Part shown: one piece after another, positions 1 to 57,252 of the stretch | Numbering within the stretch: position 1 is the first letter of the stretch | Layout of the letters: each line of letters begins with the position of its first letter | Origin: Bacteroidota bacterium | Lineage (GTDB): Bacteria; Bacteroidota; Bacteroidia; Flavobacteriales; Flavobacteriaceae | DNA length: 57,252 nucleotides | Assembly (NCBI GenBank): GCA_027621505.1 | Contig: JAQCBK010000006.1 | Coordinates: 1-57,252, forward strand | Direction of reading: 5' to 3' | Made by a program: the position numbers and the translations under genes | The notes under the pieces: generated by a model | Seen by the model: only the letters and a program-made list of their open reading frames with translations | Told to the model about the DNA's origin: nothing | The model's database searches: none

Positions 1-1188
1 AATATCTTCGGGAGCCTCGTGATGATTGAGGTAGTTATCGATCACACATTGGTGGACAAAGCCTTTAAAGCCATCGCCCTCGCCTTCCAGTCCGTCTTTG
101 ACCTTCCAGTTGTCCTCCTCCAAGGGTTCAGATAAGGCCACGTAGAATTTAAAATTTGGAAAGTCTTTTTCCAAGGCCTTGAAATGATCCAAGTAAAACA
201 ACTCTCTCTTGGATCGCCCACCATACCAAAAACTAACTTTTCTTCCAGTTTTTAGGGTTCTGAAGAGTTCATAGAGGTGGGAACGCATGGGCGCCATTCC
301 AGCTCCCCCTCCAACATAGAGCATTTCAGCTTCGGAGTGGTTGATAAAAAATTCGCCATAAGGCCCAGAAATGGTGACTTTGTCTCCCGCCTTTTTGGAG
401 AATATATAAGAGGAGGCAATCCCAGGATTGACATCCATCCAATTGTTTTTATTGCGGTCCCAAGGCGGCGTAGCAATCCTTACGTTGAGCATGATCTCAC
501 ACCCCTCTGCAGGAAAGGAGGCCATCGAATAGGCGCGCTCAACGGTCTCGGTGTTTTTCATCACCAAAGGCCAAAGGTTGAACTTGTCCCATTCTAACTT
601 AAATTTATCGGGTTCACCAGGATGCTCATCAGGGTGGGCAGCTATGTCGATATCACTGTATTTGACTTCACACTTCGGGATCTCAATCTGGATGTATCCC
701 CCCGCTTCGTAATCCATGGCCTCGGGAATCTCAACCACAAATTCTTTGATAAAGGAGGCCACATTCCAATTTCTCACTACAGTAGCTTCCCACTTCTTGA
801 TCCCAAAAACCTCTTCTGGTACCTGGATGACCATGTTTTGCTTGACTTTGACCTGACAGCCCAATCGCCAACCCTCGGCAATTTCCTTACGGGTAAAATG
901 CGGTGCTTCGGTAGGCAAAATCTCTCCTCCTCCTTCTAGCACCTGGCATTTGCATTGGATACAAGTCCCCCCTCCCCCACAGGCGGAGGGCAAAAAGATC
1001 TTGTTGTTTCCTAAGGTCGTTAACAAGGTACTCCCTGAGGAAACCTCTACGTCGTTTTCACCGTTGATTAGCAGACTGACCGGTCCTGAGGGCAATAATT
1101 TGGCCTTGGCACCCAAAAGCATGCCTACCAATACAAAGGTGACCAATAAAAAAACCAAAACACTCGCAACGATAATTGAATAATCCAT
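1..1188 (-). CDS. nqrF: Na+-translocating NADH:quinone reductase subunit F (partial)
   Basis: NqrF is the NADH-oxidising subunit that feeds electrons through FAD and a 2Fe-2S centre into the sodium pump. The frame is open from the ATG at 1188 to the window edge, giving 396 codons; I estimate only the last few dozen are missing. One N-terminal membrane segment (residues 5-25) is followed by a ferredoxin domain with cysteines at 70, 76, 79 and 111, the same spacing as in characterised NqrF. Next come the FAD-binding RAYSMAS and the NADH-binding GGGAGMAP motifs. It is the last visible gene of nqrABCDEF. The 3' end lies outside the window, so any apbE flavin transferase further downstream cannot be seen. 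Confidence 0.96.
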   Translation of the reverse strand, partial: MDYSIIVASVLVFLLVTFVLVGMLLGAKAKLLPSGPVSLLINGENDVEVSSGSTLLTTLGNNKIFLPSACGGGGTCIQCKCQVLEGGGEILPTEAPHFTRKEIAEGWRLGCQVKVKQNMVIQVPEEVFGIKKWEATVVRNWNVASFIKEFVVEIPEAMDYEAGGYIQIEIPKCEVKYSDIDIAAHPDEHPGEPDKFKLEWDKFNLWPLVMKNTETVERAYSMASFPAEGCEIMLNVRIATPPWDRNKNNWMDVNPGIASSYIFSKKAGDKVTISGPYGEFFINHSEAEMLYVGGGAGMAPMRSHLYELFRTLKTGRKVSFWYGGRSKRELFYLDHFKALEKDFPNFKFYVALSEPLEEDNWKVKDGLEGEGDGFKGFVHQCVIDNYLNHHEAPEDI

Positions 1189-1198
1189 TTCTATCTTT

Positions 1199-1816
1199 CT
1201 ATAATTTAATCCCCATAAAACTCATAAAACCCAACGCCATCAATCCTGTTATGATAAAGGTAATGCCCAGTCCTCTCAAAGGCGCCGGAACATTTGAATA
1301 GATGATTTTTTCTCTGATGGCGGCAATGGCCAAAATGGCCAACAGCCAACCCACTCCCGAGCCTAAGCCGTAAACGGCTGATTCGGTGACTCCAGAAAAG
1401 TCTTTTTGCTGCATGAACAGCGATCCTCCCAAGATGGCGCAATTCACCGCGATCAAAGGCAGGAAGATCCCCAGTGCACCATAAAGGGCAGGTGCAAATT
1501 TTTCAACAATCATCTCCACCAATTGTACCATGGAAGCAATCACAGCAATGAACATGATAAAACTCAAAAAACTCAAATCAATCTCGGCATAGGCAGGGTT
1601 CAACCACTGCAAAGCCCCAGGGCGCAACAGATAAGTGTCCAACAAAAAGTTGATCGGAACGGTGATGGCCAAAACAAAGATGACGGCTAAACCTAAACCA
1701 ACGGCAGTTTTAACCGTTTTGGATACCGCCAAATAGGAACACATGCCCAAAAAGTAGGCAAAGATCATGTTCTCTATGAATATACTTTTGACAAACAGGT
1801 TTAAATATCCTTCCAT
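1199..1816 (-). CDS. nqrE: Na+-translocating NADH:quinone reductase subunit E
   Basis: NqrE is an integral membrane subunit of 205 residues with about six hydrophobic helices. It pairs with NqrD around an iron centre buried in the membrane. Cys26 and Cys126 sit in the first and fifth helices, where the metal-ligand cysteines of the family are found. The gene lies 3 bases after nqrD and 10 bases before nqrF, so it is translated as part of the operon. Length is normal for the family. Confidence 0.95.
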
Positions 1817-1819
1817 GTA

Positions 1820-2515
1820 CTAGTTTTTTTCAATGAGTTTTCGGTTACGAGCGCGTTGGATCCATATGAATATTCCAACAGTAATCAAGGCCATAGGAGA
1901 CAAGAGCATCAAACCATTGTTGACATATCCCATTTCGTAGAATGAATCGGGGATGATTTGGTAGCCCAGAAGTTTTCCAGAGCCAAAGAGTTCCCTAAAA
2001 AAAGCCACCACGATCAGAATAAATCCATAACCAGCAGCATTCCCCACACCATCGAGAAAGGATTTCCATACGCCGTTGCCCAAAGCAAAGGCCTCCAACC
2101 TTCCCATCACAATACAATTGGTGATGATTAGCCCGATAAAAATGGAAAGCTGTTTGCTCACGTCATAGGCATAGGCCCTAAGAATTTGATCCACCAAAAT
2201 CACCATGGAGGCCACAACGACCAATTGTACGATGATTCGAATGCGGTTGGGAATAAGATTTCTCAACAAAGAAATGATGACATTACTGGCGCCCATCACC
2301 GCCACCACAGAAAGGCTCATGACCAGCGCGGGTTTGAGCTGGACCGTAATGGCCAGAGCAGAACAGATCCCCAAAACCTGAACGGTGATGGGATTGTTGT
2401 CGTCCAAAGGATCGGTCAACAGCGCACGATTCTTTTTGGAAAACAAAGGTTCTGATTCCTTGTTGAGGAATAAAAGGGTTGGTTTTTTTTCGTCAGTTAC
2501 TTTTTGGTCTGCCAT
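1820..2515 (-). CDS. nqrD: Na+-translocating NADH:quinone reductase subunit D
   Basis: NqrD is the inverted-topology partner of NqrE in the membrane part of the pump. The 231-residue protein has about six membrane helices after a soluble, charged N-terminal stretch of roughly 40 residues; the family core is nearer 210. Cys51 and Cys134 are 83 residues apart, the spacing of the iron-ligand cysteines in studied NqrD. It lies 6 bases after nqrC and 3 bases before nqrE. Confidence 0.95.
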   Translation of the reverse strand: MADQKVTDEKKPTLLFLNKESEPLFSKKNRALLTDPLDDNNPITVQVLGICSALAITVQLKPALVMSLSVVAVMGASNVIISLLRNLIPNRIRIIVQLVVVASMVILVDQILRAYAYDVSKQLSIFIGLIITNCIVMGRLEAFALGNGVWKSFLDGVGNAAGYGFILIVVAFFRELFGSGKLLGYQIIPDSFYEMGYVNNGLMLLSPMALITVGIFIWIQRARNRKLIEKN

Positions 2516-2521
2516 AATTGT

Positions 2522-3253
2522 CTAGTTTATCAGAGCAACAGTATTTTTTTCCTTTTCAAAATAAGGAAGGTAATGGGTCAGTCGCTCCAAGATCATATCG
2601 GTAACGCCGTCGCCAGTGATGGTTGCCCCTGAAATGGCATCCACTTCGTGATCGTCTTTGTCGGAATCTTTGGGGTCGTTGTTGGTTTTGGAAACGTAGA
2701 TGCCCACCAATTTACCAGAGGCATCAAACACTTTTTCGTCTTTAAATCGATCCATAAACCATTGTTGGGTGATTTCGGCACCCAAACCTGCGGTTTCGGC
2801 TTTGTGATCAAATACCGCTCCTTGGATGGTATTGATGTCGGACTTAAGGGCAATATAACCCCAAATGGCGTCCCATAATCCTGATCCACGCAAGGGAATG
2901 ATATAATAACTTACATTTTCCACCACCGCCTTGTAAAGAGGAAAGCGCTGCTCCTTGACTGGCTTTTTGATTTCGTTATTGAGCTTCAGCTGAAATGCAT
3001 CTACCGACGCATCTTCATTGCCCATGTGGTCCAAAGCCAAAGTGCTGGTGATGTATTTTTTGTACAATGACTCGGCTTGTTCTCTATCGGTTTGTATTCC
3101 AATCGTGGAAAGGATGTTTTGCATTTTTTCTTTACGGACATTATCTGCTTGCAAAGATTTGAGCGAACTGGCGGTAAATGCCAAAGTTGAAGCAACCACC
3201 AGTACCATCAAGGTGGCAAAGAGAAAAGTATATCCGTTGCTGTCTCTGTTCAT
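2522..3253 (-). CDS. nqrC: Na+-translocating NADH:quinone reductase subunit C
   Basis: NqrC carries a covalently attached FMN and passes electrons towards NqrB. The protein has 243 residues: one N-terminal membrane helix (about 8-28), then a periplasmic FMN-binding domain. The flavinylation motif DAISGATIT is near the C terminus, and Thr211 is the expected phosphoester-linked residue. The covalent link needs an ApbE-type flavin transferase, which is not in this window. The gene is 2 bases from nqrB and 6 from nqrD. Confidence 0.95.
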   Translation of the reverse strand: MNRDSNGYTFLFATLMVLVVASTLAFTASSLKSLQADNVRKEKMQNILSTIGIQTDREQAESLYKKYITSTLALDHMGNEDASVDAFQLKLNNEIKKPVKEQRFPLYKAVVENVSYYIIPLRGSGLWDAIWGYIALKSDINTIQGAVFDHKAETAGLGAEITQQWFMDRFKDEKVFDASGKLVGIYVSKTNNDPKDSDKDDHEVDAISGATITGDGVTDMILERLTHYLPYFEKEKNTVALIN

Positions 3254-3255
3254 GA

Positions 3256-4410
3256 CTAAGCGGTTTTAAGGGCAGCGGCCCATCTTTTTTTACGTTTGTT
3301 GATATTGCCTTGGATCACATAGTGGTCGATGGTAGGTGCAAAAACATTCATTAATAATATCGCCAACATGACCCCTTCTGGATAGGCAGGATTGAACACC
3401 CGAATCAGGATACAGAATACCCCGACCAGTATACCATAGACCCATTTTCCTTTGTTGGTTTGAGCGGCAGATACCGGGTCAGTAGCCATAAAAACAACTC
3501 CGAAAGCAAAGCCTCCCACTACCAAATGATTGACCCACGAAAAACTCATCAGGGCGTTGGCACCCCAAAGGTTGAATAAAAAACCCACTAAAGCGGCTCC
3601 CAAGACACTTCCAAGCATGATCCTCCAACTGCCCACTCCCGTAGCGATCAGAATGACCGCTCCAATCAAAACGAAAAATGCAGAGGTCTCGGCAATAGAG
3701 CCGGGAATGGAGCCTTGAAACATTTCAAAAAAGCTGTAATTGACATTGCCCCCAGCAGCCAAAGTCCCCAGTATGGTTTCTCCCGAGATGGCATCCACAT
3801 TGGAAGCCTCAGAAACCCAAACTTTGTTTCCAGACATATAGGTGGGGTAGGCAAAAAAAGCAAAGGCCCTTGCGGTAAGCGCAGGATTTAAAATGTTCAT
3901 TCCTGTTCCTCCAAAAGCTTCTTTGGCAATCAGTACAGCAAAAGCGACCGAAATAGCTACCATCCACAAGGGAATGTCAACGGGCATGATCATGGGAATG
4001 AGTAATCCCGTGACCAAATAACCCTCATTGACTTCGTGTCCCCGATAAACAGCAAAAATAAATTCTATGGTTAAGCCGACCACATAGGACACTACGATCA
4101 TGGGAACAATTTTCCAAGACCCGTGAAGAAAAGCATCCAAAAAGGTAAAGGATTCCCCAGTTTGGATGTAGTACTGATAGCCTGTGTTGTAAATTCCATA
4201 GATCAAAGCAGGCATCAGTGCTATGATTACAGTGACCATGGTTCTTTTTAAATCCACTGCATCCCTGATGTGAGCACCGGTCCTGGTGGTGTGGTTGGGT
4301 ACAAAAAGAAAGGTGTCAAAGGCGTTGATCGCCGGAGCAAACCGCTCCCACTTTTGTCCTTTACCAAAGGGCCGTTTTAAATCGTCTAACTTTTTCCTCA
4401 AAAAACTCAT
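3256..4410 (-). CDS. nqrB: Na+-translocating NADH:quinone reductase subunit B
   Basis: NqrB is the large membrane subunit that carries covalent FMN and riboflavin and forms the sodium path. The protein has 384 residues with a soluble N terminus of about 55 and around ten hydrophobic helices. The flavinylation site reads DAISGETILG: Thr212, the expected attachment residue, is kept, but the Ala of the usual SGAT motif is Glu. Conserved stretches such as EVNEGYLVTGLLIPM and the final membrane block are intact, so the gene looks functional. It lies 10 bases after nqrA. Confidence 0.95.
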   Translation of the reverse strand: MSFLRKKLDDLKRPFGKGQKWERFAPAINAFDTFLFVPNHTTRTGAHIRDAVDLKRTMVTVIIALMPALIYGIYNTGYQYYIQTGESFTFLDAFLHGSWKIVPMIVVSYVVGLTIEFIFAVYRGHEVNEGYLVTGLLIPMIMPVDIPLWMVAISVAFAVLIAKEAFGGTGMNILNPALTARAFAFFAYPTYMSGNKVWVSEASNVDAISGETILGTLAAGGNVNYSFFEMFQGSIPGSIAETSAFFVLIGAVILIATGVGSWRIMLGSVLGAALVGFLFNLWGANALMSFSWVNHLVVGGFAFGVVFMATDPVSAAQTNKGKWVYGILVGVFCILIRVFNPAYPEGVMLAILLMNVFAPTIDHYVIQGNINKRKKRWAAALKTA

Positions 4411-4420
4411 ACGCTAAATT

Positions 4421-5773
4421 TTATCCTACTTCTTTTATCATTAATTCAATTCCTTCTTTGATGATTTCCTGAGCCTCAATTTTAGAGGTATTGGCATAAT
4501 CGATCAACCCAAAGTCTTCGGGAATGACTTCATAGATACCCAAGGCTTCCATTTTTTCGATATCCCCAGCCATACAGGCTTTGATTAACTGCATGGGATA
4601 GATGTCCATCGGGAATACTTTTTCCATTTCACCAGTCACTACAAAAGCGCGTTCTTCGCCGTTCATGTTGGTATCGGTACGGTAACCTTTTCGGCCGAAC
4701 AGCCATGATAAGGAGGTTTTGGATAAGCTTGGAATTTTGTTGTCCATAAAGGGCAACCACCCAAACATTCTGTATTGGTTTCCTTCAGGTATGACCGTCA
4801 CCAAGTTGTTGAAATAATCAAGATAACCGTCTAAGGCCACAGCTTTTCCAGTGAGGACATCGCCATTGATGACCCGATTCTGAAGGGTGTTGTCAATACC
4901 GGAAATTTCGAAAAGGGAGCTGAGATGGGCTCCAATGGTGGTTTTTAAGTACTGCGGTTGAAGTACCGACTGGCCCGCAACTGCAATCGTTCGTTGGGCA
5001 CTAAAGATTCCATTGGAGAAAAGCTTTCCAATATTTAACACATCCTCGGGACGTACCTCCCAGACTTTTTCACCCATGTTTAGGGGGCTGTGATTGTGAA
5101 TCTGTACGCTTACATTTCCAGCCGGGTGCGGCCCATCGATTGGAAGTTTATCTACACCTTTGATGCTTTCAAAATCATTTAAAAAATTGGCTTCAACGGA
5201 TAATTTTACAGGAACATCCGATAAATGATTCAGCACATCTATCCCGTTCTGAAAATCTTGTATGTTGTTTTTGAGTAAAAACTGATAATCAACATCTAAG
5301 GGGGCAGAAGCATAAGTGGAGACATATATGGCTTTTGGCACAATGTCTGGATCGGCCAAAACACCGTAGGGACGTTGTCTGATGAATGGCCAAGCACCAC
5401 TTTTTAAAAGTATATCTCGGACCGTTTCGCGATCCAAAGCCTTGGCGGCAGGTACCTCATGGACTACTGCATCACCATTTTTGGCTTCGATTACAATTTC
5501 TAATATCTTTCTTTTTGCCCCTCTTACCACCTCCTTGACCTCTCCAGAAACAGGAGAAACAAAAACAATTCTGGGATCGCTTTTGGAGTGAAAGATAGGA
5601 GCACCAAGGGCTACTTTTTCTCCCTCCTTAACCATCAAACGTGGTACCAATCCAAAAAAATTCTCGGGTTTAAGGGCAAATGTTTTGGAGGGATTGGCCT
5701 TAGATAAAATCTTTTCAGCCTCCCCTACTAAATTTATGGTTGCTCCCCTTCGGGTGCTAATGCCTGCGGACAT
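4421..5773 (-). CDS. nqrA: Na+-translocating NADH:quinone reductase subunit A
   Basis: NqrA is the soluble cytoplasmic subunit implicated in quinone reduction by the sodium pump. It has 450 residues, normal for the family. The N-terminal half contains the lipoyl/RnfC-like fold (KEGEKVALGAPIFHSK; residues about 45-85), and the central part has the P-H-P-A-G-x-V motif (PHPAGNVSVQIHNHSP) typical of NqrA. It is the first gene of the operon. Its ATG is about 20 bases after the likely transcription start set by the TAAATTTG box at 5799-5806. Confidence 0.95.
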   Translation of the reverse strand: MSAGISTRRGATINLVGEAEKILSKANPSKTFALKPENFFGLVPRLMVKEGEKVALGAPIFHSKSDPRIVFVSPVSGEVKEVVRGAKRKILEIVIEAKNGDAVVHEVPAAKALDRETVRDILLKSGAWPFIRQRPYGVLADPDIVPKAIYVSTYASAPLDVDYQFLLKNNIQDFQNGIDVLNHLSDVPVKLSVEANFLNDFESIKGVDKLPIDGPHPAGNVSVQIHNHSPLNMGEKVWEVRPEDVLNIGKLFSNGIFSAQRTIAVAGQSVLQPQYLKTTIGAHLSSLFEISGIDNTLQNRVINGDVLTGKAVALDGYLDYFNNLVTVIPEGNQYRMFGWLPFMDNKIPSLSKTSLSWLFGRKGYRTDTNMNGEERAFVVTGEMEKVFPMDIYPMQLIKACMAGDIEKMEALGIYEVIPEDFGLIDYANTSKIEAQEIIKEGIELMIKEVG

Positions 5774-5798
5774 ATAATCAATACTTTCTAAAATCGAA

Positions 5799-5806
5799 CA
5801 AATTTA
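5799..5806 (-). promoter_or_regulatory. Promoter -7 box of the nqr operon
   Basis: On the minus strand this reads TAAATTTG, an exact match to the Bacteroidota -7 consensus TAnnTTTG. It lies 26 bases before the nqrA ATG. No clear TTTG -33 element is seen at the right distance, so strength cannot be judged. The 171-base gap between nqrA and the divergent plug gene also has to hold the other promoter. Confidence 0.6.
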
Positions 5807-5944
5807 CTAATAATGGGCCACCTCCTGAAATTAAAAATTGTCAAAATTTATTAATTTATAATAATTCTAAATAACCGTTTAACTTTTCAGTTATACGAAA
5901 TAAATCAAACCCTTGAAATGCTTTTAAATTCATAATTTTACAAC

Positions 5945-7204
5945 ATGTTGGTAGGTTCTCACATTAAACAATGGGTCGTTTTATTCATGGGGGTAAGCTT
6001 ACTTTGGGGACAAAAAAGTCAACAATTCTCTCCCACTCTATCCATAAAGTCAATTGAATTTAGAGAAAATGGATCTCTATTGCAGTTGCCTATCGTAAAA
6101 CTTGGAGATTCCTTTCAATTGCATTTTGACGACCTCAACGCAGACGAAAGCAATTATTATTACAGGATCAAGTATTTTAATTACGATTGGACTCCCTCCA
6201 TTTTGTTTCAGAATGAATATATGATTGGTTTTGACAATTTGAGAATCGAAAATTATCAAACTTCATTCAATACCCTCCAACCCTACACCCACTACCAATT
6301 GGATTTACCCAATGAACAGACCAAATTTTTAATTCCTGGGAATTATCTGTTGGAAGTTTATAATGAGTCGGATGAAATGGTTTTCCAAAGAAGGTTTCTT
6401 CTCTACGAGGAAGGAGCTTCAGTGGCAGCAGGGGTTTTCAGGACCCGTGATTTGGAATTTTACCAAACCCACCAAAGTGTGCAGTTTTCCATTAGCCCTC
6501 CCAAGGGCGAATTTTTCCGTGATCCCCAAAATCAAATCCACGTGACCCTGCTTCAAAACGAGCAATGGGAGACTGCCCTCCATGGATTGAAACCCCAGTA
6601 CAACAACGGCAACCGACTGGAGTATCGTTATGATGCACAAAGTCGATTTGAAGGGGGAAATGAATATCTTTTTTTTGACACCAAGGACATTCAAATCACC
6701 AGTGCCAATGTGAGCCATGTCGAACTCAACCGTTTGTATGAGCACTATCTTACCCCCAACTTTTTACGAAGGGGTTACCCCTATAGCTTTATACAAGATA
6801 TGAATGGCGATTTTGTCCTCACCACCCTGCAAGGGTCTGGAAATGCTTCGATTGAAGCGGACTACAGTTGGGTGCATTTTAACCTGTCTGCGCCCATGCT
6901 CCTGGAAAATCAAGAGATTTATATTTACGGCAAGTTCAATAATTACCAATTGAATGAAGAAAATAAAATGTACTATAATCCTTCATTGGAAATTTATGAA
7001 GGGGTGATGCTGCTCAAACAAGGCATATACAATTACAAATTCGTGGCCAAAACCCCCGAATCTACTCTTTTCAACGCCCTTAGTGGTTCTCATGCCTTAA
7101 CAGAAAATCGATATTTGATCTTGGTATATTACAGGTATTTTGGAGATCAGTATGATTCGCTGATCGGCATTGGCGAGACCTCCTCTTTTGAAATAATCGA
7201 TTAA
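5945..7204 (+). CDS. T9SS SprA-associated plug protein (DUF5103 family)
   Basis: DUF5103 proteins include the Plug subunit that closes the periplasmic mouth of the SprA translocon of the type IX secretion system. This one has 419 residues, with an N-terminal signal peptide (hydrophobic 10-21, likely cut near GQ) and the all-beta DUF5103 region. Recognisable family stretches are YYYRIKYFNYDW near residue 70, FLIPGNYLLEVYN near 130, and LYEHYLTPNFLRRGYPYSF near 265. A near-consensus -7 box (TAATTTTA, 5933-5940) with TTG 17 bases upstream lies only 5 bases before the ATG, so the leader is very short or the true start is slightly downstream. It stands alone between nqrA and apaG. Confidence 0.8.
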   Translation: MLVGSHIKQWVVLFMGVSLLWGQKSQQFSPTLSIKSIEFRENGSLLQLPIVKLGDSFQLHFDDLNADESNYYYRIKYFNYDWTPSILFQNEYMIGFDNLRIENYQTSFNTLQPYTHYQLDLPNEQTKFLIPGNYLLEVYNESDEMVFQRRFLLYEEGASVAAGVFRTRDLEFYQTHQSVQFSISPPKGEFFRDPQNQIHVTLLQNEQWETALHGLKPQYNNGNRLEYRYDAQSRFEGGNEYLFFDTKDIQITSANVSHVELNRLYEHYLTPNFLRRGYPYSFIQDMNGDFVLTTLQGSGNASIEADYSWVHFNLSAPMLLENQEIYIYGKFNNYQLNEENKMYYNPSLEIYEGVMLLKQGIYNYKFVAKTPESTLFNALSGSHALTENRYLILVYYRYFGDQYDSLIGIGETSSFEIID

Positions 7205-7282
7205 ATCAAAATAATTTGGGCTTAACAATTGATTTTCAGGGGGATTTTGGTTATATTGGCTCAAGTATTTGGCTTTTTTAAT

Positions 7283-7669
7283 ATGATTCAACAAGTAACA
7301 AGAGGGATTAAAATCTCTGTCGAGACAGCGTACGAGGGAAGTTTTCTCAAAGACAATATTCTCCACTATGCTTTTACTTATGAAATTCAAATCGAAAACC
7401 AAAGTAAAAGTGCTGTTCAGTTGCTGACCCGCCATTGGAAAATCATAGAAGCTTTGAACAAAACTCAATATGTGAACGGCAATGGTGTGGTTGGGAAAAA
7501 ACCCGTCATCAACCCTGGTGAAATCCACCGATACAAATCGGGTTGTCTGCTATCATCAGCCATTGGCGCCATGAAAGGGGCTTATATCATGATTGATTTT
7601 ACATCCACCAAAAAATTCAATGTCGAAATTCCTCCTTTTAAACTCTCCGCTCCTTTCGTACTGAATTAA
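7283..7669 (+). CDS. apaG: ApaG family protein (Co2+/Mg2+ efflux-associated)
   Basis: ApaG is a small fibronectin-III-like protein whose exact role is unsettled; it has been linked to cobalt and magnesium resistance. The frame is open from an ATG at 7229, but the family begins at MIQQVTRGIK, so I chose the ATG at 7283, giving 128 residues, the usual length. Family motifs are SRHWKI-like TRHWKIIEA, GVVGKKPVINPGE, SGCLLSSAIGAMKG and the C-terminal FKLSAPFVLN. Its stop overlaps the convergent rsmG stop by 4 bases. Confidence 0.92.
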   Translation: MIQQVTRGIKISVETAYEGSFLKDNILHYAFTYEIQIENQSKSAVQLLTRHWKIIEALNKTQYVNGNGVVGKKPVINPGEIHRYKSGCLLSSAIGAMKGAYIMIDFTSTKKFNVEIPPFKLSAPFVLN

Positions 7670-8286
7670 TTCACAGGACAATAGACCAATTTTTTCGTTT
7701 CAAAAAAGGGCGCCTTGAAGTATTGGTTCAAAGGGATGGTTTCCGCATGGGGATAAGCAGACAATTCCTCCGTCAGATCTCCTCCCTTTAAACACAGAAA
7801 ACCATTTTTTATGTCATGTTGATGATGACTGGAAATTTTATCAGCAGACCAATGCATGAGTGTCTTCAATGGGGCTACTGCCCGACAAACTACAAAGTCA
7901 ACCTCAATTTCCAATGGTTCCATTCTTTGGTGATGGGTTTGTAGATTGTCCAATTTCAATGCGTCTTTTACCGCATCGATGACCTTGATTTTTTTGCCGA
8001 TGCTATCTACCAAATGGAACTTCACCTCGGGAAACAAAATGGCCAAGGGGACTCCTGGGAACCCGCCACCCGTTCCGACGTCTAAAATTTTACTTCCCTC
8101 GCGAAAGCAAAGAAATTTTGCAATCGATAGGGAATGTAATACATGACGCAGGTAAAAATAGTCCATGTCTTTTCTGGAAATGACATTGATGCGATCATTC
8201 CATTCTTTGTAGAGATCAAAAAGCGATGAAAAGCTATTTTTTTGTTGGGGATTTAAATTCGGAAAATATTGGTGAATAAAATTCAA
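7666..8286 (-). CDS. rsmG: 16S rRNA (guanine-527-N7)-methyltransferase RsmG
   Basis: RsmG (GidB) methylates G527 of 16S rRNA using SAM. The protein has 206 residues, normal for the family. It has the N-terminal LYKEWNDRINVISRKD signature, the SAM-binding motif LDVGTGGGFPGVPLA (about 69-83), and VVCRAVAPL further on. It is a single gene, convergent with apaG (4-base overlap) and divergent from the desaturase at 8358. Confidence 0.95.
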   Translation of the reverse strand: MNFIHQYFPNLNPQQKNSFSSLFDLYKEWNDRINVISRKDMDYFYLRHVLHSLSIAKFLCFREGSKILDVGTGGGFPGVPLAILFPEVKFHLVDSIGKKIKVIDAVKDALKLDNLQTHHQRMEPLEIEVDFVVCRAVAPLKTLMHWSADKISSHHQHDIKNGFLCLKGGDLTEELSAYPHAETIPLNQYFKAPFFETKKLVYCPVN

Positions 8287-8357
8287 AGGAGTTTTTGCTT
8301 AAAATTAAATAGAATGGGATAAAATTCAATATTTTTACCAATTGAACTGACAAAGCT

Positions 8358-9467
8358 ATGACCAAAAAAATTATTCCTAGGTTTTCCCGAAAAGAATCTA
8401 AAGAGTTTTTCCAAACGCTAAACAAGAGAGTCAATCAGTATTTTAAAGACAATAAAATTGCCAAAACTGGTAACTGGAGGTTGTACCTCAAGACTTTGGT
8501 GATGTTTACGCTATTGATTGCGCCTTTTGTTATAATCTTGTCCCTGAACATCAATGATTGGCTCAAACTTTTACTGGCCGTTATCATCGGTGTTGGCATG
8601 GCAGGCGTGGGCATGAATGTGATGCACGATGGCAACCACGGATCCTATTCCAAGTATCCTTGGATCAATAAATTGATGGGAAGCAGTATCTATATCTTGG
8701 CTGGGAATGTTTTTAATTGGAAGGTACAACACAATGTTTTGCACCACACCTACACCAATATCAAAGACCACGATGAGGATCTAGATGCCGGGGTGGTTTT
8801 GCGTTTCTCAAAACACTCCCAATGGAAACCGCACCACCGATTTCAACACCTATACTTTATATTGCTCTACGGTTTGTTGACCATTAAGTGGGCCATAGTG
8901 ACTGACTTTGTTCAATTGACGCGTTATCAAAAAAGAAACCTCTCCTACACCAACAGCAAGAGCCACTCCACACAATGGGTGGGGCTGATCCTCTCCAAAA
9001 TCATCTATTTTTCGATTTGGTTGGTATTGCCCATCTTTGTTTTTAACATCGTTTGGTGGAAGGTTTTGATGGGATTCTTTGTAATGCACTACACGGCGGG
9101 GCTGATTCTCAGCACGGTCTTTCAACTGGCGCATGTGATTGGAGAGGCAGACATGCCCCTGCCAGACAAGCTAACAGGCAATATGAAAAACTCTTGGGCC
9201 GTTCATCAATTGAATACGACGGTTAATTTTTCTACCAAAAATAGAATTGTCAATTGGTTTACTGGTGGCTTGAATCATCAGATCGAACACCATATTTTCC
9301 CACACATTAGTCACATCCATTACACCAAAATATCTAAAATTGTAAGAAATACCGCTCGGGAGTTCAACTTGCCGTATAACGAATACAGGACCACCCGAAG
9401 CGCTATCTTTTCCCACTTTAAATATTTAAAACAAATGGGCATGCGGCCCATTTACGTTCAATCATAA
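8358..9467 (+). CDS. Membrane fatty acid desaturase
   Basis: This is a di-iron acyl-lipid or acyl-CoA desaturase acting in the inner membrane to introduce a double bond into fatty acids. The three histidine boxes are clear: HDGNH (90-94), HNVLHH (125-130) and HQIEHH (307-312). Between them are four or five hydrophobic helices. The HxIEHH third box is typical of front-end and linoleoyl-CoA-type desaturases, but regiospecificity cannot be read from sequence. At 369 residues it is full length. An aminotransferase follows after 12 bases and is probably co-transcribed. Confidence 0.9.
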   Translation: MTKKIIPRFSRKESKEFFQTLNKRVNQYFKDNKIAKTGNWRLYLKTLVMFTLLIAPFVIILSLNINDWLKLLLAVIIGVGMAGVGMNVMHDGNHGSYSKYPWINKLMGSSIYILAGNVFNWKVQHNVLHHTYTNIKDHDEDLDAGVVLRFSKHSQWKPHHRFQHLYFILLYGLLTIKWAIVTDFVQLTRYQKRNLSYTNSKSHSTQWVGLILSKIIYFSIWLVLPIFVFNIVWWKVLMGFFVMHYTAGLILSTVFQLAHVIGEADMPLPDKLTGNMKNSWAVHQLNTTVNFSTKNRIVNWFTGGLNHQIEHHIFPHISHIHYTKISKIVRNTAREFNLPYNEYRTTRSAIFSHFKYLKQMGMRPIYVQS

Positions 9468-9479
9468 GTTAACCATTTA

Positions 9480-10658
9480 ATGTTATCCAATCGAATCAAC
9501 AGTCTACCTGCTTCGGCCACACTGGCCATGGCAGCAAAAGCGAGAGAACTCAAAAATCAAGGGATTGATATCATCGGTTTGAGTTTGGGAGAACCCGATT
9601 TCAATACGCCCGAATTCATCAAAGATGCCGCCATACAAGCAGTAAAGGACAATTACAACTCCTACTCACCCGTTGACGGTTATGCCGATCTGAAAGTCGC
9701 CATCTGTGAAAAGTTTAAAAGGGATAATGGTTTGGAATACCAACCCTCACAGATTGTGGTTTCTACCGGTGCCAAGCAGTCCATTGCCAATGTTTGCATG
9801 GTGTTGCTCAATCCTGGAGATGAGGTGCTGTTACCCGCTCCTTATTGGGTGAGCTATTCTGCCATCGCTACTTTGGCAGAGGCAAAATCCATCATCATCC
9901 CCTCCTCTATTGAAACGGACTTTAAAATCACTCCCGATCAATTGGAGGCTGCCATCACCCCCAAAACCAAATTGGTGATGTTCAACTCTCCTAATAATCC
10001 CAGTGGTACGATTTATACAGAGGAAGAGTATCGGGCTTTGGGCGCTGTGCTGCAAAAGTATCCCGATATTTATATTTTGTCCGACGAAATCTATGAGCAT
10101 ATCAACTACGGCACCCCCCATTTCAGTATTGCTGCCATCCCGGAGCTTTACGACCGAACCATCACAGTAAATGGTGTGGCCAAGGCTTTTGCCATGACAG
10201 GCTGGAGAATTGGCTATATCGGAGCGCCCGAGTGGATCGCCAAAGCGTGTAACAAAATGCAAGGGCAAATGACCTCTGGGGCGAACTGTATTGCCCAAAG
10301 GGCAACCATAGCAGCTGTATCGGCCACCACCGATAAAATCCAATACATGGTGGATGAATTTAACAATCGAAGAGGACTCATATTGAATTTACTTTCCGAG
10401 ATTCCTGGATTTCAACTCAACGAACCACAGGGGGCATTCTATGTATTCCCTGACGTGTCCTCCTATTTTGGTAAAACCATCAAAGGCAAAACCATAGAAA
10501 ACGCAAATGATTTTGCCCTTTTCCTCCTAGAGGAAGCCCATGTGGCAATAGTGACAGGAGATGCATTTGGTAACCCCGATTGCATCCGAATTTCCTATGC
10601 AGCATCCGAAGAGGAAATCAAAACGGCCATCCAAAGAATAAAAAATGTTTTAAGCTAA
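9480..10658 (+). CDS. Aspartate-type aminotransferase (class I, PLP)
   Basis: A 392-residue fold-type I aminotransferase of the aspartate/aromatic subgroup Ib. It has the N-terminal GLSLGEPDFNTPEFIKDAA, the substrate-loop FNSPNNPSGTIY, the LSDEIYEH Asp-Glu pair, and the PLP-lysine region VAKAFAMTGWRIGY (Ser of the usual SKA/SKT is Ala). Aspartate aminotransferase is the likely role; related enzymes also accept prephenate or aromatic keto acids. It is 12 bases from the desaturase and ends at a bidirectional terminator. Confidence 0.88.
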   Translation: MLSNRINSLPASATLAMAAKARELKNQGIDIIGLSLGEPDFNTPEFIKDAAIQAVKDNYNSYSPVDGYADLKVAICEKFKRDNGLEYQPSQIVVSTGAKQSIANVCMVLLNPGDEVLLPAPYWVSYSAIATLAEAKSIIIPSSIETDFKITPDQLEAAITPKTKLVMFNSPNNPSGTIYTEEEYRALGAVLQKYPDIYILSDEIYEHINYGTPHFSIAAIPELYDRTITVNGVAKAFAMTGWRIGYIGAPEWIAKACNKMQGQMTSGANCIAQRATIAAVSATTDKIQYMVDEFNNRRGLILNLLSEIPGFQLNEPQGAFYVFPDVSSYFGKTIKGKTIENANDFALFLLEEAHVAIVTGDAFGNPDCIRISYAASEEEIKTAIQRIKNVLS

Positions 10659-10688
10659 AAAAAGCCTCCAGATGGAGGCTTTTTTTTT
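10657..10688. terminator. Bidirectional intrinsic terminator
   Basis: AAAGCCTCC-AGAT-GGAGGCTTT forms a perfect 9-bp stem with a 4-base loop. It is preceded by a run of A and followed by eight or more T, so it can end transcription in both directions. It sits between the converging aminotransferase (stop 10658) and DAHP synthase/chorismate mutase (stop 10687). Confidence 0.93.
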
Positions 10689-11769
10689 AACCGTTGATCA
10701 CCTTTTCTTGGTGATTGATCGATTCCTGGTGAATCGCTTTAAAAATCCGGCTGATAAAGTCCTCACTCAATCCCCTTTGGCTGCCTTCTTGTTGCATGCT
10801 CTCTAAGATTTCATTCCAGCGTCTGTTTTGTAGAACCGCCACATTATTGTCCTTTTTAAGCTGACCGATGGAAGCAGCCACTTTCATCCGTTTGCCCAGA
10901 GCATCCAAAATGGCTTGATCGATAACGTCAATTTGTTCTCTTAAGGTTTCCAATTCAGTACGATACCCTTCTTCGTTGGTGGTTTTCTTACGAATGGTTA
11001 ATTCTTTCATGATTTCGACCAATCGGGTGGGGGTAACTTGTTGCTTGGCATCGCTCCAGGCATTGTCAGGATCCCAATGGGATTCAATCATCAATCCGTC
11101 GAAGTTCAAGTCCAACGCCCTTTGACTGAGATCAAAAATCAAGTCCCTGCGGCCTGCAATATGAGAGGGGTCACAAATCATGGGAATATCAGGAAATTTA
11201 TTTTGAAATTCTACTGCAATTTGCCACTCGGGATTGTTGCGGTATTTTGATTTGTCATAGGTTGAGAATCCACGGTGAATGGCCCCCAATTTTTTGATGT
11301 CGGCAGTATACAGTCTTTCCAAACCACCCATCCATAGCGCCAAGTCGGGATTTACTGGATTTTTTACCAAAACGATTTTATCGGTTCCACTCAATGCATC
11401 CGCAATTTCTTGAACGATAAATGGGCTTACGGTGGAGCGCGCTCCAATCCATAAAATATCAATATCCGCTTCCAAAGCCAGTTTGACGTGGTCTTTGTTG
11501 GCTACCTCTGTACTGGTCAATAAGCCGGTTTCTGCTTTTACCTTTTTGAGCCAGTCCAAACCAATGGCACCCACCCCCTCAAACATGCCTGGGCGGGTTC
11601 TCGGTTTCCAGATACCCGCTCGATAAACCGATACATCGGTATCTTTGAGTTCGTGGGCGATTTTAAGAACCTGCTCCTCTGTTTCTGCACTGCAAGGGCC
11701 AGCAATGACCAGAGGATGATCCAGTCCAAAATCATCCAGCCAATTTCTCATTTCTTTTTTATTTTCCAT
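10687..11769 (-). CDS. Bifunctional DAHP synthase / chorismate mutase
   Basis: Makes DAHP from PEP and erythrose-4-phosphate, and converts chorismate to prephenate: the first shikimate step and the branch point to Phe and Tyr. The N-terminal type I-beta DAHP synthase domain (about 1-255) shows VIAGPCSAE, YRAGIWKPRTRPG, WIGARST, LVKNPVNPD and MICDPSHIAG. The C-terminal AroQ chorismate mutase domain (about 270-350) shows LREQIDVIDQAILDALGKRM. The synthase-then-mutase order is that known from Porphyromonas and other Bacteroidota, the reverse of Bacillus. It is the last gene of the aromatic operon, 6 bases after tyrA. Confidence 0.95.
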   Translation of the reverse strand: MENKKEMRNWLDDFGLDHPLVIAGPCSAETEEQVLKIAHELKDTDVSVYRAGIWKPRTRPGMFEGVGAIGLDWLKKVKAETGLLTSTEVANKDHVKLALEADIDILWIGARSTVSPFIVQEIADALSGTDKIVLVKNPVNPDLALWMGGLERLYTADIKKLGAIHRGFSTYDKSKYRNNPEWQIAVEFQNKFPDIPMICDPSHIAGRRDLIFDLSQRALDLNFDGLMIESHWDPDNAWSDAKQQVTPTRLVEIMKELTIRKKTTNEEGYRTELETLREQIDVIDQAILDALGKRMKVAASIGQLKKDNNVAVLQNRRWNEILESMQQEGSQRGLSEDFISRIFKAIHQESINHQEKVING

Positions 11770-11775
11770 GCTTGT

Positions 11776-12636
11776 TTAATTTTTGGTTTTGGTGATACCG
11801 TCCAGAATTTGTCGAATACCGTTGATCTCTGCAATCTGCTCGTGTAGTTCTTCAAATTTACCAGCTTCCAAAAGGTTTTTGAATTGATTTAAGTTGTTGA
11901 TGTATTCTGTTAGGGTTTCGATGATGTTCTGTTGATTCTGTTTAAAAATCGGAATCCACATATGGGGGGCGCTTTTGGCCAGTCGAACCGTAGAGGCAAA
12001 GCCACTGCCCGCCATATCAAAAACGGTGGCGTGATCTTTTTCTTTTTCCATTACGGTCTTGCCCAACATATAGGAACTGATGTGGGACAAATGGGAGACG
12101 TATGCAATGTGTTGGTCATGTTCAATGGGATCCATTTCCCTGAGGTTCATCCCCATTTTTCTGAACCAATCTTGAGCCCACTCCAATAGATCGGGACGGG
12201 TCCTCTCGGTTTCACAAAGGATTTGAATTTTATCACCAAACAAATTGGGTAAAGCCGCCTCCGGTCCAGCGTATTCGGTTCCAGCTATGGGATGGGTGGC
12301 CAAAAACTGACCGCGTTTGGAATGCAGGGCAATATGCTGACAGATCGCCGATTTGGTGGATCCAAAATCGATGATCAGCGCGTTATCGTTGACCTCATCG
12401 AGTAGGTCGATTAACCGATCCAAGGCGGCATCCACAGGAATGGCGATTAGGATGACATCCATCTGTTGGATTAAATTTTCCTCCAGCTTGTGGTCAATCA
12501 AGCCCAAATCCAAGGATTTTTGGAGATTGGCCTCACTGCGATTGCTGCCATAGAGGATGACATCGGGAATGTGTTCCCGAGCCGATAAAGCCAACGAACC
12601 TCCTATCAATCCTACACCGATGATTCCTATATTCAT
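11776..12636 (-). CDS. tyrA: Prephenate dehydrogenase
   Basis: Oxidatively decarboxylates prephenate to 4-hydroxyphenylpyruvate for tyrosine synthesis. It has 286 residues: an N-terminal Rossmann domain with GIIGVGLIGGSLAL, then the substrate-site HPIAGTEYAGPEAA (near 115-130) and SHLSHISSYML helical region. There is no C-terminal ACT domain, so any Tyr feedback is not built in that way. It overlaps the upstream aminotransferase by 4 bases, indicating coupled translation. Confidence 0.93.
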   Translation of the reverse strand: MNIGIIGVGLIGGSLALSAREHIPDVILYGSNRSEANLQKSLDLGLIDHKLEENLIQQMDVILIAIPVDAALDRLIDLLDEVNDNALIIDFGSTKSAICQHIALHSKRGQFLATHPIAGTEYAGPEAALPNLFGDKIQILCETERTRPDLLEWAQDWFRKMGMNLREMDPIEHDQHIAYVSHLSHISSYMLGKTVMEKEKDHATVFDMAGSGFASTVRLAKSAPHMWIPIFKQNQQNIIETLTEYINNLNQFKNLLEAGKFEELHEQIAEINGIRQILDGITKTKN

Positions 12637-13781
12637 TTTTTACTAATTCTTTCTATAGCCTTACTGATTTGCTCTGCTTTCACACACAAGGAGAAACGAA
12701 TGTATCCCTCTCCTTGGGTGCCAAAAATACTACCCGGGGTGATAAAAACATGATGTTTTTGTAAAATTTCTTCAATAAGCTCCACCGCAGATTTTGAGGG
12801 ATCACGTAGCTTGGCCCAAACGAATAGACCACAGCTGTGAATGTCATAATCTGTATTCAAAAGGTCGGCCAGTTTAAAGACCAATTTTCGTCTTTGGCTG
12901 TAAACGTCATTCAACTGTTGGAACCAACTGTCCTTGGCATTGAGGGCGGCAATGGCCCCCATCTGAATGCCTAAAAACATACCAGAGTCCATGTTGCTTT
13001 TAACTTTGAGTACCGAGCCAATGTTTGCTGCATTTCCCAAAACCATGCCCACCCGCCAACCGGCCATGTTGAAGGATTTGCTAAGGGAGTTCAATTCCAT
13101 CCCCACCTCCATCGCTCCCGGAACAGAAAGCATACTTTGGGGACGGTCGGTCAAGACAAAACTGTAAGGATTGTCATTTATCAAAAGGATGCCCTTTTTT
13201 TTGGCCCATGGGATGAGCTGCTCGAATGTTTCCCGCTGAGCTCTGGCCCCAGTGGGCATATGGGGATAATTGACCCACATTAGCTTTACCCCGCTTAAGT
13301 CCATTTGATCTAAGGCATTCAGATCCGGTTGCCACTGGTTGGAGGGCTTGAGGTTGTAAAAAACAGGTACTGCCTCTACCAATCGGGTAACCGACTCATA
13401 GGTGGGATAGCCAGGATTGGGAATAAGAACTTTATCTCCAGGATTTAAAAATGCCAGTGAGATATGCATGATCCCTTCCTTGGATCCCATCAAAGGAAGA
13501 ATCTCTGAATTGGGTTCGGCATTGACCTGATAATGTTTTTTATAAAAATCAGCAATGGCTTTTCTCAACTCGGGAATGCCTTGGTAGCTTTGGTATTGAT
13601 GAACCTTGGGGTGGCTGATACTGTCTTGAAGTGCCGCAATGACCTTTGGGTGAGCGGGCAAATCAGGACTACCGATGCCCATATTGATGACCGGTTTTCC
13701 TGCGGCTAGCATTGCAGCAACTTCTCTCAGCTTTTTTGAGAAATAGTATTCTTGAACACTATTGAGTCTGGTTGCTGTCAT
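12633..13781 (-). CDS. PLP aminotransferase, probably aromatic/prephenate
   Basis: A 382-residue fold-type I aminotransferase. It has NMGIGSPDLPAHPKV near the N terminus, LMWVNYPHMPTGA in place of the common NPNNPTG, LINDNPYSFV, and the PLP-lysine motif LNSLSKSFNMAGWRVGM. Lying between pheA and tyrA with 4-base overlaps on both sides, it most likely transaminates phenylpyruvate and 4-hydroxyphenylpyruvate, or prephenate. This assignment comes from context; sequence alone gives only the class I/II family. Confidence 0.85.
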   Translation of the reverse strand: MTATRLNSVQEYYFSKKLREVAAMLAAGKPVINMGIGSPDLPAHPKVIAALQDSISHPKVHQYQSYQGIPELRKAIADFYKKHYQVNAEPNSEILPLMGSKEGIMHISLAFLNPGDKVLIPNPGYPTYESVTRLVEAVPVFYNLKPSNQWQPDLNALDQMDLSGVKLMWVNYPHMPTGARAQRETFEQLIPWAKKKGILLINDNPYSFVLTDRPQSMLSVPGAMEVGMELNSLSKSFNMAGWRVGMVLGNAANIGSVLKVKSNMDSGMFLGIQMGAIAALNAKDSWFQQLNDVYSQRRKLVFKLADLLNTDYDIHSCGLFVWAKLRDPSKSAVELIEEILQKHHVFITPGSIFGTQGEGYIRFSLCVKAEQISKAIERISKK

Positions 13782-14602
13782 GATTTGCCAGATTTGTATT
13801 CGCCCAAAACCTTAAAAGCCGTGGACATGATTTCCAATAATGATTTGGCTTTGGAGTAATCCAGAGGATCACCAAAAGTTACATCGACAAAAAAAGCATA
13901 CTTTCCAGGGGTTTCAATGACCGGTAAAGATTGAATTTTTGTAAGGTTTAAATTGCAGTCGCTCATGACGTTGAGCGCAGTGGCCAAACTGCCACGCTTG
14001 TGATCCAAAACAAATTTCCAAGAAGCTTTGCTGATTTTTTGCTGTTGCTCTGGCACATGTTTCTGTACAATCACAAAACGGGTTATGTTGTTTTTGATGG
14101 TTTGGATGGAGGCGCTTAGAATGTCTAAGCCATAGATTTCTGCTGCTCGATGTCCAGCAATAGCACCCTTTGCTTTGGTTTTATCTTTGCTGATCTTAAA
14201 GGCTTCCTCAGCCGTGTCATCACTTTCGACCAATTTGATGTGAGGATAATTGAGGAAAAACTTTTTACACTGCAACAAAGCCATGGGATGCGAATGAACT
14301 TCTTTGATGTCCTCAATTTTCTGGCCAGCAAGCGCCATCAAATTATGGTCGATACTGAGATAATGCTCTCCACTGATCACGAGATCGTATTGATCCATTA
14401 GGGCATAGTTGGGTAAAATGGATCCTGCAATTGAATTTTCAATGGCCATGACCGCCTGATCACAGTCACCCTCAGCAACTGCTCTTGCCAATGCGTCAAA
14501 AGTTCGGCATTCCAACATTTCAGGAGTGGAGGTATAGTATTGCTCTACCACTTGATGATGAAAAGACCCTTTGATGCCCTGTATGCCTACCTTATCTATC
14601 AT
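13778..14602 (-). CDS. pheA: Prephenate dehydratase
   Basis: Converts prephenate to phenylpyruvate. It has 274 residues: a catalytic domain with NSIAGSILPNYALM (near 57-70) and the catalytic NNITRFVIV (TRF motif near 170), then a C-terminal ACT domain (about 190-270). The ACT motifs are not the classic GALV and ESRP: they read GSLATAL and IQSLP, so Phe feedback may differ from the E. coli type. It is the first gene of the four-gene operon, whose leader carries an attenuator ending 6 bases before this ATG. Confidence 0.94.
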   Translation of the reverse strand: MIDKVGIQGIKGSFHHQVVEQYYTSTPEMLECRTFDALARAVAEGDCDQAVMAIENSIAGSILPNYALMDQYDLVISGEHYLSIDHNLMALAGQKIEDIKEVHSHPMALLQCKKFFLNYPHIKLVESDDTAEEAFKISKDKTKAKGAIAGHRAAEIYGLDILSASIQTIKNNITRFVIVQKHVPEQQQKISKASWKFVLDHKRGSLATALNVMSDCNLNLTKIQSLPVIETPGKYAFFVDVTFGDPLDYSKAKSLLEIMSTAFKVLGEYKSGKS

Positions 14603-14607
14603 GTTTC

Positions 14608-14637
14608 AAAAAAAAAGTCCCGATAAATCAGGACTTT
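14608..14637 (-). terminator. Attenuator terminator of the pheA operon leader
   Basis: On the minus strand AAAGTCC and GGACTTT form a perfect 7-bp stem around TGATTTATCG. The stem can extend by a T-G wobble and GA-TC pairs, and nine T follow immediately. It is an intrinsic terminator placed between the promoter and the pheA ATG, with its T-run ending 5 bases before that ATG. Transcription of pheA therefore requires read-through. Confidence 0.9.
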
Positions 14638-14660
14638 CTTATTAACTATATTTATAGATG

Positions 14661-14729
14661 TTACAAAGTCCTGTCTGCTTCCGAATAGAAGTAGTAAAAA
14701 GGAAAGTTGTAATACAATTGATTTTTCAT
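14661..14729 (-). CDS. Phe/Tyr-rich leader peptide of the pheA operon
   Basis: A 22-codon ORF (ATG at 14729, TAA at 14661-14663) that begins MKNQL. Residues 6-15 are YYNFPFYYFY, eight aromatic codons out of ten: five Tyr and three Phe. It ends SEADRTL. It starts about 17 bases after the G of the promoter -7 box and precedes the attenuator terminator, so it sits exactly where a ribosome-sensing leader peptide should. Its composition matches the end products of the operon it precedes, Phe and Tyr. Function as a sensor rather than as a protein is inferred from layout. Confidence 0.9.
   Translation of the reverse strand: MKNQLYYNFPFYYFYSEADRTL
14665..14672 (-). promoter_or_regulatory. Antiterminator arm of the pheA attenuator
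   Basis: The minus strand reads AGGACTTT, lying in the last codons of the leader peptide. It is an exact complement of AAAGTCCT, the 5' arm of the terminator stem, so it can form an 8-bp antiterminator that excludes the terminator. A ribosome paused at the Tyr/Phe codons (last at 14685-14687) leaves it free. A ribosome reaching the stop codon covers it. Confidence 0.82.
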
Positions 14730-14745
14730 TTTTATTTTATCGGCA

Positions 14746-14775
14746 CAAATGTAAGATACTTTTGGCAAAAACAAA
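14746..14775 (-). promoter_or_regulatory. Promoter of the pheA operon
   Basis: On the minus strand TTTG (14775-14772), an 18-base spacer and TACATTTG (14753-14746) match the Bacteroidota -33/-7 consensus exactly. Transcription would start a few bases further, giving a leader of about 140 bases before pheA that includes the leader peptide and terminator. Confidence 0.85.
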
Positions 14776-14875
14776 TCATTTTATAATTTTTTTGTTGTTT
14801 TATACAAGCCACCCATTTCTTACAACCGAGAGGATCATTTCACTACTTAGCTCCATGCTGAATCATTTAATGTTT

Positions 14876-15004
14876 CTACTTTCCATGGGCTTGCTGCTTA
14901 GCTGCCATCTGTGCCAAAGGGCCTAAAAGATCGACGTTTTGTCCTTCTTTTTCGGTAGGGTCCATACACTGATCTAATGCCTCACCAAAAAAAGAGACAC
15001 TCAT
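14876..15004 (-). CDS. Possible 42-residue protein, unknown
   Basis: An ATG-started frame of 42 codons ending in TAG lies in the gap between the pheA leader and the Gfo/Idh/MocA gene. It is mostly polar, with stretches FGEALDQCMDP and LLGPLAQMAAKQQ. I recognise no family. There is no clear TAnnTTTG promoter just upstream. It could be a real small protein, a gene remnant or chance; the rest of the 14780-15110 gap shows nothing else I can name. Confidence 0.25.
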   Translation of the reverse strand: MSVSFFGEALDQCMDPTEKEGQNVDLLGPLAQMAAKQQAHGK

Positions 15005-15110
15005 TTTACTCCTGGCGCTCTAACCATCAGTTGTCAGGGTTCAAATTTTAGAAAAAAGAAATCTATCTCTCAACAGAAAATTGATATATTGATGGAAAGA
15101 AATAAAAAGG

Positions 15111-16112
15111 ATGACTGAAAAAAAGTCAAAGCCCTTGCTGCGCTGGGGGATTATAGGTTGCGGTGATGTGACAGAGGTAAAAAGCGGGCCGGCCTATCAA
15201 AAAACGGCAGGTTTTGAATTAAAAGCCGTGATGAGAAGGAACCAGGAAAAAGTTAAGGATTACGCACAACGTCATGGCATAGAAAAATATTTTACCGATG
15301 CCGATACATTGATCAATGATCCCGATATTGACGCAGTGTATATTGCAACGCCGCCAGACAGTCATTTATTCTACGCCCTAAAGGTGGCTGCCGCTGGTAA
15401 AATCTGTTGTATCGAAAAACCCATGGCGCCTTCCTATGAGGAGAGCAAGCAAATCCTTGAAGTTTTTGAAGAAAAGAACATTCCTCTTTTCGTTGCCTAT
15501 TACCGCCGGTCTATGCCGAGGTTTACCAAAGTAAAAGAGTGGCTGAATCAAGCGGAAATTGGAACGGTCAGGCATATCAATTGGCAGCTGAGTCAGCCTC
15601 CCAACGCCTTGGATTTGTCGGGAGACTACAATTGGCGAACCGACCCTAAAGTGTCAGCTGGTGGCTATTTTGATGACTTGGCCAGTCATGGTCTGGATTT
15701 GTTTGTCTATTTTTTAGGTGAAATTCAAGAGGCGTCAGGAGTAAGCCTCAACCAACAGGGCTTGTATGCTGCAAAAGATGCCATTGCAGCCACTTGGTTG
15801 CATCGGGGGGGCATAACCGGTGCTGGCGTATGGAATTTCGGCATGGCATCTATGGACAGGGTAGAGATTTTCGGAAATCAAGGAAAGATATCGTTTTCAT
15901 TATTTGAGGAGAAGCCGCTTATTTTAGAAAAAGAGGGTAAAAAAACAGCCCTTTTTATCGAACATCCACAACACGTTCAAATGCCCCATGTAGAAAACAT
16001 GAAAAAACACCTCTTGGAGGGAGGTTATTCCCATCCCTCAACCGGAAACTCTGGAGCACATACCAGCTGGGTCATGGATCAAATCCTGGGCAAAAAAACC
16101 CCCAATCATTAG
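15111..16112 (+). CDS. Gfo/Idh/MocA family oxidoreductase
   Basis: An NAD(P)-dependent sugar or polyol dehydrogenase-like protein of 333 residues. The N-terminal Rossmann motif is RWGIIGCGDVTEVKSGPAY (about 10-28). The family catalytic EKP is at EKPMAPSYEES (near 102), and the YFDDLASHGLDLF stretch (near 185) carries the conserved Asp/His. The C-terminal domain is the usual open beta sheet. Substrate is unknown and neighbours give no sugar pathway. It appears to be transcribed alone or with gldA, 48 bases downstream. Confidence 0.85.
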   Translation: MTEKKSKPLLRWGIIGCGDVTEVKSGPAYQKTAGFELKAVMRRNQEKVKDYAQRHGIEKYFTDADTLINDPDIDAVYIATPPDSHLFYALKVAAAGKICCIEKPMAPSYEESKQILEVFEEKNIPLFVAYYRRSMPRFTKVKEWLNQAEIGTVRHINWQLSQPPNALDLSGDYNWRTDPKVSAGGYFDDLASHGLDLFVYFLGEIQEASGVSLNQQGLYAAKDAIAATWLHRGGITGAGVWNFGMASMDRVEIFGNQGKISFSLFEEKPLILEKEGKKTALFIEHPQHVQMPHVENMKKHLLEGGYSHPSTGNSGAHTSWVMDQILGKKTPNH

Positions 16113-16160
16113 TCCTGCGCTTTTCGAAAAGTTGATTTTGACTAACTTTGTTGTGGTTTA

Positions 16161-17078
16161 ATGAAAGGTCAAAACACATTGGGCATCAACATTCAAAATT
16201 TAACGAAAAGCTACGGGAGTAACTCAGCACTCAAAGGCCTATCCTTGACTTTTGAAAACAAGGGAGTCGTGGGTCTATTGGGTCCCAATGGCGCTGGCAA
16301 AACGACCTTAATGAAGATATTAACGGGCTACCTCAGTCGATGGGAAGGTTCGGTACAAATTGGAAATATGGATTTGAGGAAAGCCCTCAAAAAAGCTCAA
16401 AAACAGATTGGATACCTCCCAGAAAACAATCCGCTGTACCCGGAGATGTACGTTAAAGAGTACCTTAAATACATTGGGGACTTATACGGTTTAAAACAAC
16501 CGCCCATTGAAGCAGTCATCCAAAAGACAGGGCTTGAAGAGTACCAGCTTAAAAAAATCGGAACCCTTTCCAAAGGCTACAAACAAAGGGTGGGATTGGC
16601 AGCAACACTGATTCATGATCCCCAATACCTGATCTTGGACGAACCCACCACCGGACTCGATCCCAACCAAGTGATTGAAATTCGGAAACTAATACGCGAA
16701 TTGGGTAAAAACAAATTGGTCCTACTGTCCACCCATATCCTACAAGAAGTGGAGGCAATGTGCGATAGGGTGGTGATCCTCAACCGAGGCAATATGGTGT
16801 TGAATGAAACCCTAACGTCACTCCAAAACGATCCGTTTCAAACGGTATCGGTTGGTTTTGATTATCGGGTTGAAAATATGGCCTTTAAAAAAATCCCCAA
16901 CCTCAAATCGGTGGTCAATACTTTTGATTTTGAATATGAGTTGACCTTTGAATCACAAGAGGATATGCGTCCTGCGGTTTTTGATTTTGCCCATGACAAC
17001 GGACTTAAAATCATTCATCTTCAAAAGAAAAACGAAGGCCTCGAAAAACAATTTAATGCCTTGACCAAAGGGAATTAG
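16161..17078 (+). CDS. gldA: Gliding motility ABC transporter ATPase GldA
   Basis: The ATP-binding subunit of the GldA-GldF-GldG ABC transporter associated with flavobacterial gliding. It has 305 residues with Walker A GPNGAGKTT (41-49), signature LSKGYKQRVGLAATL, Walker B YLILDEPTTGLDP and the H-loop STHILQEVEAM. The C-terminal 90 residues after the ATPase core match the GldA-type extension rather than a plain drug exporter. gldF and gldG are not adjacent. GldA versus another ABC-2 ATPase rests on overall resemblance. The stop overlaps the convergent metF stop by 4 bases. Confidence 0.78.
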   Translation: MKGQNTLGINIQNLTKSYGSNSALKGLSLTFENKGVVGLLGPNGAGKTTLMKILTGYLSRWEGSVQIGNMDLRKALKKAQKQIGYLPENNPLYPEMYVKEYLKYIGDLYGLKQPPIEAVIQKTGLEEYQLKKIGTLSKGYKQRVGLAATLIHDPQYLILDEPTTGLDPNQVIEIRKLIRELGKNKLVLLSTHILQEVEAMCDRVVILNRGNMVLNETLTSLQNDPFQTVSVGFDYRVENMAFKKIPNLKSVVNTFDFEYELTFESQEDMRPAVFDFAHDNGLKIIHLQKKNEGLEKQFNALTKGN

Positions 17079-18031
17079 AACAAAGCCGCAGCAATTCTTT
17101 GAACATTTTTGGATTTTCCCATACTGTAGTAATGCAGAAAGGGAACCCCGTGTTCTTTTAACTCTTTGCTTTGCTGGATACACCACTCCACCCCTATTTC
17201 AGAAATGGCAGTATTGTCTTTGGCTTTCATTACAGCATCGATCAGGTCTTGCGGTAAATCAACATGAAAACGATGGGGAATGAGGTTGAGTTGTTTGAGG
17301 GTGGCCAAGGGTTTAAGTCCAGGAATGATAGGAACATTGATGCCTGCCGCTTTGCATTTTTCTTCGAACTCGAAAAATTTTTGATTGTCAAAAAACATCT
17401 GGGTGATGATGTAATCGGATCCAGCATCTATCTTTTCTTTCAGAAACTGAATATCACTCTCCAAACTGGGTGCCTCGGCGTGTTTTTCGGGGTAACCCGC
17501 CACTCCCACACAAAAATCAGTAGGAGTAGAATTTAAAAGTTCCTCATCCAAATAGTGTCCTTCATTTAGGTTTTTTATTTGGACCACCAGTTCTTTGGCA
17601 TAGCTATGCCCCGATGAGTTGGGTTTGAAATAGGTTTCGGATTTGACGGCATCGCCCCGTAATGCCACCACATTATCTATCCCTAAAAAATCCAAATCAA
17701 TGAGAAAGTTCTCCGTATCTTCTTTGCTGAATCCACCACAGAGGATGTGTGGGATGGCATCGACCTGATAACGGTTTTGGATGGCTGCACAAATGCCCAC
17801 CGTGCCGGGTCGTTTGCGAATGACTCTTTTTTCCAACAAACCATTTTCTTGCTCCACATAGTTGTACTCCTCCCGGTGATAGGTTACGTCAATAAAAGGG
17901 GGGTTGAATTCCATTAACGGATCAATAGCAGTAAAAATGGATTGAATGTCTTGTCCTTTTAAAGGAGGTAATATCTCAAAGGTAAATTGAGTAACTCCTT
18001 TTGCATTTTTGTGGTGATCTATTACTTTCAT
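17075..18031 (-). CDS. metF: Methylenetetrahydrofolate reductase (NAD(P)H)
   Basis: Reduces 5,10-methylene-THF to 5-methyl-THF, the methyl donor for methionine synthase. It has 318 residues with FEILPPLKG near the start, FIDVTYHREE, NVVALRGDAVK, the ITQMFFDNQKF motif near 210 and PIIPGLKP. Length fits the bacterial enzyme. It is the last gene of the SAM-controlled methionine operon, 4 bases after metH part 2. Confidence 0.95.
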   Translation of the reverse strand: MKVIDHHKNAKGVTQFTFEILPPLKGQDIQSIFTAIDPLMEFNPPFIDVTYHREEYNYVEQENGLLEKRVIRKRPGTVGICAAIQNRYQVDAIPHILCGGFSKEDTENFLIDLDFLGIDNVVALRGDAVKSETYFKPNSSGHSYAKELVVQIKNLNEGHYLDEELLNSTPTDFCVGVAGYPEKHAEAPSLESDIQFLKEKIDAGSDYIITQMFFDNQKFFEFEEKCKAAGINVPIIPGLKPLATLKQLNLIPHRFHVDLPQDLIDAVMKAKDNTAISEIGVEWCIQQSKELKEHGVPFLHYYSMGKSKNVQRIAAALF

Positions 18032-18035
18032 AGGT

Positions 18036-20714
18036 TTAAATTAAAATGGGGTTAAGCCATTTTCTCGCTTCATCAATTGTGATATTTCTTCTTTTGCTGT
18101 AATCCAACAATTGGTCTTCTTTGATTTTACCCAATCCAAAATACTTGGCCTCAGGATGGGCAAAGTAATAGCCGGATACAGAGGCGGCGGGCCACATGGC
18201 ATAACTTTCGGTCAATTTGACGCCAATGTGTTCCTCCACTTCCATCATCTCCCAAAGGGTTTCTTTTTCCAAATGGTCGGGGCAGGCGGGGTATCCCGGT
18301 GCCGGACGAATTCCTTTGTACGCTTCTTTGATCAATTCTTCGTTGGTGAGGCTTTCCTCCACGGCATACCCCCAGTAGTGGGTTCTTACCTGCTTGTGTA
18401 GGTACTCAGCAAAGGCCTCAGCCAAACGATCCGCCAAGGCTTTGATCATGATGCTGTTGTAATCATCATTTTCTTTTTCAAAACGTTCTGCAATTTCCCT
18501 TACTCCAAACCCGGTACTCACGCAAAAAGTACCGATGTAATCCTTAACTCCTTTTGACTGGGGAGCCACAAAATCTGCCAAAGCCAAATTGGGCTGGCCC
18601 TCTCTTTTTTGTAGCTGTTGCCGAAGGGTAATCAATCTGTATCGTTCTTTTTCAAAATCATTATGATCATATACAATGATGTCATCGCCCTCACTGTTGG
18701 CTGGAAATAAACCAAAGCGTGCTTTGGCTACCAACCATTTCTCATTGATGATTTTTCTCAACATATTTTGTGCGTCAATAAACAAGGAGGTGGCTTCTTG
18801 ACCCACGACCTCATCGCTTAAAATCTGAGGATATTTTCCATGCAGATCCCAAGAACGAAAGAAAGGACTCCAATCAATAAAAGGGACTAGGGTTTCCAAT
18901 TCCTGATCTTCAAGGGAAATGAGTCCCAGGTGGTTGGGGACAACCGGATGAAATCCTTTCCAATCAATGCTGTATTTTCTTTTACGAGCAGATGCCAAAT
19001 CCAGGTAGGACTTACTCGAGGTACGATCTAAAAATCGTTCCCTAAAAGACTGATATTCCGCTGCAATTTCGGCGGTATATGTCTTGCTTTTGTCCTCACT
19101 CAATAGATTATTGACAACCGTAACTGCTCGAGAAGCGTCATTGACGTGAATGATAGGGCCATTGCCCTGGGGAGCGATTTTAACGGCGGTATGCGCTTTG
19201 GAGGTTGTTGCTCCTCCAATCAAAAGAGGAGTTTTAAGACCAATACGGTTCATTTCTTTAGCGATAAAAACCATTTCATCGAGGGAAGGCGTAATCAAGC
19301 CGGATAGGCCAATCACGTCGACGTTTTCTTCTAAGGCTTTTTGTAAAATGACCTCGGGAGGAACCATCACTCCTAGGTCTATGATTTCAAAATTATTGCA
19401 GGCCAAGACCACACTGACAATATTTTTTCCGATATCGTGTACATCTCCCTTGACAGTGGCCATTAGAATTCTCCCCGCAGATTTTAAATCACCTGTTTTT
19501 TCCTCCTCGATATAGGGTTGTAAATAGGCCACGGCCTTTTTCATGACCCTTGCTGATTTGACCACTTGCGGCAAGAACATTTTTCCTGCGCCAAATAAAT
19601 CCCCTACCACATTCATTCCAGCCATCAGGTTTTTTTCTATCACATGCAATGGGCGTTCGGCTAAAATTCGAGCCTCCTCCACATCCTCGATGATGTACTG
19701 ATCAACTCCCCTCACCAATGCATGTGTGATTCTACTTTGTAAATCTTTTTTTCGCCATTCCTGTTCCTCTTGCTGGATTTCTTTTTTGTTTTCTTTGATG
19801 TTTTCGGCATAACTTAGGAGGGCCTCGGTGGCATCTTCTTTTCGGTTGAGCAATACATCCTCTACTTTTTCAAGCAATGGCTTAGGAATATCATCATAAA
19901 CTTCCAAAAGGGTGGGGTTGACAATCCCCATGTTCATGCCGTGTTGGATGGCGTGGAACAAAAATGCAGAGTGCATGGCCTCCCTAACGGTATTGTTGCC
20001 CCTAAATGAAAAGGACACATTACTCACTCCTCCACTGACGTTGGCATGGGGAAGGTTTTCTCGGATCCATTGGGTGGCCAAAAAGAAATCCAGGGCATTG
20101 GTTTTGTGTTCTTCCATTCCTGTGGCTACAGGAAAAATATTGGGATCAAAAATGATGTCTTCCGGTGGAAAATTGACTTGATGGACCAGGAGCTCATAGG
20201 AACGCTTACAAATCTCTATTCTTCTTTCAAGAGAATCGGCCTGCCCTTGCTCGTCGAATGCCATGACTATAACGGCAGCCCCATACCATTTTATTTTATT
20301 TGCCTGTTCGATAAAGGTAGCCTCCCCCTCTTTCAGACTGATGGAATTGACCACACTTTTTCCCTGTACTACCTTTAGGCCAGCTTCAATGATTTCCCAT
20401 TTGGAACTATCAATCATGATGGGGACTCTGGCGATATCGGGTTCGGCACTGATGAGATTCAGAAATTTAACCATGGCAGCTTTGCCATCGATCATTCCCT
20501 CGTCCATATTGACATCAAGAATTTGGGCGCCGCCTTGTACCTGTTCCAAAGCAATGGCAACTGCAGCCTCATAATCTCCGTTTTCAATCAGTCTTAAAAA
20601 TTTTCTTGAGCCAGTAACATTGGTTCTTTCCCCAATGTTTACAAAATTGGTCTCCGGACTTACGATCAAAGGCTCTTGACCCGAGAGTTTAAGCAGGCGT
20701 TGTGATCTAGGCAT
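18036..20714 (-). CDS. metH: Methionine synthase MetH, folate/cobalamin part
   Basis: Transfers the methyl group from 5-methyl-THF via cobalamin to homocysteine. This ORF carries the pterin-binding domain ([16 protein letters not shown] near the start), the cobalamin cap, the B12 domain with [11 protein letters not shown] (axial His426) and the C-terminal AdoMet activation domain ([12 protein letters not shown]). The frame is open from 20765, but I place the start at the ATG at 20714 (892 residues): the upstream extension is a Pro/Lys-rich stretch translated from inside metH part 1, and 20714 gives a tight 8-base overlap. The homocysteine domain is a separate gene just upstream. Confidence 0.93.
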
Positions 20715-21708
20715 GGGTTTGGGTTTCGATTTTTCTGGGCTTTGTTTTGGCGGCAGCCTCGGCAATCAGCTGAATATGATCGGGTGTGGTGCCACAACAT
20801 CCCCCAACAATGTTAACGAGATTTTGATTCAAAAACTTCTCGATCAAAGCAGCCATCTCTTGTGGACTTTGATCGTACTCTCCAAAGGCATTTGGCAGTC
20901 CTGCATTTGGATGAACAGAGGTATAAAAAGAAGTGATGCCAGCAAGTCTTTTGATGTACGGCAGGAGTTGGTCTGCTCCCAAAGCGCAGTTAAAACCAAT
21001 ACTAATCAAAGGAATATGTGAAATTGAGATGGCGAAAGCCTCAACGGTTTGACCAGACAAAGTGCGACCACTATTGTCGGTAATGGTTCCACTGACCATC
21101 ACGGGTAAGTTTAACTTTTTCTCATCGAAATAATGCTGTATGGCATAAAGTGCTGCCTTAGCATTGAGAGTGTCAAAAACGGTCTCCACCAGCAGTAAAT
21201 CCACCCCTCCTTCGACCAATCCAGCAACTTGTACTCTGTAGGCCTCAAAAAGGTCATCGTAATTGACCGCACGAAATCCGGGATCATTAACATCTGGGGA
21301 CATACTGGCTGTTTTGTTGGTCGGTCCGATAGAACCGGCTACAAATCTTGGTTTGGAAGGGTTTTGAAGGGTGATTTTATCAGCAACTTCCTTTGCGATT
21401 CTTGCGGATTCGTAATTGAGTTCATAGGCCAAATCCTCCAGCTGGTAGTCGGCCATTGCAATAGAGGTAGAGGAAAAAGTATTGGTTTCGATGATATCTG
21501 CTCCCGCCAATAGGTATTGCTCGTGGATGTTTTTGATGGCATCGGCTTGGGTAATGGATAGAAGATCATTGTTGCCCCCCAAGGGACAAGGGTGATCTAG
21601 AAAGCGATCTCCCCTGAATTGTTCTTCCGAAAATTCAAGTTTTTGGATCATCGTGCCCATGGCACCGTCCAAAACCAAAATCCTTTCTTTTAAGAGCTTC
21701 TCTATCAT
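20707..21708 (-). CDS. metH: Methionine synthase MetH, homocysteine-binding part
   Basis: A 333-residue homocysteine S-methyltransferase domain equivalent to the N-terminal third of one-piece MetH. It shows [13 protein letters not shown] near the start, the zinc-ligand regions [10 protein letters not shown] and [12 protein letters not shown], and [12 protein letters not shown]. The split arrangement is usual in Flavobacteriia and the two ORFs overlap by only 8 bases, so this is not a frameshifted gene. It follows the metZ-like gene after one base. Confidence 0.93.
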
Positions 21709-21709
21709 T

Positions 21710-22879
21710 TTAAACTTTTTCTAAGGCCTGATCTATATCTTCTATGATGTCTTGTATATTTTCCAGCCCAATGGAAAGTCGAATGAGTCCATCGGTAATT
21801 CCAACAGCAGCTCTTTCCTCATTAGACAGTTTACTGTGGGTGGAGGTGGCAGGGTGGGTAGCAATGGTTCTGGTATCTCCCAAGTTGGCACTGAGAGAAC
21901 ACATCTTTATTTTATTTAGAAAAGTTTGCCCAGCCTCAATGCCTCCTTTGAGTTCAAAAGTGATAATATTTCCACCTTTTAACATCTGTTTTATAGCGAT
22001 TTTATATTGAGGGTGATTGGGCAGAAAAGGGTATTTTACTTTAGAGATTTTAGTTTGTTTTTCCAAATGTTTGGCAATTTGTAGGGCATTTTCGCAGTGA
22101 CGATCCAATCGCACCGCCAAAGTCTCTAAGCTTTTGGAAAGTACCCAAGCATTGAAAGGAGACAAAGCTGAGCCAGAATTTCGAAAAAATGATCTTATTT
22201 CGGAAATCAAATCTTTGCGACCGACAATCAAACCTCCTAAAACCCTCCCCTGTCCATCAATTAGTTTGGTTGCAGAGTGAATCACCAAGTCTGCTCCATA
22301 GGCAATGGGTTGCTGGAGATAGGGAGTCGCAAAGCAGTTGTCCACCACAAGGAGTGCATTGTTTTTTTTGGCCACCGCGGAGAGGTACTCCATATCAAGA
22401 ATGTCCAATCCTGGGTTGGTAGGGGTTTCAATATAAATGATCTTTGTATTGGGTTGTATGACTTGTTCAACTTCCTTCGGCGTATCGGCTCCAAAATAGG
22501 AGGTTTCAATATTCCATTTGGGAAAGTACTTTTGGAAAAGGGTGTGGGTTGATCCAAAGATAGACCTGACGGAAACAATGTGGTCCCCACTATTGAGCAG
22601 CGCAGCAAAGCTGGTGTAAACCGCAGCCATTCCTGAAGAAAAGGCCACCCCATCCTCTGCTCCCTCTAGCACACAAATCTTTTCTGTAAGCTCTTGAGTG
22701 TTCGGATTGGAAAATCGGCTGTAGATGTTCTTGTCCACCTCATCTGCAAAAGCGGCCCTCAACTCCTCTGCATCCTCAAATACGAAACTTGAGGTAAGGT
22801 ATAAAGGTGCCGAATGTTCGGCAAATTGTGAACGTTCCATTTGGGTTCTTATGGCCTCCGTTTCAAAGTGTTTTTTCAT
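21710..22879 (-). CDS. Cys/Met-metabolism PLP enzyme, MetZ/MetB-like
   Basis: A 389-residue member of the Cys/Met PLP-dependent family. The PLP-lysine region is VIHSATKLIDGQGRVLGG, which resembles O-succinylhomoserine sulfhydrylase (MetZ) most closely; the cofactor region YSRFSNPNTQELTEKI and SGMAAVYTSF also fit. Possible roles are direct sulfhydrylation of an acylhomoserine or cystathionine gamma-synthase; sequence does not decide. It overlaps the OsmC-like gene by 4 bases and is in an operon that also encodes MetY. Confidence 0.85.
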   Translation of the reverse strand: MKKHFETEAIRTQMERSQFAEHSAPLYLTSSFVFEDAEELRAAFADEVDKNIYSRFSNPNTQELTEKICVLEGAEDGVAFSSGMAAVYTSFAALLNSGDHIVSVRSIFGSTHTLFQKYFPKWNIETSYFGADTPKEVEQVIQPNTKIIYIETPTNPGLDILDMEYLSAVAKKNNALLVVDNCFATPYLQQPIAYGADLVIHSATKLIDGQGRVLGGLIVGRKDLISEIRSFFRNSGSALSPFNAWVLSKSLETLAVRLDRHCENALQIAKHLEKQTKISKVKYPFLPNHPQYKIAIKQMLKGGNIITFELKGGIEAGQTFLNKIKMCSLSANLGDTRTIATHPATSTHSKLSNEERAAVGITDGLIRLSIGLENIQDIIEDIDQALEKV

Positions 22880-23301
22880 AGTTTTTCTCCATTGAGAACA
22901 ATGGCGTATTTGATGGTAGCTGAATATTCTAATGTTTTGGCCACGGAACAGTATTTGTCAAATGATAGGGATACCGCTCTTTTGGCTTTTTCGGGAGGGA
23001 TGTCACCATCCATCATAACATTGACCTTTATGGTTTGAAATAAAGAGGGAACTTTATGGGGTTCACGCATTCCCTCTACCTCCATTTGGAGATCAGTAGG
23101 GTCGATTTTTTGTTTGTTAAGTATGGCGATGATATCAATACTACTGCATCCAGCCAGACCAATTAAAAGCAATTCCATCGGACTTACGCCTTGCACTTCT
23201 CCGGTTTTTTTGGATTTGTTATCCAGCAGCACCTTATGGCCATTGTCGTTTTGCGCTTCCAAGAGATAATCTTGATTGACGCGTTTAAGATTGATTTTCA
23301 T
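22876..23301 (-). CDS. OsmC family protein
   Basis: A 141-residue OsmC/Ohr-fold protein. The two redox cysteines expected of the family are present, at GCSSIDIIAIL (near 52) and FDKYCSVAKTLEYSA (near 121). OsmC/Ohr proteins reduce organic hydroperoxides; the substrate here is unknown. Its place between metX and the metZ-like gene, with short overlaps on both sides (17 and 4 bases), ties it to sulfur amino-acid metabolism. Confidence 0.88.
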   Translation of the reverse strand: MKINLKRVNQDYLLEAQNDNGHKVLLDNKSKKTGEVQGVSPMELLLIGLAGCSSIDIIAILNKQKIDPTDLQMEVEGMREPHKVPSLFQTIKVNVMMDGDIPPEKAKRAVSLSFDKYCSVAKTLEYSATIKYAIVLNGEKL

Positions 23302-24286
23302 TTGATTTAAAAAAGTTAGATTGAGGCTTGAATATGTCCTTTAGTATTTGAGATACCCTATCATTTTCAATGAGAAAAGCATCGTGTCCATGAATGGACC
23401 TAATTTCGTGATAGTAGATATTCTCTTTGATTTTTTTTACTATTTCATAGGTTTTTTTGTCTTCTTCCGGGGTAAAAAAAAGATCACTGTCAACAGCGAT
23501 CAAATGAATATTTGAAGCTATTTTTTTAATGATATCTTCAAATGAGACTCCTTTTCGGGTAATGTCAATAGAAGCTAAGAGATGGTTTACAGTTTTGTAG
23601 GCCTGCAGCAGGAAACGGCTATTCAATTTATCTCCGTGGTGAAGGAGCCAACTTTCAACATTAAAAAGATTTTTTTCATGATTGACCGTTCTACCAAACC
23701 GCTCTGTAAAAGAAGCAGGTGTTCTGTAGGTCAGCATGGCATGAATACGGGCATCTTTCAATGGCTCGCTGGAATTTTCTAAAAGTCTTTTTTGTAGATA
23801 GGTATTGGCAAGAATCCAATCGGATGCTTTCCAATCGGCCGCAACAGGAATTAAATTTTCGGTCAAAGTGGGAAAAAGCGCTGCCATTTCCCAAGCAATA
23901 CCCCCTCCAATTGACCCACCAATAAGGGCAAAGAGTTTTTGAACTCCTAAATTTTGTAGACCCGCATAAAACAACTCAGCAATATCTCCAGTATGAAAAT
24001 CTTCATAATTTTCAAGGGTATCGTTATTGACTCCATTGCCCGGTATGTTGAAGGCGAGTATGGCAAAATTTTGGGTGTCGATGGTACGGTTGGCTCCGAC
24101 AATTTCATTCCACCACCCCTGGGGACCGGTGACATTGGCGTCACCGGTCAGGGAGTGGTTGATCAATACCACTGGAGCTTGATCCAATGCCTGTCCGAAA
24201 TGCTGATATTGCAGCTGTATGGACTCATGGAACACTCCTGAATCTGTGGTAAAGTTTGAAATGGATATGGATTTAACCTTTGACAC
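23285..24286 (-). CDS. metX: Homoserine O-acetyltransferase-like alpha/beta hydrolase
   Basis: Activates homoserine by acylation for methionine synthesis. It has 333 residues with the alpha/beta-hydrolase core: oxyanion region VVLINHSLTGDANV (near 37-50), nucleophile elbow GGSIGGGIAWEMA (Ser near 123), acid in LIAVDSDLFFTPEED and base in SIHGHDAFL. These match the MetX subgroup. Acetyl rather than succinyl specificity is inferred from the adjacent O-acetylhomoserine sulfhydrylase gene. It is 5 bases after metY and overlaps the OsmC-like gene by 17. Confidence 0.88.
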   Translation of the reverse strand: MSKVKSISISNFTTDSGVFHESIQLQYQHFGQALDQAPVVLINHSLTGDANVTGPQGWWNEIVGANRTIDTQNFAILAFNIPGNGVNNDTLENYEDFHTGDIAELFYAGLQNLGVQKLFALIGGSIGGGIAWEMAALFPTLTENLIPVAADWKASDWILANTYLQKRLLENSSEPLKDARIHAMLTYRTPASFTERFGRTVNHEKNLFNVESWLLHHGDKLNSRFLLQAYKTVNHLLASIDITRKGVSFEDIIKKIASNIHLIAVDSDLFFTPEEDKKTYEIVKKIKENIYYHEIRSIHGHDAFLIENDRVSQILKDIFKPQSNFFKSNENQS

Positions 24287-24291
24287 AAAAA

Positions 24292-25563
24292 TTATATGGA
24301 TTTCAATGCTTGATCTAAATCATTTTTTAAATCCTCTAGGTTTTCGATCCCAACAGAGATTCTTACCAAATCAGGGGTAACACCAGTACTGGTTTGCTCG
24401 GCCTCGTTGAGCTGAGAGTGTGTGGTACTGGAAGGGTGAATGATCAAGGATTTGGTATCACCAATATTGGCCAAAAGGGCAAAAATCTTGGTGCTTTCTG
24501 AAACTTTTTTGGCGGCTTCATAGCCTTTTTTAAGACCAAAAGTTACGATTCCACTCTTCCCATTGGGTAGATACTGATTCGCTAATTCTTGGTATTTAGA
24601 GGATTCCAGTCCAGGGTAGTTGACCCAACTGACTTCATCTCTTGACTGCAACCATTGTGCAATTTCCAAAGCATTTTCTGAGTGCCTTTTCATCCTCACT
24701 TCAAGGGTCTCTAACCCCTGAATTACTAGGAAGCTATTGAGCGGGCTGGGAGCACTTCCCAGATCTCTGAGTCCCTCTATTCTCACCCTGGCGATGAAGG
24801 CAATGGGACCAAGGACATCGTGATATTTCAACCCATGATAGGAAGGTGATGGCTCAGTAAATTCTGGGAATTTACCGTTGGAGTAATCAAAGGTACCCGC
24901 ATCAATGATCACGCCTCCTATGGTGGTTCCATTTCCGGTGATGTATTTGGTCAAGGAGTGGATCACTATGTTGGCTCCGTATTTGATGGGGTTTAACAAA
25001 GCAGGGGTAGCAATGGTATTGTCCACAATAAAAGGAACTCCAGCTGCTTTTGCTTTTTCACTGATCCCCTTGAGATCTAAAACATCCAATTTTGGATTAC
25101 CCAACGATTCGGCAAAAAAGGCTCTCGTGTTGGGTTGAACCGCTTTGGAGAAGTTATCCAAATCATCTGGATCTACAAATGTGGTGGTGATACCAAATCT
25201 AGGAAGGGTGTTGTTCAACATGTTGAAAGTCCCTCCGTAAAGGCTATTAGACGCTACAATATGATCCCCCGCCTTGAGAAGGGTCATGAAGGTTGTAGCA
25301 ATCGCGGCAGTTCCTGAGGCAGTCGCCACAGCAGCTACCCCGCCCTCTAACGCTGCCAATCTTTGTTCTAGAATGTCATTGGTCGGGTTGTTCAAACGGG
25401 TGTAGATGTATCCCGATTCAGTCAGTGCAAACAAATTGGCTGCATGTTCTGAATCATTAAATACATAAGAAGATGTTTGATAGATTGGAACGGCTCTGGT
25501 TCCTTGTGTTTTTGTCACATCATGCCCCGCATGAAGTGCATTGGTTGCTAATTGAAAGCTCAT
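24292..25563 (-). CDS. metY: O-acetylhomoserine sulfhydrylase
   Basis: Forms homocysteine from O-acetylhomoserine and sulfide. It has 423 residues, the long form typical of MetY, with [20 protein letters not shown] at the start, [22 protein letters not shown], and the PLP-lysine region [20 protein letters not shown] (near 205-224). The start codon overlaps the metK stop by 4 bases. Confidence 0.93.
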
Positions 25564-26816
25564 AATTTAAAACTGTTTTTAATTTCATTTAAATAATCTA
25601 GTTTTTCCCAGGTGAACAGTTCAACGGTTTTTTCAACCCTTCCACTGTAGGGGGATTCAAAAATCTTGGTGATTTCTTTTGGTTGTCTTCCCATATGTCC
25701 ATAGGCTGCTGTTTCAAGGTAGATGGGGTTTCTGAGTTTGAGTCTTTTTTCTATGGCATAGGGTCGGAGGTCAAAAATTTCACTGACCTTTTCAGCGATT
25801 TGTGAATCGCTCAAACCAATGTTGGAGGTATTGTAGGTATTGATATTTATAGAGGTGGGCTCAACCACTCCAATGGCATAGCTCAATTGTACCAATATTT
25901 CCCTTGCAACACCCGCAGCCACTAAATTTTTGGCAATATGGCGTGCCGCGTAGGCCGCACTTCTGTCAACCTTACTGGGGTCTTTTCCACTAAAAGCACC
26001 TCCACCATGTGCTCCTTTTCCTCCATAAGTATCTACAATGATTTTTCTTCCAGTCAAGCCTGTATCACCGTGAGGCCCACCAATCACAAATTTGCCAGTG
26101 GGGTTGATGTGATAGGTGATCTGATCATTAAAAAGTTTTTGAATATGAGGGGGCTCTTTGGCCATCACTTTTTTAATAACAATGTTAATGATGTCATTTT
26201 TGATTTTTTCCAACATTTTTCCATCCTCCTCCAAAAATTGATCGTGTTGAGTGGATACTACGATGGTATCAATGCGTAGGGGTTGACCTTGATCACTGTA
26301 TTCTATTGTTACTTGGGATTTTGCATCGGGGCGCAAGTAGGTAATCTCATTATTTTCTCGACGAAGCGCAGCGAGTGTAATCAGAATTTTGTGAGACAGA
26401 TCTAAGGCCAGTGGGATGTAATTTTCGGTTTCATCTGTGGCATAGCCAAACATGATGCCTTGGTCTCCTGCTCCTTGGTTTTCCTTTTCGTCCCTATCAA
26501 CCCCGCGATTGATGTCCTGAGACTGCTCGTGAATTAAGGAGATCACACCACATGAGTTACCGCTAAATTGGTATTCATCTTTGGTGTAACCGATTTGATT
26601 GATTGTCTCTCTTGCGATGCTTTGAACATCAAGGTAGGTATTGCTTTTGACCTCCCCAGCCAAAATGGCTTGACCCGTAGTTACAAGGGTCTCACAAGCC
26701 ACCTTACTGTCAGAATCAAATGCAATGAAATGATCCAATAGCGCATCACTAATTTGGTCAGAGACTTTGTCGGGATGGCCTTCGCTTACAGATTCAGAAG
26801 TAAAAAAATATGACAT
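25560..26816 (-). CDS. metK: S-adenosylmethionine synthetase
   Basis: Makes SAM from methionine and ATP. It has 418 residues with all family signatures: [17 protein letters not shown] at the N terminus, [26 protein letters not shown] and [19 protein letters not shown]. It is the first gene of an operon of eight genes running to metF. Its leader contains a SAM-II aptamer, so the product of this enzyme is the expected regulator of the operon. The ATG sits 4 bases after the 3' arm of the predicted sequestering hairpin. Confidence 0.97.
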
Positions 26817-26820
26817 TTAA

Positions 26821-26865
26821 GTTGCTTTAGTGGGGGTGGATTTGACAATCGCATTTTAAAGCAAC
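26821..26865 (-). promoter_or_regulatory. Expression platform between SAM-II aptamer and metK
   Basis: Read on the minus strand, GTTGCTTTA (26865-26857) pairs perfectly with TAAAGCAAC (26829-26821), giving a 9-bp hairpin that ends 4 bases before the metK ATG. In its loop GTCAAATCC (26846-26838) is the exact complement of GGATTTGAC in the aptamer core (26909-26901). TGCTTTA can also pair with TAAAGCA at the 3' end of the aptamer (26874-26868). The two folds exclude each other, as expected of a translational switch. Confidence 0.7.
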
Positions 26866-26916
26866 ACTGCTTTAGCATTTTTTTTTTGAGGTTGCAATCA
26901 GTCAAATCCCTCCTCA
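26866..26916 (-). ncRNA. SAM-II riboswitch aptamer
   Basis: On the minus strand GAGG (26915-26912) pairs with CCTC (26891-26888) as the P1 stem. The loop contains GGATTTGAC and GATTGCA, and after an A-rich joining segment comes ATGCTAAAGC. These blocks and their order match the SAM-II consensus known from alphaproteobacteria and Bacteroidota, where the 3' part folds back into a pseudoknot around SAM. It lies 10 bases after the promoter -7 box and upstream of metK. Confidence 0.87.
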
Positions 26917-26925
26917 TTGATGGCA

Positions 26926-26955
26926 CAAATGTATTACTAATTTTTAAATTTCAAA
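26926..26955 (-). promoter_or_regulatory. Promoter of the metK operon
   Basis: Minus-strand TTTG (26955-26952), 18 bases, then TACATTTG (26933-26926): an exact Bacteroidota -33/-7 pair with the same spacing and same boxes as the pheA promoter. The start of transcription would fall just before the riboswitch P1 stem. Confidence 0.85.
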
Positions 26956-27072
26956 AAAAAATATTTTTGTGTGTACTAATCTCTCTATTGAAAAAAAATA
27001 CAAAAATTTCAATCTACCATAAATCCAGAAAAACAAAAAAGTAAGTATCTTTCCAAAAAAGAAATGTAAAGA

Positions 27073-27687
27073 ATGTATTTCGCTGTTGCTGGAAACATAG
27101 GTGCTGGAAAGACCAGTTTGGCAGAATTGCTCTCCAAACACTACGGTTGGGAAGCCCATTTCGAAGACGTCATTGACAATCCCTATTTAGATGACTTTTA
27201 CAACCACATGGAGCGCTGGTCATTTAACCTTCAGATTTACTTTCTAAACAGTAGGTTTCGACAACTTAAAAATTTCAAGGCTTCAAATAAAGATTTCATT
27301 CAAGACAGAACGATCTATGAGGATGCTCACATCTTCGCTCCCAACCTCCACGCGATGGGACTGATGAATCACAGGGATTACAATAATTATCAATCTTTGT
27401 TTGAATTGATGGAATCGACCATCAAAGGCCCCGATATGCTTATTTATTTGAGGAGCAGTATTCCCAATTTGGTTAACAAAATACATAAAAGGGGTAGGGA
27501 ATATGAAAATTCGATCAGCATTGAGTATTTAAGCCGTCTTAATGAGCGATATGAGGCTTGGGTTTCTACCTATGACAAAGGCAAACTTTTAATCGTTGAT
27601 GTCGATGACATTGATTTTGTAGAGCATAAGGAGGATTTTGGTAAAATCATCGAAAAAATTGATGCCCAAATGAATGGCCTGTTTTGA
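27073..27687 (+). CDS. Deoxynucleoside kinase (dGK/dAK type)
   Basis: Phosphorylates deoxynucleosides for salvage. It has 204 residues with P-loop GNIGAGKTS (7-15), the FEDVIDNPYLDDFY substrate region, the DRTIYEDAHIFA motif (DRS-like, near 76) and a C-terminal lid region with KRGREYE. It belongs to the dCK/dGK family; exact nucleoside preference is not readable. A weak -7 box (TATCTTTC) lies about 24 bases before the ATG. It is a single gene divergent from metK. Confidence 0.9.
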   Translation: MYFAVAGNIGAGKTSLAELLSKHYGWEAHFEDVIDNPYLDDFYNHMERWSFNLQIYFLNSRFRQLKNFKASNKDFIQDRTIYEDAHIFAPNLHAMGLMNHRDYNNYQSLFELMESTIKGPDMLIYLRSSIPNLVNKIHKRGREYENSISIEYLSRLNERYEAWVSTYDKGKLLIVDVDDIDFVEHKEDFGKIIEKIDAQMNGLF

Positions 27688-27765
27688 TCGGCCTCTTTAA
27701 ATTGGACACCTTTTCAATTCTAATCACTGTCTTATTGATTCTTTTTTTATTCAGAATGGTTTTCT

Positions 27766-27773
27766 TACTTTTG
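27766..27773 (+). promoter_or_regulatory. Promoter -7 box of hppA
   Basis: TACTTTTG matches TAnnTTTG and lies 25 bases before the hppA ATG. No clear -33 TTTG was found at 17-20 bases. Confidence 0.55.
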
Positions 27774-27798
27774 AGGCCACTTTAAAACCAAAACTTAA

Positions 27799-30039
27799 AT
27801 GAATTTAATTATTGATTTTTTACCTGGATTTGGGCTATTGGCCTTAGCTTTTGTATTTATTAAAAATAATTGGATCACCAAGAAAGAAGTTGGCAATGAA
27901 AAAATGGCAAAAATTGCTGAAAACATTGCCAAAGGTGCTATGTCTTTTTTAAAGGCTGAATATAAAATTCTATCCATTTTCGTAGTTTGTTTGGCAGTGC
28001 TGCTTTACATAAAAGGAAGCAATGAGGAGGGATCACATGGAATGGTTGCGCTTTCTTTTGTGGTGGGAGCCGTTTGTTCTGCCCTTGCTGGTTTTATTGG
28101 TATGAGAGTTGCTACAAAGGCAAATGTAAGAACCACCAACGCTGCAATAACTTCTCTGGGAAAAGCCTTAGAGGTAGCCTTCACAGGTGGAGCGGTAATG
28201 GGACTGGGTGTTGTAGGTCTCGGTGTGTTGGGTCTAAGCGGCTTATTTATGATTTATCAAAACATTTGGCCCGGTGCGGAGAATCTTTCTACGGTATTGA
28301 ATGTATTAACCGGTTTTTCCATGGGCGCATCCTCAATAGCATTGTTTGCTAGAGTTGGGGGTGGAATTTATACCAAAGCTGCAGATGTTGGTGCAGACCT
28401 AGTAGGAAAAGTAGAAGCTGGCATTCCCGAAGATCACCCTTTGAACCCTGCTACCATTGCAGATAACGTTGGGGACAACGTAGGAGATGTAGCTGGAATG
28501 GGTGCCGATTTATTTGAGTCTTACGTAGGCTCTATTATCGGAACGATGGTTTTGGGTGCTTTTATCATCACCCCCGAGTTTGGTGGATTGGGAGCGGTTT
28601 ATCTCCCTTTGGTGCTGGCGGCATTTGGAATTGTGATGTCTATTATTGGAACTTTTTTTGTAAAAGTAAAAGAGGGAGGTAATCCACAGACTGCCTTGAA
28701 TATTGGAGAGTTTGGATCTGCTGGGCTGATGGTAATCGTGTCTTATTTTGTGATCAATATCATGATTCCAGATTCTACTGAAGGTTTACCTTCGGGTGCA
28801 ATGGGTGTCTTTTTGGCTACCATTTCTGGTTTGATTGCTGGTTTGGGTGTGGGTAAAATAACGGAATATTACACTGGAACGGGAACAAAGCCTGTTTCAT
28901 CTATCGTTCGTCAATCCGAAACAGGATCGGCTACAAATATCATTGCCGGATTGGGAGTAGGAATGATGTCTACTATGATCCCCATACTTTTGATCGCTGC
29001 TGCGATATTGATCTCTCACCACTATGCAGGTCTTTATGGTATTGCGATTGCGGCGGTGGGAATGTTGGCCAATACAGGGATTCAGTTGGCTGTAGATGCC
29101 TACGGACCCATTTCTGACAATGCCGGAGGGATTGCCGAAATGGCAGAGCTGCCTTCCGAAGTGAGAGAGCGAACAGACAAATTAGATGCTGTCGGGAATA
29201 CCACGGCTGCCATTGGTAAAGGCTTCGCCATTGCATCAGCTGCTTTGACCGCCCTGGCATTATTTTCAGCTTTTATGCAAGTAGCCAACGTTACTGCAAT
29301 TGATGTGTCAAAGCCTAAAGTGATGGCTGGGCTTCTGGTAGGAGGAATGTTGCCCTTTGTTTTTTCGGCGCTCTCCATGAACGCTGTAGGACGAGCCGCT
29401 ATGTCGATGATCGAAGAAGTGAGAAGACAATTTAAAGACATTCCCGAATTAAAAGCAGCGCTGGCCATCATGCGAAAATATGACGCAGATATTTCTAAAG
29501 CAAATGCCGAAGACCGAGCTATTTTTGATGCTGCAGACGGAAAAGCGGATTATGAAAAATGTGTGGAAATTTCAACCAAAGCATCCATCCGAGAAATGGT
29601 AGCCCCTGGGTTGTTGGCCATATTGGTGCCTGTAGCGGTTGGACTTGTTGGAGGTGCTGAAATGCTTGGTGGCTTACTGGCTGGAGTAACTACTTGTGGT
29701 ATTTTGATGGCCATTTTTCAGTCCAATGCTGGTGGGGCTTGGGACAATGCCAAAAAAATGATTGAAACAGACGGAAGGAAAGGAACCGAAGCCCATAAAG
29801 CTGCAGTCGTAGGAGATACCGTTGGGGATCCCTTTAAAGATACTTCGGGACCCTCGTTAAACATTCTATTAAAATTAATGTCGGTCGTGGCTTTGGTCAT
29901 TGCACCAACAGTGGCTTTGGATACAGACGCTATGACTGAGAAATTAGAAAAGGGTGATCATACTATTGCCATAGTAGTGGACAAAGAGAATGAAATTGCC
30001 GACGATTTGGTTCAGTTTGAGGACATTATCAAAAAGTAG
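27799..30039 (+). CDS. hppA: K+-dependent membrane-bound pyrophosphatase (ion pump)
   Basis: Hydrolyses pyrophosphate and pumps Na+ or H+ out of the cytoplasm. It has 746 residues and about 16 membrane helices. The active-site blocks are [19 protein letters not shown] with DNVGDNVGD (near 200-235), [13 protein letters not shown] (near 440), and [15 protein letters not shown] (near 675). The K+ determinant reads [10 protein letters not shown]: Ala rather than Lys, which marks the K+-stimulated class; many members of that class pump Na+. The last 11 bases overlap the convergent DUF5686-like gene. Confidence 0.96.
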
Positions 30040-31165
30040 GTTGTACAGATAACCGAAAACCCAATTCAGGAGATTGTGGCCCATTGAGGGAACGATGGGG
30101 GCCCCTCCAAATCAGATCCAAACGGAAAAACCGGACTTGTTTTAGAGGTAAAAAGATGGAATCTTTGATCAAGAAAGATTTTTCGATGAATAGGTTGCGA
30201 ACCAAATTCAGATTTATTTTGGGATGGGTTCTCATTTCAATATGGGTAAGGGCGAAGTCTTTAGCCGATACCCTAAATTTTCCTTCAAAGGCGAGGTCAC
30301 CGTCTTGGATGGGAAAAAAGTAAATGATGTATTCTTTACCGTTATCAGTTTGCAGGCTGTCCTTTAAAACATAGTGATATATACTGTATCCGTTACGAGA
30401 AACAGGGCTTACAAAAGTTCGATCTACCAAAGGAATGTCATTTTTATAGACATCAATATCCTGAAAAACATTTTGGACTCTTTGAAAAATAAAACCATCC
30501 TGAGCAACCCCTAACTCCCTTTTCGCTTCAATTTTATTTGTACTCAAATCACGTTCATTGTCTCCTGTGAATGACCTTACGGTTTGACTCCCATAAATTG
30601 GCAAATAGTAGGTATTTCTATTTTTATAAGGAGCAATGGTTTTTTTAAGGGAGTCAAAGTCCTTTTTCAACCAAGACTTCAATTCAAGAGAGTCTATATT
30701 GCTTAAACCCACGTGTAAGTTTCGTATGCGATTGTAGCGGTAGGTTCTTGCTGACTTTAGTCCATTTTTTTTCTTGTTTTCCCATATTTTTTCAAGAACA
30801 CGAAAGGCTGGGTTTTCTTTCTTTTTTAATTTTTTTTTGGGTTTCGACACCAAAACAACTTCCTCCAAAGTATTTTCCTCCTCCAAAATCACTTCATAAA
30901 ATTCTTTACCGGGCTGGATATACATTTTGACCAATTTCATTCCAACATAACTGACCTCAAAGCTCTTGAAATTATTTTCTAACGCTAATTCAAACCGACC
31001 CTCATTGTCGGTGACCATCCCAATGGAAATACCTGTAAAATAAACATGGGCGTTGGGTATCGGGATGTCTTGGTCATCGACCACAATACCTCTAATAAGA
31101 GATTGAGAAAACGAAAGATGATAGCACAGCAAAAAAGCTGTGAAAAACAAGTAGGTTTTGAGCAT
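30029..31165 (-). CDS. Carboxypeptidase-like regulatory/DUF5686 protein, shortened
   Basis: A secreted protein of 378 residues: signal peptide (1-20), a carboxypeptidase-D regulatory-like beta-sandwich ([20 protein letters not shown]..., about 22-100), then the first part of the DUF5686 region ([17 protein letters not shown]..., about 140-345). Family members known to me are about 800 residues and continue into an outer-membrane-barrel-like half. Here the family match seems to stop near residue 340, and the last 30 residues ([13 protein letters not shown]...) look unrelated. The downstream half is replaced by the end of hppA. It may be a truncated gene or a genuine short form. It follows pdhB, a common neighbour of this family. 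Confidence 0.7.
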
Positions 31166-31196
31166 AATGTTTTGGGGTGAGGGGTCGAAGACTTGA

Positions 31197-32177
31197 TCAG
31201 GACATATACATCACTTTTTTAACTGCTTTGATCACATCCTCACTATTGGGGAGCCACTCTGCCAATAAAACGGGAGAGTATGGTGCAGGTGTGTCTGCGG
31301 TGTTTATCTTTTCTATGGGGGCGTCGAGAAAGTCAAAAATTTGATTTTGAACCTGATAAGTAATTTCGGTGGAAATATTTCCAAAGGGCCAAGACTCTTC
31401 TAAAATGACCAATCGGTTGGTTTTTTTAACTGAGGAAAAGATACTTTCATAGTCCATAGGACGAATGGTTCGCAGGTCAATAATTTCACATTCTATGCCT
31501 TCTTTACCCAATGCGTCTGCTGCGGTAAAGGCGGCTTTGATTATTTTTCCAAAAGAGACAATGGTAACATCACTTCCTTCTCTTTTGATATCGGCCACTC
31601 CAATGGGCAGGGTGTATTCTCCTTCAGGGACTTCACCTTTATCACCATACATTTGTTCCGATTCCATAAAAATTACGGGATCGTCGTCTCTGATGGCCGA
31701 CTTGAGAAGTCCTTTGGCATCATAGGGGTTGGAGGGAACAATCACTTTCAAACCAGGACAATTGGCGTACCAGCTTTCAAAGGCTTGAGAATGGGTTGCA
31801 GCCAGTTGACCCGCAGAGCCCGTAGGTCCTCTAAATACAATTGGGCATGGAAATTGCCCTCCCGACATTTGTCGGATCTTGGCAGCGTTGTTGATGATTT
31901 GGTCAATTCCTACCAGTGCGAAATTAAAAGTCATGAACTCGATGATGGGTCGGTTACCTGTCATGGTTGATCCTACACCAATGCCCGCAAATCCCAATTC
32001 AGATATCGGAGTATCTATCACACGTTTGTCTCCAAATTCGTCTAACATTCCTTTTGAAGCCTTATAAGCGCCATTGTATTCGGCAACCTCCTCTCCCATT
32101 AAATAAATGGTTTCGTCTCTCCTCATTTCCTCAGACATGGCTTGACAAATGGCTTCTCTAAATTGTATCGTTTTCAT
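31197..32177 (-). CDS. pdhB: Pyruvate dehydrogenase E1 component, beta subunit
   Basis: The beta chain of the thiamine-diphosphate E1 heterotetramer that decarboxylates pyruvate. It has 326 residues with FREAICQAMSEEMRRDE, GEEVAEYNGAYKASKGM, FGDKRVIDTPISELGFAGIGVG, and LEESWPFGNISTEI. The alpha subunit is not adjacent. An exact -7 box overlaps a perfect 15-base palindrome just before the gene. Confidence 0.93.
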   Translation of the reverse strand: MKTIQFREAICQAMSEEMRRDETIYLMGEEVAEYNGAYKASKGMLDEFGDKRVIDTPISELGFAGIGVGSTMTGNRPIIEFMTFNFALVGIDQIINNAAKIRQMSGGQFPCPIVFRGPTGSAGQLAATHSQAFESWYANCPGLKVIVPSNPYDAKGLLKSAIRDDDPVIFMESEQMYGDKGEVPEGEYTLPIGVADIKREGSDVTIVSFGKIIKAAFTAADALGKEGIECEIIDLRTIRPMDYESIFSSVKKTNRLVILEESWPFGNISTEITYQVQNQIFDFLDAPIEKINTADTPAPYSPVLLAEWLPNSEDVIKAVKKVMYMS

Positions 32178-32186
32178 TAAATATTG

Positions 32187-32204
32187 ATTTGCAGTGCAAA
32201 TTTA
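32187..32204 (-). promoter_or_regulatory. pdhB promoter -7 box with overlapping palindrome
   Basis: The minus strand reads TAAATTTG at 32204-32197, an exact TAnnTTTG. The perfect palindrome ATTTGCA-C-TGCAAAT covers 32187-32201, spanning part of the -7 box and the expected transcription start. This is where a repressor operator would sit; it could also be chance in AT-rich DNA. Confidence 0.5.
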
Positions 32205-32323
32205 AATAAATGAAGCTTGATAAGGGGATGTTGATAGATAATTTTAGACAATGAACACTACAAAAACCACCCCGTAGGCTCGTATTACGGTATAAATTTA
32301 GTAATTTAGTATAACAGGATTTT

Positions 32324-32947
32324 ATGAAACTTATTCAGTTAAACATTAAGGGGATTTCCTACAGCGAAACACAAACTGGAGCCTATGCGCTCATTTTGAG
32401 TGAAGTAGACGGTAATAGACGCTTGCCTATTATTATTGGCGGTTTTGAAGCACAGTCCATCACCATTGCGCTGGAGAAAGAATTAAAGCCCAAACGACCC
32501 CTGACCCACGATCTTTTCAAAAGCTTTGCAGAACGATTTAATGTATATGTGAAACAAGTAATCATTCATAAACTGGTAGATGGTGTTTTTTACTCCAGCT
32601 TGATTTGTGAACGGGATAAAATTGAGGAAATTATTAATGCAAGAACCTCGGATGCCATTGCAATGGCACTGCGATTTGGGGCTCCAATTTTTATCTATGA
32701 TTCGATCCTTAAACAAGCTGGATTTGACGAGAGTCGCATGAAAGAGGGTCAAAAAAATAAGGAGAGTGAAAATTGGATCCAAAATTTTGTTGATGAACAG
32801 ACCAAAAAGAAAACCATCCCCGATGACCTAAAAAAACTCTCGCTCACCAAACTAAAATCGCTTTTGGATCAATTGGTCAACCTAGAGGACTACGAAAAGG
32901 CGATCAAAATCAGAGATGAGATTTCAAAAAGGGAATCTAAAAAGTAA
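32324..32947 (+). CDS. Bifunctional nuclease family protein (BFN/DUF151)
   Basis: A 207-residue protein. The N-terminal BFN domain (about 1-140) has the family stretches LPIIIGGFEAQSI (near 32-44), RPLTHDLFKSFAE and INARTSDAIAMALRFGAPIF. The C-terminal 30 residues are a UvrB/UvrC interaction motif (LLDQLVNLEDYEKAIKIRDE). Family members have weak DNase/RNase activity in plants and a structural role is possible in bacteria; the biological job here is unknown. The combination is common in Bacteroidota. Confidence 0.88.
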   Translation: MKLIQLNIKGISYSETQTGAYALILSEVDGNRRLPIIIGGFEAQSITIALEKELKPKRPLTHDLFKSFAERFNVYVKQVIIHKLVDGVFYSSLICERDKIEEIINARTSDAIAMALRFGAPIFIYDSILKQAGFDESRMKEGQKNKESENWIQNFVDEQTKKKTIPDDLKKLSLTKLKSLLDQLVNLEDYEKAIKIRDEISKRESKK

Positions 32948-33006
32948 GTGTTAATCTTTTTTGGAAAACTATTTCTACGCTCCAAAAATTGCCCCCCTAC
33001 ATGATT

Positions 33007-33014
33007 TATTTTTG
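33007..33014 (+). promoter_or_regulatory. Promoter -7 box of thyA
   Basis: TATTTTTG fits TAnnTTTG and lies 22 bases before the thyA ATG, with TTG 15 bases upstream of it. Confidence 0.5.
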
Positions 33015-33036
33015 GACTGATTAATAATAAATAAAA

Positions 33037-33861
33037 ATGCAGCAGTATTTAGATTTGGTGCGGTTCATCCAAGAATACGGAACAGAAAAAACAGATCGGA
33101 CGGGAACGGGAACAAAGAGTATTTTTGGTTACCAAATGCGGTTTGATTTATCAAAAGGTTTTCCATTGGTTACTACCAAAAAAATTCATGTAAAATCTGT
33201 AATTCATGAGCTGTTGTGGTTTTTGAAAGGGGATACCAATATCGATTACTTAACACAGAACGGGGTAAGGATCTGGAATGAGTGGGCCGATGAAAAAGGA
33301 GATTTAGGCCCGGTCTATGGACACCAATGGAGGAATTGGAATGACGAAGGTATAGATCAAATAAAAACGGTTATCGAAACTTTAAGAACCAATCCCGACA
33401 GCAGAAGAATGCTGGTTTCGGCGTGGAACCCGAGTGTGATGCCTGACACTTCGGTTTCTTTTGCAGAAAATGTTGCCAATCATAAGGCGGCACTGCCTCC
33501 CTGTCATGCATTTTTTCAGTTTTATGTCGCTCAGGGAAAACTTTCCTGTCAACTCTATCAGAGAAGTGCCGACCTCTTTTTGGGTGTGCCTTTCAACATC
33601 GCCTCCTATGCATTATTGAATATGATGGTCGCTCAGGTTTGCGATTTACAAGCGGGAACTTTTGTCCACACTTTTGGTGATGTCCACATCTATTCCAATC
33701 ACCAAGAACAATTGGAAGAACAACTCAGCCGGACGCCAAAACCCCTTCCCGAGATGATCTTAAATCCTGAAATTAAAGATATTTTTGGTTTCAAATACGA
33801 GGATTTTACACTGAAAGGATATGATCCTCATCCACTAATTCGTGGAAAAGTAGCCGTTTGA
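33037..33861 (+). CDS. thyA: Thymidylate synthase
   Basis: Makes dTMP from dUMP using methylene-THF. It has 274 residues with [25 protein letters not shown], catalytic Cys156 in [10 protein letters not shown], the [15 protein letters not shown] dUMP site and a C-terminal KVAV-type tail. It is convergent with the class V aminotransferase, one base between stops. folA lies nearby at 35014, as expected for the thymidylate cycle, but is separated by that gene. Confidence 0.97.
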
Positions 33862-33862
33862 A

Positions 33863-34906
33863 TCAAGCTGTTTTTTTTAAGCCTTTTAGCACTGATGTAA
33901 GGTGATCAATCTCCTCGGTTGAATTGTAAAAATGAGGAGAAAAACGAAGGTAATTGCCGCGGTAGGCCGCCCTAATATTTTGATCTTCCAATCTTTTGAG
34001 TAACTGCTCTTGGCATGCTACGCTTACGATTGAACTTTGGTCCGCGCGATCCATATATTCGGGAATCCAGTCTATTTTGGTTAATTCTTCTCTCAAGGTA
34101 TTGCTCAGTATTTTGTTTTTTTCTACTAGGTCCTTGAAATTATTTTGGGTTAAATAATCTAAGGCAAAAATCAGTGAGTCGGCACCTAGGATATTGAAAT
34201 GTCCTGCAAAAACTTTTTGATAAAAAGTATGGGACTTGGGTTGGGTACGTTCCATAAAACGATCCGATAGGGCGACAAATCCATTGCCAAAACCAGCTAA
34301 CAGCCACTTGTAACCACTAGAAACGACGGCATCGAAGGGCGAATCAGAAAAACTAAAAAAATCCGTTCCAATGTACTGCGTTGCATCACCAATGATGAGC
34401 ATTTCGGGGTATTTTTCGTGAAGGGATGCCAAAAAATTAAAATCAACTTTGAGCCCACTGGTGAATTGGACCATGCTGACCACCAAAGCATCAAAATGAT
34501 GCTCCGCCAATGAAGCCTCTATTTTTTCTTCCAAACGCTCTTCGATGGACAAAGAAAAAAGATTAAAATCTCTTTCCTCCAAAGCATCAACGAGCGAATG
34601 GTAATCTTCTTTGATATACAAAACTTTACTGCCCTTTTTTAGAGTGTCCAAAACAAATCTGATCCCCACAGAAAAGTTGGGAACAAAAAAAGTCCGTTCT
34701 TTATTTGAACCAATAAACCGAGCAATGGTCTCATGAGTTTTATCCAAACGGTCGTAGGCATCAATTTTGTATTGATCCCCTTTGTAGAGATATTCTTTTT
34801 CGCAATTGGCTCTAAATTCCATTAGAGGCTGAGACATCAAACCGACGTAAGCGGTATTAAAATAGGTGAATGAATTCAGGGCGGGGAATTCTTTTCGGAA
34901 GCTCAT
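33863..34906 (-). CDS. Class V PLP aminotransferase-like protein
   Basis: A 347-residue fold-type I PLP protein of the class V (cysteine desulfurase/kynureninase-like) group. It shows YFNTAYVGLMSQP at the N terminus, IGDATQYIGTDFFSF with the Asp of the PLP pocket, and the lysine at SSGYKWLLAGFGNGF (near 207). No catalytic Cys loop of a desulfurase was seen. Function unknown; neighbours give no pathway. Confidence 0.8.
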   Translation of the reverse strand: MSFRKEFPALNSFTYFNTAYVGLMSQPLMEFRANCEKEYLYKGDQYKIDAYDRLDKTHETIARFIGSNKERTFFVPNFSVGIRFVLDTLKKGSKVLYIKEDYHSLVDALEERDFNLFSLSIEERLEEKIEASLAEHHFDALVVSMVQFTSGLKVDFNFLASLHEKYPEMLIIGDATQYIGTDFFSFSDSPFDAVVSSGYKWLLAGFGNGFVALSDRFMERTQPKSHTFYQKVFAGHFNILGADSLIFALDYLTQNNFKDLVEKNKILSNTLREELTKIDWIPEYMDRADQSSIVSVACQEQLLKRLEDQNIRAAYRGNYLRFSPHFYNSTEEIDHLTSVLKGLKKTA

Positions 34907-35013
34907 AAATTAATTAGAAAGCGTACATTTATGTCAAAATTAGTCTATTTAAAAAAATATGACCTCAATTCATAAATTAAGTTTCCTCTCAAAGTACCTC
35001 ATTCTTTAATCTT

Positions 35014-35589
35014 ATGGCTCAACAAATGAAATTGGAGTCCAACTCGACCGTTGCACCCTTAGAAGAGGAAAAGGCAATTAAGTCAAACAACGGATCCATT
35101 CCAGAACAAAAAGTTACCCTTATCGCTGCTATGGATGAAAAGCGGGTATTGGGGAAAAACAATCAATTGATTTGGCATTTAACTGAGGATCTGAAAAGGT
35201 TCAAACAACTGACCACAGGTCATGCCATCATTATGGGAAGAAAAACCTTTGAATCATTACCCAAGGCTTTACCCAACCGTCACAATATTGTGATTAGCCG
35301 CAATCCCAACTATACGAGAGAGGGAATCACAGTTTGCCATAGCATTGAAGAAGCATTGGAATGTGCCCATGAGGATCCACAGCCCTTTGTAATTGGAGGT
35401 GGACAGATCTACCAACAAGCCATTGGACTGGCCTCTGCGATGGAGTTGACTTTGATTCATGCTCAATTCGATGGGGATGTTTTTTTTCCAAAAATAAATC
35501 CAAATGAATGGACGATCGTAAAGGAAGAAAAAATGGAAAGCAGCGACTTTAATTATTCGTTTATCACCTACCATAAAACACAAAAATGA
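35014..35589 (+). CDS. folA: Dihydrofolate reductase with N-terminal extension
   Basis: Reduces dihydrofolate to tetrahydrofolate. The DHFR core begins near residue 34 (VTLIAAMDEKRVLGKNNQLI), with HAIIMGRKTFESLP, FVIGGGQIY and a C-terminal FITYHK. The first 33 residues are polar and not part of the DHFR fold; no ATG, GTG or TTG lies between them and the core strand in this frame, so the ATG at 35014 is the best start. The stop overlaps the fabD start by 4 bases. Confidence 0.93.
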   Translation: MAQQMKLESNSTVAPLEEEKAIKSNNGSIPEQKVTLIAAMDEKRVLGKNNQLIWHLTEDLKRFKQLTTGHAIIMGRKTFESLPKALPNRHNIVISRNPNYTREGITVCHSIEEALECAHEDPQPFVIGGGQIYQQAIGLASAMELTLIHAQFDGDVFFPKINPNEWTIVKEEKMESSDFNYSFITYHKTQK

Positions 35590-36467
35590 AAGCATATCTA
35601 TTCCCTGGGCAAGGGGCTCAATATCCTGGTATGGGAAAAGCCCTTTATGATCGATTTGATCAAGCCAAAAAAATGTTCAAAGCTTCGGATGAAATTTTAG
35701 GGTTTGAACTTTCTAAAATACTTTTTGAGGGGAGCAAAGAGGAATTGCAACAAACCCGAGTAACCCAACCTGCTATATATGTTCACTCCGTTATCTCGGC
35801 AGTGGCCATGGGGAACGATTTTAAACCAGATGCGGTAGCAGGACACTCTCTGGGTGAATTTTCGGCTTTGACAGCTGCTCAAGTCATTGATTTCGAGTCT
35901 GGTTTAAAGCTGGTATCTAAAAGAGCAGAGGCCATGCAAAAAGCTTGTGATCACACCCAAGGGACGATGGCTGCGGTTTTAGGCTTGGAGGATGACAAGG
36001 TGGAGGAAATATGTGAGCAAACGACAGGTTTGGTAGTAGCAGCAAATTACAATTGTCCCGGTCAATTGGTTATTTCAGGAGCCATTGATGCTGTGGAAGC
36101 GGCTTGCGAGACCCTTAAAGCCGAAGGCGCGAGAAGGGCTCTGATCTTACCCGTTAATGGTGCATTCCATTCTCCACTGATGGATCCTGCAAAACAGGAG
36201 CTTGCTCAAGCGATAGATGCCACTTCTTTCTCCGATCCTATTTGTCCAGTCTATCAAAACACGACTGCCATGGGGGTGACTGATTCAATAGAAATTCAAA
36301 AAAATTTAATTGCTCAACTGACTGCACCCGTCCGATGGACTCAGAGTATCCAAGCCATGATTGATGAGGGCGTTTCCGAATTTATGGAGCTGGGGCCAGG
36401 GAAAGTTTTACAGGGCTTAGTGAAGAAGATATCACCAGAAGTGATGGTCTCCAAAATGGAATTTTAA
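35586..36467 (+). CDS. fabD: Malonyl-CoA:ACP transacylase
   Basis: Loads malonyl groups onto acyl carrier protein for fatty acid synthesis. It has 293 residues: FPGQGAQYPGMG at the start, nucleophile Ser88 in GHSLGEFSAL, and GAFHSPLM with the active-site His. Translation is coupled to folA by a 4-base overlap. It is convergent with the DegT-family gene. Confidence 0.95.
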   Translation: MKAYLFPGQGAQYPGMGKALYDRFDQAKKMFKASDEILGFELSKILFEGSKEELQQTRVTQPAIYVHSVISAVAMGNDFKPDAVAGHSLGEFSALTAAQVIDFESGLKLVSKRAEAMQKACDHTQGTMAAVLGLEDDKVEEICEQTTGLVVAANYNCPGQLVISGAIDAVEAACETLKAEGARRALILPVNGAFHSPLMDPAKQELAQAIDATSFSDPICPVYQNTTAMGVTDSIEIQKNLIAQLTAPVRWTQSIQAMIDEGVSEFMELGPGKVLQGLVKKISPEVMVSKMEF

Positions 36468-36471
36468 AGCT

Positions 36472-37602
36472 TTACCCAAAAAAACTTTTGACAGTATCAG
36501 TGATGAAATCAATTTGATCATCGGCAAGTTCTGTATGCATGGGCAAAGAGATGACCTCATTGACGATTTGCATGGTTACACCAAAATCCTCTGCTTTGTA
36601 GCGTTTACTGGTGTAGGCTTTTTGTAAATGCAAAGGAATGGGATAATAAACCCCACAAGGAATTTCATTATCATTCAGGTGCTTGACCAAAGCATCTCTA
36701 TCCGCATCCAAGACCCGGAGGGTATATTGATGAAAAACATGGGAGTCACAATCGCCTTTTCGGAATGGGGTAACCAAATTGGGATGGTCAGCCAAACGCT
36801 GGTTGTACTTTAAGGCCGCCGCTTTTCGAGACTCGTTGTAAAAATCGAGATAATTTAATTTGATATCGAGTATGGCGGCTTGAAGCGTATCCAATCTTGA
36901 ATTGACCCCCACCACGTCATGATGGTATCTTATATACATTCCATGATTGACCATGCCTCTAAGGGAATGTGCCAGATCATCATCATTGGTAAAAATTGCA
37001 CCCCCATCACCATAGGCCCCTAAATTTTTGGAGGGAAAAAAGGAGGTCGTACCCATATGACCCAAGGCTCCTGTTTTTTTCTTAGTTCCATCAGAAAAAG
37101 TGTAGTTTGCACCGATGGATTGCGCATTGTCTTCAACGACATACAGGTTGTTTTTTTCAGCCAAAGCCAAAATTTCCTCCATGTCTGCAGCTTGGCCAAA
37201 TAAATGAACGGGGATAATTGCTTTGGTTTTAGGGCCGATGACCCTCTCGATGGCGGATACATCAATATTATATGTTTTGGGGTCAACATCAACCAAGACC
37301 GGGGTCAATCCCAAGAGCGAAATGACTTCGACAGTTGCGGCAAAAGTGAAATCTGAAGTGATCACCTCATCTCCCTGTTGGAGCCCCAACGCCATCAAAG
37401 CAATTTGAAGGGCATCGGTTCCGTTGGCACATGGGATTACATGTTTTACATTGAGGTAGTTTTCCAAATTTTCTTGGAAACTTTTGACCTGTGGGCCGTT
37501 GATGAATTTTGTAGCGGCAATCGTCTCCAAGACAGATTGGTTGACTTGGGCTTCAATCTGTTGATATTGACCCTGAAGGTCAACCATTTCGATCTTTTTC
37601 AT
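36472..37602 (-). CDS. DegT/DnrJ/EryC1/StrS sugar aminotransferase
   Basis: A PLP aminotransferase of the sugar-nucleotide family, 376 residues, likely making an amino sugar for surface polysaccharide. It has FINGPQVKSFQENL, CANGTDALQIALMALG, VVEDNAQSIGA and the PLP lysine in FFPSKNLGAYGDGGAIF (near 190). The exact sugar is not readable; similar proteins act in QuiNAc4N/bacillosamine or Per synthesis. The divergent neighbour kdtA also serves LPS. Confidence 0.88.
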   Translation of the reverse strand: MKKIEMVDLQGQYQQIEAQVNQSVLETIAATKFINGPQVKSFQENLENYLNVKHVIPCANGTDALQIALMALGLQQGDEVITSDFTFAATVEVISLLGLTPVLVDVDPKTYNIDVSAIERVIGPKTKAIIPVHLFGQAADMEEILALAEKNNLYVVEDNAQSIGANYTFSDGTKKKTGALGHMGTTSFFPSKNLGAYGDGGAIFTNDDDLAHSLRGMVNHGMYIRYHHDVVGVNSRLDTLQAAILDIKLNYLDFYNESRKAAALKYNQRLADHPNLVTPFRKGDCDSHVFHQYTLRVLDADRDALVKHLNDNEIPCGVYYPIPLHLQKAYTSKRYKAEDFGVTMQIVNEVISLPMHTELADDQIDFITDTVKSFFG

Positions 37603-37618
37603 ATTATTTTTTACTTCA

Positions 37619-37626
37619 CAAAATTA
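37619..37626 (-). promoter_or_regulatory. Promoter -7 box of the DegT-family gene
   Basis: Minus-strand TAATTTTG, an exact TAnnTTTG, 17 bases before the ATG at 37602. The promoter for divergent kdtA must share this 75-base gap. Confidence 0.5.
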
Positions 37627-37677
37627 AAAAAAGCAATCTGCTTTACCCAATTGAGATTAAAAACTATTTTTGAACTT

Positions 37678-38922
37678 GTGATACCACATCTTTTATACAA
37701 TCTTGTTTTAACGCTTACCTATCCTCTAATTAAATTTATGGGTTTTTTTTCGAGTAAGCTTTCCCTATTTACTGAAGGACGTAAATCGGTCTTTACACAA
37801 TTGAAGTCAAAAGGGGTGGACCAAGGGAAATGGGTATGGTTTCATGTGGCCTCATTGGGAGAGTTCGAACAAGCCCTCCCTCTTATGGTTTCTCACAAGA
37901 AGATGTTTCCAAAGCACAAGCTACTTCTGACCTTCTTTTCTCCCTCTGGCTATGAGGTAAAAAAGGATTTTGAACTAGCCGATTGTGTGTGTTATTTACC
38001 TTGGGACACGCCAAAAAACACCCGTCGTTTTTTGGATTTTTGTAATATTGAATGTGCCTTATTGGTCAAATATGAATTTTGGCCCAACTACCTTATGGGC
38101 TTGTCAAAAAGAGAAATTCCTACCTATTCAGTTTCAAGTATTTTCAGATCAAATCAAGTATTTTTTAAAAATTATGGTAAAGATTACCGAAAATTACTCT
38201 TTGGGATTCAACATTTTTTTGTTCAAAATGAAGCATCTGCCACGCTTTTAAAATCGATTGGGATAGATAAAGTTACCATCAGTGGAGACACTCGAATGGA
38301 TCGCGTTTATGAAATCAGTCAAAAAGAGGAGCGACTTTCATTAATAGAGCAATTTCTGGGAGGTCAATCTTGTTTTGTAGCAGGAAGCACATGGCCTGAG
38401 GATTACGACTTAATGGAGCATCTATTAAAAATACCAACCGATTTAAAAATCATCATCGTCCCCCACGAAACCACAAAACAGTCGATTGAAAGGCTTGAAA
38501 AACGAATTGAAATTCCTTACACCAAATGGAGTGATTTTGATGAAAAAAGAGATCAAAACAAAACCCTTTTGATCGCGGACACCATTGGTCAATTGACTAA
38601 AATTTATCGATATGCAAAATTTGCCTATGTTGGAGGTGGAATGAAAAAAAATGGCTTGCACAATACCTTAGAGCCTGCGTCCTTTGGTATTCCTGTTATC
38701 ATTGGGAAGTTTTTCAATCGGTATGAGGAAGCTGTCAGCCTGTTCAAAAAGGGTGGGATTACTAGCGTAAACACATCCCATGAGTTCAAAAAAATTTATG
38801 ATTTGCTTCTGCACGATGCATCATTAAACCAAAAAATGGGAGATGCAAATGCTGAATATGTCAAAAATGGGAAGGGGGCCAGCCAAATGATCATTGAGAT
38901 GATAAAAAGTCAAATGAAATAG
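37678..38922 (+). CDS. waaA: 3-deoxy-D-manno-octulosonic acid (Kdo) transferase
   Basis: Adds Kdo to lipid A precursor at the inner membrane. The frame is open from 37378 but the first 100 codons run antisense through the DegT-family gene, so I chose the GTG at 37678 (414 residues), where the family N terminus begins (IPHLLYNLVLTLTYPLIKF, a membrane anchor). A TTG at 37651 is an alternative. Motifs: WFHVASLGEFEQALPL, the donor-side VGGGMKKNGLHNTLEPASFG and the GDTRMDRV stretch. Length agrees with family. Confidence 0.9.
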   Translation: MIPHLLYNLVLTLTYPLIKFMGFFSSKLSLFTEGRKSVFTQLKSKGVDQGKWVWFHVASLGEFEQALPLMVSHKKMFPKHKLLLTFFSPSGYEVKKDFELADCVCYLPWDTPKNTRRFLDFCNIECALLVKYEFWPNYLMGLSKREIPTYSVSSIFRSNQVFFKNYGKDYRKLLFGIQHFFVQNEASATLLKSIGIDKVTISGDTRMDRVYEISQKEERLSLIEQFLGGQSCFVAGSTWPEDYDLMEHLLKIPTDLKIIIVPHETTKQSIERLEKRIEIPYTKWSDFDEKRDQNKTLLIADTIGQLTKIYRYAKFAYVGGGMKKNGLHNTLEPASFGIPVIIGKFFNRYEEAVSLFKKGGITSVNTSHEFKKIYDLLLHDASLNQKMGDANAEYVKNGKGASQMIIEMIKSQMK

Positions 38923-38961
38923 CAAGATCAATTCATTATATTTACATTCAAACTTTCAGAC

Positions 38962-40017
38962 ATGAAAAAAACCTTGTTTATCCTCTTTTTATCGTTGACA
39001 ATTGGTCGAGCACAACAAAATCAAGATGCACCGCTTAACATCATTTTTTTAATAGGTGATGGCATGGGATTGAGTCAAATTTCAGCGGGAATGTATTCCA
39101 ATAATAACCAAACTGCATTGGAGGGCTTTCCGGTAATAGGGCTTTCCAAAACCCAAGCCGTAAAAAACTTAGTGACCGATTCTGCAGCAAGTGGAACTGC
39201 AATGGCCTGTGGAGAAAAAACCTTTAATGGAGTTATTGGAATTAGTGCAAAAAATAAAAAGCTCAAATCCATCCTTGAAATTTGTGAGGACAATGGATAC
39301 AATTCAGGATTGATTTCAACCTCCAGTATCGTTCATGCTACCCCAGCTTCGTTTTATGCCAATGTTATTTCGAGAAAAAAATATGAGGATATCGCTTTGG
39401 AATTCATTGAAAGCGAAGTAGATTATTTTATTGGAGGAGGAAAGAATTTTTTTATTAAAAGAAAAGACAACAGAAATCTAATCAAAGAAATGAATGGCAT
39501 TGAGGTGGTAAAAAACCTAAAAGCTTTTCAGAAATCTGATGCCCAAAAAATCGGATTTTTGACTTACGATGAAGAGCCTCCTTCTTTGAATGAGGGAAGG
39601 CAACCCCCTTTGGATGCCTCTCTTTCAGCCGTCTTGAGTAAGCTGGACAGTCGAGCGGAACCTTTTTTCCTGATGGTAGAGGGATCTCAAATTGATTGGG
39701 GTGGCCACGCCAATGACATTGATTACATCACTTCAGAATTCAGAGAATTTGACAAGGCGATTGCTCTAGCTCTTGATTATGCAAAAAACAATTCCAATAC
39801 CCTGGTCGTGGTAACGGCTGATCACGAAACTGGTGGGCTGGCGATTATCAAAGGGGAAACAGAGACTTTTGAAATGGAGGCCAGTTTTAATACCCCCGGT
39901 CACAGCGCTACAATGGTCCCCGTTTTCAGTTTTGGTAAGTCTTCAGAGCTATTTGCAGGTATTTATGAAAATACTCAAATTTTTCACAAAATGTTGGAGG
40001 CAATTGGATTGAATTGA
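38962..40017 (+). CDS. Secreted alkaline phosphatase (PhoA family)
   Basis: A phosphomonoesterase exported to the periplasm or surface. It has 351 residues with a signal peptide (1-17, cut near RAQ), metal motif IIFLIGDGMG, nucleophile Ser74 in VTDSAASGTAMA, QIDWGGHANDIDY and ADHETGG. Two zinc sites plus magnesium are expected from these motifs. No PHO-type box was recognised upstream; a TATATTTA near-consensus -7 lies at about 38938. The stop is 1 base from the convergent CotH-like gene. Confidence 0.92.
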   Translation: MKKTLFILFLSLTIGRAQQNQDAPLNIIFLIGDGMGLSQISAGMYSNNNQTALEGFPVIGLSKTQAVKNLVTDSAASGTAMACGEKTFNGVIGISAKNKKLKSILEICEDNGYNSGLISTSSIVHATPASFYANVISRKKYEDIALEFIESEVDYFIGGGKNFFIKRKDNRNLIKEMNGIEVVKNLKAFQKSDAQKIGFLTYDEEPPSLNEGRQPPLDASLSAVLSKLDSRAEPFFLMVEGSQIDWGGHANDIDYITSEFREFDKAIALALDYAKNNSNTLVVVTADHETGGLAIIKGETETFEMEASFNTPGHSATMVPVFSFGKSSELFAGIYENTQIFHKMLEAIGLN

Positions 40018-40018
40018 T

Positions 40019-41038
40019 CTAACGGGTTCTCATGTTCTGAATTACCTGTCTGTCAAATTGATCCTCATCTTCTAAAATGTCAAAAAAACTTTGCAAATAA
40101 CTCAGGGTACTATCGTATTCCGTGGGCAACTCGAATTGGGGTTTTTGGGCCTCTACAATTTGTATGAACGCAGATTTGTTGGATAAAATTTGATCTCTAA
40201 TCTCTTCCATTAAGGATTCATCCCTTTTAAAACCCCTGTATTTTCTGTCTTTAACCGACTTGATACCCAATCGGCTGTTGACAATGGCATAGCTGGCATC
40301 GACCAGTCCGCACAGGTCAAAATCATAAGGCAGGGGATATATTTTTTTATCTATGTAGAGCAGTTTTCCATTGTGCTGATAGGCAACAGAAAAATCAGTA
40401 TTTCCGATCATGAACTGGAACATGGCGTTTTGAACGGTTGTCCTATCATCCATAGCTTTTGGATGAATGTAACGTTCAAAGGTTTTTCCTTCAAATCGAT
40501 CGGCAACGCGCTTGTCATCTTCAATAAGAAACCCTTTGATGTTGTGAACAATCGTTTTACTATTTTTTATTTCTTTAAATTCAATGTCTACCCTACGTGT
40601 TTTAAAATGATAAGGGGAAATTTTTTCATACAATTTATAGGCAATAAATTCTTGAATGATATTATCGTTTTTCTCTTCTTCAAGAAGACAGGGCACCACC
40701 AATTTTAAATTTTTATTGCCTTCGAATAGAGTACCCTCGGCTTTTTTATTTTTGATTTTCATCTTAATGGGAGGAAAATAGCACTTTGACCTTCTAAAAT
40801 TACCTCTTGCTCTTAGCGAAACCTCCAAGTCATTCCACTTGTTTTGGTGCCAATAAGACAAATTGGTTTTTATCAGCGTCGAATCATCTGTTTCCAGTCT
40901 GATGACCTGGTTGGAGTAACTCAATTTTACTTTAAGGGGAGCCTGATCTTCAAATAGTTGATCTGACAATTGTTCAACCTGCGCATTTATGGAAGCAAAA
41001 AAGAAAAGTCCGAGCAGAAAAAACATTTGTTTATTCAT
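40019..41038 (-). CDS. Secreted protein, possibly CotH-like
   Basis: A 339-residue protein with a signal peptide (hydrophobic 5-16, cut after INA). Two stretches recall CotH kinase-like proteins: the RARGNFRRSKCYFPPIKM block (near 77) and the later QFMIGNTDFS ... YPLPYDFDLCGLVD block (near 205-240), which could be the kinase-like metal site. The match is remote and the protein could be something else. The start is 18 bases from the divergent membrane-protein gene. Confidence 0.5.
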   Translation of the reverse strand: MNKQMFFLLGLFFFASINAQVEQLSDQLFEDQAPLKVKLSYSNQVIRLETDDSTLIKTNLSYWHQNKWNDLEVSLRARGNFRRSKCYFPPIKMKIKNKKAEGTLFEGNKNLKLVVPCLLEEEKNDNIIQEFIAYKLYEKISPYHFKTRRVDIEFKEIKNSKTIVHNIKGFLIEDDKRVADRFEGKTFERYIHPKAMDDRTTVQNAMFQFMIGNTDFSVAYQHNGKLLYIDKKIYPLPYDFDLCGLVDASYAIVNSRLGIKSVKDRKYRGFKRDESLMEEIRDQILSNKSAFIQIVEAQKPQFELPTEYDSTLSYLQSFFDILEDEDQFDRQVIQNMRTR

Positions 41039-41056
41039 AATATAGTTAATAGATTT

Positions 41057-41827
41057 ATGTGGTTCAAAATAGTAAAATTTGTGATTAAATACCTTTCAAT
41101 AATCAACCACCGCACTTTGATAACAATGCTGCTTTCTGTATTGGTGCCTTATGCTGCATATCAATTCGAAATTATCTACAACATTGACTTGACCTTGATA
41201 AGTATTGCGATCATTTTTCCTTTGGTTTTTGCGATCAGAGGAGCTTTTAAAAGACGAGAAAAAGCTTTAGAGTTTTTAAGTTTACATAGGGGTGCACTTA
41301 AAACCATCAATTATTATTTTATGAACAGCTCCAATCTTACTGATGATGCCAAAAATGAAATCAATCAAATCCTTGACGATCTCTCCAATTCTTTTATAAA
41401 TCATTTGTCTCAATCCTCACACAACACAGATGAAATAGACAAAAAAACCGGATTGATCTTTGAATTCATTAAAAAACACGATGAAGAAATATCTGGAGGT
41501 GTCAAGCAGAAAATCATTCGCTTTATCAAAGATGTCCATGTTTCACAAGAAAATCTGATGGCGGTTCACACCCATCGAACGCCTATAAGTCTTAAAGCCT
41601 ATTGCTTGATATTCATATATATGTTCCCAGTGATTTACACGCCCACCATCATCAACAAGATTGGTCTGGACAACCCCTCAAGCCTCACTTATTTTGTAAT
41701 CATTCTGAGTGAATTTATTCTTATATCTCTTTACAACATCCAAGATCAAATGGAATATCCTTTTGATAAAGATGGCTTGGATGACATTAAATTGGACTAT
41801 TTTAAATACAATAGATCCCAAAAATAA
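41057..41827 (+). CDS. Bestrophin-like membrane protein
   Basis: A 256-residue membrane protein: two hydrophobic helices (about 22-37 and 45-60), a soluble helical middle, and two further helices (about 185-205 and 213-230). The C-terminal QMEYPFDKDGLDDIKLD recalls the E-x-PF-x-x-D-x-x-D-hydrophobic motif of bestrophin-type channels, and the topology agrees, but overall similarity is not strong. The frame is open from 40970; I chose the ATG at 41057 because the earlier one would lie within the divergent gene's signal peptide. Confidence 0.5.
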   Translation: MWFKIVKFVIKYLSIINHRTLITMLLSVLVPYAAYQFEIIYNIDLTLISIAIIFPLVFAIRGAFKRREKALEFLSLHRGALKTINYYFMNSSNLTDDAKNEINQILDDLSNSFINHLSQSSHNTDEIDKKTGLIFEFIKKHDEEISGGVKQKIIRFIKDVHVSQENLMAVHTHRTPISLKAYCLIFIYMFPVIYTPTIINKIGLDNPSSLTYFVIILSEFILISLYNIQDQMEYPFDKDGLDDIKLDYFKYNRSQK

Positions 41828-41905
41828 AATAGAGTAAGTTCGTAGCGCTATAGCAACATCCCGTCACCCTCACAGACAATAGGGTTGGATTTTCCATGAT
41901 CAATC

Positions 41906-41930
41906 CATTTCAATGGGTCAGATTGAAATG
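41906..41930. repeat. Perfect hairpin in a 309-base gap
   Basis: CATTTCAAT-GGGTCAG-ATTGAAATG forms a 9-bp perfect stem with a 7-base loop. There is no T-run on either side, so it is not a standard terminator. The gap 41828-42136 contains this, the short hairpin TTATATG-CCT-CATATAA near 41946 and the promoter of the ankyrin gene; I see no other gene in it. Confidence 0.4.
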
Positions 41931-42106
41931 ATTTATGCCTGGCTTATATGCCTCATATAAAAAAAGCTGTCTTGATGTTAAGTAAATAATAATTTATCTT
42001 TTAAAAAATGTTTAATTTTAACGTATAATTTCTCATTTGATAAATACATGTTAATATTGTACACTCATGAGATAATTAGGATAATTAATTGTCATAAAAT
42101 CTGAAT

Positions 42107-42114
42107 TACATTTG
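42107..42114 (+). promoter_or_regulatory. Promoter -7 box of the ankyrin-protein gene
   Basis: TACATTTG, followed by TGTC, an exact TAnnTTTG and almost the same 12 bases as in the pheA and metK promoters. It lies 23 bases before the ATG; TTG is 15 bases upstream. Confidence 0.65.
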
Positions 42115-42136
42115 TGTCAAATAAAATCCTATAGTT

Positions 42137-42529
42137 ATGAAAAAGCTTCTTATCTACACCTTCATTCTTTCACTCACCGCACTCAATGCGTCTGAATTGA
42201 CAGTATCTGACAGTTTATCAATCAACCCAATCGAGGAAAAAATTACAGAAATCGAAAAGATGGCACTGATTGCGATCGAAAATGAAGATTATGATTACAT
42301 TGAAAATGTCCTTAGTTCTGGCGCAATCAGCCCAAGGGCTGTAGTCAATGGCAAACCATTAATCATCCATGCTGCCATCCATGACAAAGCTGAGATGATT
42401 CTTTTGCTGGCCAGCTATGGCGCAATGATCAACAACCCTATCTGCGATGAAGGGAAAGATATTATGGAATATGCCAAGGAAAACAATGCCATCCACGCTC
42501 AGGCTCAGATTATTATCATCCGTGCCTAA
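42137..42529 (+). CDS. Small secreted ankyrin-repeat protein
   Basis: A 130-residue protein with a signal peptide (1-18, cut near LNA). The mature part has an ankyrin-like pair: DYDYIENVLSSGAI (helix pair) and GKPLIIHAAIHDKAEMILLLASYGAMIN (near 75-103). Ankyrin repeats bind protein partners; the partner is unknown. It has its own promoter and terminator and so is a single-gene unit. Confidence 0.7.
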   Translation: MKKLLIYTFILSLTALNASELTVSDSLSINPIEEKITEIEKMALIAIENEDYDYIENVLSSGAISPRAVVNGKPLIIHAAIHDKAEMILLLASYGAMINNPICDEGKDIMEYAKENNAIHAQAQIIIIRA

Positions 42530-42573
42530 AGATGCTTAAAACGCCTACTGATTCCATTGAATTATGAAAACTA

Positions 42574-42600
42574 CCCCTGCTAAACAGCGGGGGTTTTTTT
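42574..42600 (+). terminator. Intrinsic terminator after the ankyrin gene
   Basis: CCCCTGCT-AAA-C-AGCGGGGG forms an 8-bp stem with one T-G wobble, followed by seven T. Between here and 42792 only a promoter box was seen. Confidence 0.88.
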
Positions 42601-42770
42601 ATTGCATTGAATTTTGTTTACTAACTATATTTATTAATGTTTTTTGAGCCAAATCAGTGGATTAAAATCCATTTATCAGAAATAGGGCTGCTCATCCAAA
42701 ATGAAAAAATTATTGAGTGATGTTGAAAAAAAAAGAAGTTTTAGTATGTTGCATCCATAAAAAGTAAAAA

Positions 42771-42778
42771 TACTTTTG
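42771..42778 (+). promoter_or_regulatory. Promoter -7 box of the sulfatase gene
   Basis: TACTTTTG fits TAnnTTTG and lies 14 bases before the ATG at 42793, or 29 before the alternative ATG at 42808. Confidence 0.5.
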
Positions 42779-42792
42779 GTCAACCTTCAAAA

Positions 42793-44157
42793 ATGAAATT
42801 TCACCCTATGAAACTATTCACAAACAATACTTTTGCATGCTTGATTTTACTTCTAATCCTCCTACTGCTTTCCTGTGGTAAAACTGAAGAGTCAAATCGG
42901 CCTCCCAATGTTGTGCTAATTTTCACAGACGATTTGGGCTATGGAGATCTGGGATGCTATGGGAATCCAAATATTGCAAGCCCCAATATCGACCAACTGG
43001 CAGTCGATGGGATTCGATTCACCTCTTTTTATGTTGCTGCTGCCGTGTGTAGCCCCTCAAGAGCTGCACTACTCACTGGACGATATCCCATTAGAAATTC
43101 ACCTAAGAATTTTGGTCCCGAATCCAAAAATGGACTACCAAAGCAAGAAATAACCCTCGCCAATCTTCTTGGAAAAAAGGGATATGCAACCGCTGCTATT
43201 GGCAAATGGCATTTGGGTCATCAAAAAGGCTACCTTCCCACCGATCGTGGATTTGATCAATTTTATGGATTGCCCTACAGTAACGATATGATTCTTCCAT
43301 GGTGTCCCTGGTTGTCAGAAAAGGACAGCTTGTTTATGTATGAAAACAGTCAGCCCAACAAATTGGTTGGATTTGACCAAGATCATTTGACCGAGAATTA
43401 TACTAAAAAAGCATTGGATTTTATTGCAAAAAACAAAGAAAAGCCCTTTTTCCTTTATTTGGCTCACAGCATGCCACACCTCCCCATCAGTACTTCGGAT
43501 CAATTTAAAGGAAAATCAGAAGGAGGCTTTTATGGTGATGTAATCGAAACGATTGATTGGAGTGTAGGCGAGGTATTACGGGAACTGGAAACCCATGGAT
43601 TGAGCAACAATACACTGGTTATCTTCACCAGCGACAATGGCCCTTGGAACAACTTGCCGGATCGAATGCTTCAACGAGGTGTAGAAAGATGGCACACCGG
43701 TTCAACGGGTTTGCTACGGGGATCAAAAGCGACTTCTTATGAGGGAGGCTTCAGGGTTCCTGCTATAATGCGTTGGCCAGCAACCATTGAAAAAGGAACT
43801 GTCAATCGGCAGCCCGTCAATACCATGGATGTTTTTCAAACCATTCTTTCCATTGCTGATGCAACTGGCCCCGACGATAGAGTAATGGATGGAAGGGATA
43901 TCCTTCCCCTTCTTAAGGGAGAAAAAATGACATTAAACGAAGCCTTTTTTTACTGTACTGGCACCCAATTACAAGCGGTAAGAAAAATGAATTGGAAGTT
44001 GAGAGTCACCAAAAAAGAGGGGGTTCAACTGTTTGATTTAAAAAATGATCCTGGAGAAAACTACAATATTGCTGAGCGAAACACTGAGCAAGTAGAAGTT
44101 TTGAAAAAGCTAATGATCGAGTTTTCTAACAATAGCAGTGCAACTATTGCTTTTTAA
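42793..44157 (+). CDS. S1-family sulfatase, lipoprotein
   Basis: Removes sulfate esters, probably from sulfated polysaccharides or host glycans. It has 454 residues: lipoprotein signal with lipobox LLSC (Cys28), then the sulfatase core with metal motif LIFTDDLGYGDLG (42-54), the formylglycine site CSPSR (Cys86) inside VCSPSRAALLTGRYP, IGKWHLGH and TSDNGPW. Activity needs an anaerobic-type or FGE maturase, not in this window. No carbohydrate-uptake genes (SusC/D) are adjacent, so the substrate is open. An internal ATG at 42808 is an alternative start. Confidence 0.93.
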   Translation: MKFHPMKLFTNNTFACLILLLILLLLSCGKTEESNRPPNVVLIFTDDLGYGDLGCYGNPNIASPNIDQLAVDGIRFTSFYVAAAVCSPSRAALLTGRYPIRNSPKNFGPESKNGLPKQEITLANLLGKKGYATAAIGKWHLGHQKGYLPTDRGFDQFYGLPYSNDMILPWCPWLSEKDSLFMYENSQPNKLVGFDQDHLTENYTKKALDFIAKNKEKPFFLYLAHSMPHLPISTSDQFKGKSEGGFYGDVIETIDWSVGEVLRELETHGLSNNTLVIFTSDNGPWNNLPDRMLQRGVERWHTGSTGLLRGSKATSYEGGFRVPAIMRWPATIEKGTVNRQPVNTMDVFQTILSIADATGPDDRVMDGRDILPLLKGEKMTLNEAFFYCTGTQLQAVRKMNWKLRVTKKEGVQLFDLKNDPGENYNIAERNTEQVEVLKKLMIEFSNNSSATIAF

Positions 44158-44207
44158 TCAAAAAAATCCCAATGAATATGAATCATTGAGGTTTTGGTTT
44201 TGATTTG

Positions 44208-44289
44208 TGCGGGTGAAGGGACTCGAACCCCCACGCCGTGAAGCACTAGATCCTAAATCTAGCGTGTCTACCAATTTCACCACACCCGC
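44208..44289 (-). tRNA. tRNA-Leu (UAG anticodon)
   Basis: Minus strand begins GCGGGTG and ends CACCCGC plus A, giving a 7-bp acceptor stem. The anticodon arm is CTAGA-TTTAGGA-TCTAG with anticodon TAG (Leu, CUA/CUN). A variable arm (GCTTCACGGC region) and the T-arm GTGGGGGTTCGAGTCCC-type loop TTCGAGT follow. 82 bases; CCA is not encoded. Confidence 0.95.
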
Positions 44290-44363
44290 TTTAAGAAGCG
44301 CACAAATATAATCAAAGTTTTTCCAAAATATTTTGCTTCACAAGAAAAAGGAATAATGTTTTG

Positions 44364-44371
44364 TAATTTTG
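44364..44371 (+). promoter_or_regulatory. Promoter -7 box of the M20 dipeptidase gene
   Basis: TAATTTTG, an exact TAnnTTTG, 19 bases before the ATG at 44391. Confidence 0.5.
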
Positions 44372-44390
44372 TAATCAAGCTAATTTCCCT

Positions 44391-45776
44391 ATGAAAAACC
44401 TCATCCTCAATCAAAAAGACATCTTTATTGAACAATTACTGGAGTTACTGAAAATTCCTTCTATCAGTGCCGACCCTCAATACAAAAACGAGCTAAGAAG
44501 AACAGCATTATGGATGCAGCAAGCGTTAAAGGACATCGGTTGTGATAAAACAAAAATCTATGATACAGCGGGACATCCAGTGGTATATGGGGAGATTATG
44601 GTATCCGAAAAAGCCCCGACTGTTCTGGTTTATGGCCATTATGATGTTCAGCCCCCCGATCCTTTAGAACTATGGGAAAGTCCTCCTTTTGAACCCGTCA
44701 TAAAAAAAACAACATTACACCCCGCAGGTGCTATTTTTGCCAGAGGGGCATGCGATGACAAAGGCCAGATGTTCATGCATTTAAAAGCTGTAGAAATGTT
44801 GGTGAAGACCAATGCATTGAATTGCAATGTCAAATTCGTTATCGAAGGAGAGGAAGAAGTGGGAAGTGATCACTTAGAGGCATTCATAAGGGAACAACAA
44901 ACAATGCTCCAATCCGATATCATCATTATATCAGATACTGGGATCAATAGCTTGGAAAACCCAGCCATTACAACAGGTTTGCGGGGACTCAGCTATATGG
45001 AAGTTACCGTCACCGGGCCCAACAGAGATTTACATTCCGGTTTGTATGGAGGTACAGTTGCCAATCCGATCAATGTATTGTGTGAGATGATTGCATCCCT
45101 TCACGATGAGAACAAAAGAGTGAATATTCCTGGTTTTTATGATGAGGTATCGATCATTTCCGATGAGGATAGAAAAAAAATGAATGACAATGAAATAAAT
45201 GAAAAAGATTTTAAAGACGCCATAGGAATAAATGCCGTGGTGGGGGAATACGGTTATACCACATTGGAACGCCGATCCATTAGACCCACACTGGATGTTA
45301 ATGGAATATGGGGCGGCTATACTGGTGAAGGCGCCAAGACTGTCATTCCTAGTAAAGCACATGCAAAAATTTCAATGCGCTTGGTACCTCACCAAAATTG
45401 GGTAGAGATCAGTCGATTGTTTGAAGATCATTTCAAAGCCATTGCCCCCCAAGGGGTCAAAGTTGAGGTGACCACACACCACGGTGGGGGCGCCTATGTT
45501 ACACCTACCGACTCTATAGCTTATAAAGCTGCCGAAAAGGCTTATGAACAAGTTTTTGAAATCAAGCCCCATTCGAAAAGAGACGGGGGTAGTATCCCTA
45601 TCGTTCCTATGTTCGAAAAGGTATTGGGCTGTAAAACCTTACTCATGGGATTTGGATTTGACAGTGATGCCATCCACTCCCCCAACGAACATTATGGAAT
45701 CGAAAACTTTTTAAAAGGAATAGAGACCATTGCCCTCTTCTATCCTAATTTCGAAGATTTGTTTAAAAAGAATTGA
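44391..45776 (+). CDS. M20-family dipeptidase
   Basis: A cytoplasmic zinc dipeptidase of 461 residues. The catalytic domain has VLVYGHYDVQPPDP (His/Asp metal ligands, near 82), RGACDDKGQ, and the catalytic Glu pair in FVIEGEEEVGSDH (near 150). The inserted dimerisation domain covers about 200-380, and the last ligand is in the FGFDSDAIHSPNE stretch near the C terminus. No signal peptide. It is convergent with hemW, 3 bases between stops. Confidence 0.92.
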   Translation: MKNLILNQKDIFIEQLLELLKIPSISADPQYKNELRRTALWMQQALKDIGCDKTKIYDTAGHPVVYGEIMVSEKAPTVLVYGHYDVQPPDPLELWESPPFEPVIKKTTLHPAGAIFARGACDDKGQMFMHLKAVEMLVKTNALNCNVKFVIEGEEEVGSDHLEAFIREQQTMLQSDIIIISDTGINSLENPAITTGLRGLSYMEVTVTGPNRDLHSGLYGGTVANPINVLCEMIASLHDENKRVNIPGFYDEVSIISDEDRKKMNDNEINEKDFKDAIGINAVVGEYGYTTLERRSIRPTLDVNGIWGGYTGEGAKTVIPSKAHAKISMRLVPHQNWVEISRLFEDHFKAIAPQGVKVEVTTHHGGGAYVTPTDSIAYKAAEKAYEQVFEIKPHSKRDGGSIPIVPMFEKVLGCKTLLMGFGFDSDAIHSPNEHYGIENFLKGIETIALFYPNFEDLFKKN

Positions 45777-45779
45777 CTT

Positions 45780-46910
45780 TTAATCCTTGAGAATGAAAAG
45801 GTCTGAGGCGATGCCGTCGGAGAGAAACTTCGCCCCTTTGGAAACTTTTAATGCATCTCCATCCCAATAGAGCCTTTGAGGAATCAAATGATTTTCAACT
45901 TGTTGCTCAAGATAAGTTACATAGTGATTCCCGAAAGATTGATGGACTTTTTCCAATGAAACGCCTTTGGCAGTTCGTAGGCCCGTCATTATATACTCAT
46001 TAAAAGCTTCATGTTCTTTTAATTTTTCGTGTTGGGAGGGTAAAATACCCTGTTCAAGCGATTTCATATACTTTTGGTTATTGGCTATGTTCCAACTCCT
46101 TTTCCGGTATCCATCAAAACTGTGAGCTGCTGGCCCAATTCCAATATAGGCTTTGCCTTCCCAATAATTGGAGTTGTTGATCGACTGGAATCCTGGCTTA
46201 CTGTAATTGGAAAACTCATAGTTTTCCAAGCCAGCTTCTTCCATTCTATCCACCATCCAATCGTATTGTGATTTGACCCATTCCTCGTCAAGCAAGTCCA
46301 ACTGTTTTATTTTTACTAGATGTGCCAATACGGTTTTGGGTTCAACGGTGAGTGCGTAAGAAGACAAATGAGGTGGATCAAAGGACAAAGCACGATTTAA
46401 ATTGTTTTTCCAAGTCGTCGAATTACTGCCGGGAACGCCATAAATCAAGTCTATTGAAAAGTTATCAAAATAATGCGCTGTCCTTTCGATGGCATTGATC
46501 GCTTGTGCAGCAGAATGGATGCGATTCATCATCCTCAACTCATGATCAAAGAATGACTGAATTCCAATGCTGATTCGATTTACTCCTATGGATTTCAATT
46601 GATTTAAATAGGCATCAGAAACATCGTCAGGGTTGACCTCAATTGTAATTTCAATCTTATCATTGTGCAGAGAATCACGCATCACTATATTTAACAAATT
46701 TTCTATGGCTCTGGGCGATAATAGTGAAGGTGAACCTCCACCAAAATAGATGCTTTCCAATCTCTGTGGTATTTCATCATTTCTCAAGCTTATCTCCTTT
46801 TCAAACGCCTTAAGCATGGTTTGTTGATGCTTCAATTGGGTTGAAAAGTGAAAATTGCAATAATGACAAGCTTGGCGGCAAAAAGGAAAATGAAAGTAAA
46901 TCCCTGCCAT
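45780..46910 (-). CDS. hemW: Radical SAM heme chaperone HemW
   Basis: A HemN-like radical SAM protein of 376 residues. The cluster motif is C11-x3-C15-x2-C18 in PFCRQACHYCNFHF, which is the HemW form; true coproporphyrinogen dehydrogenase HemN has a longer N terminus. Other motifs: YFGGGSPSLLS, TIEVNPDDV, RISIGIQSF, DLIYGVPG. HemW inserts heme into client proteins. Its ATG overlaps the ruvC stop by one base. Confidence 0.92.
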   Translation of the reverse strand: MAGIYFHFPFCRQACHYCNFHFSTQLKHQQTMLKAFEKEISLRNDEIPQRLESIYFGGGSPSLLSPRAIENLLNIVMRDSLHNDKIEITIEVNPDDVSDAYLNQLKSIGVNRISIGIQSFFDHELRMMNRIHSAAQAINAIERTAHYFDNFSIDLIYGVPGSNSTTWKNNLNRALSFDPPHLSSYALTVEPKTVLAHLVKIKQLDLLDEEWVKSQYDWMVDRMEEAGLENYEFSNYSKPGFQSINNSNYWEGKAYIGIGPAAHSFDGYRKRSWNIANNQKYMKSLEQGILPSQHEKLKEHEAFNEYIMTGLRTAKGVSLEKVHQSFGNHYVTYLEQQVENHLIPQRLYWDGDALKVSKGAKFLSDGIASDLFILKD

Positions 46911-47470
46911 TAACCTGATTTTAATTTTTGTGGATTTTGACTCAGATAGGCCTGCCAGCCAGAATAGGTTTTTTGAGTGTCAGTTTTTCCGTCGTTAAAA
47001 TAGTGACATACGGCTGCTGCCAAGCCATCGGTAGCATCAAGATTTTTTGGTAACTCCTTAATCTTTAGTAGATTTTGCAACATCTTGGCAACTTGTTCTT
47101 TTGAGGCATTGCCATTACCGGTAATGGCCATTTTAATTTTTTTGGGGGAATATTCTGTAATGGGAACCTCTCGATACAAGCCTGCAGCCATGGCTACTCC
47201 CTGTGCGCGACCCAATTTTAACATGGACTGAACATTTTTTCCAAAAAATGGGGCTTCGATGGCTATCTGATCCGGATGAAACTCCTCGATCAATGCCAAA
47301 GTCCTTGAAAAAATTTGTTGGAGCTTAAGATAATGATTATCATATTTTTTGAGTTGGAGCTCGTGCATTTGCAGAAACTTCATCTGCCCCTTTTCTACTT
47401 GGATCAAACCAAATCCCATGATCGTTGTTCCAGGATCAATTCCCAATATGATCTGATCAGATATTTTCAT
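46910..47470 (-). CDS. ruvC: Holliday junction endonuclease RuvC
   Basis: Resolves Holliday junctions with RuvAB. It has 186 residues: LGIDPGTTIMGFG (catalytic Asp12), IEAPFFGKNVQS (Glu near 73), and DATDGLAAAVCH (C-terminal Asp near 143-146). ATG overlaps the preceding lipoprotein stop by 4 bases; hemW follows with a 1-base overlap. Confidence 0.95.
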   Translation of the reverse strand: MKISDQIILGIDPGTTIMGFGLIQVEKGQMKFLQMHELQLKKYDNHYLKLQQIFSRTLALIEEFHPDQIAIEAPFFGKNVQSMLKLGRAQGVAMAAGLYREVPITEYSPKKIKMAITGNGNASKEQVAKMLQNLLKIKELPKNLDATDGLAAAVCHYFNDGKTDTQKTYSGWQAYLSQNPQKLKSG

Positions 47471-47961
47471 TCAAAGGGTTGCGCCCTGATTTGCACAGGT
47501 AGACTAAACTGAGCATCGACATACACCCCAACATTGGTTTTCGTTGCGGGAAGGGCCGTGGGTAGATTGTTAACAGCCTCTTCCAAAGTAGACTCTAAAT
47601 AAGGCAAGGCCTCCAACAAACTGTTGGAAATATCTGCCTCTAACAAGCTGATTATCCCTTCTTTATCCACCTTAAGTTTTAAAGTAATCATGGCCTCTAT
47701 AGGAGTGGTTGCAACTAAATTCTGATTGGAGATGTAGGCCGTCAAACCCTCAGAAATCAAACTCTCAAAACATTCCAACTGTTCTTTTTTGGACAGAGAT
47801 TCGCATTCCGGATAACTGGGGGCTTGGTCTTTGGACGACCAACTGGATGCTTTTTTAATTTCTTCACTTGAAACGGTTGTAGATTCGAATACATCGCAGG
47901 AGGTCAGATGGATCAGGAATAAAAATAGAAGCAAGTGAAGTTTTATTTTTATTGTTTCCAT
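47467..47961 (-). CDS. Lipoprotein, TonB C-terminal-like
   Basis: A 164-residue lipoprotein with lipobox HLTSC near residue 22. The mature region (about 50-160) with YPECESLSKKEQLECF and a late VGVYVDAQFSLPVQIRA resembles periplasmic TonB-C-like domains found in many flavobacterial proteins, but there is no TonB membrane anchor or proline-rich linker. First gene of the operon with ruvC and hemW; no functional link is evident. Confidence 0.6.
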   Translation of the reverse strand: METIKIKLHLLLFLFLIHLTSCDVFESTTVSSEEIKKASSWSSKDQAPSYPECESLSKKEQLECFESLISEGLTAYISNQNLVATTPIEAMITLKLKVDKEGIISLLEADISNSLLEALPYLESTLEEAVNNLPTALPATKTNVGVYVDAQFSLPVQIRAQPFE

Positions 47962-48059
47962 GGTGTTGGGAAATTCTAGTTTTAATAAAAATACAAACTT
48001 TTCATCTATAAATAACCGAAAGCTTTTTATTTTTAAAGCGCATTCAACCTCAAAACGCT

Positions 48060-48557
48060 ATGGATTTTGTTTATATTCTGATTGGAGTAGTTTTCATTTT
48101 GTTGGGTTTTATCGGTAGTTTTGCTCCTGTTATTCCTGGACCTATTACGGCTTGGCTGGGCTTACTAATTTTGCATCAGACTTCATTTTTAAACCCGAAT
48201 GTTCAATTCTTGGTCATCACATTTATTGTTGCAATTGGTGTTTTTATATTGGATTATTTCATTCCTATGATTGGTGCAAAAAAATTTGGAGGAACCCGAT
48301 GGGGTGTTATTGGCTCCACAGTGGGATTGATTATCGGCCTGATATTTCTAGGACCACTTGGAATTTTGATGGGTGCTTTTTTTGGGGCGTTGGTGGGTGA
48401 ACTGGTTCATGATTCCTCAAATCAACGAACGGCTCTCCGGGCTGCATTTGGCTCCCTGATTGGATTTTTAACCGGAGTACTTTTGAAATTTTCTGTTACC
48501 CTAATTTATGCCATTTATTTCTTTAAAATTCTGTGGGAAAGCCACCATCCATTTTAA
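48060..48557 (+). CDS. DUF456 membrane protein
   Basis: A 165-residue protein with about five hydrophobic helices and the glycine-rich stretches GLIIGLIFLGPLGILMGAFF typical of DUF456 (PF04306-like) proteins. Function unknown. It stands alone; a TATTTTTA near-consensus -7 lies about 30 bases upstream. Confidence 0.8.
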   Translation: MDFVYILIGVVFILLGFIGSFAPVIPGPITAWLGLLILHQTSFLNPNVQFLVITFIVAIGVFILDYFIPMIGAKKFGGTRWGVIGSTVGLIIGLIFLGPLGILMGAFFGALVGELVHDSSNQRTALRAAFGSLIGFLTGVLLKFSVTLIYAIYFFKILWESHHPF

Positions 48558-48667
48558 TCCTATGTGTGTCCCCCTAACGATAAAAGTTCAATCAAACCAC
48601 AACACTATATTTATTTAATGAAATTTTCATGTTGTTGGAGGAATGGCTTTTCCTATCCTCTATACTT

Positions 48668-48952
48668 TCAGTTATGGGGGATCACATCCGATTGAGATAT
48701 TTTTTTTTGATAAGCTGTTTTAACTGCTGTATAGTGGTTGGTAGCACCCAATTTTTGAAAAAGTTGGTGACATACAGACTCGTAAACTTTTTGGTCAAGA
48801 TTAAGAAGTTTTCTGATCTCATCAAAAGTCAATCCCAAGGCCATGGACTTGAGAACGGTAAATTCGGATGAACTGAATGGGGCTGGTTTTCCCAGAGCTG
48901 CAGGTTGTTTCATAGTAAATCTAGTTTGGCTGACGATCCAAGTGGGCTTCAA
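48668..48952 (-). CDS. Solo LuxR-type HTH protein
   Basis: A 94-residue protein (81 if the ATG at 48913 is used). Residues about 26-85 fit the LuxR/NarL DNA-binding domain: FSSSEFTVLKSMALGLTFDEI (helix 1 region), RKLLNLDQKVYESVCHQLFQKLGATNHYTAV (recognition helix and KLG turn). There is no receiver or sensor domain and no kinase next door. A -7 box lies at 49012-49019. Role likely transcriptional, target unknown. Confidence 0.7.
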   Translation of the reverse strand: MKPTWIVSQTRFTMKQPAALGKPAPFSSSEFTVLKSMALGLTFDEIRKLLNLDQKVYESVCHQLFQKLGATNHYTAVKTAYQKKISQSDVIPHN

Positions 48953-49011
48953 AATAACCCGAATGGATGGTCACGATTTGTTGGTTGCAATTTGCAAAAT
49001 CTGGATAGGCT

Positions 49012-49019
49012 CAAAGATA
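49012..49019 (-). promoter_or_regulatory. Promoter -7 box of the LuxR-type gene
   Basis: Minus-strand TATCTTTG, an exact TAnnTTTG, giving a leader of roughly 50 bases to the ATG at 48952 or 90 to 48913. Confidence 0.5.
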
Positions 49020-49142
49020 GAGGTGTAATATTTGGTGAGGATTATATTTTTTCGGCTGTTACCGTGTAATACTTGGTAAATTTTTTCAAAATTAGAACGT
49101 AAGTTTATTCCTACACTTTTTAAGTTCGAGTCTGTTGAGACG

Positions 49143-49176
49143 GTTGACTATTATTTTTTATTAATTTTACGTCAAC
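49143..49176. repeat. Inverted repeat around a promoter-like box
   Basis: GTTGAC (49143-49148) and GTCAAC (49171-49176) are exact inverted repeats 22 bases apart. They flank a TAATTTTA near-consensus -7 box (49162-49169), and the second arm ends 2 bases before the ATG at 49179. It could be an operator for the small-membrane-protein/sigma-factor operon. Confidence 0.35.
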
Positions 49177-49178
49177 TT

Positions 49179-49385
49179 ATGGAACTTTTTTTAATTACTT
49201 TTCTTCTGTTGGGGATCGCATTTGCGGGGATAGCCATCAAAATATGGGCAAAAAAAGGAGGAGAATTCTCGGGTACTTGCGCGAGTCAAAGCCCTTTTTT
49301 GAACAAAGAAAATGAAACCTGTAGCTACTGTGGCAAAATCCCCTCAGAACAAAATTGCAAAGTGACAAACCCCAGTCACAACTAA
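49179..49385 (+). CDS. Small membrane protein with Cys-rich tail
   Basis: 68 residues: one N-terminal membrane helix (about 3-23), a basic stop (KIWAKKGG), then a cytoplasmic tail with cysteines in GTCASQSPF, ETCSYCGK and NCKVTN. The spacing C-x(16)-C-x2-C recalls a half zinc ribbon. Similar small proteins are common in Flavobacteriia and have no known function. The sigma-factor gene starts 10 bases downstream, so the two are probably co-expressed. Confidence 0.7.
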   Translation: MELFLITFLLLGIAFAGIAIKIWAKKGGEFSGTCASQSPFLNKENETCSYCGKIPSEQNCKVTNPSHN

Positions 49386-49395
49386 CATTCAGTCC

Positions 49396-49950
49396 ATGAA
49401 GGATGTTAATCTTACCGTTAGACAAGCAAAAAATCAAGACCAAAAAGCCTTTAACGATTTGTTTAATTTCCATTGGGACTACCTCTATAAGCATCTGCTA
49501 AAAAAGACGGGCAATAGTCAAATGGCAGAGGAAATTTCAATCATCACTTTCGCAAGAGCTTTCGACCGAATTTCTACTTTTGATGAAGCATTTGAATTCA
49601 AAACTTGGTTATTAACCATTTCCAAAAACATCCATTTGGATCAGTTGAGAAGGGATCGAAAAAAAGTAAGTATCAAAACCATGTCAAACACCACTGATTT
49701 GCAAAACTTGACAACTGAAAATCACCCCTCTCCCGAGGATATATTGATTACCTACGAAAATTTGGAATCCCTAAAAAATCATATTAAATCCCTCAGTGAC
49801 GATTATCGAAAAGTCATATCCTATCGTTTTTTTATGGGGCTATCCTACAATGAAATCTGTAATAAGATGAATCAACCCATCAATACAGTCAAAGTAAAAA
49901 TTATGAGAGCCAAACTATTACTTAATAAAAAAATTAATGATGGTGCTTAA
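49396..49950 (+). CDS. ECF-type RNA polymerase sigma factor
   Basis: 184 residues. Region 2 is about 14-85 (FNDLFNFHWDYLYKHLLKK ... WLLTISKNIHLDQLRRD) and region 4 about 125-178 (LKSLSDDYRKVI-type, then GLSYNEICNKMNQPINTVKVKI HTH). No anti-sigma factor is adjacent, unlike many ECF systems; the small Cys-containing membrane protein just upstream is the only candidate. Its last 14 bases overlap the transporter gene. Confidence 0.88.
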   Translation: MKDVNLTVRQAKNQDQKAFNDLFNFHWDYLYKHLLKKTGNSQMAEEISIITFARAFDRISTFDEAFEFKTWLLTISKNIHLDQLRRDRKKVSIKTMSNTTDLQNLTTENHPSPEDILITYENLESLKNHIKSLSDDYRKVISYRFFMGLSYNEICNKMNQPINTVKVKIMRAKLLLNKKINDGA

Positions 49951-51157
49951 TAAGCTGAAAAAATTAGGCCCTGGCTTGCTCTTCGCTGGTGCAGCCATTG
50001 GGGTCTCTCATTTGGTTCAATCTACTCGAGCTGGAGCCGACTACGGATGGGGCTTATTGTGGGCACTCCTATTGGTGAATCTATTCAAATATCCCTTTTT
50101 TCAATTTGGCCCACGTTACGCCTTGGCCACTGGTGAGAGTCTGTTGGATGGTTACTACAAACTTGGAAAAAATTATTTGTGGATTTTTTTCTTTCTCAAT
50201 TTTACTACCATGTTCACCATACAAACGGCCGTTACGGTTGTTACCGCAGGACTCGCCTCCAATCTTTTCCAAATCAATACCGATATCGTTTATTGGTGTA
50301 TCGGCGTTACTGCGGTTTGCTACACCATTCTTTTGATTGGCCGGTACCAACTGTTGGACAAGGTGATCAAAATTATTATTTTGATGCTCACCATCAGCAG
50401 TGTTTTGGCAGTAATGATTGCCTTTATAAAGGAGGGAAAATCGATTGACCTGACTCCGGTTTTTCCTGAAGGAGCAGGATTTCTTTTTTTAATCGCTTTT
50501 ATGGGCTGGATGCCAGCACCAATGGATATCTCCATTTGGCATTCTATTTGGATTTTGGAGAAAAAAAATGACTTGAAAAACAATTTGTCCCTTAAAGATG
50601 GACTTTTCGATTTCAATGTGGGTTATATCACCACGGTTTTTTTAGGGATTTGCTTTTTGGGCTTAGGGGCGTTAGTAATGTTTGGATCTGATTTGGCATT
50701 CTCTAATCAAGGAAATGTATTTGCTGGACAACTGATCGATCTTTACACCTCCAACTTAGGAGATGCCGCCCATGGCATAATAGCCGTTGCAGCCCTAACG
50801 ACAATGTTCAGTACCACCATCACTACTTTGGACGCTTCTCCTAGGGCCATGTCCAAAACCATCCAATTGCTTTTTCAAAAACCTCAAAAAGATTATTACC
50901 TGACTTGGATCAGTCTGCTGGCGGCAGGAACTTGTTTAATTTTTCTTCTTTTACTTTCAGAAATGGGGTTGTTGGTACAGATTGCCACTGTTTTATCCTT
51001 TATCACCGCTCCCTTCTATGCGATCCTAAATTATCGCTTGATCACCAGTAAACACGTCCCCAAAAAAGATCAACCTTCGGCAAAAATTAAAATATTGAGC
51101 ATCCTGGGTATCATTTTTTTATCGGGTTTCACGCTGGTTTACCTTTTGAGTCTCTAA
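49937..51157 (+). CDS. Nramp-family transporter with altered metal site
   Basis: A 406-residue membrane protein with about 11 helices. It starts LKKLGPGLLFAGAAIG and has the Nramp helix-1 end RAGADYGWGLLW. The metal-binding DPGN of helix 1 is replaced (IGVSHLVQST at that place), and the helix-6 MPH is GWMPAPMD, so two of the three side-chain ligand positions differ. The substrate may not be Mn2+ or Fe2+. It overlaps the sigma-factor gene by 14 bases. Confidence 0.8.
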   Translation: MMVLNKLKKLGPGLLFAGAAIGVSHLVQSTRAGADYGWGLLWALLLVNLFKYPFFQFGPRYALATGESLLDGYYKLGKNYLWIFFFLNFTTMFTIQTAVTVVTAGLASNLFQINTDIVYWCIGVTAVCYTILLIGRYQLLDKVIKIIILMLTISSVLAVMIAFIKEGKSIDLTPVFPEGAGFLFLIAFMGWMPAPMDISIWHSIWILEKKNDLKNNLSLKDGLFDFNVGYITTVFLGICFLGLGALVMFGSDLAFSNQGNVFAGQLIDLYTSNLGDAAHGIIAVAALTTMFSTTITTLDASPRAMSKTIQLLFQKPQKDYYLTWISLLAAGTCLIFLLLLSEMGLLVQIATVLSFITAPFYAILNYRLITSKHVPKKDQPSAKIKILSILGIIFLSGFTLVYLLSL

Positions 51158-51176
51158 AATTTAGTTTGTATCTTTG
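51145..51176 (+). promoter_or_regulatory. Promoter of lipA
   Basis: TTTG (51145-51148), 20 bases, then TATCTTTG (51169-51176), both matching consensus. The G of the -7 box is only 12 bases before the TTG start of lipA, so the mRNA would have almost no leader. Confidence 0.6.
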
Positions 51177-51187
51177 ATTAAAAAGTT

Positions 51188-52057
51188 TTGGAAACAGTAG
51201 AGAAAGACGTCAAGCGAGAGGGAAAACCAAAATGGATACGCGTCAAGCTACCCACCGGGAAAAAGTACACTGAACTCAGAGGCTTAGTGGATCGTTACCA
51301 ACTCAATACCATATGTACTTCTGGTAGCTGCCCCAATATGGGAGAATGTTGGGCAGAGGGTACTGCTACTTTTATGATTTTGGGAAATATCTGTACTCGC
51401 TCTTGTGGTTTTTGTGGGGTAAAAACAGGTAGACCTAGAAATGTGGATTGGGAAGAACCTGAAAAAGTGGCTCAGTCCATCAAAATCATGAAAATCAAAC
51501 ATGCAGTCATCACCTCAGTGGATCGGGATGACCTCAAGGACATGGGGTCCATTATTTGGAATGAGACCATCAAGGCCATCAGAAGGCTCAACCCCCAAAC
51601 CACGCTTGAAACACTCATTCCTGACTTTCAAGGAAATACCACCAACATTGACCGGATCATAGAAGCAGCACCAGAGGTGGTCTCCCACAACCTTGAGACG
51701 GTAAGAAGATTGACAAGAGAGGTTAGGGTACAAGCCAAATACGATCAAAGTTTAGCCGTTTTAAGCTATCTTAAAAAGAATGGCGTCAAAAGAACCAAAT
51801 CTGGAATAATGCTCGGGCTTGGTGAAAAAGAGGAAGAAGTAATGGAAACCCTTCACGATTTGAGAAATGCGGATGTTGAGGTGGTTACCATTGGACAATA
51901 CCTCCAACCCTCCAAAAAACATTTACCGGTTAAATCATTCATCACTCCAGATGTCTTTAAGAAATATGAAACTTTTGCGAAAGACCTTGGATTCAGGCAT
52001 GTAGAGAGTGGACCCCTGGTTCGTTCTTCTTATAAAGCCCACAAGCACGTACACTAA
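51188..52057 (+). CDS. lipA: Lipoyl synthase
   Basis: A radical SAM enzyme that inserts two sulfurs into octanoyl groups of lipoyl domains, such as the E2 partner of pyruvate dehydrogenase. It has 289 residues: auxiliary cluster CTSGSCPNMGEC (near 39-50), radical SAM CTRSCGFC (near 69-76), and the C-terminal RSSYKA. The start is TTG at 51188: METVEKDVK fits the family N terminus and no ATG lies nearby in frame. Convergent with lpxK, 4-base overlap of stops. Confidence 0.95.
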   Translation: METVEKDVKREGKPKWIRVKLPTGKKYTELRGLVDRYQLNTICTSGSCPNMGECWAEGTATFMILGNICTRSCGFCGVKTGRPRNVDWEEPEKVAQSIKIMKIKHAVITSVDRDDLKDMGSIIWNETIKAIRRLNPQTTLETLIPDFQGNTTNIDRIIEAAPEVVSHNLETVRRLTREVRVQAKYDQSLAVLSYLKKNGVKRTKSGIMLGLGEKEEEVMETLHDLRNADVEVVTIGQYLQPSKKHLPVKSFITPDVFKKYETFAKDLGFRHVESGPLVRSSYKAHKHVH

Positions 52058-53067
52058 AGATTCTGGATCATCTGAACAAAGAGAGTTTGTTCCTCTTCAA
52101 AAATGAAATCCTGTTCAATTTTAATGCAGAAGAGGTTTTCATCAGTGAGTATTTGAGCCAGCTTGGCGTAATCTTTTTCGGTGGTTAAAATGATTTTTCC
52201 CTTTGCCTTTTCTTTAATAATTATGGCATCGGACTGGTTGTAGTTGTGGTGGTCTTTGAACCTTAAATGATCAAAAGTCCCATATTGATTTTTTAGATGA
52301 CCGACCAAGTGACTGGGATCTGCAATGCCCGTAATCAACAAAAATCCATTTTCCAAAACTTTTGACTCAAAGGTTTTCTCTTTCTGCGACAGAAAATTAG
52401 CATAGGTAATTTTGGTAAAAAAAACAGGCGCTTTTGTTTTGATCTTCTTTAAAAAAACTTGCTTTTGATCGGTAGTAAAATCCTCTGGTGTTCTGGTAAC
52501 CAGAATTAGGTCGGCTCTATTGGCTCCTGATCTCCGCTCTCTTAAATTCCCAACAGGAAATAAAAAATCCTTAAAGTAAGGTCGATCGAAAGCAGTGGTC
52601 ATGATCAAGAATCGAGGATGCACCCAACGGTGCTGCATCACATCGTCCAAAATCAATTTATCTGGGGGCACCTTCAAATTCTGAATGACTTGGATGGCTT
52701 TCTTTCTATTTTCGGAGACCACAACAAGGCTATTCGTATACCTCTCCCTAAACTGATTGGGTTCATCTCCAAGCGTGGAAGCATCATCGTCGGGACCTGC
52801 TATTATCAATCCTTTGGTTTTTCTTCCATAGCCCCTACTCAATGTGCCTATTTTGAAATTGGGTTGTAGGCGTTTGATAAGATCCATAACCACCACCGAT
52901 TTGCCAGTGCCTCCCATGGCTAGGTTCCCAACACCTATGGTTGGGAGATCTGGTTTTTTGGAGGAAAAAATTCCCCAATCAAACATCAAATTCCTCACCA
53001 TCGTGATGCCACCATAAAGTAAGGCAATGGGAAATAAAAGAAAACGTAGCTTATTTAATACTTGCAT
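52054..53067 (-). CDS. lpxK: Tetraacyldisaccharide 4'-kinase
   Basis: Phosphorylates the 4' position of the lipid A precursor at the inner membrane. It has 337 residues: N-terminal hydrophobic anchor (about 5-25), P-loop VGNLAMGGTGKS (46-57), SRGYGRKTKG, DDVMQHRWV with the catalytic Asp, and ILTTEKDYAKL. With waaA in the same window it supports LPS of the lipid A type. Confidence 0.94.
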   Translation of the reverse strand: MQVLNKLRFLLFPIALLYGGITMVRNLMFDWGIFSSKKPDLPTIGVGNLAMGGTGKSVVVMDLIKRLQPNFKIGTLSRGYGRKTKGLIIAGPDDDASTLGDEPNQFRERYTNSLVVVSENRKKAIQVIQNLKVPPDKLILDDVMQHRWVHPRFLIMTTAFDRPYFKDFLFPVGNLRERRSGANRADLILVTRTPEDFTTDQKQVFLKKIKTKAPVFFTKITYANFLSQKEKTFESKVLENGFLLITGIADPSHLVGHLKNQYGTFDHLRFKDHHNYNQSDAIIIKEKAKGKIILTTEKDYAKLAQILTDENLFCIKIEQDFIFEEEQTLFVQMIQNL

Positions 53068-53143
53068 TACAAACTCAAATTTAGAAAAACCGCAGATAAC
53101 GCCTCAAGAAAAAGAAGATATAACGACCACAGAAAGATAATAC

Positions 53144-53151
53144 TATATTTG
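53144..53151 (+). promoter_or_regulatory. Promoter -7 box of the Nif3-like gene
   Basis: TATATTTG, an exact TAnnTTTG. Its expected transcription start is about 53157, after the in-frame ATG at 53154 but before the one at 53169, so it selects the latter as start codon. Confidence 0.6.
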
Positions 53152-53168
53152 CATTGAATATCGGAAGG

Positions 53169-54281
53169 ATGAAAATCAAGGAAATAACTTCAGTGCTAGA
53201 GCAATGGGCACCCTTAGCTTATGCCGAAGATTTTGATAACGTAGGTCTTTTGGTCGGGAATGAAACCGAAGACTGTACAGGCGTTCTGATCAGTCACGAT
53301 GCATTGGAAAATGTAATTGACGAAGCGATTGATTTGGGATACAATTTGATTGTTTGTTTTCATCCCATTATTTTCTCTGGTTTAAAAAAAATAGCGGGTC
53401 AAAATTATGTCACCAGAGTCGTTGTTAAAGCGATCAAAAACGATATAGCAATTTATGCGCTTCATACTGCATTGGACAATCACAAAAAGGGGGTGAGTTA
53501 TGCCCTCGCCCAAGCACTGAATTTAAAAGATATCGAAATACTGGTACCCCAAAAAAACAGCTTGAAACAATTGACTGCCTATGTCCCCAAAGAAAATGCA
53601 AATGCCTTACTAGATGCTCTTTATGGTGCGGGAGCAGGAGCATTGGGAGATTATGATGAGTGCAGTTTCGTTAACGAGGGCATGGGACATTTTAAAGGAA
53701 ACGAAAATTCCAACCCTCATATTGGAACGCCAATGATCGGTGAATCCGTGGAAGAGGTTCAAATCAATCTCATCTATCAAAAACATTTGGAACAAAAAAT
53801 ATTGCAAACCCTATTTGACCAACATCCATACGAGACAGTCGCTTATGAAATTTATAGATTAGACAACCAAAATCAAACCATTGGGATGGGCAGTATAGGA
53901 ACATTAGAAAAAGAAATGGGTGAGACCGCTTTTCTTGAAATGGTAGGGGAAAAATTGGAAACTGGCTTTTTGCGACACAGTGCACTGGAGGGTAAAAAAA
54001 TCAAAAAAGTAGCTGTGCTGGGGGGATCGGGTAGCTTTGCCATTCCCAATGCAAAACAGATGGAAGCTGATGCTTTTATAACCGCTGACTTGAAATACCA
54101 CGATTTTTTTCAAGCGGAGAAACAGCTACTGTTGATTGATGCAGGACATTATGAAACTGAGCGCTTCACAAAAAAAATAATCCATGACCATCTTATGGAA
54201 AAATTACCTAATTTTGCGACTGCTTTATCAAAATCGATAACCAACCCTGTAAAGTATTTTTCTGATGCCAAAAAAAAGTGA
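53169..54281 (+). CDS. Nif3-like dinuclear metal-centre protein
   Basis: A 370-residue Nif3/YbgI-family protein with an inserted central domain (about 130-250), the long form. Metal-site motifs: EDFDNVGLLVG (near 19-29), CFHPIIFSGLKKI (near 65) and ALHTALDN (near 100) in the first half, then DAGHYETE near the C terminus. GTP cyclohydrolase-I type 2 is the name often given, but the reaction is unproven. Start chosen at 53169 from the promoter position and the family N terminus MKIKEITSVLEQ. It overlaps the next gene by 17 bases. Confidence 0.9.
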   Translation: MKIKEITSVLEQWAPLAYAEDFDNVGLLVGNETEDCTGVLISHDALENVIDEAIDLGYNLIVCFHPIIFSGLKKIAGQNYVTRVVVKAIKNDIAIYALHTALDNHKKGVSYALAQALNLKDIEILVPQKNSLKQLTAYVPKENANALLDALYGAGAGALGDYDECSFVNEGMGHFKGNENSNPHIGTPMIGESVEEVQINLIYQKHLEQKILQTLFDQHPYETVAYEIYRLDNQNQTIGMGSIGTLEKEMGETAFLEMVGEKLETGFLRHSALEGKKIKKVAVLGGSGSFAIPNAKQMEADAFITADLKYHDFFQAEKQLLLIDAGHYETERFTKKIIHDHLMEKLPNFATALSKSITNPVKYFSDAKKK

Positions 54282-55044
54282 GGTAACCGTAGAAGACAAA
54301 TTAAGAGCCCTTTACGATCTACAACTTATTGATTCTCGAATGGATGAGATTCGCAACGTCAGGGGAGAGTTACCCCTTGAAGTGGAGGATCTTGAAAATG
54401 AAATTGCAGGATTGGAAAAGCGACTTGAAAATTTCAATCAAGAAGTAAGTGATTTTGACTTTCAAACCAAAGAGCAAAAAAACAAAATTGAAGTCGCCAA
54501 GGAGGAGCATAAAAAATACGAAGAAAACCTTAAAAATGTTCGCAACAACCGAGAGTACAACTCTATCGTAAAAGAACAAGAGTATCAGGAACTCGAGATT
54601 CAGTTGGCTGAAAAACGCATCAAGGAATTTGCTGCCAAAAAAGAGCTTAAACTGGAAGCCATTGCCCAATTAGATGAAAAAATTGGTGAGCGAAAGAAGC
54701 ATCTCAAAGCCAAGAAAGGCGAACTAGACGAAATCCTCAAAGAAACAGAAAAGGAAGAAGCTTTGTTGGGTAAAAAAGCATCCGAATACCAAGAAAAAAT
54801 TGAAGACCACCTCATCGAAGCCTACCACAAAATAAGACGGAACGTAAAAAATGGCCTTGCTATCGTCTCTGTTGAAAGGGGTGCTTCCGGAGGATCTTTC
54901 TTCACCATTCCACCACAAATTCAACTCGAAATCGCTTCCCGTCAGAAAATCATCACTGATGAGCACAGCGGACGAATTCTTGTTGATCCTGAATTAGCGA
55001 ATGAAGAACAGGAAAAAATGAATGCTATTTTTAACCAAAAATAG
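54265..55044 (+). CDS. Coiled-coil protein with zinc-ribbon-like C terminus lacking Cys
   Basis: 259 residues: a long coiled coil (about 30-185) and a C-terminal domain related to the C4-type zinc ribbon family. In that family the ribbon has two CxxC knuckles; here the equivalents are GASGGSFFTIPPQ and TDEHSGRILVD, with no cysteine at all. I believe the same loss is general in flavobacterial members, so this is a clade trait. Function unknown. It is always near the Nif3-like gene in the flavobacterial genomes I know of, and here overlaps it by 17 bases. Confidence 0.82.
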   Translation: MPKKSEVTVEDKLRALYDLQLIDSRMDEIRNVRGELPLEVEDLENEIAGLEKRLENFNQEVSDFDFQTKEQKNKIEVAKEEHKKYEENLKNVRNNREYNSIVKEQEYQELEIQLAEKRIKEFAAKKELKLEAIAQLDEKIGERKKHLKAKKGELDEILKETEKEEALLGKKASEYQEKIEDHLIEAYHKIRRNVKNGLAIVSVERGASGGSFFTIPPQIQLEIASRQKIITDEHSGRILVDPELANEEQEKMNAIFNQK

Positions 55045-55166
55045 ACTACGCATTTATTTACCCTTTGCAAATTTTTAGATTTTATCTCTACCTCCTGTAA
55101 TTGATTTAAACAGCGAGAGGCTTGAACCCTTGGGATGACCAATAGTTTACTGAAGGGAAATTATCC

Positions 55167-56363
55167 CTAATTGACGATCAGCGGCTGGGTCCATGCTTTT
55201 TGCATCTCCGGTTCTGTGGACAAGGGATCCATGATCAAATTGGAATGGATATTGGCCCTCACAAAAATATCTTCCTCTTGGAATTGATAAACCCCCTTTG
55301 TGCCTTTTACTCTTTTAAGCTCGATCACTTGATCCGTTTCTTTTTGATACCCCATAAATATGATCTCATAATCGCCTCCCTCTTCGGGGTCAACTTCTAT
55401 ATATAGCTTTTCCTTATCATACAGTACTTTTTTGAGTTGTACGCCTGAAGAGGCATAAAAATCTCCCTTTTCCATAGCGGAAATAAGATCGGAGGCAAGC
55501 AGACTTTTAGAATTGACCATCACCCAGCCCCTTCCAGTGTTACTGAGTTTGGGAGATTGTTGGTGATAGCTGTGGCTGTCATCGGTTGCAATTCCTAAAA
55601 GCAATGGTTTACCCTCTTGATAATAATGTATATTGATCAAATCCCACATCAATTCTATAGCAATATGATCTTCATTTCCTGAATTATTCACTGCGGGGTG
55701 GCCGTTATAAAGTTCAAAAAATCTTTCACCATTGAGGTTTTTCATGTCTTCTGTACTGATACCATATCCAAAATTAGGATGGTTGATATGGGCAAACATC
55801 GGGATGTTGAGTCGGTTTCTTTGTTCTAAAACTGCATCAATTGTTTTTTGCATTATTTCCAAAACCGATTGAGCTCGGAAAGGCTCAATCTTCTGCTGAA
55901 TGTTGGTAACATTGATATGTACGGGTTTATTCTCAAAAGATGAAGTTACCTCCTCCGACCTGATGATGGAGAACAGACCAGGATCCTCCAATTTGGCTTT
56001 ATACTCCTCAAAAGGCTTAAGTCTCACCAGTGTTTTACCAGCTTCGTTTTTTGACTCCACCCAAGAACCAAAACGCTTCTGGTATTTTTCCAAAGCTTTG
56101 TTTTCTATATCTCGCGACTTTAATTCATACCAAAATTCACCTGATGCGATGGTGTTATGATCAGAAAGGGCTATGAATTGATAGTCGTGATCTTTGTACC
56201 ATTGAATGATCATTTCAGGAAAATCGTCTCCATCACTCCAAAAAGAATGGGTGTGAAGATTTCCTTTTTGCCAATTTTGATCGGGAACTTTAGGACCACA
56301 AGAATACATTGAAATGGCAATCCACAACAAGGGCAGAGCAAGTATTTTTTTTAGCGCAAACAT
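55167..56363 (-). CDS. PHP-domain-like metallo-phosphoesterase lipoprotein
   Basis: 398 residues with a lipoprotein signal (lipobox MYSC near residue 22). The PHP motifs are clear: NLHTHSFWSDGD (HxH and Asp), ALSDHNT, a Glu in RSEEVTS, HINHPNFG and the later ATDDSHSY. This suggests a trinuclear metal site and a phosphoesterase or similar hydrolase at the cell envelope; substrate unknown. It stands alone with a gap of 122 bases before the zinc-ribbon-like gene, where I see nothing but an AGGGA/TCCCT short repeat. Confidence 0.85.
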   Translation of the reverse strand: MFALKKILALPLLWIAISMYSCGPKVPDQNWQKGNLHTHSFWSDGDDFPEMIIQWYKDHDYQFIALSDHNTIASGEFWYELKSRDIENKALEKYQKRFGSWVESKNEAGKTLVRLKPFEEYKAKLEDPGLFSIIRSEEVTSSFENKPVHINVTNIQQKIEPFRAQSVLEIMQKTIDAVLEQRNRLNIPMFAHINHPNFGYGISTEDMKNLNGERFFELYNGHPAVNNSGNEDHIAIELMWDLINIHYYQEGKPLLLGIATDDSHSYHQQSPKLSNTGRGWVMVNSKSLLASDLISAMEKGDFYASSGVQLKKVLYDKEKLYIEVDPEEGGDYEIIFMGYQKETDQVIELKRVKGTKGVYQFQEEDIFVRANIHSNLIMDPLSTEPEMQKAWTQPLIVN

Positions 56364-56771
56364 CTTAGTTATTTTTTTCTCTTTAAAAATTACAAATTCA
56401 ACACAAGTAATTAAAAAATAAATTTACAGTTAAAAAAGCATACAATGTATATTAAACGTCATTTTACCCATATGGAATCATTTCAATTAAGGCTAAGGCA
56501 GAACTGAGGAAAAAAGTATGCCATTAAGTAAATCGTTTACCCCCTCTAATCATTGGAGGGATGGAATCAAACCCAAGAGTTAGGGGTTCGAAGCGCGAAG
56601 AAAAAGGGTAAGAAGTTGAGGTTGATCGGTTTAAAAATTTGAATGGTATTGAATTGACATGTCTTTTCAATAACCAAACGCAAGCTCATGAATTGATTTT
56701 TATGACCTTGTACAAAGTCATTTGATGGTTTTGTTTCTCTATAAATCCATCTAAGGTGCATTTCTCAAAAA
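56364..56771. other. Intergenic region, no gene seen
   Basis: 408 AT-rich bases between the PHP lipoprotein and the methyltransferase, both on the minus strand. It holds the upstream region of the PHP gene (a TAATTTTT near-consensus -7 near 56385) and a weak CCCTC/GAGGG repeat near 56540-56560 without a T-run. Short frames in it have no coding look. Confidence 0.6.
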
Positions 56772-57252
56772 TCATTTTCCCCCCATCACTACCAAAGTAC
56801 CCTCCCATTCATCTTTTACTCCAAGATGACGAGAATGTACATTTTTAAATCCTGCCTTTGTAAAATAATCAATCCAGGTGTTTTTTGATAACAATTGCAT
56901 GATGTTAACTCCACAGTCCTTTGGCCAAGAGTGACAGGGCTTGTTCTCTCTATAAAAATCGATCCCCATAATCAATTTACCTCCTGTTTTGAGCCAAAAA
57001 TCATAAATATTCTGAATCAAGATATCGGGCTGTTCTGTATAATAAAAAACTTCCATGGAATGCACCAAATCAAAAGTTGTAGGGGGAACCCAATCCCTAA
57101 TATCCTGACAGAAATATTTGCCATGAGGATCATTAGATTTAGCCTTAGCAATCATGTTTTGGGAACCATCAACTCCGGCGGCGTAATGACATTCAGGATG
57201 ATCTACCATTTTCCTAACCACCCAACCGTTGCCACACCCCACATCAAGAAAG
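56772..57252 (-). CDS. Class I SAM-dependent methyltransferase (partial)
   Basis: The frame is open to the window edge, so the N terminus is missing; about 160 codons are visible. Motif I reads FLDVGCGNGWVVRKM at the very edge, the motif II acidic residue is in AAGVDGSQNMIAKA, and DIRDWVPPTTFDLVHSMEV carries motifs III and IV. Substrate unknown. Confidence 0.88.
   Translation of the reverse strand, partial: FLDVGCGNGWVVRKMVDHPECHYAAGVDGSQNMIAKAKSNDPHGKYFCQDIRDWVPPTTFDLVHSMEVFYYTEQPDILIQNIYDFWLKTGGKLIMGIDFYRENKPCHSWPKDCGVNIMQLLSKNTWIDYFTKAGFKNVHSRHLGVKDEWEGTLVVMGGK

Follow-up and report, generated by a model that had tools for sequence, protein, structure and literature searches.

The window, i.e., the whole stretch of 57,252 nucleotides analyzed here, was from a marine flavobacterium (Flavobacteriaceae) and carried, on its minus strand, an RNA element of approximately 130 bases directly 5' of a four-gene operon (Table 1). 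The genes were arranged in the order pheA, aminotransferase, tyrA, and DAHP synthase/chorismate mutase, with phenylalanine and tyrosine as products; matches to Pfam and NCBIfam bore out the operon assigned in the first-pass annotation. The gene on the 5' side of the element was divergent (oxidoreductase-like, start at 15111, plus strand), and, therefore, no upstream gene needs the terminator found there. The exact promoter claimed in the first-pass annotation was confirmed; it matches the flavobacterial consensus TAnnTTTG, which PMC9723704 (2021) places at -12 to -5. From the position of the -7 box (14753-14746), the transcript probably starts near 14741, with approximately 12 nt separating this start from the leader ORF. 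In 58 of the 61 genera, a TAnnTT[TA]G box was present at most 75 nt 5' of the leader ATG, as against 11% of shuffles. A generic promoter/terminator scanner listed neither the promoter nor the terminator of the pheA leader, because it sought sigma-70 boxes and expected a T-run after the stem, whereas the T-run here was within the stem. Elsewhere in the window, TACATTTG was found shortly upstream of a SAM-II riboswitch (RF01726, 77 bits; 26862-26921, minus strand).

Table 1. Positions of the pheA leader elements and operon genes in the window.
Feature	Position	Strand	Basis
-33-like promoter box, TTTG	14772..14775	-	Sequence; 18 nt 5' of the -7 box
-7 promoter box, TACATTTG	14746..14753	-	Sequence; exact match to TAnnTTTG
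Leader ORF, MKNQLYYNFPFYYFYSEADRTL, 22 codons and TAA	14661..14729 (ATG 14729)	-	Sequence, translation
Aromatic codon run YYNFPFYYFY, presumed stall region	14685..14714	-	Translation, leader composition
Small hairpin, last aromatic codons CTACTTCT and purine-rich spacer GGAAGCAG	14675..14694	-	Pairing energies
Antiterminator 5' arm, CAGGACTTT	14665..14673	-	Overlaps last leader codons; 11 nt after last aromatic codon
Intrinsic terminator, 13-bp stem, loop TTTA	14611..14640	-	-15 kcal/mol; z -4.7 versus shuffles
Terminator T9 run, predicted end of attenuated transcript (~130 nt)	14608..14616	-	Sequence
pheA, prephenate dehydratase (putative first regulated gene)	13778..14602 (ATG 14602)	-	Pfam PF00800, E 1.4e-55
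Class I/II aminotransferase	12633..13781	-	Pfam PF00155, E 1e-61
tyrA, prephenate dehydrogenase	11776..12636	-	NCBIfam NF006307 above cut-off, E 2.4e-103
DAHP synthase fused to chorismate mutase type II	10687..11769	-	Pfam PF00793 and PF01817

Translation of the leader ORF yielded the length and aromatic run previously noted, and no Shine-Dalgarno sequence was seen. At the end of this ORF, AGGACTTT (14672-14665) was, as also claimed, exactly complementary to AAAGTCCT (14637-14630), and the complementarity reached 9 nt (CAGGACTTT with AAAGTCCTG, 14637-14629) inside the 5' arm of the terminator. The strong terminator described just before pheA was recovered with a marked folding energy and z-score (Table 1), and the leader combined this intrinsic terminator 5' of the first gene with a mutually exclusive antiterminator sharing its 5' arm. 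The fold of the whole leader (14750-14603) was stabler than those of shuffles (z -3.5) and had the antiterminator as its minimum-energy form; with a shorter cut of the leader, the terminator form was favored over the antiterminator. The two hairpins were nearly balanced in the window: -13.7 and -14.5 kcal/mol for the antiterminator and terminator, respectively. A small A/T hairpin (CTATAAATATAG; 14646-14657, minus strand) lay between the arms, inside the antiterminator loop, and A/T palindromes resembling it were found at the same place in many relatives.

Relatives of pheA were collected from 80 named contigs and whole genomes, and upstream regions of 60 further genera of the family were taken from the better matches. 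A Phe/Tyr-rich leader preceded pheA in 79 of the 80 named relatives under the ATG rule (the 80th had a TTG start), and a leader with a T-tailed terminator preceded it in all 60 further genera sampled. The leader ORFs of relatives in the same genus (n = 12) were of equal length, without indels, and the four-gene operon was intact in 38 of the 40 genera with full-length loci. Within the same order, leaders were detected in five other families (f2, f3, f9, f13, and f15), and the pheA leader was not found in families f5 and f12; in other orders of the class, leader and terminator were both present at 20 of 27 pheA loci. Conservation in relatives, which the first-pass annotation had set beforehand as a check on its reading, was therefore observed both in the family and outside the order. 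One genome of the family (G034; L022 and L250) possessed the four-gene operon but lacked the aromatic leader before pheA, and other inverted repeats were seen in its place. Weaker covariance-model matches in Flavobacterium-like genomes (model positions 64-144) were dropped since the aromatic leader was absent.

Phe and Tyr accounted for 22 and 17% of the leader residues in the family, respectively (39% together), and both were present in 61 of 61 leaders; in all 61 genera, the operon was preceded by a short ORF enriched in codons for the amino acids that it makes. An ATG ORF of 15-30 amino acids with at least 7 Phe/Tyr residues occurred in 60 of the 61 real upstream regions versus 192 of 6,100 shuffled ones (3%). 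Variants with more than one leader were also found. In one genome (G059; L173 and L233, 171-400), two tandem attenuators, Phe-rich and with zero Tyr, stood before pheA, and prephenate dehydrogenase was not found in the 6.5 kb after them. The idea that a leader without Tyr marks an operon without tyrA, which this genome fits, was rejected because two other loci (L225 and L227) also lacked tyrA yet kept Tyr codons. In another genome (G603; L278 and L297), two successive leaders, MQKQLNNYFFFFNAMR and then MKRQTSTVFFYFFFIQP, preceded pheA with a terminator-like hairpin between them.

Coevolution of the arms was scored as the best match of the stretch 3' of the aromatic run to the 5' arm of the terminator, either its own or that of other leaders. 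The arms were found by their best terminator match, with the permutations repeating the same search, and, using one leader per genus of the family, pairing with the own terminator was 17.35 versus 14.33 ± 0.36 when permuted. In a class set of 26 leaders, nearly all from different families and mostly one each, the corresponding values were 18.7 and 13.4 ± 0.57, with a maximum of 15.9 in 20,000 permutations. Arms unlike in sequence were still complementary: AGGACTTT/AAAGTCCT, GAGGCTT/AAGCCTC, CGGGAGG/CCTCCCG, GAGCGGTC/GACCGCTC (L235), and GGAGGCGGGA/TCCCGCCTCC (L287); weak arms were seen in some leaders (L058, L067, L076, and L030). When the arm register was set blind to the terminator, one paired site showed C-G 99, T-A 16, T-G 1, and C-A 6, and the next showed T-A 73, C-G 34, T-G 12, and C-A 3. 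Two-sided covariation in the terminators of relatives comprised 26 cells changed on both sides (0/500 shuffles); these pair counts apply to the terminator only, because a whole-leader MAFFT alignment shifts the antiterminator arm by approximately 3 columns between clades. A swap test among nearest relatives gave zero signal (11 better and 11 worse), and tree-based independent pairs provided 4-5 changes per paired position, consistent in direction and too few for significance. The case for covariation rests on comparisons between clades and between families because the arms of near relatives rarely changed; between families, the arms changed together, which is what the first-pass annotation had proposed to look for.

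The distance from the last aromatic codon to the start of the arm had a median of 11 nt (sd 1.6) in the family and 10.5 nt in the class set. The distance from the arm to the stop codon had an sd of 6.4 in the family, and in the class set the arm lay anywhere from 25 nt upstream of the stop codon to 16 nt downstream. Given the usual size of the ribosome footprint, a ribosome whose A site holds the last aromatic codon would have its edge just short of the arm. The near-constant spacing, together with a wandering stop codon, is consistent with ribosome stalling at the aromatic codons, as far as this can be read from sequence. Since an edge just short of the arm is what stalling at Phe/Tyr codons requires, emphasis on the stop codon becomes secondary: the first-pass annotation, in which the ribosome covers the arm on reaching the stop, correctly placed the arm at the end of the ORF, but the constant feature was the distance between the aromatic run and the arm.

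The last aromatic codons, which are pyrimidine-rich, also paired with the purine-rich spacer that follows them (Table 1). The energy of this codon-spacer pairing was -5.33 kcal/mol for own sequences versus -3.94 ± 0.18 kcal/mol for permuted ones in the family, and -5.52 versus -3.65 ± 0.32 kcal/mol in the class set, in which none of 20,000 permutations was as low. The previous view that only three segments are needed was, therefore, nearly right, except for this further small hairpin. In the trp leader, RNA polymerase pauses at the first hairpin until the ribosome arrives, and, by analogy, the codon-spacer hairpin may be a polymerase-pause hairpin awaiting the ribosome.

Based on the ORF, arms, terminator, promoter box, conservation, covariation, and fixed spacing described above, we infer that the element is a ribosome-mediated transcription attenuator of the four-gene operon, sensing charged tRNA-Phe and tRNA-Tyr (probability of approximately 0.9); conservation and covariation both support this reading, as put forward in the first-pass annotation. 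Transcription would start approximately 12 nt 5' of the leader ORF, with a translating ribosome trailing the polymerase. When charged tRNA-Phe or tRNA-Tyr is scarce, the ribosome would stall, its A site occupied by an aromatic codon and its leading edge just short of CAGGACTTT, leaving this arm free to pair with AAAGTCCTG; this pairing would block the terminator, and the operon would be transcribed by read-through. When both tRNAs are plentiful, the ribosome would cover CAGGACTTT, the terminator would form, and the transcript would end after approximately 130 nt.

A full four-segment attenuator of the trp/phe-operon type, in which the antiterminator arm is held in a hairpin farther upstream and a lack of translation results in termination, would account for the specific pairing of the aromatic codons with the spacer adjoining the arm, and in a few leaders (e.g., L168 and L171) the codon-spacer hairpin does extend into the arm. 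However, pairing of the arm with the upstream ORF was barely over that of permuted sequences (10.3 versus 9.9), and in the window the codon-spacer hairpin ends at 14675 and the arm begins at 14673, which makes this arrangement unlikely. Two mutually exclusive hairpins also alternate in riboswitches and T-boxes, but an RNA switch responding directly to an amino acid, a tRNA (T-box), or a protein, with the short ORF being incidental, is highly improbable: no T-box or riboswitch match in Rfam was obtained over the leader at the gathering threshold (weak chance matches only at a lax threshold), the RNA sequence between the arms was not conserved, and the sole property shared class-wide outside the arms was the presence of Phe/Tyr codons at a set distance from the arm. 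A constitutive terminator beside a chance ORF, without any regulation, has almost no chance of being correct, since leader conservation and arm coevolution in the main refute it, even if genomes of this kind often contain terminators and A/T-rich ORFs bearing Phe/Tyr codons, and an ORF like that of the leader arose in 3% of the shuffled regions.

The proposed attenuator may have a wider scope. A Trp codon was present in or beside the aromatic run in 33 of the 61 family leaders (L112-L171), which could mean that Trp is sensed too; DAHP synthase feeds Trp as well. We tentatively consider, at rather less than even odds, an ancient class-wide attenuator that responds to Phe, Tyr, and Trp alike and is read by the distance from the edge of the stalled ribosome to the arm, not by the stop codon, with the codon-spacer hairpin pacing the polymerase. 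If true, the wide upkeep of this attenuator would imply tight transcription-translation coupling across the whole of a phylum in which translation initiation does not use Shine-Dalgarno sequences.

Two other leaders in the same genome shared the general layout of the pheA leader. A His-codon leader (VKNTNHHIHVSMTHQMW, GTG start) was located before hisG (L172; G000:C96, minus strand, approximately 2230-2120), with a promoter (TATATTTG), a terminator, and an 8-nt complementary arm, and a Trp-Trp leader (MNFKQNTIIWWNERS) with a terminator and a weaker arm was located before trpE (L300; G000:C42, 1338-1440). An Rfam search at the hisG and trpE leaders gave zero matches, Bacteroid-trp included, and no leader was seen upstream of ilvD.

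The Bacteroid-trp RNA is associated with tryptophan genes and contains Trp codons. It was listed as a cis-regulatory motif of Bacteroidetes in 2010 (RF01692; PMC2864571), and zero Rfam matches to it were found in the window, placing the pheA leader outside this class. In the same year, leader peptides were described as known only in Proteobacteria and Actinobacteria, to which Firmicutes were added (PMC2965389). A transcriptome study of F. psychrophilum (PMC9723704) reported a 5' element before pheA that other genera of Flavobacteriaceae share and that Rfam does not contain, and it found 'strong clues' that amino-acid operons are preceded by leader-peptide attenuators. In the present analysis, the leader was present at the other named Flavobacterium loci examined. 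As far as its main text goes, that report provides independent support for the pheA attenuator and does not give the anatomy, codons, arms, or wider range described here. The first-pass annotation left open whether this leader had been described in the clade: its anatomy is new, but the pheA 5' element itself had already appeared in that study. Thus, the kind of mechanism is classic and its presence in flavobacteria had already been reported in outline, as a brief mention, while what is new is the anatomy, the covariation, the range across the class, and the tandem copies; the pheA leader family has no Rfam entry. The conservation of a Phe/Tyr attenuator in much of one class of Bacteroidota, together with His and Trp leaders in one genome, suggests that transcription is governed by the position of the ribosome in a phylum whose promoters and translation starts are unusual, and the leader may serve as a natural and widespread reporter for transcription-translation coupling.

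The closest known counterpart is the pheL attenuator of enterobacteria (RF01859, Phe_leader), which likewise has a leader peptide with aromatic codons before the prephenate dehydratase gene and a mutually exclusive antiterminator and terminator. On the other hand, the window leader scored 24 bits with the Phe_leader covariance model, for which the cut-off is 55 bits, placing it outside this family. Unlike pheL, the window leader has both Phe and Tyr codons and precedes a four-gene operon for both amino acids, lacks a convincing 1:2 hairpin sequestering the arm, and has a Bacteroidota promoter with no Shine-Dalgarno sequence seen. The pheL and flavobacterial pheA leaders are likely to be convergent.
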